Positions 1 through 64,000 of a stretch of 64,000 nt of DNA are shown here, in pieces. The position numbers were made by a program, and so were the translations under genes. Position 1 is the first letter of the stretch. Each line of letters starts with the position of its first letter. The notes under the pieces were generated by a model that was not told where the DNA came from, did no database searches, and saw only the letters and a list, made by a program, of their open reading frames with translations. The stretch is from Fimbriimonas ginsengisoli Gsoil 348 (GTDB lineage: Bacteria > Armatimonadota > Fimbriimonadia > Fimbriimonadales > Fimbriimonadaceae): contig NZ_CP007139.1 in the NCBI RefSeq assembly GCF_000724625.1, forward strand, positions 2,790,001 through 2,854,000. The letters are read 5' to 3'.

Positions 1-78
1 CTCGCTGCTAAAAGCGGTGGCAGGCCACCGCAGTCTATATGGGTTGGCGTTGATGGCTAGGATAGCGAGCAGAATCAT
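1..78 (-). CDS. Unknown protein, N-terminal fragment (runs off left edge)
   Basis: Only the first 26 codons are in the window. The ATG at 78 overlaps the TGA of the discoidin gene as ATGA, and GAGGT (86-90, minus strand) lies 7 bases before it, so the start is well supported. The visible N-terminus begins MILLAILAINAN, a short hydrophobic stretch that may be a signal peptide. No stop occurs before the edge. It is probably the third gene of the operon with the two upstream genes and may be another exported carbohydrate-related protein, but its function cannot be read from 26 residues. Confidence 0.5.
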   Translation of the reverse strand, partial: MILLAILAINANPYRLRWPATAFSSE

Positions 79-977
79 TTTCGAGACCTCAAAATATCAA
101 TCTCCGCCGCCGAGGCCCACGGGCCTTTGTTGACTTCGGAAAGGGCGACGAAGCGGAAGTAGCGGGCGCTCTGGGAGTGGTCGAACCGAAGCCGAGTCGG
201 CTTGGTAGTGTTAGGGAACTCACCTTTCAAAACCGGGTCGCCCCACTTCTTGCCATCTTCACTCAGGTAGAAGGCAAACCCTTTAACTCTTCCGTTGACG
301 CCCCCGTCCTGCCGTGGCACATACCGGAACCCCTCGACCCACGTCGACTGCCCCATATCTACCACGATCTCGTGCGGATACTTCGGGGTGGTCGGGTCGT
401 ACTGGGTGTGCCAGTAAGTCTCCAAACGCCCGTCGATAGCATTGGCCGCCGGTCCTTCGTCGATCTGTTGGCTGTCGGCGGATACGAGGCGCCAGTTCTT
501 CTTCTCGATCCGCCGGTCGATGATCACGTCGCCTACCGCTTCTGCGAAGTCCGAGGCGCTAGAAACCTCAATTACCGGGGCTCCGGCCTCTCGAGCCGCT
601 TGGCGAATCAACGGGGCGACCACCGTCTCTATGCGCGGGTCGCTTGCCGAGGAGGGCTGGACGCAAACATAGACCGCGCTATAGAAGTCAAGGCTCGACT
701 GAATGGCTTGGCGAATACCGGGAACAAACCGATCAAGAGGGTAAAAAGCTGGCCGGAAGGGATAGGTTGAATACATAAATGAAAGAATTCCGATCCCGTG
801 CCGTTGCTTGTCAGGGTGAGCTTCGATGATCGCCCCTGATCGACCCCGACTGCGATCGACGACGTTGTAATCTGGGCCTAAATAAGTCGCCAAAGACCGG
901 GCCATCTCGGCAGAGGCGGCATCAACTACGATCCTAGGTTTGGACTGAATTGCAGCAAAGGCGAGTAGGGTAATCAT
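75..977 (-). CDS. Exported discoidin (F5/8 type C) domain protein
   Basis: A 300-residue protein with a short hydrophobic N-terminus (MITLLAFAAIQS). The first ~160 residues are an unassigned region. Residues ~170-300 look like an F5/8 type C (discoidin, CBM32-like) jelly-roll module: SADSQQIDEGPAANAIDG, TYWHTQ, PHEIVVDMG, GFRYVPRQDGG, GFAFYLS and ARYFRFVALSE follow the usual order of that fold. Such modules bind sugars or cell surfaces. AAGGAGG (984-990, minus strand) sits 6 bases before the ATG, and the ATG overlaps the stop of the galactosidase-like gene, so the two are translationally coupled. A role in glycan binding or processing next to that enzyme is inferred; the N-terminal half could be catalytic. 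Confidence 0.75.
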   Translation of the reverse strand: MITLLAFAAIQSKPRIVVDAASAEMARSLATYLGPDYNVVDRSRGRSGAIIEAHPDKQRHGIGILSFMYSTYPFRPAFYPLDRFVPGIRQAIQSSLDFYSAVYVCVQPSSASDPRIETVVAPLIRQAAREAGAPVIEVSSASDFAEAVGDVIIDRRIEKKNWRLVSADSQQIDEGPAANAIDGRLETYWHTQYDPTTPKYPHEIVVDMGQSTWVEGFRYVPRQDGGVNGRVKGFAFYLSEDGKKWGDPVLKGEFPNTTKPTRLRFDHSQSARYFRFVALSEVNKGPWASAAEIDILRSRK

Positions 978-2953
978 CGAATCCCTCCTTCCAACAAGCG
1001 GACTTCAAACGGCTTCAAGACAACCACCTTCGAAGCCCCAACGGCGATGGATATTCCTGACGACTCTCCGTATGGGTCCTTCGCCACCCATCTCCCCTTC
1101 ACGCTCGGCGGAAGCTCGAACACCCGTGAAGGTTCGATCGAGAACGCCTGCGCCTTATCGCTCGGATTGCGCAACGTCAAAATCGCCTTGCGCGGCGACC
1201 AGCTCGCCCATCCGTACACCTCGAGATTATTCGGGTCGCCCCCGACCCAGTGGCTGTCGACCAGCACGTCGCGGTTCGCCCACGACCATTTCGCCGACTG
1301 TGCGACGTTGTCCCAGTTCTGCTTCGAAAGCAGATCCGGCGTAATGTACATCTCCTGAAGCTGGGTTCCGCTCCCAAAGTACGTCCGAATCTCGTTGCGG
1401 AACCGTCCGTCCGGGTCGTTGGTGAGATTCTGCGCCGACCGCGCGAACAGCAGCCCGTGCACCATCAGCGAATTGATCGGATAGAGAGGACCGCGCTGCA
1501 CGATCCCGTGGTACGTATCTCCGTCGCGGTAGGTGATCCACTGCTCCCGGTAAGGACCGACGCCCGCGAACGAGTGGTCCGAACCGCCCCGCCAGATCGA
1601 ATCCGCATATCGGGTCCAAAACGGCGACGGCCAGGTGCCGGTTGTGAGGTTAATGAATAAACCCGGCTTCGCCTCTCGCAGGTCGTGGATCAGGCTGATC
1701 GCCGCCTCGAAGTCACTGGCGAACGCCGAGCCCGGGTACTGCTTGTCCGGACTCCCCGTGCCATCGAACTTGAACTGGTTGATCCCATAGCGCCGCACCA
1801 AGTCGAGACACACCTCGTGGAACCGCGCGTAGTACTTCGGCCCGGAGAGCGCATACCCTTGCGAATCGATCTCCATCCCGACCTTTCGTCCGGTTGCCAG
1901 CCGCTGGTTTCGCGGCCCGCCGTAGCCGCCCCATGGAGAGAGCCAGATCCCCGGCGCCGCGCCGTACTGCGCCGCCGCCTGCCGAAGCGGCTCGAACCCC
2001 TGCGGAAACCCCGAATGGAACTTCCAAACCGTCGAAGTGTCGTCCCACCCGTCGTCGAACAAGAACGACTGAAGCTTCACGCCGCGCCTCTTCACCAACT
2101 CCTGTCCGAAGGTATTGATCCGGTTCACGCACTCCTCGGCCGTGAATTTGGTGAAAAATCCAAGGTCGTACCAAGAGTTGTAGTGGAGAAAAGGCTCGTA
2201 CTTCCGTGGCCGCTCCCGTTCCAGGTAGCTCTGCACCGCTCGCCTCATCTGACCCACCGGAGCGACGCCGATGACCGACGAGTAGGTGATCGACTGCCCT
2301 GCCCGAATCGGAATCTTCCGCTCCATACTCAGATGCCAGCCCGCACCCCCTTCGTTGGCGCTCATTGGGTGCTCGAGCCCCGCGAAGTAGTTGCCGGCAA
2401 CAATCGGCGAGCCGGGGACGGTCCCGACTGTCGTGGCAGTACCCGCTCCCGCTCCCAGAGTCACCTGCCGGATGTCCACATCGTGGTCCACCGCGGAGAA
2501 CGTCGCCTCTTGGCGCAAATAGTGGCCACCATTCCGAAGCGATAGCCGCCACTTTATCTGCAGATGGCCGCCATCCGGCGTGAGGTCTGCTTCGAGCGCC
2601 TCGAACCCATTTCCATGGATCCGCCGCAACGGCCTCGTTAGCTGAATCTGCGACGCCTTGTACCGTGTTCCGTCTTTCAGAATCAGCGAGAACGGCTCAT
2701 CTACTGCGAGCGCTTGATCGTTCGTCCACTTGTTGCGAACATTGAGCAGCCGCAACCCCCTCGCCACCGACACCCGGGCCATTATCGCCCCGTTTTCCAA
2801 AACCTGTGCGTCCTTCCCAACAATGAACCGAGCTACTCCCGCTTTCGAAGGCTGCCACCCACTCTGCCCCGCCGCGACGGCCCCCAACGCCACCAGGCCC
2901 CAACACCCAATTCCCCTCATAACCCATTTTCGCTGATTCTGCGAATGATTCAC
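974..2953 (-). CDS. GH36-type alpha-galactosidase-like glycoside hydrolase, exported
   Basis: A 659-residue exported enzyme of the melibiase (GH36-like) type. It has an N-terminal beta-sandwich region (~40-270), a TIM barrel (~270-560) and a C-terminal beta domain. The barrel shows FLFDDGWDD near residue 297, GIWLSPWGGYGG, FKFDGTGSPD near 393 (Asp the likely nucleophile) and WRGGSDHSF near 453 (likely acid/base region). A hydrophobic segment GCWGLVALGAVAAG serves as signal peptide. The longest frame begins with GTG at 2953; an ATG at 2920 (MRGIGCWG) is an alternative that leaves a more typical signal peptide. It heads an operon with the discoidin protein. The exact substrate (alpha-galactoside or a related alpha-glycoside) is not decided by the sequence. 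Confidence 0.8.
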   Translation of the reverse strand: MNHSQNQRKWVMRGIGCWGLVALGAVAAGQSGWQPSKAGVARFIVGKDAQVLENGAIMARVSVARGLRLLNVRNKWTNDQALAVDEPFSLILKDGTRYKASQIQLTRPLRRIHGNGFEALEADLTPDGGHLQIKWRLSLRNGGHYLRQEATFSAVDHDVDIRQVTLGAGAGTATTVGTVPGSPIVAGNYFAGLEHPMSANEGGAGWHLSMERKIPIRAGQSITYSSVIGVAPVGQMRRAVQSYLERERPRKYEPFLHYNSWYDLGFFTKFTAEECVNRINTFGQELVKRRGVKLQSFLFDDGWDDTSTVWKFHSGFPQGFEPLRQAAAQYGAAPGIWLSPWGGYGGPRNQRLATGRKVGMEIDSQGYALSGPKYYARFHEVCLDLVRRYGINQFKFDGTGSPDKQYPGSAFASDFEAAISLIHDLREAKPGLFINLTTGTWPSPFWTRYADSIWRGGSDHSFAGVGPYREQWITYRDGDTYHGIVQRGPLYPINSLMVHGLLFARSAQNLTNDPDGRFRNEIRTYFGSGTQLQEMYITPDLLSKQNWDNVAQSAKWSWANRDVLVDSHWVGGDPNNLEVYGWASWSPRKAILTLRNPSDKAQAFSIEPSRVFELPPSVKGRWVAKDPYGESSGISIAVGASKVVVLKPFEVRLLEGGIR

Positions 2954-2960
2954 CTACAAC

Positions 2961-3020
2961 GTGGCACGGGCGGCTCGCCCCAGAGAATGGAACTGTGTAT
3001 CTCGGGCGGCCCGCCCGAGT
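2961..3020. repeat. Dispersed hairpin repeat, family A copy 1
   Basis: GTGGCACGGGCGGCTCGCCC followed about 30 bases later by CTCGGGCGGCCCGCCCGAG. Each half is GC-rich and self-complementary. The same two halves recur at 5168-5214, in short form at 9740-9762 and 60141-60162, and split apart at 26553-26757. It lies in the gap between the galactosidase-like gene and glyS. Confidence 0.75.
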
Positions 3021-3047
3021 AAAAGCCGTGCCAAAGCGAGCGAGACC

Positions 3048-5150
3048 CTACGAACCGTCCGAAGCGCCCGCGATCACGATCTTCGAGAAATCCCCCGCCG
3101 TCAGCAACTGCAGCGACGCCCCGTGCAGAAGCGTCAGCCGCGCGTACCGTACGTCCGGCTGGTCCGCCATCACCATCGTGGTGTCGAAGAATCGCGTGAT
3201 CGGCTGGCCAAGACGCCGCAGCAGACGGATCACCTCGTCTTCGTTCCGGTCGCCCGCCGCCTTTCGAAGTGCATCTTCCTGCTCGGCGAGAACTTCCAGA
3301 AGCTCCAGCCCCTCCGCCGACTCCAGCGCCGAATGCTCTACCCGGTGCAATGGAGCTTCCGCCCCGTACTCGATCCCTTTCTTCCGCGCGTTCAGCACGA
3401 TGTTCATCGGCCGCGTGGCCGTCTGAACGAATGCCACGTCTTCGGCAAGTCGAGTCAGGACCTGAGTGCGGAAGCGGATCTCCTGCGGCGCCGTCGAAGC
3501 CACACTCCCCGGATCCAGCAGCGCCGCCTCCAAAACGTCGTATCGAACCTCCGGCATAAGAGACGAGTAGCGAGAGGCAAACAGGTCGTACAGCGCTCCT
3601 CGTGCTGCCGCCTCGTTCAATTCCACCCCCTGCTCGGCAAACCCCGCCAGCGCTTCCGAAAACAGCCCGTCATAGTTCGGCAACGCCGTCGGCCAAGCCC
3701 AGGCGGTTTCGATCAAAACCGTGGCCGCTCGCCGAAGCGCGTACGGGTCCGACGACCCGCTCGGCGCGAGTCCGAGGCCCAAATAGCCGGCCAGCTTGTC
3801 GAGCTGGTCCGCCATCGCCAGATACGCCGCAACCCTCTGATCGGACGTCGTCGGCCCATAGTTCCGGGACGGATCGTATTGCGATTCGATCGCCCACGCA
3901 ACCGATTCCGGCATCCCTTCCCGTCGCGCGTACTCGGCGCCGATGACCCCCTGAAGGGAAGTCAACTCACCGACGAGACCGCTGGCCAAATCCGCTTTGG
4001 CGTAAACCGCGGCCTGCCGGGCGCTCGCCGCCTCGCTCTCTGCCGCGCCGGTTGCCCGAGCGACCGCCTCCGCGAGTCGAACCAACCGTTCCGCCCGCTT
4101 TCGAACCGTTCCCAACTTCTCCTGAAAGACGATCGTCTCGGTGCGCGCCAAAAAGACGTCCATCGACGCCTTGGCGTCTTCGTCGTAAAAGAACTTGGCA
4201 TCGTTGAAGCGCGCGTTCAACACCCACTCGCACCCGCCTCGCACCGTGTCGTCTTCCCCGGAATTGCGAATGAAGACGAATCGAGTGGTGAGCTTCCCGT
4301 CCGCATCGCGAACCGGAAACATCTTCTCGTGCTTCGCCATTGCCGTCACCAGCACTGGCACCGGCAGGATCGAGTATTCGTCCCTGAAAGTCCCCTGGAT
4401 CGCCGTCGGCCATTCGGTAAGAAATGTGTTCTCATCCACCAGCGCGTTCGGAAGGTCGGGCGTCCCGTGTGCCACCGCCTTGGCTCCGGTCAAGATTGTT
4501 TCGCGCCGACGTTCCGGGTCTGGCTCCACCTGTCGAGACCGTAATCCGTCGACCAGCTCGCCAAAAGTTGTCGCGCGAAACGGCTCCGGTGAGTAGAAGC
4601 GGTGTCCGCGGCTTTCGAGCCCGCTTGGAACCCCTTCGATATCGAACGGCACCGCCTCGCCTCCGAAAGACGTCAAGATCCAGCGAATCGGCCGCGCAAA
4701 CCGCATCCGGTTAGCACCCCAGCGCATCGACTTGTCGAACGCCAAACCGCGAATGGCCTTGGGAACCACCTCGCTCAAGATCTCGGCCGTCGGCCGCCCC
4801 GGGATCGTCTTCGTGACCCAGACGTACTGATCGTCTCTTCGCAGGTCGCCGACCTCGATCCCCTGGGACCGGCAGAACCCCTGAAGAGCCGGCGTCGGAT
4901 TCCCGTCCGCGTCGAACGCCGCCTTAAGTGCCGGCCCCCGTTGCTCCTTAACCGAGTCCGGTTGCTGCGCCAACAGATCGGGAAACGAGACGATCAGCCG
5001 CCGCGGAGTCCCCAGCGCCGTTCCGCCGCCGTTCAGCACCCCCGCCTCTCCAAGAAGCGCGGTCAATCCGTTCAGCAAATCGGTGTACGCCTTGCGAACA
5101 AACGTCGCCGGCAACTCTTCGCACCCAACCTCGAGCAACAACTCAGGCAT
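3048..5150 (-). CDS. glyS: Glycine--tRNA ligase beta subunit
   Basis: A 700-residue protein, the usual length for the beta chain of the bacterial alpha2-beta2 glycyl-tRNA synthetase, which charges tRNA-Gly with glycine. The N-terminus MPELLLEVGCEELPATFV is the family signature. GTPRRLIV and MRWG..RFARPIRW follow, and the C-terminal third is the alpha-helical anticodon-binding region ending LLHGASLQLLTAGDFSKI. The alpha subunit gene (glyQ) is not in the window. No Shine-Dalgarno is visible; TATCCT lies 9 bases before the ATG, fitting a very short or absent leader. It is flanked by family A repeats on both sides and has no operon partner. Confidence 0.96.
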   Translation of the reverse strand: MPELLLEVGCEELPATFVRKAYTDLLNGLTALLGEAGVLNGGGTALGTPRRLIVSFPDLLAQQPDSVKEQRGPALKAAFDADGNPTPALQGFCRSQGIEVGDLRRDDQYVWVTKTIPGRPTAEILSEVVPKAIRGLAFDKSMRWGANRMRFARPIRWILTSFGGEAVPFDIEGVPSGLESRGHRFYSPEPFRATTFGELVDGLRSRQVEPDPERRRETILTGAKAVAHGTPDLPNALVDENTFLTEWPTAIQGTFRDEYSILPVPVLVTAMAKHEKMFPVRDADGKLTTRFVFIRNSGEDDTVRGGCEWVLNARFNDAKFFYDEDAKASMDVFLARTETIVFQEKLGTVRKRAERLVRLAEAVARATGAAESEAASARQAAVYAKADLASGLVGELTSLQGVIGAEYARREGMPESVAWAIESQYDPSRNYGPTTSDQRVAAYLAMADQLDKLAGYLGLGLAPSGSSDPYALRRAATVLIETAWAWPTALPNYDGLFSEALAGFAEQGVELNEAAARGALYDLFASRYSSLMPEVRYDVLEAALLDPGSVASTAPQEIRFRTQVLTRLAEDVAFVQTATRPMNIVLNARKKGIEYGAEAPLHRVEHSALESAEGLELLEVLAEQEDALRKAAGDRNEDEVIRLLRRLGQPITRFFDTTMVMADQPDVRYARLTLLHGASLQLLTAGDFSKIVIAGASDGS

Positions 5151-5167
5151 AGGCTAAACAGGATACC

Positions 5168-5214
5168 GTGGCACGGGCGGCTCGCCCGTGTGTATTTCGG
5201 GCGGCCCGCCCGAG
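5168..5214. repeat. Dispersed hairpin repeat, family A copy 2
   Basis: GTGGCACGGGCGGCTCGCCC, then after a short spacer GGGCGGCCCGCCCGAG. This is the most compact full copy of the family in the window, between glyS and the Fic gene. Confidence 0.75.
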
Positions 5215-5236
5215 TTAGAATCTCTCGATCAATCCT

Positions 5237-5842
5237 TTAGCCCGGCGCTGGGTCTATACCCATGAACGAAATCAACGCCGACAAATCGTGCCGGTCCGCC
5301 TGCCGTAACGAATCCAGATAGCGACTCCGAACCTCCCCCGGCTCAACCCCTTCGGCCGCTCCCCACAGCGAACGCGGCCACCGTTCGCGCTCGCACAAAA
5401 GGTCCGTCGCCAACCGGGCGTGCCGACCGTTGCCGTTGGGAAACGGGTGGATGACCACGAGACGGTGGTGGAACCGCGCCGCGATCTCCCCACGGGGATA
5501 GGATCCAAACTCTAGCCAGCACTTCACATCCTCGGTCAGATTCAGCAGCTCGGTCGAGATCCGGAACGCTTCGACGCCGATCGACTTCTGCGTGGTCCGG
5601 TACTGCCCCGCCCATCGCCAAGTCCTTCCGAACATCCTCTTGTGCAACAGCCGGAGAGTATCCGGGCGAAGCAGATCGGCTTTGATTTTGCGGCTCCGCT
5701 CCGCCCAGTCGATCGCCTCCGCGATGTTGAGGAACTCGAATTCATTAAGTTCGGCTTGAGTGGAGAGCGATGGGATTAACGCGCCGGCCTCGTCCAAATC
5801 TAGAGGCGTCGCGCCATCCGGATTCTCGAACGTCAATCCCAA
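5237..5842 (-). CDS. Fic-domain protein, 'mobile mystery protein B' type
   Basis: A 201-residue protein with the Fic core HPFPNGNGRHAR at ~138-149, preceded by FHHRLVVIHPF. Fic proteins transfer AMP or another nucleotide monophosphate to target hydroxyls. The acidic residue usual after HPFx is Asn here, as I recall for this subfamily, so activity may differ from classical AMPylators. An STQAELN stretch near residue 30 resembles the inhibitory-helix motif region of self-contained Fic proteins. The gene overlaps the upstream HTH gene by 10 bp on the same strand, the layout of the mobile mystery A/B pair. It probably acts as a toxin-like partner, but this is inference. Confidence 0.85.
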   Translation of the reverse strand: MGLTFENPDGATPLDLDEAGALIPSLSTQAELNEFEFLNIAEAIDWAERSRKIKADLLRPDTLRLLHKRMFGRTWRWAGQYRTTQKSIGVEAFRISTELLNLTEDVKCWLEFGSYPRGEIAARFHHRLVVIHPFPNGNGRHARLATDLLCERERWPRSLWGAAEGVEPGEVRSRYLDSLRQADRHDLSALISFMGIDPAPG

Positions 5843-6297
5843 AGCCGCGAATCCCCCCGGGAGAGGATCTCCCGGGTAGTCCGTTCCACAATCTCGTCGA
5901 GTCGGGAGCCATACACTCCCTGGGACTCCATCACCATGGAATGTCCCACTCGCTTCACTCGCTCTTCCGCCTTTTCGCGCGCTCTTTCCTCTGTCATTTG
6001 GGTCAGCGGAATCCGAGGCACAAACACGATCGCCACATCGCAGCCGAGCGCGTCGGCCGCCGCCCGCAGCCGCTTGACCGTGATCGAACCCTCGACCTCC
6101 GCCTGTTCGATCTGAAGCGCCGTCGACCGCGAAGTCAGCCCCATCCGAGTAGAGAACGTCTGGAGGCTCATCCCCAGCGCCTCCCGGATCGCCCGGACCC
6201 AGCCACCCGCGGGCGTAGGAGCGGCAACAAGCGGCCCAAACGGCATGAGTTGCCGATCCAACTGTTGCCTCCTAAACTCCCTGCTCATCCCTTCCAT
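5833..6297 (-). CDS. HTH regulator, 'mobile mystery protein A' type
   Basis: A ~154-residue protein with an XRE-like helix-turn-helix: WVRAIREALGMSLQTFSTRM and STALQIEQAEVEGSITVKRL around residues 30-75, then AADALGCDVAIVFVPR. The C-terminal half is charged (MTEERAREKAEERVKR). This matches the partner of the mobile mystery B Fic proteins. The reading frame stays open far upstream, but the homologous part begins at MEGMSREF; I chose the ATG at 6297, with 6288 as the alternative. It overlaps the Fic gene by 10 bp and is divergent from cinA. It is likely the DNA-binding autoregulator or antitoxin of the pair (inference). Confidence 0.82.
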   Translation of the reverse strand: MEGMSREFRRQQLDRQLMPFGPLVAAPTPAGGWVRAIREALGMSLQTFSTRMGLTSRSTALQIEQAEVEGSITVKRLRAAADALGCDVAIVFVPRIPLTQMTEERAREKAEERVKRVGHSMVMESQGVYGSRLDEIVERTTREILSRGDSRLWD

Positions 6298-6393
6298 TCG
6301 ATCATAATACCACATCCAACTCATAAAGTTCATAAATAATCGAACAACGAACAGAACGGAAACCCAGGAGGATTTTGCGGCACTATAGGCGAC

Positions 6394-7623
6394 ATGACCG
6401 CCGAAATCGTTTCCGTCGGAACCGAGCTCCTTCTTGGGCAAATCGTGGACACTCACGCGCCGGTAATGGCGCGGATTCTCGCCGAGTGCGGGATCGGGTG
6501 CACCCGCCGAACGACCATCGGCGACAACTGGGATCGGCTCGTATCCGCGCTCAAAGAAGCGCTTGAGCGCGCCGATGTGCTGATCACCATCGGCGGTCTC
6601 GGCCCCACCGTCGACGACCTCACCCGAGACGCCATTGCCGCCGCCCTCGGCGACGAGCTGGAGAAGGTGCCCGAGATGGAGGCCAAGCTCCGCGAATTCT
6701 TCTCGTCGCGAAATATCCGCTGGACCGAGTCGATCGCCCGCCAAGCCGAGAAGCCGACCTCCGCCCGCCTGATCGACAACCCGAACGGCACCGCCCCCGG
6801 TCTCCTCTGTGAGAAAAACGGAAAAATCGTGATCGGCCTTCCCGGACCCAAAGGGGAGTTCGACCCGATGGCGTACGGCCCAGTGAAGGACTACCTGGAG
6901 ACGATCCAGGGCGCCGGCGTCATCCACTCTCGCACCCTGCGGATCATCGGCATGGGCGAGAGCCACGTCGAAGAGCGCGTACGCGCCCTGATGGACGCCG
7001 AAAACCCCACGGTGGCGCCTTACGCGCACACTGGGGAGGTCCACCTGCGGATCACGGCTCGCGCGGCAACGCGGGAGGATGCCGATCGAATGCTCGACCC
7101 TCTGGAAGACGAGATCCGCCGCGCCCTCGGACACCACCTCTACGGCACTGATGAAACGACCTTGGAAGCTGCCGTGATCGCGATGCTGAAGGAGCGCGGC
7201 GAAACGATCGCCGTCGCCGAGAGCATGACCGGCGGCGAACTTGCCGCCCGTCTCACCGCCGTGCCCGGCGCTTCCGCCGCGGTGGTTGGTGGCGCGGTCG
7301 CCTACAGCGTCGCCGCCAAACAAGCCGCGCTTGGAGTCGATTCGGCGCTCCTCGCTTCGGCTGGGCCGGTGAGCGGGGAAGTCGCCGAGGCGATGGCGCT
7401 AGGCGCCCAACGTGCATTCGGATCCACCTACGCCTTGGCGATCACCGGGAACGCCGGCCCTACCGCCGACGCGGGAGATCGCCCGATCGGCCTGACCTTC
7501 ATCGCCCTCGCCACCCCAAACGGCGTCACCGTCCAGGAGCAGCGATATCGAGGTCTCCGGGAAGATATTCGCCGCCGAGCCACTCAGCAGGCACTCGCCA
7601 CCCTCCGGCAAGCGTTGCTCTAA
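6394..7623 (+). CDS. cinA: CinA-family protein (MoCF-like plus nicotinamide-nucleotide amidase)
   Basis: A 409-residue protein with the two CinA domains. Residues 1-170 are the molybdopterin-binding-like COG1058 domain (EIVSVGTELLLGQIVDT, TIGGLGPTVDDLTRD), with ADP-ribose pyrophosphatase activity in characterised members. Residues ~250-405 are the PncC-like amidase (IAVAESMTGGELAARLT, GGAVAYSV, AITGNAGP), which deamidates nicotinamide mononucleotide. Full length and intact. The ATG fits the conserved N-terminus; an AGGAGG at 6368-6373 is 20 bases upstream, too far for ordinary pairing. The YdcF-like gene follows after 1 base, so the two are probably co-translated. It is divergent from the Fic/HTH pair. 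Confidence 0.95.
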   Translation: MTAEIVSVGTELLLGQIVDTHAPVMARILAECGIGCTRRTTIGDNWDRLVSALKEALERADVLITIGGLGPTVDDLTRDAIAAALGDELEKVPEMEAKLREFFSSRNIRWTESIARQAEKPTSARLIDNPNGTAPGLLCEKNGKIVIGLPGPKGEFDPMAYGPVKDYLETIQGAGVIHSRTLRIIGMGESHVEERVRALMDAENPTVAPYAHTGEVHLRITARAATREDADRMLDPLEDEIRRALGHHLYGTDETTLEAAVIAMLKERGETIAVAESMTGGELAARLTAVPGASAAVVGGAVAYSVAAKQAALGVDSALLASAGPVSGEVAEAMALGAQRAFGSTYALAITGNAGPTADAGDRPIGLTFIALATPNGVTVQEQRYRGLREDIRRRATQQALATLRQALL

Positions 7624-7624
7624 C

Positions 7625-8248
7625 ATGGCTTTCTCCAGCTTCGAGGCGTACGAAGCCAGTCTCTCGATTCCCCGGGAGGGAGAAGTGCCCGAACTGTCGC
7701 CCCATGAAATCGAGCAGATAACCCGTCTCGTCTTCATCGGGTCAGACCCCCGCCCCTCGGAGGTCCTGTTCGTCTTCGGCACGGTGCAAGGCGATTGGGA
7801 GACGATGGCCCGCATGCTCCGGGACGGCGACTGCGAAAGAGCGATCCTAACCGGATATATCGGACCCAGCGTCTACGACCGCGGCCTTCCGATCGCCGAC
7901 GAAATGCGCGAAAAGCTCCTCGCCCACGGCGCTCCGGAGGACCGCATCGCCGTCATGAACCGGTCGAACAACACGCTGGAAGACGTCGAAATGAGCCTGC
8001 CTCTACTCCAAGGCGTCTCCAACATCCTTCTTGCCGCCAAGGCCCACCACAGCGGCCGCTGCCTCCTAACCCTCCGCCGCTTCTTCCCCGAAATTCCGAT
8101 CCATTGCCTTACCGTCGACGCCTACTACGGCGACATCCTTGTCACCCGAAATAACTGGACGACCACCCCCCTCGGCCGCGCCCGCGTCTGGGGCGAATAC
8201 CAACGCATCCTCGCCTATTCCGCCAAAGGCGACATCGCCTCGCCGTAA
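7625..8248 (+). CDS. YdcF/DUF218-family protein
   Basis: A 207-residue protein of the DUF218 (YdcF/SanA/ElyC) fold. The family pattern is visible: EVLFVFGTVQGDWE, RAILTGYIG, IADEMREKLLAHGAPEDRI, NRSNNTLEDVEMS and ILLAAKAHHSGRCLLTLRRFFP. There is no signal peptide or membrane anchor, so it is a soluble, YdcF-like member; YdcF itself is reported to bind S-adenosylmethionine, and others act in envelope homeostasis. It begins 1 base after the cinA stop and probably belongs to the same transcript. The substrate is unknown. Confidence 0.82.
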   Translation: MAFSSFEAYEASLSIPREGEVPELSPHEIEQITRLVFIGSDPRPSEVLFVFGTVQGDWETMARMLRDGDCERAILTGYIGPSVYDRGLPIADEMREKLLAHGAPEDRIAVMNRSNNTLEDVEMSLPLLQGVSNILLAAKAHHSGRCLLTLRRFFPEIPIHCLTVDAYYGDILVTRNNWTTTPLGRARVWGEYQRILAYSAKGDIASP

Positions 8249-8307
8249 TTCCGCCCACAAAACATGATCGAAGGCGCCGACAGCACCCTATCGATATGAA
8301 AAGCCGC

Positions 8308-8362
8308 CGGAGCGCGGACGTCCCGTCCGCCACCTGGACCCCGGGCGTCCCGCCCGGCTCAC
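8308..8362. repeat. Dispersed repeat, family G copy 1
   Basis: GGAGCGCGGACGTCCCGTCC, a short spacer, then CCCCGGGCGTCCCGCCCGGCTC. A closely similar unit lies at 21193-21246. Both are in non-coding gaps and can form GC-rich hairpins. The remainder of the 8249-8501 gap shows no gene. Confidence 0.65.
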
Positions 8363-8501
8363 CCAATGCTACGAACCAAGCTATTCGCGACCGGAGTCCT
8401 CAGCGAAGGACAACCGAATGGGCACACTAAATGAAGCCTGGTAAAGAGAACCCCAACCGCGAAGAGCCCTGAGTGGTCGCCAAGAAAACCCGTTCGCGCC
8501 G

Positions 8502-9710
8502 ATGATCGAAAACGCCGGACACCCCACAATGCCCCTGTCCGTCAGTAAAGCGATGGTCGCCCTACTGGCCCTCTTGCTCGCTCAATCCAACCTCCTCTCG
8601 GTCGGCGAACACAAACCGTTCTCGCGAATCGAGGACGCCGTCGCTGCCGCCAAGCCGGGCGATACGATCGAAGTCTGGCCGCGCCCTGAGGGCTACTCGC
8701 GAACCGCGGTAAGGATCACCACGTCGCACCTAACGATCCACGGCCTGGGCAAGAAGCGGGTGGCGATCGACGGCGAAGGATTCGAATACAGCGGCGTCGG
8801 TGCCACCCCGCGGGCAATCTTTCAGATCGACCCGGAAGCGGAGGGGGTAACGATCACCGGTTTCGAGCTCCGGGGCGCTCACAATCAATCCCACAACGGC
8901 GCCGGCATCCGGATCAACGCCGCGCGAAACGCAACAGTCGAGAATTGCGACATCCACCACAACGACATGGGGATCATGTCGAACGGCAAGGACGGCGACT
9001 CGCGGGCTGCCGAACACCAAGAAATCACCCTCTGCCGAATTCACGAAAACGGCTCCGCCGCAGAGCCCGGTCAGAACCATAACCTCTACCTTGGCGGCGC
9101 ATCCGTCACTCTGTTTGCCAGCGAAATCTACGGCGCGCTTACCGGCCACAACGTGAAGAGCCGCGCCCACTTCACCCTGATCCGTTCCTGCCACATCTAC
9201 GGCGGCGACAACCGCGCCATCGATCTCGTCGATTCTTGGTACACCGAAGGCCCGAATTCCAACGCGGCCCTCATCGGCAACGTCATCGGGATGAACCCCG
9301 ACGCCGCCGGCAACCGGAACGTCGTCCACTTCGGTCAGGAGCACGGCAAGCGAAACGGCTCGCTTTTCCTGCTGAACAACACGATCGCCACCCCATTCGC
9401 CTCCCCGATCGTGCTCATGGACACTCCGCAGGGCCAAGTTTTCGCCTTCAATAACGACATCAAGAACGACGCCCAAAAGAACCCGGTGCTATTCGAAGTT
9501 GTGGGCGGGGCGAGGCTCACCGCTTTCTCCGGCGGCGCTAACCGAATCACCCCAAACTACCGGCCCTACCCTGCGCTCCTGGGCAAAACCCCCGACCCCA
9601 GAGTCCGGTACATCGACGGAGAAGGCGTCTCGCGCGACGGACGTAGCATGCTGAAATACCGCGACGGCCTGTGGGTCGCCGCCGAGCAACCAATGTTCGG
9701 CGCCCAGTAG
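8502..9710 (+). CDS. Right-handed parallel beta-helix protein, exported
   Basis: A 402-residue protein (or 393 from the ATG at 8529, which puts the hydrophobic signal peptide SKAMVALLALLLAQSN at the N-terminus). Residues ~40-330 are a pectate-lyase-like beta-helix: FSRIEDAVAAAKPGDTIEV, GVTITGFELRGAHNQ, ATVENCDIHHNDMGIMSNG and SLFLLNNTIATPFASPIV show the regular Asn-rich turns of this fold. Such proteins bind or cleave polysaccharides such as pectin, alginate or mannuronan. No catalytic set can be assigned by eye. It is transcribed towards the M1 peptidase gene, with a perfect hairpin between them. Confidence 0.8.
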   Translation: MIENAGHPTMPLSVSKAMVALLALLLAQSNLLSVGEHKPFSRIEDAVAAAKPGDTIEVWPRPEGYSRTAVRITTSHLTIHGLGKKRVAIDGEGFEYSGVGATPRAIFQIDPEAEGVTITGFELRGAHNQSHNGAGIRINAARNATVENCDIHHNDMGIMSNGKDGDSRAAEHQEITLCRIHENGSAAEPGQNHNLYLGGASVTLFASEIYGALTGHNVKSRAHFTLIRSCHIYGGDNRAIDLVDSWYTEGPNSNAALIGNVIGMNPDAAGNRNVVHFGQEHGKRNGSLFLLNNTIATPFASPIVLMDTPQGQVFAFNNDIKNDAQKNPVLFEVVGGARLTAFSGGANRITPNYRPYPALLGKTPDPRVRYIDGEGVSRDGRSMLKYRDGLWVAAEQPMFGAQ

Positions 9711-9735
9711 CGTCGGCGTCCCGCCGATGAACTCG
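9709..9735. repeat. Dispersed hairpin repeat, family B copy
   Basis: GTAGCGTCGGCGTCCCGCCG followed by ATGAACTCG. Related copies are at 14757-14790, 15760-15790, 24598-24624, 54862-54893 and 58199-58226. The core TCGGC..GCCGA is self-complementary. A short family A unit (9740-9762) follows directly. Confidence 0.65.
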
Positions 9736-9797
9736 AACCGTGGCACGGGCGGCCCGCCCGAGTGCGAACCCTCTCTGTCTAACCCGTGTCACATCGC

Positions 9798-9824
9798 GCC
9801 GATGATTCGAAAAAAATCATCGGC
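9798..9824. terminator. Bidirectional terminator-like hairpin
   Basis: A perfect 10-bp stem, GCCGATGATT (9798-9807) pairing with AATCATCGGC (9815-9824), around a 7-base A-rich loop. It sits between the convergent beta-helix (+) and M1 peptidase (-) genes. There is no clear U-tract on either side, so this may be a repeat-derived hairpin acting as a weak terminator. Confidence 0.5.
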
Positions 9825-9837
9825 ACGAGCGCCGACG

Positions 9838-11955
9838 TTACCCGTCCAGCGCGTTCTGAGCCGCCCGCTTGATACGGTCGAAGCGAGAGGGAATCAGGAG
9901 CGCTTTCTTAAACACGTCCGCGTTCCCTATGGCGTCCCACTTCGCCAGAACCTGGATTGCGTTCGTCACGACCTGGATCGGCGCTTGCGGGTTCACCAAC
10001 TCGCGAAGCCGCCGCGTCGTGTCCTGATCCTGCGGCAGCCGCCCGAGCGCCAACACCGCCTCCGCCCGTCGACCGAAGTTCGGGTGGCCGAGCAACTCCG
10101 TAAACAGCGGTCGAAGATCGGCGCGTTCGAGCCCCGCCAGCGGGGCGATGGTGCGGATCGAAGGGAACGGACCGTTATCCGCCCTGACTGCCGCGACCAC
10201 CGCTTGAACCGTGGCGTCGCTCGGTGAGTCGCTCAGCATCCGCCGCATTGCGGTGGTCCGGTCGCTTCCGCTCGGCGAGGCCGCCAAGATCGCCGGAAGC
10301 TCGGCAGGGGACCAATGCAGGTTCGGAATCTCGCGCAGAAAATCGTGATCCGGGTCTAGGACCACCGCTTGTACGGTCCCCGTCACCGGAAGCTCGAACG
10401 TCTCCTCGACCTTGGACAGATGCACCGGATAGCGCGTCATGACCCCACCCGAGATCACGCCAGCTTTCGCCGGGATGTCGTAAACCGGCGTTCCGTCCGC
10501 CGTATTCTGGGTCTGCTTTACCGTGAGCAACGTCTTGCCCCCTTCCTGCTTCCAGGTGTAATCGAGCACCGGGTGCCCCGGCTTCTCGATCCACTGCGCC
10601 CAGAACGGCTCCACGTTGATCCCGGTCGCCTCGGTCATCGCCCGCCGAAGTTGCGCGCTCTCCACCGGAGTGTGCCTCCAAGTCCGCAGGTACAGGTTCA
10701 GCACCGCTAGGAAGTTCTCATCCCCCAAGAATCGGCGAAGCGTATGCAAAATGACCGCCCCTTTCGGATAGGTGTGCGAGTCGAACATCGCGTCCCCGTT
10801 CGGATACATCTTCGTTGACAGTGGCCGCTTATAGCGTCGCGCCTCCGCGAAGTAGGAGGCCATGTTGTCGTCCATCTCGGCGACGTAGGCGCCCACGTTC
10901 CGCGAGTGCTCCGTGTAGAACGCCTCCATAAACGAGGCAAAGCTCTCGTTCAGCCACGTATCGCCCCAATCCTTGCAGGTGACCAGATCGCCGAACCACT
11001 GGTGCGCCATCTCGTGGCTGAGCAGCGAGTCCGCGGTGAAATACCCCGCCCTCGCCTCCGTGATCGACCCCTCGCCCAGCGTGGTGGCGCTCACGTTCTC
11101 CATTCCGCCGCCGAAGTCGTACATGAAGTTCTGGGCGTACTTGGGCCATGCGTATTTCACGCCAAGCGAGTCGGAGAAGAACGTCAGCATGTCCTTCGTG
11201 TGCCCGAACGTGTCGTCGATATACTTCGCCTCGCCGCGAGGAACGACGTACCAGAGGTCGACCCCCTGCCACTTGTCCCGCTTGATGTCGAGCGGTCCCC
11301 CCACCAAGGTTAGTAGGTAGGTTGCATGCGGCTGCGTCATCTTCCAGTGATAGGTGCGCCGGTTCCCTTTGACCGTATTCGAGACGAGCGTTCCGTTTCC
11401 GATCACATTCCAGTCGGCTTGGACCGTGCAAGTCTCTTCGCTCGTGGTCAGGTCGTTCGGATAGTCCCAGGTCGGCGCCCAATCGCTATTGAATTCGGTT
11501 TCGCCTTGCGTCCAAAAACCGACCCGCGTTGCCGGCTGCCCCTCGCGAGTATTGATCCAGTGGAACCCGCCCATCCCGCCGAACGGCTGAGCTCGGCTGT
11601 TCTTCGCGCTGTAGTCGATCGCGATCTGGAACGGCTTCCCCTTCTTGAGTCCGGGAGTCGAGATAAAGAGGTTCCGCCCCTCTCGCCGGTATTTCGCCGG
11701 CTGTCCATCCACCGTGAGCCGCGAAATCTGCAGGACCGGTCCCGCCATCAGCCGAACCTCTGAGATCCCATTCCGAAGCGGCGTCAAGAAGTTGACCGCG
11801 TGGCCCGTAAAGACCCGGTTCGGATAATCGACATCTAAGTTGATCGCGAGATGCGTCAGGTCGCAAGTCCGGTCGAGCGCATAGTGCATCGACGCAACCG
11901 GCGGCGCAAACGGATTCTGCGCCTGTCCCATGAGCAAAGGCAAGAACAACGGCAT
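9838..11955 (-). CDS. M1-family zinc aminopeptidase, exported
   Basis: A 705-residue gluzincin. The short N-terminus MPLFLPLLMGQAQNP looks like a signal peptide. The M1 pattern is complete: the N-terminal beta-sandwich, the exopeptidase motif GGMENVSATT near residue 285, then zinc site HEMAHQWFGDL with the distant Glu in WLNESFASFMEAFY (~310-340). The last ~130 residues are HEAT-like helices. It removes N-terminal residues from peptides, probably in the periplasm or outside. TAACCT (11962-11967) lies 6 bases before the ATG with no Shine-Dalgarno, fitting a leaderless mRNA. A repeat-filled gap of 170 bases separates it from the upstream membrane protein. Confidence 0.93.
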   Translation of the reverse strand: MPLFLPLLMGQAQNPFAPPVASMHYALDRTCDLTHLAINLDVDYPNRVFTGHAVNFLTPLRNGISEVRLMAGPVLQISRLTVDGQPAKYRREGRNLFISTPGLKKGKPFQIAIDYSAKNSRAQPFGGMGGFHWINTREGQPATRVGFWTQGETEFNSDWAPTWDYPNDLTTSEETCTVQADWNVIGNGTLVSNTVKGNRRTYHWKMTQPHATYLLTLVGGPLDIKRDKWQGVDLWYVVPRGEAKYIDDTFGHTKDMLTFFSDSLGVKYAWPKYAQNFMYDFGGGMENVSATTLGEGSITEARAGYFTADSLLSHEMAHQWFGDLVTCKDWGDTWLNESFASFMEAFYTEHSRNVGAYVAEMDDNMASYFAEARRYKRPLSTKMYPNGDAMFDSHTYPKGAVILHTLRRFLGDENFLAVLNLYLRTWRHTPVESAQLRRAMTEATGINVEPFWAQWIEKPGHPVLDYTWKQEGGKTLLTVKQTQNTADGTPVYDIPAKAGVISGGVMTRYPVHLSKVEETFELPVTGTVQAVVLDPDHDFLREIPNLHWSPAELPAILAASPSGSDRTTAMRRMLSDSPSDATVQAVVAAVRADNGPFPSIRTIAPLAGLERADLRPLFTELLGHPNFGRRAEAVLALGRLPQDQDTTRRLRELVNPQAPIQVVTNAIQVLAKWDAIGNADVFKKALLIPSRFDRIKRAAQNALDG

Positions 11956-11978
11956 AACCGTAGGTTACACGATCGTTC

Positions 11979-12071
11979 CGGAGCCCCTCCTCTTGCCGCC
12001 GCGGCTGGAAATGTTGGTCAATCGAGGCCAACCATCGCGAGCGGGAGGAGGAGGGGGTTGGGGGTGGAGGT
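11979..12071. repeat. Dispersed repeat, family E copy 1
   Basis: CCGGAGCCCCTCCTC at the left and GAGGAGGGGGTTGGGGGTGG at the right, flanking a divergent middle; the ends are partly complementary. The same element is at 24459-24514 and, in inverted orientation, at 54921-54993. Confidence 0.65.
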
Positions 12072-12125
12072 TCTGGCAAAGCGACGGCCTCTTGCGAGGG
12101 CCAAGACATTAGCCGAAGTTTCTGA

Positions 12126-13361
12126 CTAACCGGGGCCGCCGACGAAATCGACTTCGACCATGCTCGAGGGGTCGTACCAAACGGTCTCCTCACCGGTATC
12201 GAGCTTCAGGCGCATCGCATTTAATCCGAGGTGGCTTCGGAAGGGCATGTTGGGGGTGAGCGGGGAAGCGATGGCTACGGGCAGACATCTTCCGCGCCGC
12301 AGGAGCATAAGGTTGTCGTTGTCGATGAGGAGCGAATCCCCAAGACCATCCACGAGATCTTTGACTTCTCGGTAATAGCGAATTCCATAGTAAATCAGCC
12401 CAGCGGACGCGGCAAGAAAGACCGCCGACAGGATGGGGGAAACTCCTGAGTCATCCAACGTAAGCGGAATGGCGATGCCGGGCACGAGGAAAATCAGCGA
12501 ACAAAGGGCCACCACAACCGCGGTTCCAACCTTTTCCATCCGCAGATTGACGGCCCGAATGCGATCCGGATAAGCGAAGCAACGTCGTACGGGCAGCGGA
12601 GTCCCGGCTTCGATCGCCCGAAGGCACGGCACCAAGCTGGAAGTGACCGAGGAAGTTAGTTGAACGACCTGTGCCCCAACTTTCGCCGGATCGTAGGCGA
12701 ACGCCGAGATGGCGCTGACGATGCCGACGGCTACCAGAGTCATCCCGGCTAAGGCGGCAAACCCCGCTAACTTGCCAAGTAAAGCCATCATTTCGGTGGA
12801 TGTCTGGTGAAAAGTGATCCCAAGCCAAGCGCCAATGAGCAGCAGGGAACCAAGCCCAAGTCCCGCGACCGCGCGCGCGATATGTCCAGTGCGGGTTCCC
12901 CATTGTCCAGGCACCTCCTGTTCAATTGGCCGACCGGGGGCAAAGGCGGCGATCAAGCCAAGGACATCGCGGCTTCGATGGTTCGCAGGCAGAGGAATCG
13001 TCGCCAATAGCTGCCCATCGTCGCCGAGCAGGGAGATGATCTGAGCCGCGGTTACCTGCCCCTTGAGCCTAAATCGGCGGATGTCGTCCCACGAGGTGGC
13101 TTGAAGAATTTCTCCCCGTCGGGAAACACCGATTTGATCTGCCGAAAAGTGGAGCGATTTCTTCCAACCAGGGAAGAGGTGCTTCCGAAGAACGAAAGCC
13201 GTGGGCCAGGCGATGAGCGCCAAAAAGGCGCTTAGGCCCAGCAGCGTGGGATCGCAGAGGTAGATGACCGGCGGGGACAGAACGAAGACGGCAAGGACAC
13301 AAACGCCTGCGATGCGATCGACCTTTGAATCTATCGGAACGACGACTTCGGCGCTATTCAC
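12126..13361 (-). CDS. Multi-pass membrane protein of unknown function
   Basis: A 411-residue protein with about six hydrophobic segments: ~17-36, 41-59, 165-187, 196-224, 280-302 and 311-332. Between the first pair and the third lies a soluble stretch (SLHFSADQIGVSRRGEILQA) that reads like a PH-like domain as found in bacterial membrane proteins of the YdbT/DUF304 kind; that is only a resemblance. The C-terminus is soluble. It starts with GTG at 13361, 9 bases after the stop of the thioredoxin-like lipoprotein gene, so the two form an operon. No function can be named. Confidence 0.7.
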   Translation of the reverse strand: MNSAEVVVPIDSKVDRIAGVCVLAVFVLSPPVIYLCDPTLLGLSAFLALIAWPTAFVLRKHLFPGWKKSLHFSADQIGVSRRGEILQATSWDDIRRFRLKGQVTAAQIISLLGDDGQLLATIPLPANHRSRDVLGLIAAFAPGRPIEQEVPGQWGTRTGHIARAVAGLGLGSLLLIGAWLGITFHQTSTEMMALLGKLAGFAALAGMTLVAVGIVSAISAFAYDPAKVGAQVVQLTSSVTSSLVPCLRAIEAGTPLPVRRCFAYPDRIRAVNLRMEKVGTAVVVALCSLIFLVPGIAIPLTLDDSGVSPILSAVFLAASAGLIYYGIRYYREVKDLVDGLGDSLLIDNDNLMLLRRGRCLPVAIASPLTPNMPFRSHLGLNAMRLKLDTGEETVWYDPSSMVEVDFVGGPG

Positions 13362-13370
13362 GGTCCTTAT

Positions 13371-14672
13371 CTACAGAACCGCGCCCGCCTTCGCCAACTC
13401 CGACCGAATCTCCTCCTCTGGTCGACCTCCTACGTGGTAAGCCGCCAGATTTCCGTTGGCGTCGATGATCGCCATACACGGGATCGCGGACGCCTTGTAA
13501 GATCGGTGAACGCTCCCGTCCTGGTCCAGGAAGTTGGGCATCGTGTAGTTGTTTTGCTTCATGAACGCGGCCACCGTCTCCCTGGTTTCGTCGCTCACCG
13601 CCATTACCTGAACGTTCTTACCCACGCTCGCCTTGGCGATCTTTTCGGTATCCGGCAGCGCCTCCCGGCACGGGCCACACCACGTCGCCCAGAAGTCGAT
13701 CATCACGACTTTTCCGCGAAGGGAAGAGAGGCTGACCTTCTTTCCATCCAACCCGGTCAACTCGAAATTCGGGGCCGGCTTCCCAATGGGAACCGGCGGC
13801 GCATCGTTCGGACCGGTGGCGGCGTCCTGTACCGGCATACCCTTGGGCGGCGCCGTGTCGAAGGTCGCCGCCACCAACGTCGCGCCCGATTTGATCTCCG
13901 AATAGGTCTCGGTAGTAACGAAGCTCTTCGGGAATTTGCCCTGCTGCTTCATCGCTTCATCCCGGTCTTTGCCGGCCGGCAGTTGGGCGATCTCGGCGTC
14001 CATCACCTTGTGCATCTGCTCGAGCAACGGCGCCGAGTCGTATACCAGGCGGTACACCTTGCCAGTCGTTTTGCCGATCAACGCCTGGACGTTGCCGTAC
14101 TTTTGCTGCCCGTAAAACCTCACGACGCAGGCCGCCTCGCCCCCGGGCGCGGTTTCGTCTGGGCCGAACTGCGGTGCCCCCTTGGCCTCGTCGACAAGCT
14201 GCCCATAGTTGCCCGCTCCCCCGAAAAATTGGTAGAGAAGCGAGCCGCAGAACATCGGATGCCGCATCGTCACCGTCATGGCGTCGCCGATCTTGCTCGG
14301 CGATGGATACCGCGTCGCATGGTCGGAACCGGCACTTGCATACTCCACCAGGTTCTTGCCGTCGGAGACCGCCGTCTGCTGGAACCCGTTCGGAGCCAGC
14401 GCGACGATCTTGAACCGGTTCCCGCCCTGGATAAAAAGCTCGCGATGCTGCTCGCCCGGCGAAGCCTCGCCGTTCGCCTTCGTCGCGAGCGTGGCCTTGG
14501 CCTGAAAGCTCGGCATCGCCGCATACTGGTCCATCGACCACTTGAGGAACGCCTCCGGCGTCTTCCCGCCCACGGCCGCACTCGCACCCGAACCGCTCGC
14601 ACCCGGACCGCGTGAGCACCCCGAAAGTAGGCCGACGCTCACGGCAAAGACAAGAAAAGCGGCAGTGCGCAT
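13371..14672 (-). CDS. TlpA-like thioredoxin lipoprotein with LolA-like N-terminal domain
   Basis: A 433-residue lipoprotein. The signal peptide ends in the lipobox LLSGC (Cys 19), followed by a Gly/Ser/Ala-rich linker. Residues ~40-270 resemble the DUF2092/LolA-type beta-sheet domain found in many exported proteins. Residues ~295-433 are a TlpA/ResA-type thioredoxin domain with active site WATWCGPCREA, preceded by APNFELTGLDGKKVSLSSLRGK. The CxxC pair is intact, so it should act in reduction of disulfides in the envelope. It leads an operon with the membrane protein just downstream. The pairing of a lipid-binding-like domain with a TlpA domain recurs in Planctomycetes and Armatimonadota as I recall. 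Confidence 0.88.
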   Translation of the reverse strand: MRTAAFLVFAVSVGLLSGCSRGPGASGSGASAAVGGKTPEAFLKWSMDQYAAMPSFQAKATLATKANGEASPGEQHRELFIQGGNRFKIVALAPNGFQQTAVSDGKNLVEYASAGSDHATRYPSPSKIGDAMTVTMRHPMFCGSLLYQFFGGAGNYGQLVDEAKGAPQFGPDETAPGGEAACVVRFYGQQKYGNVQALIGKTTGKVYRLVYDSAPLLEQMHKVMDAEIAQLPAGKDRDEAMKQQGKFPKSFVTTETYSEIKSGATLVAATFDTAPPKGMPVQDAATGPNDAPPVPIGKPAPNFELTGLDGKKVSLSSLRGKVVMIDFWATWCGPCREALPDTEKIAKASVGKNVQVMAVSDETRETVAAFMKQNNYTMPNFLDQDGSVHRSYKASAIPCMAIIDANGNLAAYHVGGRPEEEIRSELAKAGAVL

Positions 14673-14756
14673 GCTGTTATTACTCCATTCTCCACGCCAA
14701 GGTGTCAGCGCGGCATATCCGGCGTAAATGGTACCGGCTCGTCGCTCCGCTCCTCG

Positions 14757-14790
14757 TCGTATCGGCTCCCAGCCGATGAACCCAACGGTT
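14757..14790. repeat. Dispersed hairpin repeat, family B copy
   Basis: ATCGGCTCCCAGCCGATGAA continuing CCCA: 24 bases identical to 15765-15788. It forms a short hairpin (ATCGGCT / AGCCGAT). It lies between the TlpA-like lipoprotein gene and the HigBA locus, and the second copy lies on the other side of that locus, so the two copies bracket the TA genes as direct repeats. Confidence 0.7.
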
Positions 14791-14920
14791 CTCGCGGGGT
14801 GGAATCAAAAAAGAAGAGGCCGAGAATCTTCGTTGTACGCCTTTGAGAATCTTAACTCGCGGCCGAGCGCCAAACCTTCAATCATCCATTCTTTTTGCCT
14901 ATCTCTTGACTTCGAACTGG

Positions 14921-14946
14921 CATCTATACCAAAAATGGTATAGATG
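14921..14946. promoter_or_regulatory. Perfect operator-like palindrome over the toxin start codon
   Basis: An 11-bp perfect inverted repeat, CATCTATACCA (14921-14931) and TGGTATAGATG (14936-14946), with a 4-base spacer. The last three bases are the ATG of the toxin gene. TTGACT (14906-14911) lies just upstream as a possible -35. The placement fits an operator bound by the XRE antitoxin or the toxin-antitoxin complex. Confidence 0.65.
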
Positions 14947-15321
14947 AGCAACCCTTTGAAGTCGCTGGTCTGGGTCGCGGCAAGCAAAAAGGATTTCCTC
15001 AAGTTCCCGGCGGAAGCAATTAGGGACATGGGTTATGCACTTTATCTTGCTCAAAGCGGGGATAAGCCTCCTAGCGCGAAACCACTCAAAGGGTTTGGTG
15101 GGGCAAGCGTTTTGGAACTCGTCGAGAACTACGACGGCGACACTTACCGCGCCATTTATACCGTTCGATTTGAAGACGCGGTTTACGTGCTGCATTGCTT
15201 TCAAAAAAAGTCCAAGTCTGGAACCGCGACACCGCAGCAGGATATTGAGCTGGTGAGAAGCAGGTTGCGGACGGCGGAAGAGGAACACATTAGATGGCTA
15301 CAGAAACAGAAGAAAAGATGA
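14944..15321 (+). CDS. RelE/HigB-type toxin (phage Gp49-like)
   Basis: A 125-residue protein of the Gp49-like/HigB group in the RelE superfamily, whose characterised members are ribosome-dependent mRNA endonucleases. Family features are VWVAASKKDFLKFPAEAIRD, AKPLKGFGGASVLELVENYDGDTYRAIYTVRF and YVLHCFQKKSKSG. The C-terminus is Lys/Arg-rich. The toxin gene comes first and overlaps the antitoxin gene by 28 bp, the HigBA order. There is no Shine-Dalgarno, and the ATG lies inside an operator-like palindrome. The two flanking 24-bp direct repeats may mark how the cassette arrived. Confidence 0.88.
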   Translation: MSNPLKSLVWVAASKKDFLKFPAEAIRDMGYALYLAQSGDKPPSAKPLKGFGGASVLELVENYDGDTYRAIYTVRFEDAVYVLHCFQKKSKSGTATPQQDIELVRSRLRTAEEEHIRWLQKQKKR

Positions 15322-15638
15322 TCGACCGCGGTAACAGTGACGTCTTTCATGACCTAGGACTACCCGACGCCGATGAATTGTTGGCGAAGGCTAAACTGGC
15401 TCGGGCCATTTCAGAAGCCGTCCGAGCTCGCAAGATCAGCCAGAGTCAGCTTGCTAGGCTGACTGGCATCGACCAACCGAAGATTTCCCTTCTTATGCGA
15501 GGACGGATTAGCGGCTTCTCTTCGGATCGCCTGATGAATATCCTCACTAAACTTGACCAAGACGTCGTTATCTTCATCCGGCCAAAACCTGACAATCGCG
15601 CCGCCATCGTCAGCGTAGACATGGCACACGGACTCTGA
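15294..15638 (+). CDS. XRE-family antitoxin (HigA-like)
   Basis: A 114-residue protein with an XRE helix-turn-helix at ~40-95: ARAISEAVRARKISQSQLAR, LTGIDQPKISLLMRGRISGF, then SSDRLMNILTKLDQDVVIFIR. This sequence type accompanies Gp49-like toxins. It starts inside the toxin gene (28-bp overlap), so translation is coupled. It should neutralise the toxin and repress the operon through the palindrome at 14921-14946. An internal Met at codon 9 is an alternative start. Confidence 0.9.
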   Translation: MATETEEKMIDRGNSDVFHDLGLPDADELLAKAKLARAISEAVRARKISQSQLARLTGIDQPKISLLMRGRISGFSSDRLMNILTKLDQDVVIFIRPKPDNRAAIVSVDMAHGL

Positions 15639-15759
15639 ACGCCTGGCTCCGTGTCGACGAAAGGAGAGAGTTGGGTGGGGGAGGCAATCCATGCGAAAAC
15701 ACCCGCCGAGGACTCCGAAGGCGGGATATCCTCCCACACTGAGGGTTTTGCCTTCATGC

Positions 15760-15790
15760 GTAGCATCGGCTCCCAGCCGATGAACCCATC
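15760..15790. repeat. Dispersed hairpin repeat, family B copy
   Basis: GTAGCATCGGCTCCCAGCCG then ATGAACCCAT. Twenty-four bases are identical to the copy before the HigBA locus. The rest of the 15639-15861 gap shows no gene. Confidence 0.7.
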
Positions 15791-15861
15791 GTTCCCGGCA
15801 GGTGGGGCCATGATAGGGTTAGTGCTAATCAGGTCGGCGAAGATGGAGCGGGTGAGAAACG

Positions 15862-16275
15862 ATGAGTAGCGGAGCACGTTGGATGCTGGGGTTAAGCTGC
15901 CTTGCATTTGGCGCCGGGTTCGCCTACGCCTCGGCGATGGACATGATCCCGAAGAACGGGTGGATCGGGTGGGTGTTCGCCGCGATCTGCGGCCTTATCG
16001 CGATGAGCTGCATCCCCGGCAAACACGTAGCCGTCACTGGTCGGGTGGTCGGCGGGTTCGTCTTCCTTCTCTGTGCCGTATACGTCGTCAGCGAGATTCG
16101 AAACCCCGGCCCTGGAGGAAACCGCGCGACTCCCAGCCTAAAGAACGCCCTCGCTCTCTTCGCCCTTTGGGGAATGCCCGCCGGATACGTTGCCCTGAGA
16201 GGCGTGTATCCCACCACGGCGCGCCTCGGAAATGTTTTTGGAAAAGAACCTCCGGACGGAAACGGCGTAAATTAA
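15862..16275 (+). CDS. Small four-helix membrane protein, unknown
   Basis: A 137-residue protein with four hydrophobic segments: MLGLSCLAFGAGFAYASAM, GWIGWVFAAICGLIAMSC, VVGGFVFLLCAVYVVSEI and NALALFALWGMPAGYVAL. No catalytic motif or known domain can be recognised. It ends 9 bases before the beta-lactamase/NamZ fusion and may be co-transcribed with it. The function is unknown; a membrane partner for the downstream envelope enzyme is only a guess from position. Confidence 0.65.
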   Translation: MSSGARWMLGLSCLAFGAGFAYASAMDMIPKNGWIGWVFAAICGLIAMSCIPGKHVAVTGRVVGGFVFLLCAVYVVSEIRNPGPGGNRATPSLKNALALFALWGMPAGYVALRGVYPTTARLGNVFGKEPPDGNGVN

Positions 16276-16284
16276 CCTTGCCCC

Positions 16285-18618
16285 ATGCCGATCCTCGCTT
16301 ACCTCGCCCTCGCCGCAAGTATCGCCGCGCCTCGCGGCTTCGCCGGGGCCGAAGCGATGGACCGCGCGATCGCCTCCGCCATGGCCGAGGGCCGAATGCC
16401 CGGCGCCGTTCTCCTCGTCGGTCACAAGGGACACGTGGTCTACCGCAAGGCTTACGGCTACCGCTCTTTGGTTCCCACCAAAGAGCCGATGACCACCGAT
16501 ACGGTTTTCGACCTGGCCTCCCTCACCAAGGTAGTGGCCACCACCTCCTGCCTGATGAAGCTGTACGAAGAGGGACGCTTCCGGCTGAACGACCGGGTGA
16601 CCGACTATCTCCCCGAATTCCAGGGCGGCAAAAGCGACATCACCCTGCGGGAGCTGATGATCCACTTCTCGGGTCTCCGCTCCGGCATCCCACGCAACCC
16701 GGAATGGGAGGGTTACAAGTCCGGCATTTACCTCGCTGAATCGCTTCCCCCGGTACAGCCGCCGGACATGAAGAACGTCTATAGCGACATCAACTTCATT
16801 CTCCTCGGCGAGATCGTTCAGCGACTGAGCGGCAAGAGCCTCCCCGAATACTCTCAGGAGCAAATCTTCCGTCCGCTAGGTATGCGAGAGACCACTTTTC
16901 TCCCGCCCCCTTCCTGGCTTCCTCGGATCGCCCCCACCGAACGGCCGAAGAAAGACGAGCTCCCCCTTCGCGGCGTCGTCCACGATCCGACCGCCCGCTC
17001 CATGGGCGGCGCCATCGGAAGTGCCGGGCTCTTCTCGACCGCCGACGATCTCTCGCGATTCGCTCAAATGATGCTGAATGGCGGCTCGCTTCGCGGACAT
17101 CGCCTATTCAGCCCCTTTACCGTCACCAAATTCACCGAACCCCAGACCCCGCCCGATCAGCCGATCCTTCGAGGCCTCGGCTGGGATATCGATTCCGCCT
17201 ACTCCAGCAACCGCGGCGAGCTCTTTCCGATCGGCTCCTTTGGCCACACCGGCTTCACCGGAACCTCCATCTGGATCGATCCCTTTTCGCAGAGCTACGT
17301 GATCCTTTTAGCCAATGCCGTCCACCCCGATGGCGGAAAGTCGCTCGTCCCGCTTCGCCGCACTGTCGGCACTATCGCCGCTGCCGCGCTAGGGATCAAG
17401 ACGCAGCGAGTGGCGCTAACCGGATACAACGAGCTCATGGCCGGTAACTCGCTCCATCGAGAGATCTTCCGCAACGGATCCACCCTCACCGGGCTCGACG
17501 TGCTGGAGAACGAGCGCTTCACGCCCTTCCTGGGCAAACGGATAGGCCTCATCACCAACCACACCGGCCGCGACCGCGAAGGAAGGCGAAACATCGACGT
17601 CATGCGCGCCTCCGGCGTGAACGTCGCCGCGCTCTTCTCCCCCGAGCACGGAATGGCCGGCAAAGAGGACCGCTCCGGCATCGGCGACGCCGTCGATCCG
17701 GACACCGGCGTCAAGGTTTACAGCCTATACGGCGATACCCTTCGCCCAACTCCCGAGATGCTGAAGGGGCTTGAGGCGCTCGTCTTCGACATCCAAGACG
17801 TCGGCGTCCGCTTCTACACCTACGAAACCACGATGGCCTACGCCATGGAAGCCGCCGCCAAGGCGAAGATCCCGTTCTACGTTCTGGACCGGCCGAACCC
17901 GATCACCGGCACCCGAGTCGAAGGCCCCCCGCTGGATGAGGCCAACGCCTCGTTCGTCGGTTACTTCCCGGGAATGCCGGTCCGCCACGGCATGACGATG
18001 GGCGAGCTAGCGAAGATGTTCAACGAGGAGCGCTCCATCGGCGCGGACCTTACCGTCGTGCCGATGCAAGATTGGCAGCGCGGCGACTGGTACGACTCGA
18101 CCAGTCTGGGTTGGATCAACCCCTCGCCCAATATGCGCAGCCTAAAGGCCGCTATCCTCTATCCAGGCGTTTGCCTGATCGAGTTCGGAAAGAACATCTC
18201 GGTTGGACGAGGTACGGACTCTCCGTTCGAGCAGTTCGGCGCCGATTTCGTCAATGGGCGAGAGCTTTCCGCTTACCTAAACATGCGCGACGTCCCCGGC
18301 GTCCGGTTCTATCCCACCTCGTTTACGCCGACTGAATCCCGCTTCCAGGGAGTGCATATTGAAGGCGTTCGCATCGAAATCGTCGACCGAGGCGAGTTGG
18401 ACTCGGTCCGTCTCGGCCTAGAAATCGCCTGCGCACTCCAACACCTCTATCCCGGAAAAGTCGACTGGTCCCAAAGCAAGCGTCTTATCGGCAGCGACGA
18501 CACCATCCGCCGAATCGCCGCCGCCGAAGACCCCATCGCCATCCAACAATCCTTCCGCGACCCCCTGAACGCCTTCGCGCAGAAGCGCGAGAAGTATTTG
18601 ATCTACGGACACCAGTAG
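16285..18618 (+). CDS. Serine beta-lactamase-like hydrolase fused to NamZ-type muramidase (DUF1343)
   Basis: A 777-residue two-domain envelope protein. A hydrophobic N-terminus (LAYLALAASIAA) looks like a signal peptide. Residues ~25-370 are a class C beta-lactamase/esterase domain with SxxK in DLASLTKVV, YSDINFILLGE as the Y-x-N-like motif, and FGHTGFTGTSIWID near the third motif. Residues ~400-777 are DUF1343, whose studied member NamZ is an exo-beta-N-acetylmuramidase (GH171): KRIGLITNHTGRD, LFSPEHGM, VFDIQDVGVRFYTY, YVLDRPNPI and GRGTDSPFEQFG. Both halves are intact. Together they suggest peptidoglycan-fragment recycling in the periplasm. In other bacteria the two domains are often adjacent genes; here they form one chain. 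Confidence 0.92.
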   Translation: MPILAYLALAASIAAPRGFAGAEAMDRAIASAMAEGRMPGAVLLVGHKGHVVYRKAYGYRSLVPTKEPMTTDTVFDLASLTKVVATTSCLMKLYEEGRFRLNDRVTDYLPEFQGGKSDITLRELMIHFSGLRSGIPRNPEWEGYKSGIYLAESLPPVQPPDMKNVYSDINFILLGEIVQRLSGKSLPEYSQEQIFRPLGMRETTFLPPPSWLPRIAPTERPKKDELPLRGVVHDPTARSMGGAIGSAGLFSTADDLSRFAQMMLNGGSLRGHRLFSPFTVTKFTEPQTPPDQPILRGLGWDIDSAYSSNRGELFPIGSFGHTGFTGTSIWIDPFSQSYVILLANAVHPDGGKSLVPLRRTVGTIAAAALGIKTQRVALTGYNELMAGNSLHREIFRNGSTLTGLDVLENERFTPFLGKRIGLITNHTGRDREGRRNIDVMRASGVNVAALFSPEHGMAGKEDRSGIGDAVDPDTGVKVYSLYGDTLRPTPEMLKGLEALVFDIQDVGVRFYTYETTMAYAMEAAAKAKIPFYVLDRPNPITGTRVEGPPLDEANASFVGYFPGMPVRHGMTMGELAKMFNEERSIGADLTVVPMQDWQRGDWYDSTSLGWINPSPNMRSLKAAILYPGVCLIEFGKNISVGRGTDSPFEQFGADFVNGRELSAYLNMRDVPGVRFYPTSFTPTESRFQGVHIEGVRIEIVDRGELDSVRLGLEIACALQHLYPGKVDWSQSKRLIGSDDTIRRIAAAEDPIAIQQSFRDPLNAFAQKREKYLIYGHQ

Positions 18619-18622
18619 CATC

Positions 18623-18710
18623 GGCGTTAAGGCGTTAAGGCGTTAAGGCGTTAAGGCGTTAAGGCGTTAAGGCGTTAAGGCGTTAAGGCGTTAAGGCGTT
18701 AAGGCGTTAG
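18623..18710. repeat. Perfect 8-bp tandem repeat (GGCGTTAA)n
   Basis: Ten uninterrupted copies of GGCGTTAA (18623-18702) followed by an eleventh with the last base changed (GGCGTTAG). It begins 5 bases after the stop of the beta-lactamase/NamZ gene. Such perfect short arrays usually vary in copy number by slippage. The rest of the gap to 18829 is a low-complexity run rich in CCCAACGCCC and CCACAGTCCAC words with no gene. Confidence 0.95.
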
Positions 18711-18829
18711 TAGCTTGTAGGCATTACCCTATTCCCAACGCCCAAAGCCCAACGCCCAAGTCAATCTTTCCCCCTCAGTCCACAAGCCACACGCCACAGT
18801 CCACATCCCTAGCGCCCAACGCCCTCCCC

Positions 18830-20776
18830 TTACGCCACATAATCCACCGACAACCCCATCTCCTCCGGAGCATGAAGACGGAGCATCTTCGTCTCCACAT
18901 CCGGCGGGATCTTGCTGGCCGTCATTTTCGACACCACGATCATCGTGATGATCGAGAGCGGTACTCCCCAGATCGCCGGCTGCTCCATGAGCGAGCGTGT
19001 TAGCGGGGATAGATCCCAGTTCAAATACTTCTTGTCGAGCATCATGTTGGCGACGATCGCCGCGAACGAGAGCAGTCCGCCAAGCAGCATTCCCGCCGCC
19101 GCCCCGTACTTCGTCAGCCCGCGCCACCAAGCTCCCAGGAGCAGGAGAGGGAAGTAAGACGCCGCCCCGATGGCGAACGCCCACCCGACCATCGTCGCGA
19201 TGTCGAAGTTCTCGACCAGCAGCCCCAGCGCCATCGAAATGATGCCGACGAACACCGCCGCGATCTTGAACGCTCGTACCTGGTCCTGCGGCGTCGACTT
19301 CGGACGAAGGATCTTGCCGTAAATATCGTGGGCGAACGCCCCCGACATCGAAACCAGCAGCCCCGAGAACGTCGACATAAACGCCGCGAACGCACCCGCG
19401 CTGGTGACTCCGCTAAGGATCTGCCCAAGCACGTGATTTTGTAACATCGTCGGCAGCTTGATGACCGCGCTATCCGTGCCGTTATTCACGTAGAGCTCTG
19501 GCATGACGACCCGTCCGAGCGTCCCCCACATCGGAGTAAAGACGTAAAACGCCCCTAGCATCACCATCACCCACAGCGTCGTCCGCTTCGCCGCCCGACC
19601 ATCCGGATTCGTGTAAAACCGAACGAGGATATGCGGCAGCCCCGCGGTGCCGCAGACGAGCGCGATGATAAGCGAGTAGGTGTACAGAAGCGGATAGCCG
19701 AACTTCGTGGTCATCGGCCCGAACGGGTGGCTCCACTTTTCGTTGCTCGGCCCATTCGGCGCCACGGAATCCGCCGGGATCGTCACCTTCGCTGCCGTCA
19801 CGAACTCCACCGAATCCTTCGTCTCCGCCGGCTTCCCGGCGATGGTGGTCTTGTAGTTTCGAAGGTGGATCGTCCCCGGCCCAAGCTTGACCGTTGCCCC
19901 GTTCTCCAGCCACCGGACTTCCGAGCCGTCCTGGCTGGCGAACGTCGCCGGCAAAATCGGCTTGCTCTCCGCCTTGAATTCGTCGAGAACCTTCTTGTCG
20001 TACTTAACGATGACGGTAGCCCCTTCAGGGAGCACCAGGTCGGTCTCGTCGGCCGTGGTCTTCAGCACGTTCGCCGGCGCTGCGTTCGCCCCCTTCACCG
20101 TGACCGTCTTCTCTTGCTTGATCAGCGGCGAGCGGCCGGCGGTATTGCGGATGTCGGCCAGATCCTTGTTGTATCCGCCGAAAACGTTCAGGAGCACAAA
20201 GAGCGGAACCGTGATCGCGAACAGCTTCGCCCAGTACTGGAACGCCTGTACGACCGTGATCCCTTTCATCCCGCCGATGGCGACATTGAACGTGATCACC
20301 GCGCCGACGACGAGGATCCCGACGTAATACGGCCAACCGAGGATCGAGTTCATCACCACGCCCGCCCCCTTCATTTGCGGCATCGTGTAAAAGAAGCCGA
20401 TGAACAGAACGAAAACCACCGCGATCCTACGGAACGCCGGGCTATCGAACCGGCCCTGGGCAAAGTCGGGGATCGTATAGGCGCCGAAACGCCGCAGCGG
20501 GCCGGCGATAAACAGCAGCAGGAAGAGGTACCCGGCCGCGTAACCCACCGGATACCACAGGGCATCGTAGCCGGACTTCATGACCAACGCCGCGACGCCC
20601 ATAAACGACGCCGCCGACAGGTACTCGCCCGAAATCGCCGAGGCGTTCATCAAAACCCCGACCGATCGCCCCGCGACGAAGAAATCGCCCGCCGTCTTGG
20701 CCTTCTGGGTCGCGTACAGCCCCAGTCCGATCGTCACGAGAATGATCGCGATGACGAAGATGAGAGGAATGCTCAC
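18830..20776 (-). CDS. Sodium:solute symporter, ActP-like, with large soluble insertion
   Basis: A 648-residue SSS-family transporter with about 13 membrane helices, related to cation/acetate symporters: GDFFVAGRSVGVLMNASAIS, EYLSAASFMGVAALVMKSGYDALWY split across helices 1-3, and GLPHILVRFYTNPDGRAAKRTT later. It probably imports acetate or another short carboxylate with sodium. Between helices near residues ~205 and ~355 is a ~140-residue hydrophilic insertion, beta-rich by eye (KTVTVKGANAAPANVL, TIHLRNYKTTIAGKP), which the short ActP proteins I know lack. The gene overlaps its DUF485 partner by 4 bases (ATGA). Confidence 0.9.
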   Translation of the reverse strand: MSIPLIFVIAIILVTIGLGLYATQKAKTAGDFFVAGRSVGVLMNASAISGEYLSAASFMGVAALVMKSGYDALWYPVGYAAGYLFLLLFIAGPLRRFGAYTIPDFAQGRFDSPAFRRIAVVFVLFIGFFYTMPQMKGAGVVMNSILGWPYYVGILVVGAVITFNVAIGGMKGITVVQAFQYWAKLFAITVPLFVLLNVFGGYNKDLADIRNTAGRSPLIKQEKTVTVKGANAAPANVLKTTADETDLVLPEGATVIVKYDKKVLDEFKAESKPILPATFASQDGSEVRWLENGATVKLGPGTIHLRNYKTTIAGKPAETKDSVEFVTAAKVTIPADSVAPNGPSNEKWSHPFGPMTTKFGYPLLYTYSLIIALVCGTAGLPHILVRFYTNPDGRAAKRTTLWVMVMLGAFYVFTPMWGTLGRVVMPELYVNNGTDSAVIKLPTMLQNHVLGQILSGVTSAGAFAAFMSTFSGLLVSMSGAFAHDIYGKILRPKSTPQDQVRAFKIAAVFVGIISMALGLLVENFDIATMVGWAFAIGAASYFPLLLLGAWWRGLTKYGAAAGMLLGGLLSFAAIVANMMLDKKYLNWDLSPLTRSLMEQPAIWGVPLSIITMIVVSKMTASKIPPDVETKMLRLHAPEEMGLSVDYVA

Positions 20777-21162
20777 TGCCCCGCCTCCGAGTCGTTAACC
20801 GCTCGGTCGATAAGCTCCGGCTGGCTGACCGCCGCGGGCGCCCCGCGCCGTGGGTTAGACGCCGAAAGCTCCGCTTCGACGATTTCGGATTTGCGAACGA
20901 AGTAAGCCGAGAGCGCCCACGTGATCGGGAAGAACAGCACCCCGAGCACCAGCCACGAGAAGGTGAATCCCGACGCATCCGCGGCCATCAGCTTTGGTAA
21001 ATACAGATTCGCCAACGGCAACGCAATGAGCAAGCCGACGAAAATCGCCGCTACGCGGATGCTGAGCGCCGCCTGCCGCCGCATGATCCGCTGCAACAGC
21101 ACCCCCCTCGCCCCCTCGCCTTCGAGTGTCGTTTGTTCTTCCACGGCTCCCACTATATTCAT
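20773..21162 (-). CDS. DUF485 small membrane partner of the symporter
   Basis: A 129-residue protein with two membrane helices (IRVAAIFVGLLIALPLANLY and FSWLVLGVLFFPITWALSAYF) joined by a short loop, the DUF485 (YjcH-like) pattern that accompanies acetate symporters. The frame is open up to 21186, but the ATG at 21162 has GGAGGGG four bases upstream (minus strand), so I place the start there. The stop overlaps the symporter start. It is probably an accessory subunit of the transporter in the inner membrane. Confidence 0.85.
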   Translation of the reverse strand: MNIVGAVEEQTTLEGEGARGVLLQRIMRRQAALSIRVAAIFVGLLIALPLANLYLPKLMAADASGFTFSWLVLGVLFFPITWALSAYFVRKSEIVEAELSASNPRRGAPAAVSQPELIDRAVNDSEAGQ

Positions 21163-21192
21163 TCCGCCCCTCCAAGCGGTAGCCATCCCCCA

Positions 21193-21246
21193 GGAGCGCG
21201 GTCGTCCCGACCGCCCCCCGGCCCCCGGGCGTCCCGCCCGCTCCAG
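21193..21246. repeat. Dispersed repeat, family G copy 2
   Basis: GGAGCGCGGTCGTCCCGACC, a C-rich spacer, then CCCCCGGGCGTCCCGCCCGC. It matches the layout of 8308-8362. Confidence 0.65.
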
Positions 21247-21281
21247 CTTACGAACTTAAATAGACGCGCAGTAAATCATAG

Positions 21282-21299
21282 TTTCAGAATATACTGAAA
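21282..21299. promoter_or_regulatory. Palindromic operator over a leaderless -10 box
   Basis: TTTCAG (21282-21287) and CTGAAA (21294-21299) form a perfect inverted repeat with a 6-base A/T spacer. It contains TATACT (21290-21295), a perfect-looking -10 seven bases before the ATG at 21303. A repressor bound here would block the promoter of the three-gene operon downstream. Confidence 0.6.
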
Positions 21300-21302
21300 T
21301 CA

Positions 21303-21782
21303 ATGGAATCAAGCACACCTTGGCGTAGGTGGATTCTCCTGGCCCTCGTCGCCATCGGCGGGAGCCTGTTCTACGGCGCAACGCTGGCCCACATGCTGCC
21401 GAAGAGCGACCTCCTTCGTGGCGCTCTATGGCTAACCCTCTCCGCCGGTACCGGCTGGATTCTGCTTGGCCCCGCCCTCATCCTCTTCGCCCAGAAGCCG
21501 ATTTCGGTAGTTGCCGACGCCTGTCTCGTTGCGATGGCCTGCGGCGAGGTGGTCCTGGCAATCGGAGGGGTGCTCAATCTAGCTCTCGTGACAGGTATTC
21601 CGTTCAACATCGTCGTCGTCGCGATGTCGAACGTGCTCATGGCAGGCGTGCTGGCCGCCCGGCTAAAGGAGAACGGTGTCCACCCCGCCACCACCCTCGC
21701 ATGCTGGTTCATCGTCCTCGATGGCGGCGGCGCGGCTGCCTTCTGGATCCTCTATCGTCTCCTCTTTGGAGGTCACGCTTGA
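21303..21782 (+). CDS. Five-helix membrane protein of unknown function
   Basis: A 159-residue protein with about five membrane helices, among them WILLALVAIGGSLFYGATLA, WLTLSAGTGWILLGPALILF, ADACLVAMACGEVVLAIGGV and TLACWFIVLDGGGAAAFWIL. No known domain is recognised. There is no Shine-Dalgarno; TATACT seven bases upstream suggests a leaderless mRNA. Its stop overlaps the TTG start of the DUF2071 gene, so it is the first gene of a tightly coupled three-gene operon. Confidence 0.7.
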   Translation: MESSTPWRRWILLALVAIGGSLFYGATLAHMLPKSDLLRGALWLTLSAGTGWILLGPALILFAQKPISVVADACLVAMACGEVVLAIGGVLNLALVTGIPFNIVVVAMSNVLMAGVLAARLKENGVHPATTLACWFIVLDGGGAAAFWILYRLLFGGHA

Positions 21783-22489
21783 ACTTCAAAAATGCCGTCA
21801 CCATGCGGGGCCGCGTCGCCGAGTGCTGGCTCTTCACCTTCCGAGTCGATCCCGCGAACGTCGCCCACCTCCTCCCAACCCCGCTCGAGCTGGTCGAACA
21901 CGGCGGCTTTGCCTTCTTCAATGTGGTCGTTTCCCGCCTCACCCATATGCGCCCCGCTCCGTTGCCCGCGGCAGTCGGCATCGGCTACTGGCATGTCGCC
22001 TATCGACTCTACGCTCGGTTCGGCGAGATCGAAGGTCTGTACTTTCTGCGTAGCGACGCCAACAGCCCGCTCATGGTTGGCGCCGGGAACATGCTGACCG
22101 ACTTCAGGTTTCACCTGGCCACCGTCGGCGCGACCCGCCCGGATGGCCAATCGCCGAGCGAGCTCCACTCGTTTGCCGACGGAGCCCGGTTGCGTATCGC
22201 TCTGACCGGGGATCCTCCGCAACTATCCTCCGGCTCCCCGTTCGAGACGCTTGACCAAGCCGCCGACTTTCTTAAGTACAAGCCGGCCGCCCTTTTCTCC
22301 CACCCTGGTTCGGTTGACGTCCTCCGGATCACCCGCGACGAATCGGCTTGGAAAGCCCGGCTGCGCGCATTTCGAGTCGAGGAAGCAAGCTTCCTCGAGC
22401 CATACGACGCCATCCCGGAAATCGCCTACGAGATGGAGCCGATCGACTACCAATGGAACCGGGCGGAGCGCCACCGGTTGCCGCGATGA
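21779..22489 (+). CDS. DUF2071 family protein
   Basis: A 236-residue protein of the DUF2071 (YqjF-like) family, which shares the acetoacetate-decarboxylase-like fold: LLPTPLELVEHGGFAFFNVV, RLYARFGEIEGLYFLRSDAN, and the C-terminal VEEASFLEPYDAIPEIAYEM. The start is a TTG at 21779 with a perfect GGAGGT five bases upstream; the first ATG (21803) is eight codons in. The TTG overlaps the TGA of the upstream membrane protein, and the stop overlaps the next ATG. No active-site lysine is asserted, and the substrate is unknown. Confidence 0.83.
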   Translation: MNFKNAVTMRGRVAECWLFTFRVDPANVAHLLPTPLELVEHGGFAFFNVVVSRLTHMRPAPLPAAVGIGYWHVAYRLYARFGEIEGLYFLRSDANSPLMVGAGNMLTDFRFHLATVGATRPDGQSPSELHSFADGARLRIALTGDPPQLSSGSPFETLDQAADFLKYKPAALFSHPGSVDVLRITRDESAWKARLRAFRVEEASFLEPYDAIPEIAYEMEPIDYQWNRAERHRLPR

Positions 22490-23382
22490 AGATCCTCCTT
22501 GCCGGCGGCACCGGGTTCATCGGAACTGCCTTGGTAAAGAGGCTGACCGCCGACGGCCACACCTGCGCCGTCCTCGTTCGAAAGGACCCCGCCGCCTACC
22601 CGTCTACGGAAGGTGTCACATACATCTCCTATCGCGACCTCCCCGGCATTTCCGACGTCGACGCTGTGATCAACCTCGCGGGCGAATGGGTTGTCGGACG
22701 GTGGACTGAGGCGAAAAAAGACCGCATCATGGAGAGCCGGGTAGCCGCGACCCGACTCTTGGTCGACTGGATGGCGAGCCAACCGGTCCGCCCAAAAGTG
22801 TTCCTTAGCGGCTCCGCCGTCGGCATCTACGGCCACCGCCCCGGCGAGATCCTGACCGAGGATTCTCCCCTTGACCCCGAACAAGCCTTCCGTTACCGAG
22901 TTTGCAAAGCCTGGGAGGAAGAAGCTAACCGGGCTCGTGATCTGGGGATTCGAACCGTGAACCTCCGTATCGGCAACGTGTTGGACGGCGGCGGAGGTCT
23001 GCTCAAACTCCTTGTCCCTTGGCTGCGCCGTTCGCCGGTGCTCATCCCCTTCGCCCCGAACAACGTCAACTCATGGATCGCCCTCCCCGACGCCGTGAGC
23101 CTTATCGAGTTCGCCCTGACAAACGACGCCATCGAAGGCCCCTTGAACGTCGTCGGCCCTCGCCCCGTCACCATCCGCCAGCTCGTTCAAGCCATCGGCA
23201 AAGCCATCCGCCGCCCCGTTCTCGGCCGAATCCCGGACGCCGTTATGCAAGCCATCTTCGGCGAGTTCTCCCGCTCCCTCCTCGACAGCCAACAAATCCT
23301 CCCCGCGAAAGCGCTGGCCAACGGCTTCCAATTCGAACAGGAAGACCTACCTCAATTCCTGGCCATTACCATCCCTCTCTAA
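22486..23382 (+). CDS. TIGR01777-family NAD(P)-dependent epimerase
   Basis: A 298-residue extended SDR. The Rossmann start MKILLAGGTGFIGTALVKRL is followed by VINLAGEWVVGRWTEAKKDRI and SRVAATRLLVDW, typical of TIGR01777 (YfcH-like), then FLSGSAVGIYGHRPGE and the C-terminal DUF1731-like part ending LLDSQQILPAKALANGFQFE. The ATG at 22486 overlaps the stop of the DUF2071 gene. DUF2071 and TIGR01777 genes are neighbours in other bacteria too, as I recall. The substrate is unknown. Confidence 0.88.
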   Translation: MKILLAGGTGFIGTALVKRLTADGHTCAVLVRKDPAAYPSTEGVTYISYRDLPGISDVDAVINLAGEWVVGRWTEAKKDRIMESRVAATRLLVDWMASQPVRPKVFLSGSAVGIYGHRPGEILTEDSPLDPEQAFRYRVCKAWEEEANRARDLGIRTVNLRIGNVLDGGGGLLKLLVPWLRRSPVLIPFAPNNVNSWIALPDAVSLIEFALTNDAIEGPLNVVGPRPVTIRQLVQAIGKAIRRPVLGRIPDAVMQAIFGEFSRSLLDSQQILPAKALANGFQFEQEDLPQFLAITIPL

Positions 23383-23499
23383 TGCCGAAAATATGTAAGG
23401 ACAGACTCCTCCGGGAACCCTCTCCCGCTCCGGCGGGCCAGAGAACTGAAAAAGGCAGGGTGGGGGTGGCGGCCGAAATTGCGTCGACAAAGGAGACTC

Positions 23500-23530
23500 C
23501 ATACGGACCGCAGAGCTCCAGCTCTGCCCC
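23500..23530. repeat. 31-bp dispersed repeat, family D copy 1
   Basis: CATACGGACCGCAGAGCTCC continuing AGCTCTGCCCC, identical over all 31 bases to 24546-24576. The core GCAGAGCTCCAGCTCTGC is a hairpin. The rest of the 23383-23596 gap carries GC-rich repeat-like sequence and no gene. Confidence 0.8.
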
Positions 23531-23596
23531 TGCAGCACCAAAGGTTCCGCTAGTCCCCCTGGGCCGCCGCCACCCCCTTTCGGGTAGCGTCCCTCC

Positions 23597-24454
23597 ATGC
23601 TTCTGAAATCGATCAACTACTGGTCGTTCCCCGGCGGGCTGGCCGGAAATCTGGAACCCGTCGAGGCCGCCAAGATGGCCAAAGCGGCCGGATTCGAGGC
23701 GATCGAGCTTTGCGTCGGCGACGCCGGCACCGCGCTCGGCGTCGACGCGACCGACGCCCAGGTCGCCGAGATCCGGAAACAGGTCGAAGCCTTGGGGCTC
23801 ACCGTTCCCAGCGTGGCCAGCGGACTCTACTGGAGCCGCGCCCTCGCCGACGCCGACCCCGCCGCCCGAGCCCAAGCCGCCGACGATCTGCGCGCCATGA
23901 TCCGAATCTCCGCCGGCCTCGGAGCCAAGACGTTGCTCACCATCCCCGGCGCCGTGGAAGTATTCTTCCTCCCGGACCGCCCCGTCCAACCCTACGACGA
24001 GGTGCTCCGCTACGCCACCGAAGGCCTCCGCGCCGTCCTCCCCACCGCCGCCGAATTCAAGGTGCGCCTGGGCATTGAGAACGTCTGGAACCGCTTCCTC
24101 CTAAGCCCCACCGAGATGGCTGCGTTCATCGACGGCTTCCAAAGCGAGTGGATCGGCGCCTACTTCGACGTCGCCAACGTCCTCGCCTTCGGCTTCCCCG
24201 AGCAGTGGCTCCGTATCCTCGACAAGCGTGTGGTCGGCGTCCACTTCAAAGACTTCCGCCGCGCCGTCGGCACCATCGAAGGGTTCGTCGACCTCCTCGA
24301 AGGCGACGTCGACTGGCCCGCCGTCACCGCCGCCCTCACCGAAATCGGCTACCAAGGCCCCGTAGCCGCCGAAATGATCCCCGGCTACCGCCACTTCCCC
24401 GAAATCCGAATCGCCAACACCTCCCGAGCCATGGACGCCATCCTAGGAAGATAG
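23597..24454 (+). CDS. Sugar phosphate isomerase/epimerase-like TIM barrel
   Basis: A 285-residue protein of the xylose-isomerase-like TIM-barrel superfamily (AP endonuclease 2 fold). Metal-ligand regions are visible: KVRLGIENVWNRFLLSPTEM (Glu), WIGAYFDVANVLAFGFPEQW (Asp/Asn), VVGVHFKDF (His) and GPVAAEMIPGYRH (Glu). Such proteins isomerise or epimerise sugars or inositols. There is no signal peptide. TAGCGT six bases before the ATG fits a leaderless mRNA. It is flanked by the two identical family D repeats and has no operon partner. Confidence 0.88.
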   Translation: MLLKSINYWSFPGGLAGNLEPVEAAKMAKAAGFEAIELCVGDAGTALGVDATDAQVAEIRKQVEALGLTVPSVASGLYWSRALADADPAARAQAADDLRAMIRISAGLGAKTLLTIPGAVEVFFLPDRPVQPYDEVLRYATEGLRAVLPTAAEFKVRLGIENVWNRFLLSPTEMAAFIDGFQSEWIGAYFDVANVLAFGFPEQWLRILDKRVVGVHFKDFRRAVGTIEGFVDLLEGDVDWPAVTAALTEIGYQGPVAAEMIPGYRHFPEIRIANTSRAMDAILGR

Positions 24455-24458
24455 TGAT

Positions 24459-24514
24459 TCCGGAGCCCCCTCCTCGTCGATGCATGTGCGATGAGGAGGG
24501 GGTTGGGGGTGGAG
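24459..24514. repeat. Dispersed repeat, family E copy 2
   Basis: CCGGAGCCCCCTCCTCGTCG at the left and GATGAGGAGGGGGTTGGGGG at the right form a long imperfect hairpin. Directly followed by the second family D copy (24546-24576) and a family B copy (24598-24624), so the whole 24455-24620 gap is repeat sequence. Confidence 0.7.
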
Positions 24515-24545
24515 AAATCCGGAAAAAACCGGTCTCCAAACTGCC

Positions 24546-24576
24546 CATACGGACCGCAGAGCTCCAGCTCTGCCCC
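24546..24576. repeat. 31-bp dispersed repeat, family D copy 2
   Basis: Identical over 31 bases to 23500-23530. The two copies are about 1 kb apart in the same orientation, one on each side of the isomerase gene. Confidence 0.8.
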
Positions 24577-24597
24577 CGGTGTACCGAAGGTACACCG

Positions 24598-24624
24598 GAA
24601 TCATCGGCGAGGCGCCGACGCTAC
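24598..24624. repeat. Dispersed hairpin repeat, family B copy
   Basis: GAATCATCGGCGAGGCGCCG then ACGCTAC, the reverse-orientation form of the unit at 54862-54893. Its last four bases run into the 3' end of moaE. Confidence 0.6.
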
Positions 24625-25043
24625 TCGGAGGGCGCGCCCGAAGCGTTGATCCACTCCGAGGGCCCGTCGACGTAGTGCTCCTTCTTCCAGATCGGCACCC
24701 GGCGCTTCACCTCGTCGACCACCCACTCGCACGCCTCGAACGCCTCGCGCCGATGCGCCGCCGCCGCCTCAACTCGGATCGCCACGTCGCCAAGTTGCAG
24801 CAACCCGATCCGGTGCGTACACGCTAACCCCAGAATCGGAAACCGCGCCCGAGCCTCTTCCAAAATCGTCTCCCCTTCCCGGAGCGCCAACGCCTCGTAC
24901 GCCTCGTACTCCAAGGCCTGCACCTGCTGACCCTCGTTCAAATCGCGCACCCGCCCCTCGAAGATCACGATGCCGCCGACCGAAACGTCGTCCGGCAGCA
25001 GCCGGCCGGGAATCGGCTCCGAAGTGATCGCAAACGTGCTCAA
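24621..25043 (-). CDS. moaE: Molybdopterin synthase catalytic subunit MoaE
   Basis: A 140-residue protein that, with MoaD, converts precursor Z to molybdopterin. Family marks are GGIVIFEGRVRDLNEGQQVQ, ALEYEAYEALA, HRIGLLQLGDVAIRVEAAAA and the catalytic lysine region RVPIWKKEHYVDG. Full length. Its ATG overlaps the MoaD stop (ATGA), so the two subunits are made together. It is the last gene of a DnaJ-WD40/moaD/moaE operon. No other molybdenum-cofactor gene is in the window. Confidence 0.95.
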   Translation of the reverse strand: MSTFAITSEPIPGRLLPDDVSVGGIVIFEGRVRDLNEGQQVQALEYEAYEALALREGETILEEARARFPILGLACTHRIGLLQLGDVAIRVEAAAAHRREAFEACEWVVDEVKRRVPIWKKEHYVDGPSEWINASGAPSE

Positions 25044-25282
25044 CCTCCCGCCACCGGAGGGATCAGGGCCAGCTCGGACGACTCCGGCAGCAGAGTATTT
25101 GGCTTCACGAACTCTCCGTCCAGCGCGAACCGCACCAGCGACGCATCCATGTTCAACGCGTGCCGATCCGCCAGCTCCGCATAAAACGCGGCCGGGGTTT
25201 CGGCGGCGGTGAGAACCGTCTCCCGATCCAAACCCCGCCGCTCGCGTAGCGCCGCGAAATACAAAACGGAAACGCTCTTCAT
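25040..25282 (-). CDS. moaD: Molybdopterin synthase sulfur carrier subunit MoaD
   Basis: An 80-residue ubiquitin-like protein with the expected VLYFAALRERRGLDRETV start and the C-terminal IPPVAGG, whose final Gly-Gly is adenylated and thiocarboxylated to carry sulfur. Full length. It begins 1 base after the stop of the DnaJ-WD40 gene and overlaps moaE by 4 bases, so all three are one transcription unit. Confidence 0.94.
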   Translation of the reverse strand: MKSVSVLYFAALRERRGLDRETVLTAAETPAAFYAELADRHALNMDASLVRFALDGEFVKPNTLLPESSELALIPPVAGG

Positions 25283-25283
25283 C

Positions 25284-26447
25284 CTAAGCCGCTTCTTTCG
25301 CCGCCACTTCCCAGACCCGCACCAGCTTGTCTTGACCGGCGGCCGCGAGGCGGGTACCGTCCGGCGAGAACGCCACGCAGCTCACCGGCCGGGTCGAGCA
25401 CTCGATCCGGACGTTGCCGATCCCCTTCGCCGCGTTCCACAGCCCCACCGTCCCGTCGCGGCTCGCGCTGGCGAAGAGCCAGTTGTTCGGGTGGAACGAT
25501 AGCGATTCCACCGGCTTCGTGTGCCCAAACATCATCTTCACCAGCTCGCCGTCCGCGAGCCGAAAAACCCGGATGCTGAGGTCGACGCCCGCCGCCGCCA
25601 AATACTGTCCGTCGTTGCTGAACGCCAGCGCCGTGACCGTGCCGCGAAGCTGAGAGATCGTCCCCAGCGCCTTGCCCGCCCGGGCATCCCACACCTTGAC
25701 CGTGGCATCCGCGCTCCCGGTCGCGAGCAACCGGCCGTCGTTTGACCACGCCACCGCGGTCACCGCGTCGGCATGCTCCTGACGCCGATACATCGCGCCC
25801 CCGTCCGTCGTGCTCGTCACGCTAAGCGCGTGGTGCAGCGAGCCGGTCGCCACCGACGAGCCGTCGCTGGAGATCGCAAGGCAGCCGACCCACTCTTCCT
25901 GGTTCGCCCGAAACGCCTCGACCTTGTCTCCTTCGAGACGGCAAAACGTCACTTGGCTCTCCGCCGACCCTGCCGCCACCAAACGGTCGAGCGAGAAGGC
26001 GCGAATGGTGCTGATGACCCCCGCCTCGACCTTCGTGCGCCGCTTCGGCCGCGCCGCGGACTCGTCCCACCAAAGGATCTCGTTGTCGAACGCGCTGCTC
26101 ACCAAATCGCCGGTGTCCGGCGCGAAGCTGACCGCGTAAACCGGCGTCCTATGTCCCTTCAACCGCTGAAGCAGCTTCACGATGACCGGCTTCTGCTGCG
26201 TCTTCTGAACCGGCGCTTCGAAGTGGCCATGCCCGGCTAGCATCGCGTCGTACTCGTTGCGACGCCCCGGGTCAACGAGGGTCTCGAACGCCTCGTTGAT
26301 ACGCGCCATGTTTTCGTGCGCGCGGGGATCTTTACTTACGTCCGGGTGGTGCTTGCGCGCCAGCCGACGATAGGCTTTTCGTAGCGTCTCCGTTTCGGCA
26401 GTAGGTCCGACGCCAAGGATCTCGTAATAGGAGGTAACGGTCTTCAA
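25284..26447 (-). CDS. DnaJ-domain protein with WD40 repeats
   Basis: A 387-residue fusion. Residues 1-75 are a J domain: YYEILGVGPTAETETLRKAY, RKHHPDVS with the catalytic HPD, and EAFETLVDPGRRNEYDAML. Residues ~92-385 are a WD40 beta-propeller of about seven blades (LKGHRTPVYAVSFAPDTGDL, DAVTAVAWSNDGRLLATGSA and CVAFSPDGTRLAAAGQDKLV are clear). The J domain should stimulate DnaK, and the propeller should bind a client. It starts with TTG at 26447, since the J domain begins there; no Shine-Dalgarno is seen. It leads the operon with moaD and moaE, which is odd for a chaperone gene. Confidence 0.88.
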   Translation of the reverse strand: MKTVTSYYEILGVGPTAETETLRKAYRRLARKHHPDVSKDPRAHENMARINEAFETLVDPGRRNEYDAMLAGHGHFEAPVQKTQQKPVIVKLLQRLKGHRTPVYAVSFAPDTGDLVSSAFDNEILWWDESAARPKRRTKVEAGVISTIRAFSLDRLVAAGSAESQVTFCRLEGDKVEAFRANQEEWVGCLAISSDGSSVATGSLHHALSVTSTTDGGAMYRRQEHADAVTAVAWSNDGRLLATGSADATVKVWDARAGKALGTISQLRGTVTALAFSNDGQYLAAAGVDLSIRVFRLADGELVKMMFGHTKPVESLSFHPNNWLFASASRDGTVGLWNAAKGIGNVRIECSTRPVSCVAFSPDGTRLAAAGQDKLVRVWEVAAKEAA

Positions 26448-26798
26448 AGCAGGTTTCCCGGGTTAACCTAATATTGAACCCCAGGATCACCCTTCCTACG
26501 GCACTTCTTAGGCCCCTATCGCACACGATCCGGTGAAGATGCGGGGTGTGACGTGGCACGGGCGGCTCGTCCAATGCCAATCAGTTGTTGACTGGCGAGT
26601 CTATACAGACACAGAGACACAGAGTTCCTTGCAACCGGATGGGCCGGTGGGGAAAACGCCGACCGGACCTTTGTGTCTCTGTGCCTCCGTGCCTTTGTGT
26701 TAATTCCGGACGGAAGGTTCGTTCGAAAACCTGTTGGCGCTGGGCGGCCCGCCCGAGAAATCAACCCGGTCCGCGCCAATTTTAGGAAGGTGCCCGGA
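26448..26798. other. Intergenic gap filled by nested repeats, no gene
   Basis: A family A repeat appears to be split: its left half (GTGGCACGGGCGGCTCG) is at 26553-26572 and its right half (GGGCGGCCCGCCCGAG) at 26742-26757. Between them lies an unrelated unit with a 17-bp imperfect inverted repeat, GACACAGAGACACAGAG (26608-26624) and CTTTGTGTCTCTGTGCC (26669-26685), 15 of 17 bases pairing. The word CTTTGTGTC..CTTTGTGTTAA resembles CTTTGCGTCTTAGCGCC at 34501. I see no open frame with coding character. Confidence 0.65.
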
Positions 26799-28145
26799 CT
26801 AAGCCCGGATCTTCGCCAACAGCTCCGCCGTCTTCTCGTGCATCAGCGCTTCGTCGCCCCGGCTCTCCACGTTCAGCCGAATCACAGGCTCGGTGTTGCT
26901 CCCCCGTAAATTGAACCGCCACGTCGGATACTCGACGCTCAAGCCGTCGATGTGGGAGACCTCGCCCTTCGGCCCGTACTCGGCCTCGATTCGCGCGATC
27001 ACCGTCTTCACGTCCGCGACCTCGGAGTTCACCTCGCCGCTGCACGGATAGTTGCGGATCATCTCCCCCACCAAATCGCCCAATGACCGCCCGGTCGCCG
27101 AGACCAGACGCGCCACGAGCAAGAACGGGATCATCCCGCTGTCGCAGTACCAGTGCGACTTGAAGTAGTGGTGAGCGCTCATCTCGCCGCCGTAGGTGGC
27201 GTCCACCGCGCGCATCTTTTCCTTGATGAACGCGTGCCCGCTCTTGCAGATCTCCGCCCGCCCGCCCAGACGCTGGACGATGTCGAGGGTGTTCCAGGTC
27301 AGCCGAGGATCGTAGACGATCGTGTGGTTCGGGTCGGCGGTCAAGATCGCCTGCGCGAGCAGGCCGACGATGTAGTAACCCTCGATGAAATTGCCGTGCT
27401 GATCGAAGAAGAAACAGCGATCGTAGTCGCCGTCCCACGCCACGCCGAAGTCGTGCGAGCTGGACTTCAACGCCGCCACCGTTCCCGCGCGCGACTCCTC
27501 TAAAATCGGATTCGGAACCCCGTTCGGGAAGTTGCCGTCCGGCTCGAAATGCCGCTTTGTCACCTGCAGCGGAAGGTGGGGCAGCAGATCGTTCAACGCC
27601 ACTCCCGCCGCGCCGTTCCCCGGATCGAGCAACACCTTCAGCGGCTTTAGCTCCTCCGGCTTGACGATGTTCAACAGGTGCGTGACGAAGTCCGCGTACA
27701 CGTCCTTCTTGGTGACCGTTCCCTGTCCGGTCCGCTCCCACTTCTGCTCGAACGCCCGCTTCTCGATGTCGTCCAGCCCGGTGTCCCCGCTGATCGGCCG
27801 GCTCTCCGCCCGAACCATCTTGAGTCCGTTGTACTCGGGCGGGTTGTGGCTCGCGGTAATCATCACGCCGCCGTCGTATCCGTAGAATGCGGTCGCGAAG
27901 TACACCATCTCCGTACCGACCATGCCGAGGTCGATGACGTCCACCCCGCCCTCGTTCAACCCCCGACTCAGCGCTTCGCCGATCGCCGGTCCGCTCAGCC
28001 GGATGTCGTGCCCCACGCAGACGGTCTTCGCCTCGACCGCATCCGCATACGCACGCCCGATCTGGTACGCAAGTTCCGGATTGATCTCCGACGGAACCTT
28101 CCCACGCACGTCATACGCCTTAAACGCCGGCAAATACTTACCCAT
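26799..28145 (-). CDS. Phosphomannomutase/phosphoglucomutase
   Basis: A 448-residue alpha-D-phosphohexomutase (ManB/AlgC type), which interconverts mannose or glucose 6- and 1-phosphates for glycan precursor synthesis. The N-terminus FKAYDVRGKVPSEINPELAY, active-site serine loop ITASHNPPEYNGLK (~100), metal loop WDGDYDRCFFFD (~235) and the C-terminal SVEYPTWRFNLRGSNTEPV are all present. The frame is open further upstream into repeat sequence, but homology starts at MGKYLPAFKAYD, so I place the ATG at 28145. Family F and B repeats lie upstream. It is a single-gene unit. Confidence 0.94.
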   Translation of the reverse strand: MGKYLPAFKAYDVRGKVPSEINPELAYQIGRAYADAVEAKTVCVGHDIRLSGPAIGEALSRGLNEGGVDVIDLGMVGTEMVYFATAFYGYDGGVMITASHNPPEYNGLKMVRAESRPISGDTGLDDIEKRAFEQKWERTGQGTVTKKDVYADFVTHLLNIVKPEELKPLKVLLDPGNGAAGVALNDLLPHLPLQVTKRHFEPDGNFPNGVPNPILEESRAGTVAALKSSSHDFGVAWDGDYDRCFFFDQHGNFIEGYYIVGLLAQAILTADPNHTIVYDPRLTWNTLDIVQRLGGRAEICKSGHAFIKEKMRAVDATYGGEMSAHHYFKSHWYCDSGMIPFLLVARLVSATGRSLGDLVGEMIRNYPCSGEVNSEVADVKTVIARIEAEYGPKGEVSHIDGLSVEYPTWRFNLRGSNTEPVIRLNVESRGDEALMHEKTAELLAKIRA

Positions 28146-28177
28146 GGATGTACGTTCTACCCGTCCAAGCCCACCCG

Positions 28178-28206
28178 TAGCATCGCCTCCCACGCGATGA
28201 TCCTCC
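28178..28206. repeat. Dispersed hairpin repeat, family B variant
   Basis: GTAGCATCGCCTCCCACGCG then ATGATCCTC: a family B unit with compensating changes in both arms (ATCGCCT.. / ..GCGAT). Paired changes suggest the hairpin itself is conserved. Confidence 0.55.
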
Positions 28207-28249
28207 CTTTGGGAGTACACGCACCCCTTCCCGCAATAGCCCCATCCAT

Positions 28250-28378
28250 CCGCTGAGAGCCGATGCCACCGATCCCTCCCGACGCGCCGTCGGGAGGGTC
28301 CGGCCACCGGCCGGGCAATTCCCGCCTCAGTTGCAAACCGCGATCCCGTTTATTAAAAAAACTTTCGCGTCCTATTCG
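28250..28378. repeat. ~130-bp dispersed repeat, family F copy 1
   Basis: Matches 29252-29383 almost base for base over about 130 bp, including the hairpins CCCTCCCGACGCGCCGTCGG-GAGGG and CCGGCCACCGGCCGG and the tail CCCGCCTCAGTTGCAAACCG. A shorter, inverted relative is at 58252-58318. Confidence 0.85.
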
Positions 28379-28408
28379 AACCAAGGCCATACGTTCTAAA
28401 GCAGATCC

Positions 28409-29155
28409 CTAAGGCGCGGTACCCGCGTCGGCCGGAAGGTTAAACGTTAGGTTCGCGATCCGGCCAAAGGTAAGGGTCGACGTTTGCGGCTGGGCGAAAA
28501 GCTCGTCCAAGGTGGTCGCTGGCAGCTCGAGATAGATGCTCGATCCCGAATAGAAAGCCGTGATATCTACACGCTTTCTGACCTTGCGTACGCCGACCGA
28601 AATCCAGGCGTCGTTGCACTTACCGTTGTAGTAGGCGACGGACGAATCCTCAACGGTCGGCGTAGTTTCCACCGTAACGATTGCGTCGACGTTTTTGCGA
28701 ACCTTTAGCTTAAAAGTCCTGCTCCCACGGCTGGGTCCGGCAACAACTCGCGCAACTGGACGGAAGACAAGCTCGACCCCGGGCATATCCGACCGTGTGG
28801 CGTGGATCGTGCCATCCTTGTGGTAGGTGCCAGAAGCGGTGAACGAGGTGTCGTCATCGTCGAAGAAGGTGGCGGTGAACGAGTTACCGGACCGGGTACC
28901 CGAGAATATGCCGGCGACATCTTCGGCATCGTTTGTCGACGAAGATTCCTCAAAGCTCCCTTCCCAGGTACCCGGCACTTCCGCAACCTGGTGGATCGCA
29001 AGATCCAGCGTTCCGCCATCTGGCAAGGTAGCCGAGTAGGCGGCAAACGGGGCGGTGGTGTCCCCGGCTGGAGAGTTATCTGAACTGCCGCTGCCGCCAC
29101 ATCCGGAGGTCAGCGCGAGCGCCGCAATCGCGGCGAAGCATAGAATTCTGCGCAT
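28409..29155 (-). CDS. Lipoprotein of unknown function
   Basis: A 248-residue lipoprotein. The signal peptide MRRILCFAAIAALAL ends in a lipobox TSGC, followed by a Gly/Ser/Asp linker. The rest is beta-rich with many Thr/Ser residues: YSATLPDGGTLDLAIHQVAE, GTWEGSFEESSSTNDAEDVA and GNSFTATFFDDDDTSFTASG. No known domain is recognised. The frame is open upstream to 29374 through the family F repeat, but the signal peptide fixes the ATG at 29155. It is probably anchored in the envelope. Confidence 0.78.
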   Translation of the reverse strand: MRRILCFAAIAALALTSGCGGSGSSDNSPAGDTTAPFAAYSATLPDGGTLDLAIHQVAEVPGTWEGSFEESSSTNDAEDVAGIFSGTRSGNSFTATFFDDDDTSFTASGTYHKDGTIHATRSDMPGVELVFRPVARVVAGPSRGSRTFKLKVRKNVDAIVTVETTPTVEDSSVAYYNGKCNDAWISVGVRKVRKRVDITAFYSGSSIYLELPATTLDELFAQPQTSTLTFGRIANLTFNLPADAGTAP

Positions 29156-29460
29156 CGCCCGGAAGAATAACACGATGGACACGCCGCGGGAAGAGCGCTC
29201 TGGGATGGACCGCTGTCTCCAGACCGGCCTTCCCCGCAAAGAGACCCGTTCATCGGCTGGGAGCCGAAGCCACCGATCCCTCCCCGACGCGCCGTCGGGA
29301 GGGTCCGGCCACCGGCCGGGCAATTCCCGCCTCAGTTGCAAACCGCAATTCCGTTTTGTAGAAAACTTCCGCATCCTATTCGACTGTCAAAGAGCAGAGC
29401 CAAAGGGGCTCAGTCTCTAATTAGGATGAGAGATCGGTAGACGTTTCCTAAGATGATGTC
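29156..29460. other. Intergenic gap holding family F repeat, no gene
   Basis: Contains the second family F copy (29252-29383), beginning with a family B-like CATCGGCTGGGAGCCGAAGCC. The remaining bases show no gene or clear promoter. The gap separates the lipoprotein gene from the unknown gene that ends at 29461, both on the minus strand. Confidence 0.6.
29252..29383. repeat. ~130-bp dispersed repeat, family F copy 2
   Basis: Second near-identical copy, about 1 kb from the first in the same orientation, so the lipoprotein gene (28409-29155) lies between two direct repeats. Confidence 0.85.
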
Positions 29461-29958
29461 CTACCGTATTCGTCGCGGATTCAGACCGGCGGCGGCTACC
29501 CTTGCCTCTATATCCGCTTTCCACGCCGCTTTTCGTGGGCCGAAGCTGATCAACTCGTAGATGATACGATCTCCTTTCCTCTCGACCTCGTGACCGTCTA
29601 CAAACCCGACGCCGGACTCCAAGAGCTGCTCGTCGAGTTGTACTTCGAAGTCTTGCAGAGCCTCTAGGTCTGCCAGCGGCGCTTCAAACGTGACGATCAC
29701 TTTCGCGCGAGCCACTGGAGGCGTGTCTCCGATGGCGAACTCGTTTTCCCCCTCCCAGTTGGCAGGGATGATGCCGTGAAGTTCAACCTCCGGCTTAAGG
29801 AGAACGCAACCGGAAGCGGCTTCGATCTGTCGAACAACCTCGCTTCGATTCTCCATCGAATCCATCTGAGGCAGATGCCACTTCGCCCGTAAAACCTTCT
29901 TCTCCGCCCCGACTTGAATGGCTGAAAAGACGTGATACACCGACTGAAGCGACCGCAC
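29461..29958 (-). CDS. Conserved-looking protein of unknown function
   Basis: A 165-residue soluble protein with no recognisable domain. It begins with GTG at 29958 in the longest frame; an internal Met near residue 32 (MDSMENRSEVV) is an alternative. The middle (AKVIVTFEAPLADLEALQDF, EVQLDEQLLESGVGFVDGHE) looks like an alternating alpha/beta ferredoxin-like fold with two acidic strands, and the C-terminus is basic. No signal peptide or membrane segment. It stands alone between the lipoprotein and flavoprotein genes. Confidence 0.6.
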   Translation of the reverse strand: MRSLQSVYHVFSAIQVGAEKKVLRAKWHLPQMDSMENRSEVVRQIEAASGCVLLKPEVELHGIIPANWEGENEFAIGDTPPVARAKVIVTFEAPLADLEALQDFEVQLDEQLLESGVGFVDGHEVERKGDRIIYELISFGPRKAAWKADIEARVAAAGLNPRRIR

Positions 29959-30142
29959 GCCTCATCTTAGCCTTGGCGCCCACTGCGCACGGAACTCGCC
30001 TGCGGTAGGTCCCCGTCTACAGATCTGCCCGAGCCGCAACCTGGCCGATGTTCATCGGTAAGGGCGGTCTCAGAAAACCGAAACCAAAGCGCGCTAAGCC
30101 GCTTACAGTGCCAGTGCCGTCCGGAGAAGGGGATATGTGCTC

Positions 30143-31036
30143 TCAAACCAGCATCGACTGCTGGGCGAAGATGCCCGCCATCGCGCCCTGCGATGATGCC
30201 TGGGTGACCGAGGGCAAGAAGGGCGTGGTGAGGTCGCCGGCGGCGTAGATGCCGGGCATGCTGGTTTGGCGCCGCTCGTCGACCTTGAGGACGATGCCGC
30301 CGGGCGTATCTACCGTGGCGAGGCCCAGTGATTCATGCAGGCTTGCGGAAGGCCTGTTGCGCGGATGGGCGAACAGGATGTCGACCGCGCAATTGCGACC
30401 CGTATCGACATTGACGGTGGTGATATGGCCGTTGTGATGGGCGATCTCGACGATCCGGCCATCGACGACAGGTACGTTGCGGCGCGCCAGATCGGCCCGG
30501 ATATCGGGCGGAATGTCGTGACCATCGGCGAAGACAATCAACCTGTCGGTCCAATCGTGGAACAGACTGACAGACTGGTGCGACTGCGGGCCGGACCAGA
30601 CGAGGCCCCAATGCTGGCCGGCGACTTCAAAGCCGTCGCAATAGGGGCAGGGCACGATGGACGTGCCCCAGCTTTCGGCAAAGCCCGGAACATCAGGCAT
30701 CTGGTCGGTGACGCCATAGCTCAGAATCAGGCGGCGCGCCTCAAGGCTTTCGCCATCGCCAGTAAGGACGGAGAAATGGTCGATGGCGCCGGAGACGCTG
30801 TCCGCTCGGGCACTGACCAGCCTAATCGTGGGATATCGCTCCAGTTGCTGCCGCGCCTCGGCCAGGATGTCCAGCGGTGGCTTGTGATCGTGGCCGAGCA
30901 GGCCATGCGAGTGGCCGGCAAAGCGATTGCGCGGCAAGCCGGTATCGAGAACGGTGACCTTCCGGCGGGCACGGCCGAGCTGCAGGGCGCCGGCGAGACC
31001 GGCAAAGCTGCCGCCGATGATGATGACGTCATTCAT
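30143..31036 (-). CDS. Thioredoxin-reductase-like FAD oxidoreductase
   Basis: A 297-residue two-dinucleotide-binding flavoprotein. The FAD site is DVIIIGGSFAGLAGALQLGR, the redox-active centre CPYCDGFE is at ~133-140, and the second FAD motif is GIYAAGDLTTPFLPSVTQAS near the C-terminus. The NAD(P) loop is unusual (WGLVWSGPQSHQSVSLFHDW). The frame is open to 31093, but the FAD motif fixes the start at 31036. No thioredoxin gene adjoins it. It resembles small reductases common in Proteobacteria, and its word usage looks a little different from its neighbours, so transfer is possible but unproven. Confidence 0.9.
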   Translation of the reverse strand: MNDVIIIGGSFAGLAGALQLGRARRKVTVLDTGLPRNRFAGHSHGLLGHDHKPPLDILAEARQQLERYPTIRLVSARADSVSGAIDHFSVLTGDGESLEARRLILSYGVTDQMPDVPGFAESWGTSIVPCPYCDGFEVAGQHWGLVWSGPQSHQSVSLFHDWTDRLIVFADGHDIPPDIRADLARRNVPVVDGRIVEIAHHNGHITTVNVDTGRNCAVDILFAHPRNRPSASLHESLGLATVDTPGGIVLKVDERRQTSMPGIYAAGDLTTPFLPSVTQASSQGAMAGIFAQQSMLV

Positions 31037-31204
31037 CGTGAAGGGCTCCGTACTGTGGATGGAGGGGGTTGGGCTGGGTCTGGCGCACAACATCTCTTGT
31101 CGGAATGTGAGATTTTACGTTAATTACATGATTCGAGGCTGTCATTCATGATCGGTTACAGGCGGGTATCGAGCAGTGATGAACGCCAGTCGGTCGCCCT
31201 CCCC

Positions 31205-31233
31205 TTGGCAATAGCCCAAAACTAGTATATACT
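31205..31233 (+). promoter_or_regulatory. Strong sigma-70-type promoter
   Basis: TTGGCA (31205-31210), a 17-base spacer, and TATACT (31228-31233). This is the best consensus promoter in the window. Transcription should start near 31240. The leader then carries a 7-bp hairpin, GCCGACG (31249-31255) with CGTCGGC (31260-31266), directly before the AAGGAG ribosome-binding site at 31269-31274. Confidence 0.75.
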
Positions 31234-31281
31234 TGTCTACTATTTAGCGCCGACGATACCGTCGGCAAAAGGAGACAAAGA

Positions 31282-31785
31282 ATGCCTTACCTAGACCAAC
31301 ACGCTGCCGCCGAGGCCCGCGCCCTGAGGAGCCGCGAAAACGGCGCCAAGAGCAAAGGACCTATCACCCCCGAGGGAAAGGCGATCAGTAGCCGCAACGC
31401 TCTCAAGCACGGGTTCAACTCGTCCAAGCACACCCTCCTCCCGACCGATGATCCCGAGGAGTTCGAGGCGCTTCGCGCCTCGTTCCACGAACAGCTCGAG
31501 CCAAGGAATGCGATCGAGAACTACCTTGTGGAAAAGGTCGTCGCCAACGCCTGGCGAGTGCGCCGCATCCATGGAATCGAGAGCTCCGTGCTCACATACG
31601 ATCCGAAGGCGGGGCAAAAGCCGTCCCTCCCGTTCCAATACAACTTCCACAAGCTCCTCACCCTCGCCCAGTACGAGTCGCACACCGAGCGCAGCATCTA
31701 CAAAGCCCTCCACACTCTCGCCGTCATGCGAGACGCCTACAAAACCCAGCAAATCCTCCCGATCGGCGACGACAACGAAAAGTAA
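31282..31785 (+). CDS. SRENG/'PEGKAxSSxNALKHG' family protein, unknown
   Basis: A 167-residue basic, soluble protein. The N-terminal SRENGAKSKGPITPEGKAIS and NALKHGFNSSKHTLLP form a widespread but uncharacterised motif seen in Planctomycetes, Acidobacteria and relatives, often in many copies per genome (recollection). The rest is helical (NYLVEKVVANAWRVRRIHGI, NFHKLLTLAQYESHTERSIY). AAGGAG seven bases before the ATG, a consensus promoter and a leader hairpin precede it, so it is likely well expressed. No function is known; an association with mobile DNA has been suspected for the family but is not shown here. Confidence 0.8.
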   Translation: MPYLDQHAAAEARALRSRENGAKSKGPITPEGKAISSRNALKHGFNSSKHTLLPTDDPEEFEALRASFHEQLEPRNAIENYLVEKVVANAWRVRRIHGIESSVLTYDPKAGQKPSLPFQYNFHKLLTLAQYESHTERSIYKALHTLAVMRDAYKTQQILPIGDDNEK

Positions 31786-31896
31786 AAATCGCGGAACGAA
31801 CCCAGAATTGAACCTAAGCGGCCAAAAACGAACCCAGCGAAGACCCACCGTGAACCGATCGACTTCCGTTTGGCTCTGGAACGGCGTGGAAGTGGG

Positions 31897-32451
31897 ATGT
31901 TGATCGAACGACTCCTGGCGAAGCGGCTTCAAGCCGGCGATGCCGGCGCGTGGGATCGGGTGGTGCGGCAGGAATACCCCCGCATTCTCCGGTTCCTGCG
32001 CCACCTGAGCGGGTCCGCGGCGGATGCCGAAGATCTCGCCCAGGGCACCTTCGTGAAAGCCCGGGAAGCCGCTCTCAAGTTCCGGCACGAGTGCTCGCTC
32101 CGGACGTGGCTGCACAAAATCGCCTACCGGGAGTTCACGCACTGGCTGCGCGACCGGCGCGAGACGCCCGAGCTCTTGCCCGAACGAGCCGCGCCGGAAG
32201 GTCGGTCCGACGACGCCGTGGTCTTGGCCGCCGCCATCGCCGAGCTGCCGCCCGACGTTCGCGACGCGTTCTTGCTCCGAGAGGTGCAGGAGCTCACCGT
32301 TCGTGAAGCCGCCGCCGTCCTGGGAGTCCCGGAAGGAACGGTCAAGTCCCGCAACCACACGGCTCGGGAGCGCCTTCGGGCAATGCTCGCCGGAACCTGG
32401 GAGGTTGTAGATGGAAACGAAAGCATTGGAGGTCAACGTGAACCGATTTGA
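31897..32451 (+). CDS. ECF-family RNA polymerase sigma factor
   Basis: A 184-residue sigma factor with region 2 (YPRILRFLRHLSGSAADAED, LAQGTFVKAREAALKF, SLRTWLHKIAYREFTHWLRD) and region 4 (IAELPPDVRDAFLLREVQEL, TVREAAAVLGVPEGTVKSRN). The frame opens at 31870, but the conserved part starts at MLIERLLAKRLQ, so I place the ATG at 31897. It overlaps the next gene by 41 bp. The downstream single-pass membrane protein is its likely anti-sigma factor. The regulon is unknown. Confidence 0.9.
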   Translation: MLIERLLAKRLQAGDAGAWDRVVRQEYPRILRFLRHLSGSAADAEDLAQGTFVKAREAALKFRHECSLRTWLHKIAYREFTHWLRDRRETPELLPERAAPEGRSDDAVVLAAAIAELPPDVRDAFLLREVQELTVREAAAVLGVPEGTVKSRNHTARERLRAMLAGTWEVVDGNESIGGQREPI

Positions 32452-33598
32452 GCGAGCGCTAGGCGAGCTGCGGAAGGAATCGCCGGTATCCGGCATCGAG
32501 CGGTGCCTACACGGCCAACCGGCCAACCCGCGCATTGCCTGGTGGCTTGCCGCCGGAGCCGCTTCCGGCGTCGCGGTCGTCGCCCTCGTGGCGATGCCGA
32601 CCCCTGCCCACGCCGGCTTGTTGAGCCAAGTTCGAGACGCGATGGGAAGGGTGCGCCACGTGCACCTCCGCTCCTACATGGTCGGCCTTCCCGAAGCCAA
32701 GTACCCGGAGATGGAGGCATGGGTCTCCGGCAAACACTTCCGGTACGACTCGCTCGATGTCCACGACGGAAAGCCGGTGTTCCAATCCGTCTTTGACGGC
32801 AAGCGTCACACGACCTATATCGTCACCGAAAAACTTGCAACCGTCCGGAGCAAGCCTCCCATCGGCGCATGGTCCTCTATGACGCTGCCCGAGCTGGCCA
32901 AGCAACTTGGCAAAGCTCAAACCGTGAAGATCGAAGAGGTCACGGAGGAAGGCCGGCCGATGCTGCGGCTAACAAGCGACGGTCACTGGATGACCGGAGG
33001 CAAAACTTACGCGTCGCGTACCGTCTACCTCGCTGATCCCATCGACAAGCTCCCGCGACAGATGCTGAACTTCGACCCCGGCCACAGCGAAGACGGCCGC
33101 CCTCCCCACTGGCAACTTAGAAACAAGGTCGAGCTCGACTATCCGAGCGCCGTCCCCGAAGACCGGTTTAAAGTCGATCTACCTGCCGACGTCGACGTCA
33201 TCGATAAAGACCGAGAGATGGCTGGGTACCGGTCTCGCTGGGCAAAGGGAATCCAGATAAGAAACGGCCTCACGCTACGCGATGTGATCTTGGATCGGGT
33301 CGGCCTGCTCCACGTGATTTGGACGGGCGGCCCGGCCCTCCAGCCATCCACGCACCTGTGGATTCTCGACGCCGCCGGGCACCGATTCTCCGGCTATCCG
33401 TACCCACCCCATCCGGAGATCGCCAAGACGAAGTTCCAAGGTTCACCCGCCCGAATCATCACCGCGGTCGCGAGCTCTCGGAGCCTTGTGTTTCCAATCA
33501 AGATTGTGGTTCCGGGTGCCACGTTCCGAGTCTCGTCGGCGCATCGAACCGATGAATCTCGAGAAATCCCCGCGTTGATGGGAGCCGTCCCCCGTTGA
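32411..33598 (+). CDS. Single-pass membrane protein, probable anti-sigma factor/LolA-like sensor
   Basis: A 395-residue protein with a short cytoplasmic N-terminus (residues 1-40), one membrane helix (IAWWLAAGAASGVAVVALVA, ~42-62) and a large external domain. The start of the external part (LLSQVRDAMGRVRHVHLRSY, KHFRYDSLDVHDGKPVFQSV) resembles LolA/RseB-like sheets that sense lipoproteins or lipids. GGGAGG lies before the ATG, and the gene overlaps the sigma-factor gene by 41 bp. Position and topology suggest it holds the ECF sigma factor at the membrane. There is no zinc-binding HxxxCxxC motif, so it is not a classical ZAS anti-sigma factor. Confidence 0.72.
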   Translation: METKALEVNVNRFERALGELRKESPVSGIERCLHGQPANPRIAWWLAAGAASGVAVVALVAMPTPAHAGLLSQVRDAMGRVRHVHLRSYMVGLPEAKYPEMEAWVSGKHFRYDSLDVHDGKPVFQSVFDGKRHTTYIVTEKLATVRSKPPIGAWSSMTLPELAKQLGKAQTVKIEEVTEEGRPMLRLTSDGHWMTGGKTYASRTVYLADPIDKLPRQMLNFDPGHSEDGRPPHWQLRNKVELDYPSAVPEDRFKVDLPADVDVIDKDREMAGYRSRWAKGIQIRNGLTLRDVILDRVGLLHVIWTGGPALQPSTHLWILDAAGHRFSGYPYPPHPEIAKTKFQGSPARIITAVASSRSLVFPIKIVVPGATFRVSSAHRTDESREIPALMGAVPR

Positions 33599-33624
33599 GG
33601 CCTGCGCCGGGTAGCCTCGCGGGC

Positions 33625-34479
33625 ATGCCTGCTCAGCTACTCGGCGCCCATATGCCCGCCACCGGCGGCGTCCATAACGCCATCGTCACTGGACACGCCA
33701 TTGGGTGCACCGCCGTGCAGGTGTTCACCTCGAGTCCGCAAATGTGGAAGTCGAAGCCGGTGACCGACGAAATGGTCGCGGCATTCAAAAACGCCCAGCG
33801 GGAAACCGGAATCACCGAGGTCGTGAGCCACGACAGCTACCTCATCAACCTTTGCGCGCCCGACGACGCGAAGCGCAAGCAGAGCATGGAGGGAATGAAA
33901 GGTGAGATCGAGCGGTGCGCCCTCTATGGCATCGACCGCGTCGTCTCCCACATGGGCGCTCACATGGGGCAGGGGGAGGAGTGCGGCCTTCAAGGGATCG
34001 CCGAGTCCATCAAACAGGTGTTGGACGAGACCCCCGACTCGGTCACCGTCCTCATGGAGACCACCGCCGGCCAAGGCTCCTCGCTGATGGCTCGATTCGA
34101 ACACCACGCCTGGATCCTCGAGGCGCTGAAGGGTCATCCACGCCTTGGCGTCTGCCTCGACACCTGCCACATCTTCGCCGCCGGCTACGACATCCGAACC
34201 CCGGAGACCTTCACCGCCACCTTCGCCGAATTCGACCGCCTGATCGGTTTCGACCGTCTGAAGACGGTCCACTGCAACGACAGCAAGAAGGGCCTCGGCA
34301 CCCGCGTCGACCGCCACGCCCACCTCGGCGAAGGCGAAATTGGCGACGAAACGTTCCGCCTTCTGGTCAACGACGAGCGTTTCACCAACATCCCCATCCT
34401 CCTAGAAACCGCCCACGAAGACGACGGACACGTCAAGGATCTGCAAAAACTGAAAGCCTTCGCCGGCTTAACCATCTAA
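33625..34479 (+). CDS. nfo: Endonuclease IV (AP endonuclease)
   Basis: A 284-residue protein, the usual length. It cuts the DNA backbone at abasic sites during base-excision repair, using three zinc ions. Family motifs are LLGAHMPATGG, QVFTSSPQMW, VLMETTAGQGSSL, LGVCLDTCHIFAAGYDI, TVHCNDSKKGLGTRVDRHAH and LLETAHED, all with the metal ligands. The frame opens at 33595, but homology starts at MPAQLLGAHM (ATG 33625), which has TAGCCT seven bases upstream and no Shine-Dalgarno, so the mRNA may be leaderless. Confidence 0.96.
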   Translation: MPAQLLGAHMPATGGVHNAIVTGHAIGCTAVQVFTSSPQMWKSKPVTDEMVAAFKNAQRETGITEVVSHDSYLINLCAPDDAKRKQSMEGMKGEIERCALYGIDRVVSHMGAHMGQGEECGLQGIAESIKQVLDETPDSVTVLMETTAGQGSSLMARFEHHAWILEALKGHPRLGVCLDTCHIFAAGYDIRTPETFTATFAEFDRLIGFDRLKTVHCNDSKKGLGTRVDRHAHLGEGEIGDETFRLLVNDERFTNIPILLETAHEDDGHVKDLQKLKAFAGLTI

Positions 34480-34538
34480 TCGCCCGAAGCTTCCCCACCA
34501 CTTTGCGTCTTAGCGCCTTTGCGTGCCCCTAATCCCAG

Positions 34539-36434
34539 ATGATGCCGCCCGAAATGCCCGAGGTGATGGTCCCCCCACGCGGAGTCGCGGAACGCGAGGC
34601 TTGGCGAAAGGAAATTGCCGCTTGGCGCGACGAAACGCGAAAGGCGCTCAACTACGACGGCGCGCCATACCGCCGGCCCGAGTTCCAATGGGCGGCCCGG
34701 TGCTACGCCTGCAACAAGGTCATGCTCTGGGACGAGACCTTCCTCGATCCAAAGAGCGGCCGCTACCTAGTTGAGGATTACCTGCGAGAAGGTGAACGCG
34801 CCTTTGGCGGCTACGACGCCGTCGTCCTATGGCACGCCTATCCCCGAATCGGATTCGACGACCGGAACCAGTTCGACTTCTATCGGGAGATGCCCGGCGG
34901 CCTCGCCGGGTTGAGGGAAGTCGTTCGCCGTTTCCACCGCCGAGGCGTGCGCGTGTTCGTCGACTACAACCCCTGGGACACCGGCACCCGGCGCGAGCCG
35001 GTGACCGACGCGGAAGCGCTCTCCGGAATCGTGCGCGAGATCGAAGCCGATGGCGTATTCCTCGACACGCTCAACGAAGGCGGTATGGCCCTGCGCGCCG
35101 CGATGGATCGCGCCCGCCCCGGAGTCGCCATGGAGTCCGAGTTGGCGCTTCCGGTGGAGGGCCTTCCTCTCAACCACCTCTCCTGGGCGCAATGGTTCGA
35201 CCCAGGCGACCCGCCCGGCGTGCTCCGCAACCGATGGATCGAGCCACGCCACATGATGCACCTGGTCCGCCGTTGGGACACCGACCACACAAACGAGTTG
35301 CATCTCGCCTGGATGAATGGAGCCGGAATGCTGGTTTGGGAGAACGTCTTCGGCTCCTGGAACCCATGGAGCCTTCGCAACCGGGCGATGTTGAGGGCGA
35401 TCCTTTCTGTCCAAAGGCATTTCCACCCGCACTTCTCCCAAGGCGACTGGATCCCGCTCATCGAGACCGGATCCCCCGAGGTCCACGCCAGTGAGTGGCG
35501 ACACGGCGCATCCCGCTTGTGGACAATCGTGAATCGAGGGAATGGCGAGGCCAAGGGTGACCACTTCGACGCCCGATTGAGAACCGGCGAGAGGCTCTTC
35601 GATCTTCTCACCGGTCGAGAGGTCCACCATCCGGATGATCCTTTGCCGGCGACCGGAATCGCATCGTACTTGGCCGTTCCGGCGCACGAAGTAACGGAAG
35701 AGCTACGCACCTTCTTGGCGGCGCAGTCTCACGTCGAAGGCTTCGGCGTCGATACCGCAAGTCGGACGCGCCATCCCCAGCCGACGATCGTCGCGTTTCA
35801 CTCCGATTCGCCCGGTACTGGGCTCGTGGTCGAAGCCGGGGAGTACCCCGTCGTCACCCGCTATCGAGCCCGTGAGTGCGGCGAGCGGGGCTACGCCCAC
35901 TACGAAAACCTCGCCTACCCGCCGATCCACCAAGAAAGCATAGAGACCCGCCGCGTGCGCCTCTCGCGCTTCGCACTCGATCCCAAAGAAGTCACGAACT
36001 CGGAGTACGCCGCCTTTTTGCGGGAGAGCGGCTACAAACCGGCCCATCCCCAAAGCTTCCTCAAGCACTGGGTCGCCGGACAACCGGTAGCCGGCCAGGA
36101 ACGGGACCCAGTCGTGTTCGTCGACCTTGACGACGCCCGCGCCTATGCGAAATGGGCGGGGAAGCGGTTACCAACCGATGCCGAATGGCAGGTGGCAATG
36201 GAGCGTCATCGGGTCGATCGAGGAGCGAAGCCGGTCTGGAATTGGACCGAGAGCGAGTACTCCGACGGCCGCACCCGCTTCTGTCTTCTTAAGGGCGGGT
36301 CGTGGTACCAGGCGCCGGGTTCGCAGTGGTATGCCGATGGCGGCGTTCGGCCGCCCGACTTCGCCGCGAAGTTCATTCGCATGAATCCCGGTCTGGATCG
36401 CTGTGCCACAGTCGGCTTCCGTTGCGCTAAGTAG
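34539..36434 (+). CDS. TIM-barrel glycosidase-like protein fused to FGE/SUMF1-like domain
   Basis: A 631-residue fusion. Residues ~50-400 read as a glycosidase-like TIM barrel: YDAVVLWHAYPRIGFDDRNQ, GVRVFVDYNPWDTGTRREPV, ADGVFLDTLNEGG, VAMESELALPVEG and DTDHTNELHLAWMNGAGMLV contain acidic residues at strand ends. Residues ~440-631 are a formylglycine-generating-enzyme-like (SUMF1) domain: DPKEVTNSEYAAFLRESGYK, YAKWAGKRLPTDAEWQVAME, LLKGGSWYQAPGS and CATVGFRCAK. The cysteine pair that makes true FGEs active is not seen in its place. There is no signal peptide. I do not know this domain order; the substrate is unknown. Confidence 0.78.
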   Translation: MMPPEMPEVMVPPRGVAEREAWRKEIAAWRDETRKALNYDGAPYRRPEFQWAARCYACNKVMLWDETFLDPKSGRYLVEDYLREGERAFGGYDAVVLWHAYPRIGFDDRNQFDFYREMPGGLAGLREVVRRFHRRGVRVFVDYNPWDTGTRREPVTDAEALSGIVREIEADGVFLDTLNEGGMALRAAMDRARPGVAMESELALPVEGLPLNHLSWAQWFDPGDPPGVLRNRWIEPRHMMHLVRRWDTDHTNELHLAWMNGAGMLVWENVFGSWNPWSLRNRAMLRAILSVQRHFHPHFSQGDWIPLIETGSPEVHASEWRHGASRLWTIVNRGNGEAKGDHFDARLRTGERLFDLLTGREVHHPDDPLPATGIASYLAVPAHEVTEELRTFLAAQSHVEGFGVDTASRTRHPQPTIVAFHSDSPGTGLVVEAGEYPVVTRYRARECGERGYAHYENLAYPPIHQESIETRRVRLSRFALDPKEVTNSEYAAFLRESGYKPAHPQSFLKHWVAGQPVAGQERDPVVFVDLDDARAYAKWAGKRLPTDAEWQVAMERHRVDRGAKPVWNWTESEYSDGRTRFCLLKGGSWYQAPGSQWYADGGVRPPDFAAKFIRMNPGLDRCATVGFRCAK

Positions 36435-36479
36435 CATCACATCCACGTCATGCTGGGGTGACCCCGTAAAGCCGGCCGT

Positions 36480-37367
36480 GTGAACGTGGCATCCTATGGC
36501 GAGATGGCGAGTCCGGCTTTCTCGATCGACGCCAAAACCCAGCTTGGCGAAGTGGCCCTCGTCGTGGGCGATCTGCAACGCTCCATCGCGTTCTATACCG
36601 ACGTGATCGGTCTGGTCACGTGCGGCAAGTCGGTGGGAGATGCGATTTTGGGGACTCCCGAGGGGCGGGTGCTCGTGCGCCTTCGCGAAGTTCCCGGAGC
36701 TTTGCCGAGGATCGCTCGCACAACGGGTCTGTACCACTTTGCGATTCTCGTACCAAGCCGCGTCGATCTTGCCCACCGACTAAAGCGGATCGCCGAGACC
36801 CGCACCCGCCTTCAGGGGGCCGCCGATCACCGGGTGAGCGAGGCGCTGTACCTGGAGGATCCCGATGGAAACGGGGTCGAGCTTTACTACGACCGTCCGC
36901 GCGGTAACTGGATCTGGCTGGAAGGGCGTGTCCAAATGGACACCAGGCCGCTCGACTTTCGAAAGCTGCTGGACGAGTTGGAGCGCGAGCCGCCTCAATA
37001 CGAGGTACCCATCGGCACCCGCATCGGGCACATCCACCTGCACGTCTCGAACCTGAAGGAGGCCATTCGGTTCTATACGGAAACCGTCGGCTTTCGGCTC
37101 GTGGCTGCGGTACCGGGAGCGGCGTTCGTCTCGGCCGGCGGCTACCATCACCACATCGGGCTCAATACCTGGGGCGGCAGCACGCCGCCCGCGCCGGAGT
37201 CGGCTGGCCTCGATTATTTTGAGCTCGTTCTGCCTGAGGTGAGGGCGTTGAATTTCCTCGTCCAGTCCGCCCGGTTCCGGCGGGCTCGCTTCGACGACGA
37301 CTGGGACGGCCTCCTCATGCGCGACCCGTTCGGAAACCGTATCGTTCTAAAAAGCCTCGATCAGTGA
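36480..37367 (+). CDS. VOC-family dioxygenase-like protein (CatE type)
   Basis: A 295-residue protein with two vicinal-oxygen-chelate modules: residues ~20-150 (LGEVALVVGDLQRSIAFYTD through YLEDPDGNGVELYYDRPRG) and ~175-290 (IGHIHLHVSNLKEAIRFYTE, YHHHIGLNTWGGSTPP, MRDPFGNRIVL). It resembles Bacillus CatE-type catechol 2,3-dioxygenases. The likely metal ligands His, His and Glu are present. The frame opens with GTG at 36480; an ATG at 36504 is equally possible. Its end overlaps the PPC-domain gene by 7 bp tail to tail. Confidence 0.85.
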   Translation: MNVASYGEMASPAFSIDAKTQLGEVALVVGDLQRSIAFYTDVIGLVTCGKSVGDAILGTPEGRVLVRLREVPGALPRIARTTGLYHFAILVPSRVDLAHRLKRIAETRTRLQGAADHRVSEALYLEDPDGNGVELYYDRPRGNWIWLEGRVQMDTRPLDFRKLLDELEREPPQYEVPIGTRIGHIHLHVSNLKEAIRFYTETVGFRLVAAVPGAAFVSAGGYHHHIGLNTWGGSTPPAPESAGLDYFELVLPEVRALNFLVQSARFRRARFDDDWDGLLMRDPFGNRIVLKSLDQ

Positions 37368-37732
37368 TCGATTGAAATCGACACGAGAAGCTTGGAGCGA
37401 ACAATGCCGCTTCGCAAGTGCCCTGCCCGGCAGTTTCCTCCCGGAGCTGTGAAGACCCCATGGATTGCGACATGAGTGATGCCTGAGCGTTGGGAAATGT
37501 ATCCGGCGAGGGTCACGATCGCCACCGGCCCTTCTAGCTGGGTATCGACAAACTGTTTCTGTTCGAAGCTATACCACCCGACCACGCATTCGCTGAACGC
37601 CCCTTGGGCGGTAAGCCTCGCTTCGGAGATGCGATGTCGAACGGCGTGCTCCCGTACCGCGGAAAGGAGTTCCTTCCCCGCGAAGAGCACCAGTCCGGTT
37701 CGATCCCCCGGTCCGCTCCGTTCGATTTCCAT
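37361..37732 (-). CDS. PPC/DUF296-domain protein
   Basis: A 123-residue protein consisting of one PPC (plants and prokaryotes conserved, DUF296) domain: GLVLFAGKELLSAVREHAVR, ARLTAQGAFSECVVGWYSFE, GPVAIVTLAGYISQRSGITH and VAIHGVFTAPGGNCRAGHLR. The His in the HVAIHGV strand and the GHL turn match the metal site seen in bacterial PPC structures. Bacterial members form trimers and lack AT-hooks; their role is unclear. It converges on the VOC gene with a 7-bp overlap. Confidence 0.82.
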   Translation of the reverse strand: MEIERSGPGDRTGLVLFAGKELLSAVREHAVRHRISEARLTAQGAFSECVVGWYSFEQKQFVDTQLEGPVAIVTLAGYISQRSGITHVAIHGVFTAPGGNCRAGHLRSGIVRSKLLVSISIDH

Positions 37733-37883
37733 CCAAAGGTTTGTCGGGAGATCGCTACCATTTCATTCCGGCCAACGACGCGTCCGGAGTGAAACTAAGC
37801 AATTTCGCCAAGTACAAGTACACGAAAGAGCCCTTCAGGATAATCGAGTAGCATAAATACATGCTTCCTGGATGGAGCACTTC

Positions 37884-38165
37884 ATGGCTAACCTTACCAA
37901 CTCCCATTCGCTTACCGAGTTCCAGCAAAACGCCAAAGGGTTTATCGATGGCCTGAATGAGAGCAAGGAGCCAATGCTCCTGACCGTGAATGGCAAGGTC
38001 CAAGCCGTTCTTGTCGACCCGATCACGTATCAAGCATTGGAAGAACGGCTAGAGCGAGAGCGGTTCATGATCGCCATTTTAGAGGGCGAGAAAGACATCC
38101 AGGAAGGGCGCACCAAACCCGCCGACGCTGTTTTCGCTGAGCTAAAGGCCAAATATGGCCTATAG
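37884..38165 (+). CDS. Phd/YefM-type antitoxin
   Basis: A 93-residue antitoxin with the Phd/YefM pattern SLTEFQQNAKGFIDGLNESK, EPMLLTVNGKVQAVLVDPIT and YQALEERLERERFMIAILEG. The N-terminal half binds operator DNA, and the C-terminal half wraps the toxin. The frame opens at 37872; I prefer the ATG at 37884, which has GGAG six bases upstream and begins MANLTNSHS as relatives do. It overlaps the ParE-type toxin gene by 11 bp. Confidence 0.9.
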   Translation: MANLTNSHSLTEFQQNAKGFIDGLNESKEPMLLTVNGKVQAVLVDPITYQALEERLERERFMIAILEGEKDIQEGRTKPADAVFAELKAKYGL

Positions 38166-38469
38166 GGTTGAGGCTACTTTCCAAGCGGCACGGGATATCG
38201 AAGAAGCGATTGCTTATATCGGAGAGGATTCCGTCTCGGCCGCAAGAAAATGGCACTCCGAGCTTCAAGAGCTCATTCAATCTTTGGAGGAAATGCCGGC
38301 CCGCTTTCCGATCATTGCGGAAGCTGACATTCTGAAGCGCCCGTACCGATCTGCTCACCACTACTCACATCGTGTGATTTTTAGGATCGACGAAGGGGAG
38401 AAAAAGGTCTATGTCGTTCGCCTCTACCATGGGGCTCGAAAGCCTCTCGTACCAAGGGATTTTAGGTAA
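38155..38469 (+). CDS. RelE/ParE-type toxin
   Basis: A 104-residue toxin of the RelE/ParE superfamily: MAYRVEATFQAARDIEEAIA, YIGEDSVSAARKWHSELQEL, SLEEMPARFPIIAEADI and HRVIFRIDEGEKKVYVVRLY with HGARKPL at the end, the usual ParE finish. Full length and intact. ParE-like members poison gyrase, RelE-like ones cut mRNA; this one looks more ParE-like. It overlaps the antitoxin gene by 11 bp. Confidence 0.9.
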   Translation: MAYRVEATFQAARDIEEAIAYIGEDSVSAARKWHSELQELIQSLEEMPARFPIIAEADILKRPYRSAHHYSHRVIFRIDEGEKKVYVVRLYHGARKPLVPRDFR

Positions 38470-38476
38470 GTCGGCC

Positions 38477-39607
38477 TCAGGCACTAAGTGCTTCGAGGTA
38501 CTTGACGCCGGAGCCGGTGTTGAAGAGAACGACGACGTCGTCCTCTTTTAACCAGCCTTGCGACTGCAGGCGCCGGGCGGCGGCCAAAGTGGCGCCCCCC
38601 TCGGGAGCGGCGAAGATTCCCGTGGTCCGGGCGATCTCGCGGGCCGCCGCGATCATCTCCTCGTCGGTCACCGTCAGCGCGGTGCCGTGAGTCGCTCGGA
38701 TGAAGTCCAGCATGATGAAATCGCCAACGGCGCGGGGAACCCGAAGCCCGGAAGCGGCGGTGTGCGCGTTCGGGAAGAGATCGGCGAAACGCTCTCCCTT
38801 CTCGAATGCGGTCACGATCGGCGCGCAGCCGACGGCCTGAACTGCGACCATACGCGGGCGCTCCGGTCCGATCCAGTCCATCCGCTCCATCTCGTCGAAC
38901 GCCTTTTCCATCCCGACGAGACCGGTTCCTCCGCCGGTGGGGTAGATCACGACGTCCGGTAGACGCCAATCCATCTGCTCGGCAAGCTCGTACCCCATCG
39001 TCTTCTTCCCTTCGGCGCGGTACGGTTCCTTGAGGGTGCTCATGTCGAACCACCCTTCGGCGTCCTTCAGCTTCCCGATCTCGGCGGCGCAGTCGTTGAT
39101 CAGGCCGTCGATGAGGCGGACGTCCGCTCCATGCGTCATCGCCTCGACGATGCAGGCGCGAGGGGTGTCGGCCGGCATGAAAACGTGCGCCTCCAACCCA
39201 GCCTTGGCCGCATATGCAGCGAGCGCTCCGCCCGCGTTGCCGGCACTTGGTACCGCCAGCTTCGTTGCTCCCAGGTGCTTCGCCATCGAAACGGCGGCAC
39301 TCATTCCGCGGGCCTTAAAGCTGGCGGTCGGATTCACTCCTTCGTCTTTGACATACCACCGCGACCCAAGGCGGGGAGCGTGATGAAGAGGCGTGAATCC
39401 CTCGCCCAACGAGATTGGATCGCACGACGGGAGCGCCTCCCGATAGCGCCACATCGTCGGCTCGCGATCCCTCAGCGCCTCTTTGAGCATGGACCCTGGT
39501 CCGAGGTCCAAGTCGACCCGGAGCGGCCGACCGTCTTCGGGGCAGACGGTCTGTAGCCGATCACTCGGATATTGATTGCCGCACAGGGTGCAGGTAAGGA
39601 CGGCCAA
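38477..39607 (-). CDS. thrC: Threonine synthase
   Basis: A 376-residue PLP enzyme that makes threonine from O-phosphohomoserine. The N-terminus has a zinc-ribbon-like pair (CTLCGNQYPSDRLQTVCPED), as in the short, class II-type archaeal and bacterial enzymes. The PLP lysine lies in NPTASFKARGMSAAV (~90), then LAVPSAGNAGGALAAYAAKA and YPTGGGTGLVGMEKAF. The start codon is TTG at 39607, required to include the CxxC; there is no Shine-Dalgarno. A 47-codon acidic frame ends 5 bases upstream. No other threonine-pathway gene is nearby. Confidence 0.92.
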   Translation of the reverse strand: MAVLTCTLCGNQYPSDRLQTVCPEDGRPLRVDLDLGPGSMLKEALRDREPTMWRYREALPSCDPISLGEGFTPLHHAPRLGSRWYVKDEGVNPTASFKARGMSAAVSMAKHLGATKLAVPSAGNAGGALAAYAAKAGLEAHVFMPADTPRACIVEAMTHGADVRLIDGLINDCAAEIGKLKDAEGWFDMSTLKEPYRAEGKKTMGYELAEQMDWRLPDVVIYPTGGGTGLVGMEKAFDEMERMDWIGPERPRMVAVQAVGCAPIVTAFEKGERFADLFPNAHTAASGLRVPRAVGDFIMLDFIRATHGTALTVTDEEMIAAAREIARTTGIFAAPEGGATLAAARRLQSQGWLKEDDVVVLFNTGSGVKYLEALSA

Positions 39608-39612
39608 AGCGG

Positions 39613-39756
39613 TTAGGGATGGGCCGGGTCGGTCGGAGTCGACGGCTTCGGATCGTCCTGCATGAGTGTGCCGTCCTCGTCGTCTTCGGTCGTTTGCGGA
39701 ACGTCGGTCGGATCGGTCAGTGAGATAAGGGCTTCGTCTTCGTAATGCTCGCTCAT
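39613..39756 (-). CDS. Possible 47-residue acidic protein upstream of thrC
   Basis: An ATG-started frame of 47 codons ending 5 bases before the thrC start. The product (MSEHYEDEALISLTDPTDVP, then QTTEDDEDGTLMQDDPKP) is strongly acidic and Thr/Pro-rich, with no hydrophobic segment and probably disordered. It has no visible Shine-Dalgarno. Its composition and position suggest a real small protein or a translated leader, but a chance frame is not excluded. Confidence 0.35.
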   Translation of the reverse strand: MSEHYEDEALISLTDPTDVPQTTEDDEDGTLMQDDPKPSTPTDPAHP

Positions 39757-39872
39757 TTGTTGTTCACTTAGGCGCTTCGCCTAGGGCCACATGCTAGCAC
39801 AGCGACCCGCTATCGGCACCCTGTCCGCTGGGTCGCACGTCCTGTCTGCGACTTTTCCGAAACCGGTACAAC

Positions 39873-41294
39873 ATGTCCATGAGCGCGTCTGGCGAGCGGA
39901 GAGAGCATTCCAGCCACGCGCGGCTCGTTGGGATATTCCTCTTCACCGACATCGAGGGAAGCACCCGCCTGTGGGAAGCCGACGCCGAGCGTATGCAGGG
40001 GGCGCTGGCCGAGCACGACGCGATCATCAAGGCCGCGGTTGCGGCGAACCACGGCGAAGTGTTCAAAACGATCGGGGACGCGTTTTGTTGTTTTTTCGTG
40101 GACGGGGGAGACGCTATCTCGGCCGCGGTCGAAATCCAATTGGGATTGGCGAGCCGCAATTGGAGTCCCCTCCCAGATTTGCGCACCCGGGTTTCCATCT
40201 ACTCGGGCGCTGCCGCCACGCGTGAGAACGACTTTTTCGGGCCTGCGCTCAATCGAGCCGCCCGGGTGCTGGCAGCGGCCCACGGTGGACAGATCCTCGT
40301 CTCGCAAAGCGTAATGGATGGAGTCGTCGCGCTGCCTCGCGGCATAACCTTGCGCGATTTAGGCCAGCATCGCCTGCGCGATGTTCAGCAGCCCGAATAC
40401 CTCTACCAGGTCCTCCACGCGGAGCTTCAGCCGGAATTTCCGCCGCTCCGAACGCTAACCACGACCCCAGACCATCTTCCAAAGCCGGTCAGCTCGTTTG
40501 TCGGGCGCGAACGCGAGGTTGGCCAGATCGCCTCGATGCTGAGGCAGACACGCCTTCTCACCCTGACCGGCGCCGGAGGCACCGGAAAGACCCGTCTGGC
40601 CTTGGAGGTTGCCCGTCGCCGCCGGGCGGATTACGGCGATGGAGCTTGGTTCGTCGACTTATCTCCTCTCCTCGATGGCGGATTGATCGCCCAGGCGGCG
40701 GCCACCGCCCTCGGAGTGGCGTGGGAAGCTGGCCAAGACATCTCCGACACGCTGAAGAGCTACTTGCAAAGCCGCGTGGTGCTCCTGGTTCTCGACAACT
40801 GCGAGCATTTAGTCGACGCCGTTGCTCGTTTCGTAAGCGAGACCCTTAGCGGATCGGCCGGACTTACGATCTTGGCGACGAGCCGCCAAGCGTTGGGATT
40901 GCCGGGGGAGAGCACTTTCCGCGTCCCGTCCATGGAGCTACCCGCGAAGGAAAACCGATCGCTGACGAAGCTCCGCGATTCCGACCCGATTCGGCTCTTC
41001 GTCGATCGAGCCGCCCTCGCCCAGGCCGGTTTCGCCCTTACCCAGGAAAACTCCGAGACCCTCTCAAGGATATGCGAGGAGCTCGAGGGGATCCCGTTGG
41101 CGATCGAGCTCGCGGCGGCAAGGGTTCGCAGCATGCCGTTGGAGAAGATCGCCGAGCGGTTGGATCAGCGATTCCGGCTGCTCTCCCAAAGCGTTCGAGG
41201 AGTCATTCCCCGACACCAGACGCTCCGGGCGATGATCGACTGGAGCTACGACCTACTAAGCGAACCGGAACGGCTCCTTCTCCAACGGATCTAG
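39873..41294 (+). CDS. Class III adenylate cyclase + NB-ARC-like ATPase, truncated by TAG
   Basis: A 473-residue product ending at an in-frame TAG. Residues ~15-185 are a class III nucleotidyl cyclase: LFTDIEGSTRLWE and FKTIGDAFCCFF carry the two metal Asp residues and the adenine-selecting Lys, and ALNRAARV the transition-state Asn/Arg, so it should be active. Residues ~205-470 are a STAND/NB-ARC-like ATPase: FVGREREVGQIASMLRQ, Walker A GAGGTGKTR (~232), Walker B VVLLVLDNCEH, and GIPLAIELAAARV. The chain stops inside the winged-helix part (SEPERLLLQRI). The same frame continues after the stop with the rest of the expected protein, so this is the front half of a broken gene. Confidence 0.85.
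   Translation: MSMSASGERREHSSHARLVGIFLFTDIEGSTRLWEADAERMQGALAEHDAIIKAAVAANHGEVFKTIGDAFCCFFVDGGDAISAAVEIQLGLASRNWSPLPDLRTRVSIYSGAAATRENDFFGPALNRAARVLAAAHGGQILVSQSVMDGVVALPRGITLRDLGQHRLRDVQQPEYLYQVLHAELQPEFPPLRTLTTTPDHLPKPVSSFVGREREVGQIASMLRQTRLLTLTGAGGTGKTRLALEVARRRRADYGDGAWFVDLSPLLDGGLIAQAAATALGVAWEAGQDISDTLKSYLQSRVVLLVLDNCEHLVDAVARFVSETLSGSAGLTILATSRQALGLPGESTFRVPSMELPAKENRSLTKLRDSDPIRLFVDRAALAQAGFALTQENSETLSRICEELEGIPLAIELAAARVRSMPLEKIAERLDQRFRLLSQSVRGVIPRHQTLRAMIDWSYDLLSEPERLLLQRI
41292..41294 (+). other. In-frame amber codon splitting the cyclase-ATPase-TPR gene
   Basis: The reading is CGG ATC TAG GTC TTT TCC GGC GGC. Relatives of this ATPase class read RLSVFAGGFTLEAAE here, and the bases after TAG translate as VFSGGFTLDAAEAVC in the same frame. 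One base change (TCG to TAG) explains it. Apart from this codon the frame is open from 39873 to 42521. Confidence 0.9.
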
Positions 41295-41408
41295 GTCTTT
41301 TCCGGCGGCTTCACTCTGGACGCCGCCGAGGCCGTCTGCTCGGACCGCGAGCTGGACGCCTTCGACGTTCTCGAGCTCGCGGCGGCGCTCGTAGAAAAAT
41401 CGCTCCTC

Positions 41409-42521
41409 ATGTATTACGAGCCGACCGGCCGGTATCGCCTGCAGGAGACGGTTCGAGCCTATGCCAAGGAATTGCTGGCGGAGAGCGGAGACGAGGCGAG
41501 GGTTCGGGGGCGGCACCTGAATTATCTTGCCGAGTTCGCCGAGCGAGGCGAGCCGAACCTGTTAGGAGCGTCCGCCAAAAGCTGGTTGGAGGCGCTGGAT
41601 GCCGAGCGGGAGAACTTTCGAACCGCGATCGAATGGTCCATCCATGCGGGAGACCCGGCGGTTGGGATGCGGTTGGCAGTCGCTCTGGCGCGGTTTTTCC
41701 AGGGCCGGGGTTACATCGTCGAGGGCCGGGCGGTGTTCGAGCGCTTGCTAGCCCGATCCGATTCGCTGGACGAGCTGTCGCGAGCGAAGGGTCTTCGCGC
41801 GGCTTCCGTGTTGGCGCGGAGCCAAGGCGACTCGGAGTCGGCAGTCGAACTGGGGCGGCAATCGCTCCACCTGTTCGAGACCGCCGGAGACCTTGATGGC
41901 GCGGCCGCGGCAATGCAGGCCCTGGGGCTCGCGAGCTGGAATCTCGGGCGCATCGCCGAATCGCAGGAATACACGATCCGAAGCCTGGAATTGCGCCGAC
42001 GCCAAGGCAATCTCCCTCTTGTCGCCCTTTGCCTAAACAACCTGGGAGGGGCAACGTTTCATCAGGGAAACTATCCCGCCGCGCTCGCTTACTATTCGGA
42101 GGCGTTGGAGATCAACCGGAGGCTCGGAAACCGACCATCCATCGCCTACAACCTCGGCAATATCGCGGAGCTGGCGCTCGCTCAGGGCGATCCGGGCGAG
42201 GCGCTTGCGCTCGGAGCGGAATCGTTCGGGATGCTGGGCGAACTAGGCGATCGGCCGGCTTTGGTCCAGCTCCTCGGAACGCTGGCGATCGCATTGGACC
42301 GGCTTGGCCGGGGCGAGTCCGCCGCGCGTCTATTCGGCGCGCAGACCGAGTTGGGCGAGGAGTTCAAGGTGGCGATTCCCGAGATCGAACGGGATGCGGC
42401 CGCGCGGGCGATCGGGGAGTGTCGCGCAAGCATCGGCGAAAGCTCGTTCGAGAAGGCGTTTGCGGAAGGGAGAAAGCTCCACTTATCGGAGATCGAAGAG
42501 GTCCTGAAGGGGCGCCCTTAA
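41409..42521 (+). CDS. C-terminal TPR half of the split cyclase-ATPase gene
   Basis: A 370-residue frame that continues the upstream gene without a frame change. The first in-frame ATG after the amber codon is at 41409; homology already resumes at 41295 (VFSGGFTLDAAEAVCSDREL). The product has the end of the winged-helix region (RYRLQETVRAYAKELLAESG) and then TPR units (ALGLASWNLGRIAESQEYTI, CLNNLGGATFHQGNYPAALA, LGNIAELALAQGDPGEALAL). As a separate protein it would have no catalytic domain. More likely it is the dead rear half of an 882-residue signalling ATPase. Confidence 0.7.
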   Translation: MYYEPTGRYRLQETVRAYAKELLAESGDEARVRGRHLNYLAEFAERGEPNLLGASAKSWLEALDAERENFRTAIEWSIHAGDPAVGMRLAVALARFFQGRGYIVEGRAVFERLLARSDSLDELSRAKGLRAASVLARSQGDSESAVELGRQSLHLFETAGDLDGAAAAMQALGLASWNLGRIAESQEYTIRSLELRRRQGNLPLVALCLNNLGGATFHQGNYPAALAYYSEALEINRRLGNRPSIAYNLGNIAELALAQGDPGEALALGAESFGMLGELGDRPALVQLLGTLAIALDRLGRGESAARLFGAQTELGEEFKVAIPEIERDAAARAIGECRASIGESSFEKAFAEGRKLHLSEIEEVLKGRP

Positions 42522-42683
42522 GATTCCGCCGCGGGACGTTTCATCGGGGGAAAGTACTTTTGACGGATTGACGGGAACACCGGTGAGCTGAGCCACGAGC
42601 TCGCGAAGCGCTTGTGACTCCCGTCGTACTCGCTCAGATTCGATGAGGACGCGCTCCAGTGCCTGTCGCTCTTCTACTTTCAC
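42483..42683 (-). CDS. Small helical protein, tentative
   Basis: A 66-residue frame beginning with GTG at 42683. The product is a charged, Glu/Arg-rich helix (VEERQALERVLIESERVRRE), probably coiled coil, followed by a Pro-containing tail. It overlaps the end of the TPR frame by 39 bp tail to tail and has no Shine-Dalgarno. Composition is protein-like, but nothing else supports it. Confidence 0.35.
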   Translation of the reverse strand: MKVEERQALERVLIESERVRRESQALRELVAQLTGVPVNPSKVLSPDETSRGGILRAPLQDLFDLR

Positions 42684-42762
42684 ACCGCAATTCTACAGTA
42701 CGTATCTCTATTGCGGAAGTGTTTCTCCGGTAGTTGTTTCGGGTGACCTGTGTGCGGTGGGC

Positions 42763-43851
42763 TCAGAAGAGTTTGGAGGCGAAGGCGGCCAGGTTTCGAC
42801 GCCAGACCATCCAGGCGTGTCGGCCAGGCGTTTCGACGTAATCGACCTTGGCGCCCTTCCGTTTCAGCCATGCCGCGATGGCTCGATTGGGGGTGATCAG
42901 GCCGTCTTCGGTGCCGCAGGAGACCCACAGCTCCTTCAGCCGCCGGTTCGCCTCCTCGCCGCTGAAGTTGGGGAACGCCTGGTCCGGCCCGTCCACCAGG
43001 CCGCCGGCGCTGAAAGCGCCGATATACGAGAACTTGTCCAAGTTGTTCAGACCGACGTAGAGCGTCTCCGCGCCCCCCATCGAAAGCCCCGCGATCGCCC
43101 GGTGACGGGGATCCGCCGCCACGCGGTACTCCTTTTCCACCTGCGGAATCACCTCGATCAGCAGTCCGGTTCGAAAGCTGTCGTAGTTATTGCGAACCCG
43201 GCGGCCGTCGGAGAATCCGCCGCCCGAAGTCGCGAAATTAGGCACGCCATAACCGAGCGGCATCACCACGAGCATCGGCTTTGCCTTCCGCTGGGCGATC
43301 AGGTTATCGAGGATGAGGTGCGCCTTGCCGACCTCCGACCAAGCGATCGCGGTATCGCTGTAACCGTGGAGCAGGTACAGAACCGGATATTTCGTCCGGT
43401 CGGTTGCTTTGTAACCGGGCGGGGTGTAGACGTAGAAATCGCGCTGGTCGCCGATGACGTGCGATGCGTAGAAGTGGTGGTGAACGGTCCCATGCGGCAC
43501 GCCGGTCACCTCCCAGAGCTCGGCCGGGCTGCCGGGTACCAAGACCGCGTTGCTTTGCCAGATCAGGTTTGGTTTGGTGACCGGGTTCTGCGGATCGAGC
43601 CGGGTCTCGCCGTCCGCGCTAAAGCTGTACCCGTAGATGTCCGGGGCGAGCGGGCGGGTCGTGCAGCTCCAGATCCCGGCGCTGTCCTTGGTCATCGGAA
43701 TGGCGTTCGAGCCTTCGAGGCTGAGCTCGACCTTGGTCGCGCCCGGATCCCGGAGGCGGAACGTCACCGTTCGGTCGGCGTGAACCTCGGGCGACGGCGG
43801 AGTCCTCTGAGCTCCCAAAAGCAGCGGCAAAGCGAGCAGGGCAAGCGACAT
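42763..43851 (-). CDS. Exported esterase of the enterochelin/feruloyl esterase type
   Basis: A 362-residue alpha/beta hydrolase of the esterase D group. A signal peptide (LALLALPLLLGAQ) is followed by an E-set/CBM48-like domain (~25-110: VTFRLRDPGATKVELSLEGS) and a hydrolase domain with TKYPVLYLLHGYSD, nucleophile serine in GLSMGGAETLYVG (~235), and a C-terminal His in ETPGRHAWMVWRR. Relatives remove feruloyl or acetyl groups from xylan or hydrolyse siderophore esters; the fusion with an E-set domain favours polysaccharide side-chain removal. TAAACT lies six bases before the ATG with no Shine-Dalgarno, fitting a leaderless mRNA. Confidence 0.9.
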   Translation of the reverse strand: MSLALLALPLLLGAQRTPPSPEVHADRTVTFRLRDPGATKVELSLEGSNAIPMTKDSAGIWSCTTRPLAPDIYGYSFSADGETRLDPQNPVTKPNLIWQSNAVLVPGSPAELWEVTGVPHGTVHHHFYASHVIGDQRDFYVYTPPGYKATDRTKYPVLYLLHGYSDTAIAWSEVGKAHLILDNLIAQRKAKPMLVVMPLGYGVPNFATSGGGFSDGRRVRNNYDSFRTGLLIEVIPQVEKEYRVAADPRHRAIAGLSMGGAETLYVGLNNLDKFSYIGAFSAGGLVDGPDQAFPNFSGEEANRRLKELWVSCGTEDGLITPNRAIAAWLKRKGAKVDYVETPGRHAWMVWRRNLAAFASKLF

Positions 43852-44230
43852 GAACGAAGTTTACGCCCAATCGTGGCATGGGCTTCCAGCCCATTTACAC
43901 GACCATCCTGGTCGTGTAAATGGGCCATGTCCTGGAAGGACATGGGACCCACTGGCTAGAAGCCAGTGCCACCGGGGAGCCCCGCAAGATTGCGGTCCTC
44001 ATCACAACGTAAAAAGACGTTAACAAACGGGAACCCAAGGGCAACCTACAATCGTAGTCAGACAAATCGCAAATCCGATGAAACGCCGGGGCACTGTCCG
44101 TCGTTTGCGGAGTAGCCGGGAACGAATAAACGCGTCCTCGGTGTTTTTAGTGACGCTTCGCTCGGAATAAAGCAATAAAAGAGCGAACGAAGGGGTTGTT
44201 CGGGGGCGTCGTCGTTGATGTTGTTGGCCT
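43852..44230. other. Divergent gap before the secretion operon: repeat C, no gene
   Basis: Holds the leaderless promoter of the esterase (43858-43863, minus), then a family C repeat (43873-43973). The remaining ~255 bases before gspE show no open frame with coding character and no riboswitch I can recognise. A long leader for the operon mRNA is possible. The words CAAATCCGATGAAACGCCGG and GTCGTCGTTGATGTTGTTGG stand out but match nothing I know. Confidence 0.6.
43873..43973. repeat. Dispersed hairpin repeat, family C copy 1
   Basis: A run of nested hairpins: GTGGCATGGGCTTCCAGCCC, TTTACACGACCATCCTGGTC-GTGTAAA, and CCCACTGGCTAGAAGCCAGT-GCCACC. The outer ends GTGGC and GCCAC pair. The same words in reshuffled order form 47031-47135 inside the pseudopilin gene. 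Confidence 0.8.
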
Positions 44231-45802
44231 ATGAACTTTGAACTGGAATCGCCTGTCTCGGTCATTACGGCCACCCGTTCCTCCGGCTCGCTCCGGTTCG
44301 TGGATTTGGAGACCGTCAAACCGCTTTCTGAGGCGCTTTCCCTTGCTCCACCCGACTTTGCCCTCAAGAACAAAGTACTTCCACTCTATTTGGAAGGAGA
44401 TGTTCTGGTGGTGGCAATCCCATCCGAGGCCAGCCTGGGCGCGGTGGACGACCTGGGTGTTCTCATCGAGCGCCCGATCCGTGCGGTACTTGCCGACCCG
44501 CTCCTTATCAACAATCTGATTGAGGAGCGGTTCATCGAGGGGATGCTCGCGGGGCTTCCGCAGCAAGACGAAGGGACCTACACCGAGATCGACGAGAACG
44601 CCGATCTCAACGACCTCCAGCAGATGGCCGCCGAATCGGCAGTCGTCCAGATGGTCAACCTGATCTTTTCACAAGCGATCCGCGATAACGCGAGCGACAT
44701 CCACATCGAGCCGTACGAGCGGGAGCTAAGGGTGCGGTGCCGGATGGACGGCATCATGCACGAGGTAATCCGGCCGCCGAAGCGGATGCACGCGGCGCTG
44801 ATCTCCCGCCTTAAGATCCTGGCCGAGCTGAACATCGCCGAGCGGCGGCTTCCGCAGGATGGCCGCATCAAGCTCCAGATCTCCGGCCGCGCGGTGGATG
44901 TTCGAATCTCGATCGTCCCCACGATCTACGGCGAGCGCGCCGTCATGCGCATCCTCGATAAAGGAAGCTCGATCGTCGGTCTCGAAGAGATCGGGATGGC
45001 GCCCGACATTCTCACACGGTTTCGCCGCCTGATCCGGCAGCCACACGGGATGGTCTTGGTAACCGGCCCGACCGGTTCCGGAAAGTCGACCACCCTCTAC
45101 GGCGGATTGACGGAGCTGACCTCGCCGACCACAAACATTCTCACGATCGAAGACCCGGTCGAATATCAGATCTTCGGTGTTGGGCAGATCCAGGTCCGGC
45201 CGGCCATCGGGTTAACGTTCGCCAATGGGCTTCGCAGCATCGTTCGGCAAGACCCCGACATCATCATGGTCGGCGAAATCCGCGACCACGAGACGGCCGA
45301 GATCGCCATCCACGCGGCGCTTACCGGCCACATGGTCTTCTCCACCCTCCATACGAACGACTCCGCGGGCGCCATCACCCGGCTGCTGGACATGGGGGTC
45401 GAGCCGTTCCTTGCGGCGAGCTCCATCATCGCTGTCGTCGCCCAGCGGCTCGTTCGACGGAACTGTCCAAACTGCTCGAAACCCGCAGCCGAGGACGAGG
45501 TGTCGGCGACGATCGGGATTTCGACCCAAGACCTTAAAGGGCGTCACCTGATCCGCGGAACCGGATGCGAAAAATGCGCCGGAACCGGGTTTAAGGGTCG
45601 AGTCGGCCTCTACGAGCTGCTCGTGATCGATGAGGCGATCAAGAAGATGATCACCGATCATGCTCCCGCGAGCACCATCAAAAACTATGCGACCGAGCAT
45701 CTCCATATGCGGACCCTCGTCGAGGATGGCCGCCGGACGGTACTCAATGGACTCACGACCGCCGAGGAAGTGCTTCGGGTTTGCCAGCGAGAGGAACTGT
45801 AG
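44231..45802 (+). CDS. gspE: Type II secretion / pilus assembly ATPase GspE
   Basis: A 523-residue hexameric ATPase that powers pseudopilus assembly at the inner membrane. It has an N-terminal N1-like domain (~20-105), then the GspE core: ASDIHIEPYERELRVRCRMD (~155), Walker A GPTGSGKSTTLYGG (~278-291), the Asp and His boxes, Walker B DIIMVGEIRDHETAE, and a zinc site of CPNC (~411) and CEKC (~446) before FKGRVGLYELL. All key residues are present. It is the first gene of the operon; GspF starts 2 bases after its stop. Confidence 0.96.
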   Translation: MNFELESPVSVITATRSSGSLRFVDLETVKPLSEALSLAPPDFALKNKVLPLYLEGDVLVVAIPSEASLGAVDDLGVLIERPIRAVLADPLLINNLIEERFIEGMLAGLPQQDEGTYTEIDENADLNDLQQMAAESAVVQMVNLIFSQAIRDNASDIHIEPYERELRVRCRMDGIMHEVIRPPKRMHAALISRLKILAELNIAERRLPQDGRIKLQISGRAVDVRISIVPTIYGERAVMRILDKGSSIVGLEEIGMAPDILTRFRRLIRQPHGMVLVTGPTGSGKSTTLYGGLTELTSPTTNILTIEDPVEYQIFGVGQIQVRPAIGLTFANGLRSIVRQDPDIIMVGEIRDHETAEIAIHAALTGHMVFSTLHTNDSAGAITRLLDMGVEPFLAASSIIAVVAQRLVRRNCPNCSKPAAEDEVSATIGISTQDLKGRHLIRGTGCEKCAGTGFKGRVGLYELLVIDEAIKKMITDHAPASTIKNYATEHLHMRTLVEDGRRTVLNGLTTAEEVLRVCQREEL

Positions 45803-45804
45803 GC

Positions 45805-47028
45805 TTGACCACGTATAACTACGTCGCCTACGAAGAGTCGGGGCGTCGAACCAAGGGAGTCGTTGAAGCCTTGGATGTCGACGCCGCGGTCGCAACTCTC
45901 GCCGCCAAAGGGGTGCACATCCTCGACATCAAGGAGAGCAACGCCTCGGTCGTCGTGACGACGCCGGGGAAATCGCCAAGCGTGGGCGCCCGTCCCGTCA
46001 GCCGGGCCGACTTGGCGTTGTTCACCCGCCGGCTAGCCGACCTTGCCTCCGCCGGCTTCCCACTCGATCGGGCGTTGGGAGTCGCCGGCGAGCATTCGGA
46101 CAACGCCACTCTAGGCGTGGTTACCCAGGAAGCGGTGCGCGACGTCCACGCCGGACTTCCGATTTCCGAGGCGCTGGCGAAGCATCCCAAGCTCTTTCCG
46201 CCGGTCTTCACCATGACGCTTCGCGCAGGAGAGGCGAGCGGCCAGTTTCCGGCAGTCGCGAGACGATTGGCCGACTTCCAACAGATCGAAATCCGGCGTC
46301 GGAGTCAGCTCACGGCGGCGCTGGTCTATCCCGCGATTCTTTCGGTTACGGCGATCATGGTCGTCTCGATCATGATGCTCTTCGTTGTCCCCCGCCTCTC
46401 CGGTGTCTTCAAGGGGTTAGGCGACGATCTTCCGATGTCGACAAGGCTGCTGTTGAGCTCCAGCGGCTTCATCATGGATCACTGGATCGGAATTCTCGTT
46501 TCCATCGGTGGCGCCATCGCCTTGTACAAGGCCTGGGTGGCGACCGAGCCAGGCGCGTTGGTGCGCGACAGATGGCTGCTGCACATGCCGATCGCCGGGA
46601 AGGTGATCTCTAAGGCGGTCGTCTCGCGTTACGCCCGCGTCTTGGGAACGCTCGTTTTTGGCGGCGTTCCGATCCTGGAATCGCTGCGAATCGCGGGAGC
46701 GGCCGCGGGCAACCGGGTGTTCGAAAAGAGCAGCCAGAAGGTTCAAGAGGATGTCCGGGAAGGACGCCGGCTTGCCGAGTCGATGAAGGAGACCGGGGCG
46801 TTCAGCTCGATCATGGTCCAGATGGTCTCGGTGGGGGAAGAGATCGGCGATCTCCCAAGCATGCTCAACCGCGTCTCCGAGACGCTGGACTTCGAGGTCG
46901 ACAACGGAATGACGAAGCTGATGACGTTCGTCGAACCGATCATCGTCCTCGTGATGGGCACGTTCGTCGGATTCGTCGTCCTCTCCATCCTCATCCCGGT
47001 TTACCAAGCCCAGGAGCTAGTCAAATGA
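45805..47028 (+). CDS. gspF: Type II secretion / pilus inner-membrane platform GspF
   Basis: A 407-residue inner-membrane protein with two T2SSF domains (~65-190 and ~265-390), each followed by a hydrophobic hairpin: VYPAILSVTAIMVVSIMMLF and VEPIIVLVMGTFVGFVVLSI. Marks include LALFTRRLADLASAGFPLDR and FTMTLRAGEASGQFPAVARR. The start is TTG at 45805, where the conserved TTYNYVAYEESG begins; GAGG lies about 10 bases before it. The stop overlaps the ATG of the next gene. Confidence 0.94.
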   Translation: MTTYNYVAYEESGRRTKGVVEALDVDAAVATLAAKGVHILDIKESNASVVVTTPGKSPSVGARPVSRADLALFTRRLADLASAGFPLDRALGVAGEHSDNATLGVVTQEAVRDVHAGLPISEALAKHPKLFPPVFTMTLRAGEASGQFPAVARRLADFQQIEIRRRSQLTAALVYPAILSVTAIMVVSIMMLFVVPRLSGVFKGLGDDLPMSTRLLLSSSGFIMDHWIGILVSIGGAIALYKAWVATEPGALVRDRWLLHMPIAGKVISKAVVSRYARVLGTLVFGGVPILESLRIAGAAAGNRVFEKSSQKVQEDVREGRRLAESMKETGAFSSIMVQMVSVGEEIGDLPSMLNRVSETLDFEVDNGMTKLMTFVEPIIVLVMGTFVGFVVLSILIPVYQAQELVK

Positions 47029-47660
47029 TCCGTGGCACTGGCATCTTGCCAGTGGGTCCCAAGGGCTTCCAGCCCTTGGCGGAATTCCACGAGCAGGATG
47101 GTCGTGATACGCACGGGCTGGAAGCCCGTGCCACGAGAAGAAATAGCGGATTCACCTACACCGAGATGGTGGTGGTTATCGCCGTCATGGTGTTGATCGC
47201 CTCGATTCTTTTGCCCCGCGCGGATGGGATGCGGAAGGGGCGAGAGCTACGGACATTTAAGAACGAGCTGCGAAACCTCGCCGCGCTCGCCCGGACCCGC
47301 GCAATCGAGTCGGGCGACGTCGTCGCGCTTTCTTACGACAAGACCGAGAAATCGGTCTACGCGATGCAGGAGAACAAGGAAGGGCGGGAGCAGAAAGTCG
47401 GAACGGTAAAGATTCCCGACGGCGTCACCGCTACCCAGTTCGCCTCCGATCAAACCGAGTCGGTGGATGACGGCTGGCGGGTGCCGATTTTCCCCGACGG
47501 AACCTCTACCGGCGGCGGCATCGAATTCGACGAAACCGACGGGATCAGCTTCAACCTCGCCGTTTTCCGGCCGACCGCGCGTTCTATCGTGACCAACGGT
47601 CAGCTTCCCGATCTCTCGCTCGACCATTGGACGGCAGGAGGCTATGAGCCGCGGACGTAA
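47025..47660 (+). CDS. Prepilin-type pseudopilin (GspH-like) with repeat-derived leader
   Basis: A 211-residue pseudopilin. The prepilin motif NSGFTYTEMVVVIAVMVLIA is at ~41-60, with cleavage expected between Gly and Phe and Glu at +5. A GspH-like body follows (ELRNLAALARTRAIESGDVV, PIFPDGTSTGGGIEF). The leader before the cleavage site is ~42 residues, far longer than the usual 6-20. Codons 3-37 are the family C repeat (47031-47135), read as RGTGILPVGPKGFQPLAEFH. No other ATG lies between 47025 and the prepilin motif, and 47025 overlaps the gspF stop. The next gene overlaps its end by 17 bp. Confidence 0.88.
   Translation: MIRGTGILPVGPKGFQPLAEFHEQDGRDTHGLEARATRRNSGFTYTEMVVVIAVMVLIASILLPRADGMRKGRELRTFKNELRNLAALARTRAIESGDVVALSYDKTEKSVYAMQENKEGREQKVGTVKIPDGVTATQFASDQTESVDDGWRVPIFPDGTSTGGGIEFDETDGISFNLAVFRPTARSIVTNGQLPDLSLDHWTAGGYEPRT
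47031..47135. repeat. Family C repeat inside the pseudopilin gene
   Basis: CGTGGCACTGGCATCTTGCC-AGTGGGTCCC, AAGGGCTTCCAGCCCTTGG and CACGGGCTGGAAGCCCGTGC-CACG are hairpins of the same type as 43873-43973. Here the element is translated in frame without a stop. Confidence 0.85.
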
Positions 47661-48027
47661 AGCCGGCTTTACCCTCGTCGAGGCGCTCGTCTCGGTGGTG
47701 ATCCTGAGTATCGGCATCGTCGTTGCTCTAGGCACCTTGGGGGCGATCGGCCGTGCCCAGAACCGGGCGTTGGAGACCGAGGAGATGCAGCGCCTCGCTC
47801 TCCGCAAGTACGATGAGATCGTCGCGCTGAAACTGTTGCCCTCCGGTCAAACGCAGGGCGACTTTCTCGAAATCCACGAGGAGCGATACGTCTGGCGGGC
47901 CGACCGCACTCCGACCGGAACCGGCGCCCTCGACACGCTTCGCGTCGAAGTCGCTCCCAAAGGAGCGGGCTTTCACAATTCGACCCAGGTTCAGGGACTC
48001 ATCTGCCGCCCTAAGGAGAAGTCTTGA
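47644..48027 (+). CDS. Minor pseudopilin, GspI-like
   Basis: A 127-residue protein with a short leader and prepilin motif KAGFTLVEALVSVVILSIGI, as in GspI (Glu at +5, long first helix). The body is small (EMQRLALRKYDEIVALKLLP, EIHEERYVWRADRTPTGTG), fitting the GspI family. It overlaps the preceding pseudopilin gene by 17 bp and the next by 4. It probably sits near the tip of the pseudopilus. Confidence 0.88.
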   Translation: MSRGRKAGFTLVEALVSVVILSIGIVVALGTLGAIGRAQNRALETEEMQRLALRKYDEIVALKLLPSGQTQGDFLEIHEERYVWRADRTPTGTGALDTLRVEVAPKGAGFHNSTQVQGLICRPKEKS

Positions 48028-48722
48028 GAGAGCGCGGCCTATCCCTCTTGGAACTTCTGATCGCGGTCGTGATCGTCACCGTGGCAACCGGAGCGGTGAC
48101 CCGGGCGTTCATCCTCGGCATCGGGTACGAGCAGCGATTCGTCAGCGCGACGGAAGCCCGTAGCGAGGAGATTTTCGTGGAGGACACGCTCCGCCGGCTC
48201 CTTTCCGGCGCCCAGCTCTTGGGCAAGGAGAGCTACCTTATCGCGCCGGTTCCGCTCGCCGGCTCCGGCGCTCAGCAGCGTGCGGCCGGAAGCTCGATCG
48301 CGGGGGCCGACAGCATCGTTTTTACCACGGACGCCCGTGAGCTGCCGTACCGGTACGTGCAGGATAGAGGGAACGATTGGGAGACCTTGAACCAACGGTT
48401 CGGCCCCCAGGGTGGTCTTGAGGAGGTCGCAGTGTCTACCTTCCCGGTCGGCGATGCCGGGCTAAAGCAGGGACTCTTCATCCGCGAACAATGTCCACCC
48501 GATTCGGAGCCGTCGCGTGGCGGCGACGAGCGGATTCTGAACGAGCGGATTCGAGACGTTCGGTTCGAGTTTTACGACGGAAATCAGTGGGCTTCGTCGT
48601 GGGACTCTCGCAATGGCGACAAGGACAAGCTGCCGGCCGCCATCCGGGTGAGCTACGTCCTGCTGAACGACAAGACGCCGCACAGCTTCTTGGTTCGATT
48701 GCCAATGGGAGGCGGGTCTTGA
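48024..48722 (+). CDS. Minor pseudopilin, GspJ-like
   Basis: A 232-residue protein with leader MRERG and prepilin helix GLSLLELLIAVVIVTVATGA, then a body with EEIFVEDTLRRLLSGAQLL and IRDVRFEFYDGNQWASSWDS, which is the GspJ pattern. It starts with TTG at 48024, with AAGGAG 5 bases upstream, and overlaps the neighbouring genes by 4 bases on both sides. The residue after the cleavage site is Leu rather than Phe, which prepilin peptidases accept. Confidence 0.88.
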   Translation: MRERGLSLLELLIAVVIVTVATGAVTRAFILGIGYEQRFVSATEARSEEIFVEDTLRRLLSGAQLLGKESYLIAPVPLAGSGAQQRAAGSSIAGADSIVFTTDARELPYRYVQDRGNDWETLNQRFGPQGGLEEVAVSTFPVGDAGLKQGLFIREQCPPDSEPSRGGDERILNERIRDVRFEFYDGNQWASSWDSRNGDKDKLPAAIRVSYVLLNDKTPHSFLVRLPMGGGS

Positions 48723-49954
48723 GACGCCGAGAGCGGGGAAGCGTTTTCGTGCTGTCGCTGCTCGTCCTCACTGCGCTCGTCGCGATCGTAGCGGGACTGG
48801 CCTCGACTAACCGCTCTGCCGTGCGCGCCGAGACCAACCGGATGGAGGAGCGGCGAGCCAGGCTGATGCTCGAATCGGGAATCCAGCGGGCGATCGCCGA
48901 GCTGCAGCAACAGGATTTGACCCGAACCACCGCCCACGATCCTTGGAACTCGCTGGGAGACGCCGGCGCAACCGAATTTACCGTCGGACAAGACGGCTTC
49001 CGCATCCAGCTTTTGGATGCCTCCGCGAACGCGGAGCTGAACGGGCTTACGGAAGCGCAGCTTCGCCATCTCCCCCTTACCCAGGCACAAATCGATTGCT
49101 TCTTGGACTGGAAAGAGTCGGCGAAAACCCCGCGCGCTCAGGGGGCCAAGGACGAGTACTACAACCGTCTGTCCAAGCCCTACAATGCGAAGCTCGAACC
49201 ATTCGACAATGTGGATGAACTCCTGATGGTCAAGGGATTCACTTATGGAACGGTGTACACCCTCGACCGCCGGGAAACCTCCGTTCCGCTTGCCGCCGCT
49301 TCCGTTCAGATGCCGATCTTGGCCGACATCGTGACGGTCGGATCGGTGTCGGCCGACAAAAACATTAACGGCAAGCCGAAGCTCGACATTGGCAAAGCTA
49401 CCGCCGACGACCTGGCACAGCTCGGCATCACGAAAGATATCGCCGACACCGTGATGAGAAACAAGTCGAACTATAAGAAGGTAAGCGACCTGCTGAAGAT
49501 CTCTCGCCTTCCTAGCACGGCGGCGAGGATCTTTGCCGATAACGTGACGGTCGGGCAGGAAACGCAGCAGACCGGGCGAATCAATATCAACACAGCCACC
49601 CAGGCGGTGTTGTCGACGATCGATGGGATCGAGCCGGATGTCGCCGCCGCGATCGTGGGCCGGCAAAGCAGCGGCTTTCGCACGCTGGGGGAATTGCTGG
49701 ACGTTCCCGGGATCGATGTGCCGAAGCTGGCCAAGTTTATCGATTACCTCTGCGTCTCCTCGAGGACGTTTACGGCCCGGATCGTCGGCATGGCCGGCCG
49801 GTCGAGGGTGGCCGCGGAAGTACAGCTCGTGATCGACGATGACGGCGGGGTTAAGGTCACTCGGTGGCGGCCGCAAGATTTTTGGACGATTAGAGACCGT
49901 TGGGGTTGGGAGAAGAACTCGACGCGGCAGGTTGTGTTGGGGGCGACATCATGA
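48719..49954 (+). CDS. gspK: Large minor pseudopilin GspK with helix-hairpin-helix domain
   Basis: A 411-residue protein. It starts with TTG at 48719, with GGGAGG upstream. The N-terminus RRRERGSVFVLSLLVLTALV is a GspK-type start: a Gly before the hydrophobic helix, lacking Glu at +5 as in other GspK. The body has SAM-like domains (GLTEAQLRHLPLTQAQIDCF, LDWKESAKTPRAQGAKDEYY, PFDNVDELLMVKG) and a ComEA-like helix-hairpin-helix (GRININTATQAVLSTIDGIE, PDVAAAIVGRQSSGFRTLGE). The frame is open upstream within gspJ, but the signal helix fixes the start. The tip role is inferred from family. Confidence 0.88.
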   Translation: MRRRERGSVFVLSLLVLTALVAIVAGLASTNRSAVRAETNRMEERRARLMLESGIQRAIAELQQQDLTRTTAHDPWNSLGDAGATEFTVGQDGFRIQLLDASANAELNGLTEAQLRHLPLTQAQIDCFLDWKESAKTPRAQGAKDEYYNRLSKPYNAKLEPFDNVDELLMVKGFTYGTVYTLDRRETSVPLAAASVQMPILADIVTVGSVSADKNINGKPKLDIGKATADDLAQLGITKDIADTVMRNKSNYKKVSDLLKISRLPSTAARIFADNVTVGQETQQTGRININTATQAVLSTIDGIEPDVAAAIVGRQSSGFRTLGELLDVPGIDVPKLAKFIDYLCVSSRTFTARIVGMAGRSRVAAEVQLVIDDDGGVKVTRWRPQDFWTIRDRWGWEKNSTRQVVLGATS

Positions 49955-51243
49955 AGAGGTCTGGAAGTCATTTGCCTCCGTTGCTGATCGAATGGTCTGC
50001 GTCGAACGTCCGGGTCTTCGATCCGGTGACGCGCGAATCGACCTTTGGTGGAAGCATTACGGAGGCGTTAACATCGTCGCAAGGCGGCCGGGACGTGGTC
50101 GTCGCGGTCGGCCAGCGTAGCACGTTCATCCGCACGGTTCCGATCCCGGGCGCCTCTCGTGAAGAGATCGCGAAGATGGTGGCGTTCAAGCTGGGGCCGC
50201 TGCTGCCGATGAGCTCGAACGAGTACGTCTCCGGGTTCCGGCTGGGGCGCGGCTCAAACGGCTCCGGCAGGGTTGCCGTGGTGGGGGCGATGAAGACGGT
50301 ATCGCTACGCCGGATTCATCAAGAAGCGTCGGCGAACAAGCTGACGATCCGCGCGGTGGTGCCGCTCGCGTTCGGCTCGTGGATGGCGGCGCGCTCGCGG
50401 TCGCTCACCGACTGTGCGGTGGTAGAGACCCGCCAAGAGTCGATGCACATCGACGTCGTGGCGAATGGCGAGCTTTGCTACAGCCGCACGGTCCCGATCT
50501 CCAACCCAGGCGGTGACGCGGAGGACGAGATCGCCAAAACCTTTGCCATCGCTCAGGTCCCCCCGTCGCCCGTCCTTTCGATGGCGAGTCCCGGAATTGC
50601 CGCCGACTACCTCGACTCGAAAGAGTCGATCGAACACCTCTCGGATCCCCACGCGATCGAGAAGCTCCTCTTCACCCTGGAACTGCCCGAGAAGGCGATC
50701 GCCCTCAAAGCGCGCGGGGAAGTGTGGATCATGTGGCGCGCCCTGCTGACTGCGCTCGTGGCGGTCGGACTTGGGGCAAGTGCCTACATGAAGACGAGCG
50801 CGGCGAAGGGGAAGATCGACAGCGCGAATGAAAGCCACGCGGGCCTCCTCAACACCGCGACAAAGACACAGAGCGCTGCGATCAAGCGAAGGGAAATTTC
50901 GGCGGAAGCGAAAGCGATTAGCGACCTCGCCTTTCACCCCGCCCAAAACTTCGGCGACGTGATCTCCGTGGTGGGAGGCATAGCGTCGCCCAAGTCATGG
51001 TTTACCGGCCTGACCTTGGAACGGGGGAAACAACTTCAGATCAACGGGCAGGCGCTGGATAGCAAATCGGTGGCCAAGTACAACGACGACTTGGCGAAGA
51101 ATCCCCGGTTCCGAAATATGAAGGTTATTTACGCGAACAAAGGGTTGATCGGCAAGAAGCCGGTCGTGCAATTCGCGATTGCGGGCCACGTGGTCGGAAA
51201 CCTCCCGATCGATCAGCTATTGAAGCGGGCAGGTAAGAAATGA
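49951..51243 (+). CDS. GspL-like (PilM-PilN fused) inner-membrane assembly protein
   Basis: A 430-residue protein. Residues 1-~240 are an actin-like/PilM-type domain (LLIEWSASNVRVFDPVTRES, VVVAVGQRSTFIRTVPIPGA, EEIAKMVAFKLGPLLPMSSN). A membrane helix follows (WRALLTALVAVGLGASAYM, ~260-280), then a helical and ferredoxin-like C-terminal part as in PilN/GspL (FGDVISVVGGIASPKSWFTG, LTLERGKQLQINGQALDSKS). The frame opens at 49900, but ATG 49951 overlaps the gspK stop and fits. It should recruit the ATPase to the membrane. Confidence 0.82.
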   Translation: MKRSGSHLPPLLIEWSASNVRVFDPVTRESTFGGSITEALTSSQGGRDVVVAVGQRSTFIRTVPIPGASREEIAKMVAFKLGPLLPMSSNEYVSGFRLGRGSNGSGRVAVVGAMKTVSLRRIHQEASANKLTIRAVVPLAFGSWMAARSRSLTDCAVVETRQESMHIDVVANGELCYSRTVPISNPGGDAEDEIAKTFAIAQVPPSPVLSMASPGIAADYLDSKESIEHLSDPHAIEKLLFTLELPEKAIALKARGEVWIMWRALLTALVAVGLGASAYMKTSAAKGKIDSANESHAGLLNTATKTQSAAIKRREISAEAKAISDLAFHPAQNFGDVISVVGGIASPKSWFTGLTLERGKQLQINGQALDSKSVAKYNDDLAKNPRFRNMKVIYANKGLIGKKPVVQFAIAGHVVGNLPIDQLLKRAGKK

Positions 51244-51764
51244 ACGACGTCGACATCAAGCCGGCCACCGGTTGGAACATCCTCTTCGGCGTCTCCTTGC
51301 TGGCGATCGCCCTGTCGATTTGGTTTGGTTACATGCGGCCTCCCGAGCCGGGAGCCGAGTTGGCCTGGAAGCGTAGCCTCACCAAGATGACGCTGGCGAG
51401 CCGTAAGGCTAACGACGAGGCGGACGCCAACTTCGCGCCGGTTAAGGAAAAGATGTGGAGTCAGACGATCGACACGCTTGGCTCTACGGTGCTGGACCAA
51501 TTGACGCGAATGTCCGAGGAGGAGAAGCTTCAGCTTTCCGGATTCCACACCGAAAAGGCGATCGACGTCGCCGGCCTTAAGGAAGCTCCTTTCGTTCTAA
51601 CCGTCGAGGGGACGTTTCCCCAGGTGATCGCTTTCATGAAGAAGCTCGAGGGACCGCAGTCGAAACTGGCAGTGAATCTGTTGCAGATCTCCGCGTCGGA
51701 TACCGCGCCGGGCAATGTCACCGCGACGCTTGGCTTGGTCGGATTTGTAAAGGGGGATGCCTAA
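51240..51764 (+). CDS. GspM/PilO-like assembly protein
   Basis: A 174-residue bitopic protein: short cytoplasmic tail, one helix (WNILFGVSLLAIALSIWFGY, ~12-31), a helical stretch and a small ferredoxin-like domain (KEAPFVLTVEGTFPQVIAFM, KKLEGPQSKLAVNLLQISAS), the PilO/GspM plan. It overlaps the GspL-like gene by 4 bases and the following gene by up to 8. It should pair with the GspL-like protein in the inner membrane. Confidence 0.8.
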   Translation: MNDVDIKPATGWNILFGVSLLAIALSIWFGYMRPPEPGAELAWKRSLTKMTLASRKANDEADANFAPVKEKMWSQTIDTLGSTVLDQLTRMSEEEKLQLSGFHTEKAIDVAGLKEAPFVLTVEGTFPQVIAFMKKLEGPQSKLAVNLLQISASDTAPGNVTATLGLVGFVKGDA

Positions 51765-52473
51765 GATGGCGGTGGTTAGCAAACCGATTCTAATCGGCGG
51801 ATTGATCCTCATCGGCGCGGCTGTGGTGTTCGTTTCGAACGGGCAAGATGCCCCCAAAACGGTCAAAAAGCCGCCCAAGAGCCACTCGAAGTCGCTCTCG
51901 AAATTGGAAAGCGAGTTCACGGAGGAGGACTACACGACCCGGTTCGGGAAACCGAATCAGAAGCTGCGTAACCTGTTCAGCCCGCTCGTGGTAGCGGAGG
52001 CGCCGAAGACGGCGGTGGTGCTGCCCACCGGTCCGGTCGAGCCGCCCAAGGACGTCGATAAGATCCCCGCGGAGCTGGCCGACAACGATGGGAATTGGGT
52101 CTACACCGGGTTCGCGCAAGTGAACGGCAAAGACTTGGCGCTCATCGAGAACAGCACCACCCACCAAGGGGGCTTCGTGAAGCAGGGCGAGATCTGGAAG
52201 AAGACGAAAATAATCGCGATCTCCACCGGCAGCATCGTTCTTCTCGATAAAGATGGCAAGCCGAAGGTGATCCTTCGCTACGACCCGAATCGTCCGCAGC
52301 CGGCGCAGACCCCGGGCGGCGCACCCAACTCCGGCTCCGTTCAACCTGTCAACCCGCTCCAGGGCCCGATTGGCGGTCCTTCCGGATTCCGCGGCGGCCC
52401 TTCGGGACCCCCGCCAGGCATGCAGATTCGCCCGATGCCCGGCAATATGGGCACCATGATTATCCAAGACTAA
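51757..52473 (+). CDS. GspC/PilP-like protein
   Basis: A 238-residue protein with an N-terminal helix (KPILIGGLILIGAAVVFVSN, ~9-28), a charged linker and a small beta domain at ~110-180 (WVYTGFAQVNGKDLALIENS, GGFVKQGEIWKKTKIIAIST, GSIVLLDKDGKPKVILRYDP) like the HR domain of GspC or PilP. The C-terminal 60 residues are Pro/Gly-rich. It should link the inner-membrane platform to the secretin. The ATG at 51757 is preceded by AAAGGGGG; 51766 is the alternative. Confidence 0.78.
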   Translation: MPKMAVVSKPILIGGLILIGAAVVFVSNGQDAPKTVKKPPKSHSKSLSKLESEFTEEDYTTRFGKPNQKLRNLFSPLVVAEAPKTAVVLPTGPVEPPKDVDKIPAELADNDGNWVYTGFAQVNGKDLALIENSTTHQGGFVKQGEIWKKTKIIAISTGSIVLLDKDGKPKVILRYDPNRPQPAQTPGGAPNSGSVQPVNPLQGPIGGPSGFRGGPSGPPPGMQIRPMPGNMGTMIIQD

Positions 52474-52492
52474 ACCACCAGGACGTACTTCC

Positions 52493-54865
52493 ATGAAGCA
52501 TAAGCTCGCATTTACTATCCCCGCTTCGTTTCTCTCGCTCCTGGCGGTAGCGACCCCAGCGCTCCAGGGTGGCGGTCAGGAGGCGCCGGTTAAGGTCGTG
52601 TCGACCACGGGCGGTGGCCAAGGTACGGTTGCGACGACCGGCACGGCCGGCGGCCCCGGCACGGTGGCCACCACGGGAACCGCGCCCGGACAGGGCACGG
52701 TGACCACCATCGGCGGCGACAAGAAAGGCCCCGGTTCGGGAAGCGCCAAAGCTGCCCAGGCTACGAAGGGAGCGGCTCCCACGACCCCTCCCAAACCGCC
52801 AAAGCCGGCTTGGCAAGAGTTCAAACTCAACCCCAAGACGACGATCTTCCTCGACTTCACGGAGTCGAGCCCGGACATGATCATTTCGATCCTTTCGCGA
52901 ACGGCGGGGATCACGATCTTGAAGGACCCCTCGTTCAAGAGCCCGATGACGGTCACGAGCGCCAAGGCGGTTGGCCTCGACGAAGCGTTCGAGATCTTCA
53001 ACACGATGCTGGGGATGAACGGCTACGAGCTGAGAAAGCAGGGAAACCTGATGATCGTCAGCAAGAAGCAACAAGCCCCTCCTCCCATGATGCAGGCCCC
53101 TCCCCCTCCGCCCCCACCCGAGGAAAAGCCGGTCATCAAGGTTTACAAGCTGAACTACGCCAGCGCTCAGCAGATCAGCCGGGTGGTGAACGAAGTCTTC
53201 TCGCAGCAGCAGCTTGAGCAGATTATCCAGGGACTACAGAACGGCGGCGGCTTTAACGGCGGTCCTCAGTTCGGCGGACGCCAAGGTGGACCGCAGCAGC
53301 CGAAGGCAGTCCGTGCTTCGTCGGAAGATTACAGCAACTCCGTCGTCGTCACCGCAATGCCGAAGTTCCAGACCGACGTCGAAGCGCTGATCAGGGAGCT
53401 CGACAAACCGAGCGAAACTCCGCTCGACTCCCAGATCTTCAAGCTGAAGTACATCGACGTCGACGAGGCGGTGGATGCCGTCAACTCCGTCCTCACCGCC
53501 AACAAGCCGACCGGTAAGGGTGCGGGCAAATCCTCGAGCAACGATCAGAGCTCGTTCTACGGATTTTACGGATACAACCCGTTCGGCTCCAGCCGCTCCC
53601 AGGGTGGCGAGACCGCGGTTGCGGTGAAGCAGACGAACTCGATCATCGTCTCGGCAACCAAGGCAAACCTGGACATCGTGCGAAAGCTGATCGCCGATAT
53701 GGACAAAGAGGCGTCGTTTATCGGAACGACCTTCGTGGTTCATCTCGAGAATGCCAAGGCGGCGGATGTGGCGACGTTGCTGAACCAGGCGTTTACCAAG
53801 CGGCGAGATCAGAGCCAGGACGACAACCCATTCTTCTTCTTCTATTCCGATTCGTTCGGGGGGAACAACAAGAAGAAGGACGTGGCGAAGGATGTGGACG
53901 AACACGGCGAGGTGGTCAACGTTCGGGACCTCACCGGCAAGGTCAACGTCATCGCCGACCCAAACACGAACAGCGTCATCGTGGTCACCATGCCAAGCAA
54001 CATGAGGATCATCAAGCATGTGGTCGAGCAGCTCGACCACATCGCCGAGCAGGTGATGATCGAAACCGTGATCGTGGAGGCGAACCTGGACAAGACCACC
54101 AAGCTCGGAGTCGAGTACAAGTTCCTGCAGAACAAGGTGTTGAACTGGAATGCCAGCGCGACGGGTGGCCAGAATTTCGGAGGTGTCCAAGGCACTGTCG
54201 CGGCGCCTGCCCAGGGCTTCTCTTACACCTTGAACGGCAACGACTACAACATCTTCCTCAACGCGTTGCAGACGGACACCCGGTTCAAGGTCCTCTCGAC
54301 TCCGAGGATCTTCACCTCAAATAACGTCAAGGCGTCGATCGACGTGAGCCAGCAGGTTCCATATATCACGAGCCAGCAAGCCGCGAACGTTGGTGGGTTG
54401 ATCACGCAGTACGACTTCAAGTCGGTCGGTGTGATCCTCACGGTAACGCCGCGAATCACTGCGGCGGGCGAAGTCTCCATGGAAGTCACGCAGTCGGCGG
54501 ACGATCTTCAGGGATTCACCACGTTTAACGCCCCGATCATCAACCACCGGCAGGCGTCGACCACGGCGTCGGTAAAGGACGGCGAGACGATCGTGCTCGG
54601 AGGCATCATCCGTGCGACAACCAATCTCACGGAGAACAAGGTGCCGATTTTGGGCGATATTCCCCTCCTCGGAAATCTCTTCCGGAGTACAAACCGGAGC
54701 CGCGGGCAGACCGAGTTGCTCGTGCTACTAACCCCCCGAATCGTCCGAAATCCGGATGAGGCGAGACGTCTGCGCGAGGAAGAAACCAAACGCCTATCGA
54801 AGGGCTCCCAAGACGCCATCCAAAAACAACTCAACCCTCCCCCACCCGATAAGTGGTCCCCGTAG
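52493..54865 (+). CDS. gspD: Outer-membrane secretin GspD
   Basis: A 790-residue secretin. A signal peptide (FTIPASFLSLLAVATPALQ) is followed by a low-complexity Gly/Thr repeat (~38-75: units like GQGTVATTGTAG), an N0-like domain (~100-190), a Pro-rich linker (MQAPPPPPPPEE), N1-N2 domains (INxxxN-type folds such as VRASSEDYSNSVVVTAMPKF) and the C-terminal secretin channel with VEANLDKTTKLGVEYKF, VTPRITAAGEVSMEVTQS and VPILGDIPLLGNLFRSTNRS. It forms the outer-membrane pore. It is the last gene of the operon, starting 19 bases after the GspC-like gene. Confidence 0.95.
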   Translation: MKHKLAFTIPASFLSLLAVATPALQGGGQEAPVKVVSTTGGGQGTVATTGTAGGPGTVATTGTAPGQGTVTTIGGDKKGPGSGSAKAAQATKGAAPTTPPKPPKPAWQEFKLNPKTTIFLDFTESSPDMIISILSRTAGITILKDPSFKSPMTVTSAKAVGLDEAFEIFNTMLGMNGYELRKQGNLMIVSKKQQAPPPMMQAPPPPPPPEEKPVIKVYKLNYASAQQISRVVNEVFSQQQLEQIIQGLQNGGGFNGGPQFGGRQGGPQQPKAVRASSEDYSNSVVVTAMPKFQTDVEALIRELDKPSETPLDSQIFKLKYIDVDEAVDAVNSVLTANKPTGKGAGKSSSNDQSSFYGFYGYNPFGSSRSQGGETAVAVKQTNSIIVSATKANLDIVRKLIADMDKEASFIGTTFVVHLENAKAADVATLLNQAFTKRRDQSQDDNPFFFFYSDSFGGNNKKKDVAKDVDEHGEVVNVRDLTGKVNVIADPNTNSVIVVTMPSNMRIIKHVVEQLDHIAEQVMIETVIVEANLDKTTKLGVEYKFLQNKVLNWNASATGGQNFGGVQGTVAAPAQGFSYTLNGNDYNIFLNALQTDTRFKVLSTPRIFTSNNVKASIDVSQQVPYITSQQAANVGGLITQYDFKSVGVILTVTPRITAAGEVSMEVTQSADDLQGFTTFNAPIINHRQASTTASVKDGETIVLGGIIRATTNLTENKVPILGDIPLLGNLFRSTNRSRGQTELLVLLTPRIVRNPDEARRLREEETKRLSKGSQDAIQKQLNPPPPDKWSP

Positions 54866-54893
54866 CGTCGGCGCCTTCGCCGATGATTCCGGA
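54862..54893. repeat. Dispersed hairpin repeat, family B copy
   Basis: GTAGCGTCGGCGCCTTCGCC then GATGATTCCGGA, forming TCGGCG/CGCCGA. It overlaps the gspD stop codon, so it sits directly at the operon end and could act in termination or mRNA 3'-end protection. Confidence 0.6.
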
Positions 54894-54920
54894 GGACCGC
54901 TGGTCTCCAGACCGGCTCTT

Positions 54921-54993
54921 TCCGGACTCCCTCACCCCCAACCCCCTCTCCCTCCTCGGGCACATGCATCCCGAGGAGGGAGAGGGGGCTCCG
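54921..54993. repeat. Dispersed repeat, family E copy 3 (inverted)
   Basis: CCGGACTCCCTCACCCCCAA at the left and GAGGGAGAGGGGGCTCCGGA at the right form a long hairpin around CATGCATC. It lies between the convergent gspD (+) and M28 peptidase (-) genes. Confidence 0.65.
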
Positions 54994-55001
54994 GATGCTG
55001 C

Positions 55002-56336
55002 TTAGATTCCGTTTTCGGAAATCAGCCAGGCGAGGAGGGCCATGTTTAGGGAGCCTAGCTGTAGCTCGCGAGGGTTTACTTTGTCGATCGTGTCTTTGTC
55101 CGAGTGGTGGTAGTCGAAGTATCGCTGGCTCTCGACTTCCAATCCGAATAGGGCGGTCTTCAACTCGGCGAGACCCTCGACGTCGGCGCCGCTTTCGCCG
55201 CCGGGGGTGAAGTGGTCGACCTCCAGCGTTTGGAACGCTGGAAGCCAGCGGTTGAGGCGGGCAGCCCGGCGGCCGGTGAGGGAGGTGCCGAAGGCGCGGG
55301 GGGCGAAGCCGCCCGAGTCGGACTCCATCGCCGCGAGCTGGCGTTCCGGCGCTTTCTTGGCATAGGCGAGGTAAGCGGCGGAGCCGGTGCCGGAGATCTC
55401 CTCGTTCATCCACAAGACCACTCGGATCGTGCGCTTCGGCTTCCATCCGAGGTCGTGGATGACTCGGAGCGCGTCGAGAGCTTGAACCACCCCCGCGCCG
55501 TCGTCGTGAGCTCCGCGCCCCTTGTCCCAGCTATCCAGATGGCCGCCCATAACGATCACCTCGTTCGGTCGCTCCGTACCGACGATCTCGCCGACGACGT
55601 CGGCGGACTGGACGTCGGGCAAGGTTTCGCAATCGAGGGTCAGCCGGACTTCGGTTTCGGGCGCTCCTTTGAGGATATGGCTCAACCGGTCGGCCGATTG
55701 AAGCCCGAGGGCGACGCACGGCACCTTTGCGCCGGAGCCGAAGCCGGTGGTGCCGGTATGAGAAACGTCGTCGTTGTCCCCCGTCATCGAGCGCACGAGC
55801 GCGGCGGCGGCTCCCAGCTTCGCCGCCACCGATGGTCCCTGGAATCGCTGATCCCCGACGGTTCCGTAGGCGTTGAAAGTGCTCACCAAGGAGGAATCGA
55901 ACGGACGGTTAAAGAAGATGATCTTTCCTTTCGCCCGGGCGCCGAGGGCTTCGGCCTCCTTCAGCGAATGGACCTCGATCACCGGCGCGGCGATCCCTCC
56001 GGCGGGAGTTCCAAGGCTGTTGCCGAGCGCGCAGCAGGAAAGCGGGATGCCGCCCACTTCCAGCTTCTCAACTTTTCCCCGGACCCAGTGCGGAACCATG
56101 CAGGGGATGCGGCGAACGTTCTGAAACCCGAGCTTCTTCATCGTCGCCTCGCCCCAATCCACCGCCCTGGCGGCGTTTTCCGAGCCGGCGATTCGGGGCC
56201 CGATCCCGCCGCTCAGCTCCTCCAGAAGCCGGTAGGCGCCGAGCTCGCCGAGTCCCTTGGCTTTGAGGGTGTTCACCGTGTCCGTGAGAGACGGCGCGCC
56301 GCCGAAGAGGGAGATGGCGAAGGCAATCGAAAGCAT
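55002..56336 (-). CDS. M28-family zinc aminopeptidase, exported
   Basis: A 444-residue metallopeptidase. The N-terminus (MLSIAFAISLFGG) is a short signal peptide. Residues ~110-230 are a PA-like inserted domain. The dizinc site is visible: GGHLDSWDKGRGAHDDGAGV (His, Asp), WMNEEISGTGS (Glu-Glu), AMESDSGGFAP (Asp) and YFDYHHSDKDT (His). All ligands are present, so it should be active on peptides outside the cytoplasm. TAAATT lies six bases before the ATG, with no Shine-Dalgarno. It is divergent from the ABC exporter gene, 50 bases apart. Confidence 0.93.
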   Translation of the reverse strand: MLSIAFAISLFGGAPSLTDTVNTLKAKGLGELGAYRLLEELSGGIGPRIAGSENAARAVDWGEATMKKLGFQNVRRIPCMVPHWVRGKVEKLEVGGIPLSCCALGNSLGTPAGGIAAPVIEVHSLKEAEALGARAKGKIIFFNRPFDSSLVSTFNAYGTVGDQRFQGPSVAAKLGAAAALVRSMTGDNDDVSHTGTTGFGSGAKVPCVALGLQSADRLSHILKGAPETEVRLTLDCETLPDVQSADVVGEIVGTERPNEVIVMGGHLDSWDKGRGAHDDGAGVVQALDALRVIHDLGWKPKRTIRVVLWMNEEISGTGSAAYLAYAKKAPERQLAAMESDSGGFAPRAFGTSLTGRRAARLNRWLPAFQTLEVDHFTPGGESGADVEGLAELKTALFGLEVESQRYFDYHHSDKDTIDKVNPRELQLGSLNMALLAWLISENGI

Positions 56337-56342
56337 TCCACC

Positions 56343-56380
56343 AATTTACAGCTTTGCCGCGAGGGCGGACACCGTAAACT
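56343..56380. promoter_or_regulatory. Back-to-back leaderless promoters
   Basis: In the 50-base gap between two divergent genes, TAAATT (56343-56348, minus strand) and TAAACT (56375-56380, plus strand) each lie exactly six bases before an ATG. Neither gene has a Shine-Dalgarno. The placement fits two -10 elements firing outward to give mRNAs starting at or next to the start codon. Confidence 0.6.
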
Positions 56381-56386
56381 CCGCTA

Positions 56387-58195
56387 ATGGCATTCATGGG
56401 TGGGTGGGGCGGCGGGCCGCCAAAGAAACTGGATCGGGCGACGGCGCGACGCGTCTTCGGACTCTTCGGTCCCTATCGCCCCCAGATCGGGTGGACGATC
56501 ATCCTCGTCCTGCTGTCGGCGGGGATCGGTCTGGCAACCCCGTTCTTCCTCAAAATCATCATCAACGACGGCTTGCTGAAGCGGAGCATGCCGGTGGTGG
56601 CCGAGTACACGCTGCTCACCTTGGCCGCCACCCTCGTCTCGACTGCGTTGAGCATCGGATTCGGATACCTGAGCGTTCTCGTTGGGCAGCGGATCATGCG
56701 CGACCTCCGGCTTGCGCTGTACGCGCACCTGCAAGGAATGTCGCTGCGCTTCTTCACCGGCACCCGAACTGGAGAGATTCAATCCCGGCTGGCGAACGAT
56801 GTGGGCGGTATCCAATCGGTGGTCAGCGACACCATGGCGAACGTTCTCTCGAACGTTACGATGGTGATCTCGACGCTAATCGCGATGTGGATCTTCGATT
56901 GGCGGCTGACGATCGTCGCCGTGGGCATCCTTCCCATCTTCGCCTTCCTCACCACCAAGGTGGGCGGCGCGATGCGTACGCTGCGAGGCAACGTTCAGGC
57001 GCAGCTCGCCGGGATGAACTCGACGATGCAGGAGACGCTCAGCGTTTCCGGCGCGATGCTGATGAAAACGACGGGGCGCCAGGCGCTGGCCCGAGAGAAG
57101 TTTGCCAAAGAGAACGCCTCGCTCACCGAAAGCAACGTGAAGATGGCGACCTACATGCGCGTCTTTTTCACGCTGACGGGCCTCGCCTTTTCGATTACGC
57201 CGGCGCTGGTGTACTGGTTGGCCGGCTATCTGATCATCGATCAAGGGGACCGGTCGCTCTCCCTGGGCGCGATCGTCGCGTTCACCTCGCTCCAACCCCG
57301 GCTTTTCTTTCCGCTAACCCAGCTCCTGAACGTTCAGGTCGAGGTCACCAGCGCCTTCGCGCTATTCGACCGGATCTTCGAGTACTTGGACATGCCGCAG
57401 GACATCACCGATGCTCCGGACGCCGTGGAGCTGACGCCGGAGCAAGTCAAGGGCCGTGTGGTCTTCGAGAACGTGTCGTTCCGTTACGACGCCAGTCAAG
57501 AAGAGCCGACTTTGAAGGGAATCGATCTGGTGACCGAGCCGGGGCAACTGGTCGCCTTGGTAGGCCCCTCGGGAGCCGGAAAGACGACCCTGACCTACCT
57601 GATCCCGCGGCTTTACGATGTCGAGAACGGAAGGGTAACGATCGACGGAATCGACATCCGGAAGATTAAGCTGGAATCGCTGGGACGTTTGGTAGGCGTG
57701 GTGACTCAAGAGACGTACCTGGTTCACGACACAATCCGCGAAAACCTGCGCTACGGCAACCCGGACGCGACCCAGGAGCAACTGGAGGAAGCGGCGAAAA
57801 TGGCGGCGATCCACCAGCACATCGTTTCGTTACCGGAGGGTTACGACACCGTGGTGGGTGAGCGGGGATACAAGCTCTCCGGAGGCGAAAAGCAGCGAAT
57901 CGCCATCGCCCGGGCGATCCTGAAAGACCCGCGAATCCTCATCCTCGACGAGGCGACCTCGGCCCTCGACTCGCAATCGGAGCGCCTGGTCCAAGCCGCG
58001 CTGGCGCGGCTTATGGAGGGTCGAACCACGTTCGCCATCGCCCACCGCTTATCCACCATCCAGTCCGCCGACCAGATTCTGGTCGTAAAAGGGGGCCAGA
58101 TTGTCGAGCGAGGCACCCACGTAAGCCTCCTCCAACAAGAGGCGGAGTACGCCAGCCTCTATCAAACCCAATTGGCCTCGCAGGAGCCGGTATGA
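56387..58195 (+). CDS. ABC exporter, fused permease and ATPase
   Basis: A 602-residue half-transporter. Six membrane helices in residues ~20-320 include IGWTIILVLLSAGIGLATPF and LTIVAVGILPIFAFLTTKVG. The ATPase domain (~350-595) has Walker A GPSGAGKTTLTYLI, Q-loop VVTQETYLVHDTIRENL, signature LSGGEKQRIAIARAIL, Walker B ILILDEATSALD and His-loop FAIAHRLST. It is an MsbA/multidrug-like homodimeric exporter of lipids, drugs or peptides; the substrate is not decided. A Gly-rich N-terminus (MAFMGGWGGGPP) precedes helix 1. Confidence 0.94.
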   Translation: MAFMGGWGGGPPKKLDRATARRVFGLFGPYRPQIGWTIILVLLSAGIGLATPFFLKIIINDGLLKRSMPVVAEYTLLTLAATLVSTALSIGFGYLSVLVGQRIMRDLRLALYAHLQGMSLRFFTGTRTGEIQSRLANDVGGIQSVVSDTMANVLSNVTMVISTLIAMWIFDWRLTIVAVGILPIFAFLTTKVGGAMRTLRGNVQAQLAGMNSTMQETLSVSGAMLMKTTGRQALAREKFAKENASLTESNVKMATYMRVFFTLTGLAFSITPALVYWLAGYLIIDQGDRSLSLGAIVAFTSLQPRLFFPLTQLLNVQVEVTSAFALFDRIFEYLDMPQDITDAPDAVELTPEQVKGRVVFENVSFRYDASQEEPTLKGIDLVTEPGQLVALVGPSGAGKTTLTYLIPRLYDVENGRVTIDGIDIRKIKLESLGRLVGVVTQETYLVHDTIRENLRYGNPDATQEQLEEAAKMAAIHQHIVSLPEGYDTVVGERGYKLSGGEKQRIAIARAILKDPRILILDEATSALDSQSERLVQAALARLMEGRTTFAIAHRLSTIQSADQILVVKGGQIVERGTHVSLLQQEAEYASLYQTQLASQEPV

Positions 58196-58198
58196 CCC

Positions 58199-58226
58199 GT
58201 AGCGTCGGCGCCCCGCCGACGATCCC
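58199..58226. repeat. Dispersed hairpin repeat, family B copy
   Basis: GTAGCGTCGGCGCCCCGCCG then ACGATCCC, directly after the ABC exporter stop. A partial, inverted family F unit follows at 58252-58318 (GCCCGGCCGTGGCCGG and CCCTCCCGACGACGCGTCGG-GAGGG). Confidence 0.65.
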
Positions 58227-58251
58227 CTATCAGTTTGAATTAGGCCGATAC

Positions 58252-58318
58252 CAGAGCGGAGATTGCCCGGCCGTGGCCGGACCCTCCCGACGACGCGTCG
58301 GGAGGGATCAGATCGACG
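58252..58318. repeat. Dispersed repeat, family F copy 3 (inverted, partial)
   Basis: The reverse complement matches the hairpin core of 28250-28378 (GATCCCTCCCGACG..CGTCGGGAGGGTCCGGCCA..GGCCGGGCAAT) but lacks the tail. It lies between convergent genes and ends 10 bases before the fucosidase stop. Confidence 0.7.
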
Positions 58319-58328
58319 GTATCCCAAC

Positions 58329-60095
58329 TCAGCGAGTTGGAACTAGCTTAATGGAACGGAGATTCATAAGCGCGAGGCCAGGGAAGTCCACGGGGCGGAG
58401 CTTGAGTTCAGACTTACCGGCGGGGAGGTTGATGGTCCCCGCGTTCACCTTGATGAAAGTGTCCCAGCTCCCGGTCAGGGGAACCTTGCCGGTGACGGCT
58501 TGGCCGCCCACCGAAACCTCGAAGATTCCTCCCTCGGAACCCGGGGCGCAGGCGAGATCCACTTCGACCGAGTAAGCGCCGGCTCTTGGCACTTGTACGT
58601 TCCAAGTAAGGTAGTCCGTGTGGTTCGTCCAATAACCGATCGCCTTATGGGCCGGCTCGTACTGGGCGGTCTCTCCGTGAATCGTGACGTGGCTAGCGTC
58701 GAGGACGAACTGTCCGCTGCTGTCGGGCGAAGCCGTCCACGCCGGCATGTCGACGACCGGCGGGCCGTCGATCTGGGCGACGACGACGGTGGCGAGAGGG
58801 TCGGTCAACGGAGTCGGTAGGTGGATGACCGGGCCGTTCGGACCGTTCACAACCGAGACGGCCTGACGCCGGTTCGTCAGAAGGTAGGCCCCTTTCACGT
58901 GGTTCTTCAATCCCGTGAGCTCGATATCTCCCTTAGCCCCCGCGTCGAAGACGTGAAGGTAGAGCTTGCCGGGACGTTGCGTGATCCGGCCCCAGGGGAG
59001 CTGGCGGGGGAACGGACTGGCCGTCGTGCCGTAGAGCGCTTCACCGTTCGCCTTCGTCCATTTGCCCACCTCGGCGAGCCGCTCGATGCTGGGGTCCGGG
59101 ATCTCGCCTAACGACGTCGGGCCGACGTTGAGAAGGTAGTTGCCTCCCTTACTAGCAATGTCGATCAGGTTCCGAACAAGGGTCTCCGTCGATTTCCAGT
59201 TGTGGTCGGCCGCATGAAATCCCCAGGTGTCGTTCATCGTCATGCAGGTCTCCCAAGGGTAGGGAAGTCCGTTCGCTGGGATTGTCTGCTCGGGAGTTCC
59301 GTAGTCGCCGACGGAGCGAGTAAACGGAGTCTTGCTTGGACCGAGGTTGCCGGAATCGACCCGGTCGTTAACGATGACGTTCGGCTGCAGAGACCGGATG
59401 TAGCGGTACAGGTCGATCCCCTCGTCGTGGTTCCAAGTGCTCTCCCACTGGCCGTCGAACCAGATGATGCCGATCGGGCCGTAGTTGGTCAGCAACTCCT
59501 TGAGTTGCGCCTTCATGTACTGCACGTAGCGCGGGAAACTAGTAGGGTCGACCGGTCTTGTATCCCAGGCTCGTCGGGGAAGGTAATCCGGATGGTGCCA
59601 GTCCATGATGGAGTGGTAGAAGCAGAGCTTGAGCCCCTCCTTCTTGCAGGCGGCGGCGAGCTCTTTAAGCGGATCCCGATGGAAGCGGGTATGCCCGATG
59701 TTCCAGTCTCCCTGCGCCGACGGCCACATTCCGAAGCCTTCGTGGTGCTTGGAGGTGATGGCGATGTACTTCATCCCCGCCCCCTTGGCGATCTTCACCC
59801 ACTTCATCGCATCGAAGTTGACCGGGTTGAACTGGTCGCGGAACGGCTCGTACTCCTCGGGCTTGATCTTCGCCTCATGCATGATCCATTCCCCCGCCCC
59901 GGGGATCATTCGCCCTTTCCAATAACCGGCGGGAACGCTGTAGAGCCCCCAGTGGATAAACATCCCGAACCGGGCCTCCTCGAACCACTTCATCCGCGCG
60001 GCTTTCTGAGCCGCCGTTTCCTTGAGCGGATCCGATTGAGGCGCGGCATGGGAAGCCGCGGAAGCGATGAGCAGGGCGAGGGGAAGTAGTGACAT
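58329..60095 (-). CDS. GH29 alpha-L-fucosidase, exported
   Basis: A 588-residue fucosidase. A signal peptide (LLPLALLIASAASHAA) is followed by the GH29 barrel (~30-370): WFEEARFGMFIHWGLYSVPA, KYIAITSKHHEGFGMW, the nucleophile Asp in IGIIWFDGQWE (~212), and KGGNYLLNVGPTSLGE. Then comes a beta domain and a C-terminal CBM-like or fucosidase-C domain (~465-588: YLTWNVQVPRAGAYSVEVDL) ending in FPGLALMNLRSIKLVPTR. It releases alpha-linked L-fucose from glycans in the periplasm or outside. GGAAGG lies 10 bases before the ATG. Confidence 0.95.
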   Translation of the reverse strand: MSLLPLALLIASAASHAAPQSDPLKETAAQKAARMKWFEEARFGMFIHWGLYSVPAGYWKGRMIPGAGEWIMHEAKIKPEEYEPFRDQFNPVNFDAMKWVKIAKGAGMKYIAITSKHHEGFGMWPSAQGDWNIGHTRFHRDPLKELAAACKKEGLKLCFYHSIMDWHHPDYLPRRAWDTRPVDPTSFPRYVQYMKAQLKELLTNYGPIGIIWFDGQWESTWNHDEGIDLYRYIRSLQPNVIVNDRVDSGNLGPSKTPFTRSVGDYGTPEQTIPANGLPYPWETCMTMNDTWGFHAADHNWKSTETLVRNLIDIASKGGNYLLNVGPTSLGEIPDPSIERLAEVGKWTKANGEALYGTTASPFPRQLPWGRITQRPGKLYLHVFDAGAKGDIELTGLKNHVKGAYLLTNRRQAVSVVNGPNGPVIHLPTPLTDPLATVVVAQIDGPPVVDMPAWTASPDSSGQFVLDASHVTIHGETAQYEPAHKAIGYWTNHTDYLTWNVQVPRAGAYSVEVDLACAPGSEGGIFEVSVGGQAVTGKVPLTGSWDTFIKVNAGTINLPAGKSELKLRPVDFPGLALMNLRSIKLVPTR

Positions 60096-60140
60096 AACAG
60101 AAAGACCTTCCCTGAGCTTAGCGCAGTCGGTTAAGGTGAC

Positions 60141-60162
60141 GTGGCGCGGGCGGCTCGCCTGA
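60141..60162. repeat. Short family A repeat
   Basis: GTGGCGCGGGCGGCTCGCCT, one half of a family A unit. The rest of the 60096-60362 gap shows no gene. Confidence 0.55.
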
Positions 60163-60362
60163 GGTGTGTTTCTCCATTATTATTGCGGTGCCGCCATAAA
60201 CGGTTGCCGGCTTGGGCGCAAAACCCCGGCTTGGCGGCCTCTACACCGCCTCCTTCGCGCCGTATTGGGCGGCAACGAAGGCCGTGGCCCGGCGCTCAGA
60301 CCGTCGAGAAGATACGCGAGCTACTCCACCGCGAACTCGGAATGGTTGTTGCCACTGGGCGC

Positions 60363-60709
60363 TCATCCGAACTGCGCTTTCAATCGGCCCCGAATGTCCA
60401 TACGGGTGTGATAGACCCGCAGCACGGTGATGAGCTGCTCCGCCTCGTCGATGTCGTAAATAACGTAATGGCCGTGCCCTTTCTTGCTCTTGCGCAGGGT
60501 TACGAACCGAAACTCGGGGAGCCCTTCCAACTCTGCCCCTCGGCGTAGCTGGTGGCAAGGCGGTTGATCCCCGTCCTGAGGAAGTGTAGGTAGCCGTCGG
60601 CATGGTCGACGTCCTTGTAAAGCTCGACGTTGTCGGCCCAAATTCCGATCAGATCGTCTTCGGCGTCGCGCGAGAGGGTGACGGTTATCGTGGGTTTGCT
60701 TGAAGCCAT
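60363..60709 (-). pseudogene. ParE-type toxin, frameshifted
   Basis: The frame from ATG 60709 gives MASSKPTITVTLSRDAEDDL, then IGIWADNVELYKDVDHADGY up to EGQSWKG and stops soon after (SPSFGS). A different frame of the same strand continues exactly there with LPEFRFVTLRKSKKGHGHYV and IYDIDEAEQLITVLRVYHTR to a TGA at 60363. Joined, they make a ~115-residue ParE-like toxin with its usual end. One base seems lost in the AAGGG run near 60525. The antitoxin gene overlaps its start by 25 bp and is intact. A sequencing error is possible. Confidence 0.8.
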
Positions 60710-60957
60710 GCTGCCCTTTTCGCGGCAAGGCTCTCTTCCACCTGCGCCATGGTTCTGCCGTTCCCCGCCTCGACGTCGGCCTTCGCTTTCCGCAAGGCGG
60801 CGACGAGCTCCGGCGTGACCTTCGGGCCGCTGGGTTCATCCTCGAGTCGCAGCTCAACGGCCTCGGAAACGAACCGGTCAAGGCTAACGCCGATTTCCAC
60901 CGCGACGCGCTGCGCCTGGCTGTAGAGCTGATCGGAGATGGTGACTTCAAGCCTCAT
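60685..60957 (-). CDS. Antitoxin of the degenerate ParDE-like locus
   Basis: A 90-residue protein with a ribbon-helix-helix-like N-terminus (MRLEVTISDQLYSQAQRVAV, EIGVSLDRFVSEAVELRL) and an acidic, then helical C-terminal toxin-binding part (ALRKAKADVEAGNGRTMAQV). AAGG precedes the ATG. It overlaps the broken toxin gene by 25 bp. With the toxin dead, it may now serve only as a repressor or be on its way out. Confidence 0.8.
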   Translation of the reverse strand: MRLEVTISDQLYSQAQRVAVEIGVSLDRFVSEAVELRLEDEPSGPKVTPELVAALRKAKADVEAGNGRTMAQVEESLAAKRAAWLQANPR

Positions 60958-61044
60958 GGTTAACCTTTCGAAGTCTCAACCCATTCTATCGGTTGCCCTT
61001 TCCTTTATCTCCATCAAAACCGCCTTTTCGGAGCCTTGCCAAAG

Positions 61045-61842
61045 TCAGATTCGGTCTCTCTTAGGCAACGCACGCACCGCCCCCGTCGTGATGCCGCCAT
61101 CGACGAGCAAGGTCTGCCCGGTGATGTACGCGCTGGCTTCGGAGGCGAGAAAGACAATCGCGCCGCGCAGGTCGCTCGGCTGGCCGGGACGCTTGAGCGG
61201 GATCCGGTCGCTCAGATATTCGACCCACTCGGCATCTTCGTACATCACCGCGTTTTGGGCGGTCTTGAACCACCCCGGCGCGAGGCAGTTGACGGTGATT
61301 CCGTGCACACCCCAGTCGTCGGCCAGACTCATCGTAAGCTGCTTCACCCCGCCCCGGCTCGCGCCGTACGGTCCGAGCCCCGCGTAGCCGTTGACGCTCG
61401 TGACGGAACCGATGTTGATGATGCGGCCGTACTTCTCCTCGATCATCAGCCGGCCAATCGCCTGGGAAACGAAGAAGGTGCCCCGGAGGTTGGTGTCGAG
61501 GATGAGATTCCAATCATCCCAGGTTACGTCGAGGGCCGGCTTCCGCACATTGCACCCTGCGTTGTTCACCAGGATGTCGATCTTGCCCGCTCTCTGAAAG
61601 GCGGCCTCCGCCATTCGTTCGATCGACTTCTGATCCCTTACATCGCATGCCCACGGCATGCAGCGACGCCCGAGCGCCTCGATTTCCGCCTGGAACGGCT
61701 TTAGCGATTCGATGTTGCGGCTCGTGATGATGAGGTCCGCACCGGCCTCGGCGAGCGCGCGAGCGAACACCTGCCCGAGGCCGCGGCTGCAACCGGTAAC
61801 GACGGCGACCCGACCGGTGAGATCGAATTCTTTCAGGGACAT
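61045..61842 (-). CDS. SDR-family oxidoreductase
   Basis: A 265-residue classical short-chain dehydrogenase: cofactor motif GRVAVVTGCSRGLGQVFARA, NNAGCN, catalytic Ser and the YxxxK-type region LGPYGASRGGVKQLTMSLAD (Tyr present; Lys is replaced by Arg-Gly-Gly-Val-Lys spacing, so YGASRGGVK places Lys at +6 rather than +4), and AYITGQTLLVDGG at the end. It resembles gluconate 5-dehydrogenase-like SDRs. It overlaps the zinc dehydrogenase gene by 10 bp, so they act in one pathway, probably sugar or polyol oxidation (inference). Confidence 0.88.
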   Translation of the reverse strand: MSLKEFDLTGRVAVVTGCSRGLGQVFARALAEAGADLIITSRNIESLKPFQAEIEALGRRCMPWACDVRDQKSIERMAEAAFQRAGKIDILVNNAGCNVRKPALDVTWDDWNLILDTNLRGTFFVSQAIGRLMIEEKYGRIINIGSVTSVNGYAGLGPYGASRGGVKQLTMSLADDWGVHGITVNCLAPGWFKTAQNAVMYEDAEWVEYLSDRIPLKRPGQPSDLRGAIVFLASEASAYITGQTLLVDGGITTGAVRALPKRDRI

Positions 61843-62840
61843 ACCATCACCTTCATCAGTCCCGGCTCTTGCCGGTGAAGCCGGTCGAAATACTCGGGCG
61901 CTTGGTCTAGAGATATCCGGGCGGAGATCATCGAATCGACCTTTACCGCGCCCGATGCGATAAGGCTAAGGCTCTCCTCATAGTCGCCTTGCGAGGCACA
62001 GCATCCATAGATCGAGAGTTCGCGCGTCACCGCAACCTGCAACGGAATCTCCACCTTTGGCGACAAATTGCCGACGAGCGAGACGTTTCCGCCCTTACGC
62101 ACGCTCCGAATCGCCATATCGACCGTCGCCGTTATCCCCACGGCTTCAATCGCGGCGTCGAGCTCCATCCCGATCGAAGAGCCTTGGGCGGAGTCGGCCC
62201 CCAGAGCGATCGCAAGCTCCAGTTTTCGAGCGTCGATATCGACGGCGACGATCTCGCCGGCTCCCTTTGCCTTTAGGACCTGGACAACCAAGAGGCCGAT
62301 CATGCCGACGCCAACCACGACTACTCGTTCGCCCACCTGCACTCGCGCCCGGTGGACTCCGTGGAGGGCGACCGACACCGGTTCAACCATCGCCGCCTGT
62401 TCGTAGCCAAGGCCGTTGGGCAGGCGGCAAAGGACTCGGGAGGGGACCGCCACGAACTCCGCGAACGCCCCTTGCCGCCGGTACTCCGCGCATGAAACCC
62501 CCAGCACCTGGCGGTTATCGCAGAGATTGACCTCGCCCCGAAGACAGTAGGGGCAGTGCCCGCAGTAGATTGTGGAATCGAACGTCACCCGGTCCCCGAT
62601 TTGCCACCCGGCGACGTCGGCGCCGACCTTAACGATGTCGCCCGACGCCTCATGCCCCATCACGATCGGCGGGATTCTTCGGCCGGTGCTGCCATCCATG
62701 CCATGCACGTCGCTGCCACAAATCCCGCACGCGCGCACTCGAATGAGAACTTCGTCGGGGGCTGGCTCCGGTACCGGCAGGTCGACCAACTGGAACCGGC
62801 CGTATTCAACTAGCTCTAGGGCCCTCACGCCTCGAATCAT
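61833..62840 (-). CDS. Zinc-dependent alcohol/polyol dehydrogenase
   Basis: A 335-residue medium-chain dehydrogenase. Catalytic zinc ligands lie in RACGICGSDVHGMDG (Cys) and IVMGHEASGDI (His-Glu). The structural zinc site is CGHCPYCLRGEVNLCD with four Cys. The cofactor site is VVVVGVGMIGLLVVQVLKAK, and the Asp of VAVDIDARKL suggests NAD. It resembles sorbitol, threonine or galactitol-phosphate dehydrogenases. It leads a two-gene operon with the SDR. The substrate is not decided. Confidence 0.92.
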   Translation of the reverse strand: MIRGVRALELVEYGRFQLVDLPVPEPAPDEVLIRVRACGICGSDVHGMDGSTGRRIPPIVMGHEASGDIVKVGADVAGWQIGDRVTFDSTIYCGHCPYCLRGEVNLCDNRQVLGVSCAEYRRQGAFAEFVAVPSRVLCRLPNGLGYEQAAMVEPVSVALHGVHRARVQVGERVVVVGVGMIGLLVVQVLKAKGAGEIVAVDIDARKLELAIALGADSAQGSSIGMELDAAIEAVGITATVDMAIRSVRKGGNVSLVGNLSPKVEIPLQVAVTRELSIYGCCASQGDYEESLSLIASGAVKVDSMISARISLDQAPEYFDRLHRQEPGLMKVMVCP

Positions 62841-63424
62841 AGCCGCTAGATCCCCCTCGCCTCGCTTGGCTGGCGAACGTTTTCAAAAACATGTGACCAA
62901 CAAAGGTGACGCCTTTCAAGAAGACCGCTTTCAGGTTGATTACACGGTAATCCCCGGGGCCTGAAAAGGGCTCGTGGACATAGCATATTTACCGGTCCAG
63001 TTTCAACGGTGGGTATTTAGACCCACTGGGCCGGTTAGCTCTTGATGCGGGAACTGGCGCAATTACGGCCACTCTTTCGTTAAGCGAGACGAGAGCGACT
63101 TTCTTGACTTCGCTTTGCATTGCGGGCCGTCCCACTGGGTCCTTAGGCTCACGCGGGATAGAGATCGTTTTGGAACGTTCCGCGAACGCCTCTCCGAACC
63201 TGAAAAACGGTTCTTGAGGGAGCAATTTTCGACTACTTTCAAGTTTTGGCTAGAAGGCGTATCCTCACTCTCCGGCGGGCCTTAGCCGCCGCAGCGAATT
63301 CACGTGAGCACCTATCGCTCATTTGTATGGCGCTTTCTTTGGATGATCCGGATGAGACAGACAAATCCTGGTCCTGGGAGCATCGATGCCACACACTGAA
63401 CAAATATCCAAACCTCGGAAGATC
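62841..63424. other. 584-bp non-coding gap with a structured hairpin
   Basis: No convincing gene. A compound hairpin spans 62991-63035: ACCGGTCCAG pairs with CTGGGCCGGT (9 of 10), enclosing an inner GTGGGT/ACCCAC stem. A 78-codon minus-strand frame (62989-63225) has unnatural composition and no start signal. The part from 63240 to the surface-protein start carries no repeat of the dispersed families. GGGAG lies five bases before an ATG at 63386, in frame with the downstream gene. Confidence 0.55.
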
Positions 63425-64000
63425 ATGAGATCTCCGATACGCCTACTTTTCTTGATACTGGCTTTGCTGGTCCCATGCTTTGGGGCCGCGCAAACGGTTA
63501 AGTCAGTCACACTCAACCCCAGTCTTGTCCTTGCCGGAGATCCTTCGACCGGCACGGTGACCCTGAATTCAGCGGCTCCGGCCGGCGGAACGGTCGTCAC
63601 CCTGGCCTCGAACAACGCAACGGCAAGCACAGGTGCGTCGGTTACGGTTGCGGCGGGAGCTACCACCGCGACCTTTCCCATCACGACGACCCAGACGAGT
63701 AACGCGGACGCCGTTGCCACCATCACCGGTTCGGCAAACGCTTCCTCCGCGACGGCTAATCTGACCGTTCGAGCCGCCCACCTCAACAGCCTCACGGTTC
63801 TTCCGAGCCCGGCTTACGGTGGTTCGACGATCACCGGTACGGTTACGATCAGCACGCCGGCTTCGGCCGCTGGCTTTACCGTAGCCCTGGCCTCGGACCT
63901 CGCGCCGACCGTCACGGTCCCCGCGACGGTTACCGTTCCGGCCGGGTCCACCACCGGTACCTTCGCGATCACCGCTCAGACGGTTACGAGCAAGGTCACG
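63425..64000 (+). CDS. Large exported Ig-like-repeat protein, N-terminal part (runs off right edge)
   Basis: The first 192 codons of an open frame that continues beyond the window. The N-terminus MRSPIRLLFLILALLVPCFG is a clear signal peptide, followed by AAQTVKSVTLNPSLVLAGDP. Then come Ig-like beta-sandwich repeats of about 85 residues, each with a xxGTVTL..AAPAGGTVVTLAS..ASTGASVTVAAGATTATFPIT pattern and very rich in Thr, Ala, Val and Gly. Such repeats form stalks of adhesins or secreted surface proteins. GGAAG lies three bases before ATG 63425; an in-frame ATG at 63386 with GGGAG five bases upstream is an alternative. A client of the secretion system is possible. Confidence 0.8.
   Translation, partial: MRSPIRLLFLILALLVPCFGAAQTVKSVTLNPSLVLAGDPSTGTVTLNSAAPAGGTVVTLASNNATASTGASVTVAAGATTATFPITTTQTSNADAVATITGSANASSATANLTVRAAHLNSLTVLPSPAYGGSTITGTVTISTPASAAGFTVALASDLAPTVTVPATVTVPAGSTTGTFAITAQTVTSKVT

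Follow-up and report, generated by a model that had tools for sequence, protein, structure and literature searches.

The GspH-like pseudopilin gene at 47025-47660 (plus strand, 211 aa) of the window, i.e., the whole 64,000-nucleotide stretch of Fimbriimonas ginsengisoli DNA analyzed here, encodes a leader of 41 residues ahead of GFTYTE. According to the original prediction, codons 3-37 of the gene are a dispersed hairpin repeat read in frame without a stop. This proved correct: a captured REP/REPIN element of 105 bp, recognized by its genomic copies and covarying hairpins, occupies exactly these codons (47031-47135, plus strand) and is stop-free in frame. It begins 2 nt past the stop of gspF (45781-47028, plus strand; Pfam T2SSF, E=1.6e-54), after codon 2 of the GspH-like ORF, and is flanked within the ORF by ATG ATC on its 5' side and by AGA AGA AAT AGC on its 3' side. 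The two genes overlap, as had also been predicted; the start ATG shares bases with the gspF stop TGA (47026-47028) in the ATGA at 47025-47028, and a Shine-Dalgarno-like AGGAG (47012-47016, plus strand) is located 8 nt upstream of the ATG. The four codons behind the element (47136-47147, plus strand; RRNS) are the remaining native leader, aligned to AAR of an ortholog in the same-genus genome G017, and are followed by the prepilin cleavage motif G/FTYTE (47148-47165, plus strand; profile match), for which that ortholog has G/FTYIE. The predicted precursor contains MIRGTGILPVGPK.. and has FTYTE as its predicted mature N-terminus; without the 105-bp insert, the window would encode MIRRNS directly ahead of GFTYTE.

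The gene was labeled GspH-like because its matches to GspH family profiles are below the curated cut-offs (PF12019, 18.5 bits vs 21; TIGR01708, 26.9 vs 80). The prepilin motif TIGR02532 was matched at residues 41-63 with 17.0 bits (cut-off 16.3), and the gene occupies the gspH slot of a gspE-F-H-I-J-K operon. Like the T2SS/type IV minor pseudopilin GspH, it thus has the GFxxxE motif and this gene order, from which its sub-cut-off profiles and its leader set it apart. Prepilin leaders lie on the cytoplasmic side and are removed by prepilin peptidase. That they are normally short, as had been stated, holds in this genome as well: the leaders of 30 of the strongest other N_methyl proteins have 3-14 residues counted from the nearest start codon. 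The GspH-like protein has 41 residues by its ATG, or 24 if the closest ATG, GTG, or TTG, the last TTG of the element, were the start. No REP-derived leader was found among these 30 prepilins. The genome also holds a paralog of the window operon (G000:C1:4587400-4594940, locus L108), gspE-F-(G)-H-I-J-K-L, which differs in having gspG between gspF and gspH.

The captured element is built like a REP pair (BIME/REPIN), with GTGG plus a palindrome at each end and the two ends mutually inverted. Its head REP (47032-47054, plus strand) consists of a GTGG tag and the hairpin CACTGGC-atct-tgccagtg, and its inverted tail REP (47112-47134, minus strand) of a GTGG tag and the hairpin CACGGGC..GCCCGTG. Between them lie two internal hairpins, CCAAGGGC..GCCCTTGG (47059-47079, plus strand) and CACGAGCAGGATGGTCGTG (47088-47106, plus strand), the latter with one of the family's base pairs disrupted. 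The GTGG-plus-hairpin pattern has 7 matches in the window, compared with 0.01 expected. The likeness noted originally to a repeat at 43873-43973 was borne out by an intergenic copy of 102 nt at 43872-43973 (minus strand), which is 82% identical to the captured copy. In the whole genome, a single contig of 5,231,762 bp, at least 40 near-full copies were found by BLAST, the best matches to the captured copy being 94%, 92%, 91%, and 90% identical (E down to 1.9e-39), and a covariance model derived from 42 copies located about 108 distinct places. Copy lengths cluster at 105-106 bp, and the family consensus consists of four hairpins closed by terminal inverted repeats. Among the 42 aligned copies, compensatory double changes occur in 16 of the 35 consensus pairs, a value reached by none of 500 shuffles; paired cells make up 98% of the family alignment, versus 27-39% with the partner columns slid. 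A known RNA family was rejected, the sole Rfam match (proV, 18.7 bits against a gathering threshold of 88.5) being judged a chance one.

Elements of the REP/BIME/REPIN kind and the RAYTs associated with them have been described previously (Nunvar 2010, PMC2817692; Bertels and Rainey 2011, PMC3116915; Di Nocera 2013, PMC3733652). The genome holds 13 Y1-transposase matches, one of which (G000:C1:2235782-2235943, minus strand) lies between mutually inverted copies of the captured element's REP ends. This RAYT passes NF047646 (REP-associated tyrosine transposase) with 87.1 bits (cut-off 80) and resembles the solved TnpArep (PDB 4er8) across the HUH and tyrosine regions (E=2.8e-9). It lies within a unit of 739 bp with matching inverted ends, and because the terminal stretch GGTCGTGATACACACGGGCTGGAAGCCCGTGCCACG is common to this unit and the 105-bp element, the small element looks like an internally deleted derivative of the RAYT unit. 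The RAYT is also the likely mover of the captured element family, as far as the matching ends indicate.

Comparison of the locus with its nearest relative, G017, revealed the site without the repeat; such a comparison had been proposed as a check. On contig 71 of G017, the operon gspE-F-H-I-J-K-L is arranged in the same order as in the window, with identities of 76, 67, 39, 52, 47, 45, and 45%, respectively. Its junction reads ..ATCAA/GTGAAAGCAGCGCGA/GGATTCACC (in codons, ATCAA/GTG AAA GCA GCG CGA/GGA TTC ACC), and that of the window reads ..GTCAA/ATGATC, the 105 bp, AGAAGAAATAGC/GGATTCACC. The G017 GspH has a 5-residue leader, MKAAR ahead of GFTYIE, and its start GTG overlaps the gspF stop (GTGA). 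The original prediction placed the insertion between gspF and the pseudopilin gene; the empty site supports an insertion in frame into the leader, but not one between genes, as the ancestral genes overlap (ATGA/GTGA) and leave no spacer. A covariance search of G017 and 18 further genomes of the genus turned up no copy of the element. The GspH matches that were examined came from a search of 113 genomes in the order; among them, only G017 besides the window has gspF directly abutting gspH, and in the others gspG sits between them. The gspF-based orthologs and most GspH matches were therefore set aside as empty-site evidence, and G017, with a GspH of 39% identity, provides the single true empty-site comparison.

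The position of the captured copy is in line with the preferences of its family. The gene context of 107 copies was surveyed in loci of about 3 kb with a simple codon-usage gene caller rather than annotation; 99 of the copies are intergenic (e.g., in L003, L005, L077, and L094), and in 66 of these 99 an end of the element is at most 10 nt away from a gene's stop codon. Relative to a uniform distribution over the same gaps, 98 intergenic copies are enriched beside stop codons: 60 lie within 5 nt of one (22 expected) and 48 within 2 nt (17 expected). Start codons are not favored (2 copies vs 6 expected). The stops near the elements are TAA (38), TAG (31), and TGA (8), and those elsewhere in the census loci are TAG (74), TAA (45), and TGA (38), so that TGA is scarcer among abutting stops (8/77 vs 38/157). 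In two genes (L091 562-1518 and L136 61-1518), sugar-nucleotide epimerase-like and IlvD-like by appearance, the TAG stop and the five C-terminal residues come from the element itself. REPs near gene 3' ends have been reported in several genomes, including Pseudomonas entomophila and E. coli (PMC3733652, PMC12306157). The captured copy is among the exceptions to extragenic placement, and its location 2 nt after the gspF stop fits the stop-adjacent pattern. Given the ATGA overlap, landing just past the gspF stop is landing in gspH codon 3, and we infer that stop-adjacent targeting combined with such an overlap is a simple route to leader capture. This yields a general rule, testable in any genome: where two genes overlap by ATGA, a stop-adjacent element would become part of the N-terminal region of the second gene's product.

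Very likely, then, a non-autonomous, RAYT-mobilized 105-bp REP/REPIN element inserted past the gspF stop, lengthened the prepilin leader in frame, and was tolerated. The element landed 2 nt downstream of the gspF stop, its family's usual kind of site, and the ATGA overlap put the insertion point inside gspH after codon 2; a copy length that is a multiple of three, together with a stop-free frame, extended the predicted leader from 6 to 41 residues. Tolerance of such a long leader is plausible and has an obvious reason in that the leader is discarded: it would be cut off on the cytoplasmic side by prepilin peptidase, leaving the mature pseudopilin unchanged and the insertion presumably neutral. 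The stop-free frame was rejected as a sign of coding selection. Many copies are open in several frames, and 22 of 84 copy-orientations, about a quarter, would by chance be in frame and stop-free at the gspH site, so an open frame alone is no proof of coding.

It is possible, although somewhat unlikely, that the insertion was in frame but damaging, with hairpins that reduce translation of gspH or change the stability of the operon mRNA, which would make the locus an attenuator or a decaying gene. The segment 47015-47150 folds strongly (-65.1 kcal/mol, z -4.8), the folding of the 65-nt initiation region alone is not unusual, and a hairpin a few nt after the ATG could lower initiation. Ribosome stalling has been reported for E. 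coli REPs that lie no more than 15 nt from a stop codon (cited in PMC12306157), and the captured element is only 2 nt from that of gspF. However, neither the ORF nor its prepilin motif nor any downstream gene of the operon is disrupted, the coding score of the ORF is normal for its length, and the coupling of its start to gspF would aid hairpin unfolding.

REPs at the N-terminal end of ORFs are usually questioned on the ground that translation may begin downstream of them (PMC3733652). The original claim that no other ATG is available is true for ATG, but the element contains the in-frame candidates TTG 47046, GTG 47052, TTG 47076, and CTG 47118. Initiation at the codon at 47046, 47052, or 47076, each in frame, would give a leader of 24-34 residues that is still partly REP-coded. 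We regard this as improbable, since the ATG at 47025 has AGGAG at 8 nt and a stop/start overlap common to G017, and the internal codons sit in hairpins; ATG 47025 is thus the predicted start. Among the four codons between the element and the cleavage motif there is no in-frame ATG, GTG, TTG, CTG, ATT, ATC, or ATA. Initiation downstream of the repeat, named beforehand as counter-evidence, is therefore impossible on codon grounds, and the leader is REP-coded wherever translation begins.

Co-option of the long leader for targeting, delayed processing, or regulation, and its maintenance by selection, is very improbable. Functional pilins can bear very long leaders, e.g., in Streptococcus sanguinis (PMC10191384), but the captured copy resembles any other copy, the same quarter of copy-orientations would fit the frame at this site, and selection and tolerance are indistinguishable on present evidence. 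Finally, chance similarity, or a repeat unrelated to the leader, is ruled out by the full-length copies of 90-94% identity, by the copy number (at least 40 near-full copies by BLAST and about 108 places by covariance model), and by the exact empty site.

In addition to the leader insertion, two other in-frame captures were identified. At L175 763-3036 (minus strand; genome 2146343-2148616), 27 REP-coded residues (RRTGMLPVAKPHDQDGRDTHGLEARAT) link two domains of a 757-aa aldehyde dehydrogenase, whose relatives (62-72% identity) have unrelated, variable linkers of similar length. At L190 811-2490 (minus strand; genome 2235092-2236771), a complete 739-bp REP-RAYT-REP unit lies in frame within a zinc alcohol dehydrogenase, forming a stop-free open frame of 559 aa; in its relatives (58-72% identity), the enzyme is intact and a short variable loop occupies the position of the unit. 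The leader, the linker, and the RAYT unit share one orientation and frame (R-x-T-G...E-A-R-A-T), which with three cases is suggestive only. It is quite doubtful that the RAYT/REP family constitutes an insertion system aimed at stop codons with ends open in one frame, which may thereby stay protein-compatible, recurrently provide linkers and leaders, and have its transposase made fused to a host enzyme. Some alignments of the gene extended beyond the element, but recurrent capture in pilin leaders was rejected for two further copies: at copy 3089278, upstream of a glycosidase-like ORF, translation probably starts downstream of the element, and the ORF at copy 3152124 is no pilin.

The family shares with known REP/BIME/REPIN and RAYT systems GTRG-tagged inverted palindrome pairs, a high copy number (more than 100), a conserved structure, a RAYT between the same REPs, location at gene 3' ends, occasional in-frame copies in ORFs, and termini giving TAG stops. 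It differs in its Fimbriimonas-type host (Armatimonadota), its four-hairpin 105-bp unit, the prepilin-leader capture with a demonstrated empty site, and the RAYT unit in frame within a host enzyme gene. Our literature search found no paper describing RAYTs in Armatimonadota and no relevant one that connects REPs to the leaders of prepilins. The original description of the locus as a clean conversion of a repeat into coding sequence holds for the boundaries and the empty site; it was overstated, as such capture is known from Rickettsia palindromic elements (RPEs) and from REPs in Opitutus and others (PMC3733652). RPEs, as that paper describes them, are mobile palindromes in frame within likely functional proteins, a functional resemblance only. 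In the sources consulted, RPEs are not linked to a RAYT, and the RPE cases described stay in the protein, whereas the gspH element would be removed by processing. In-frame and stop-adjacent REPs have been described before, and the gspH capture is an unusually clean, testable new case, with precisely defined boundaries, a relative that has the empty site, and no alternative start that rescues a non-coding reading.

Other repeats were also observed in the window, including a tandem array of the 8-mer GGCGTTAA (18623-18710) and a further dispersed palindromic family (GATCCCTCCCGACGCGCCGTCGGGAGGGTCCGGCC...; 28271-28360, 29283-29365, and 58266-58309) with members 89-94% alike. A GTAG-tagged family is present as well (9707, 15760, 24602, and 58199), and its likely partner is a second RAYT of 211 aa, located between inverted GTAGCGTCGGCGCCCCCGCCGATG repeats at L015 1301-2028.
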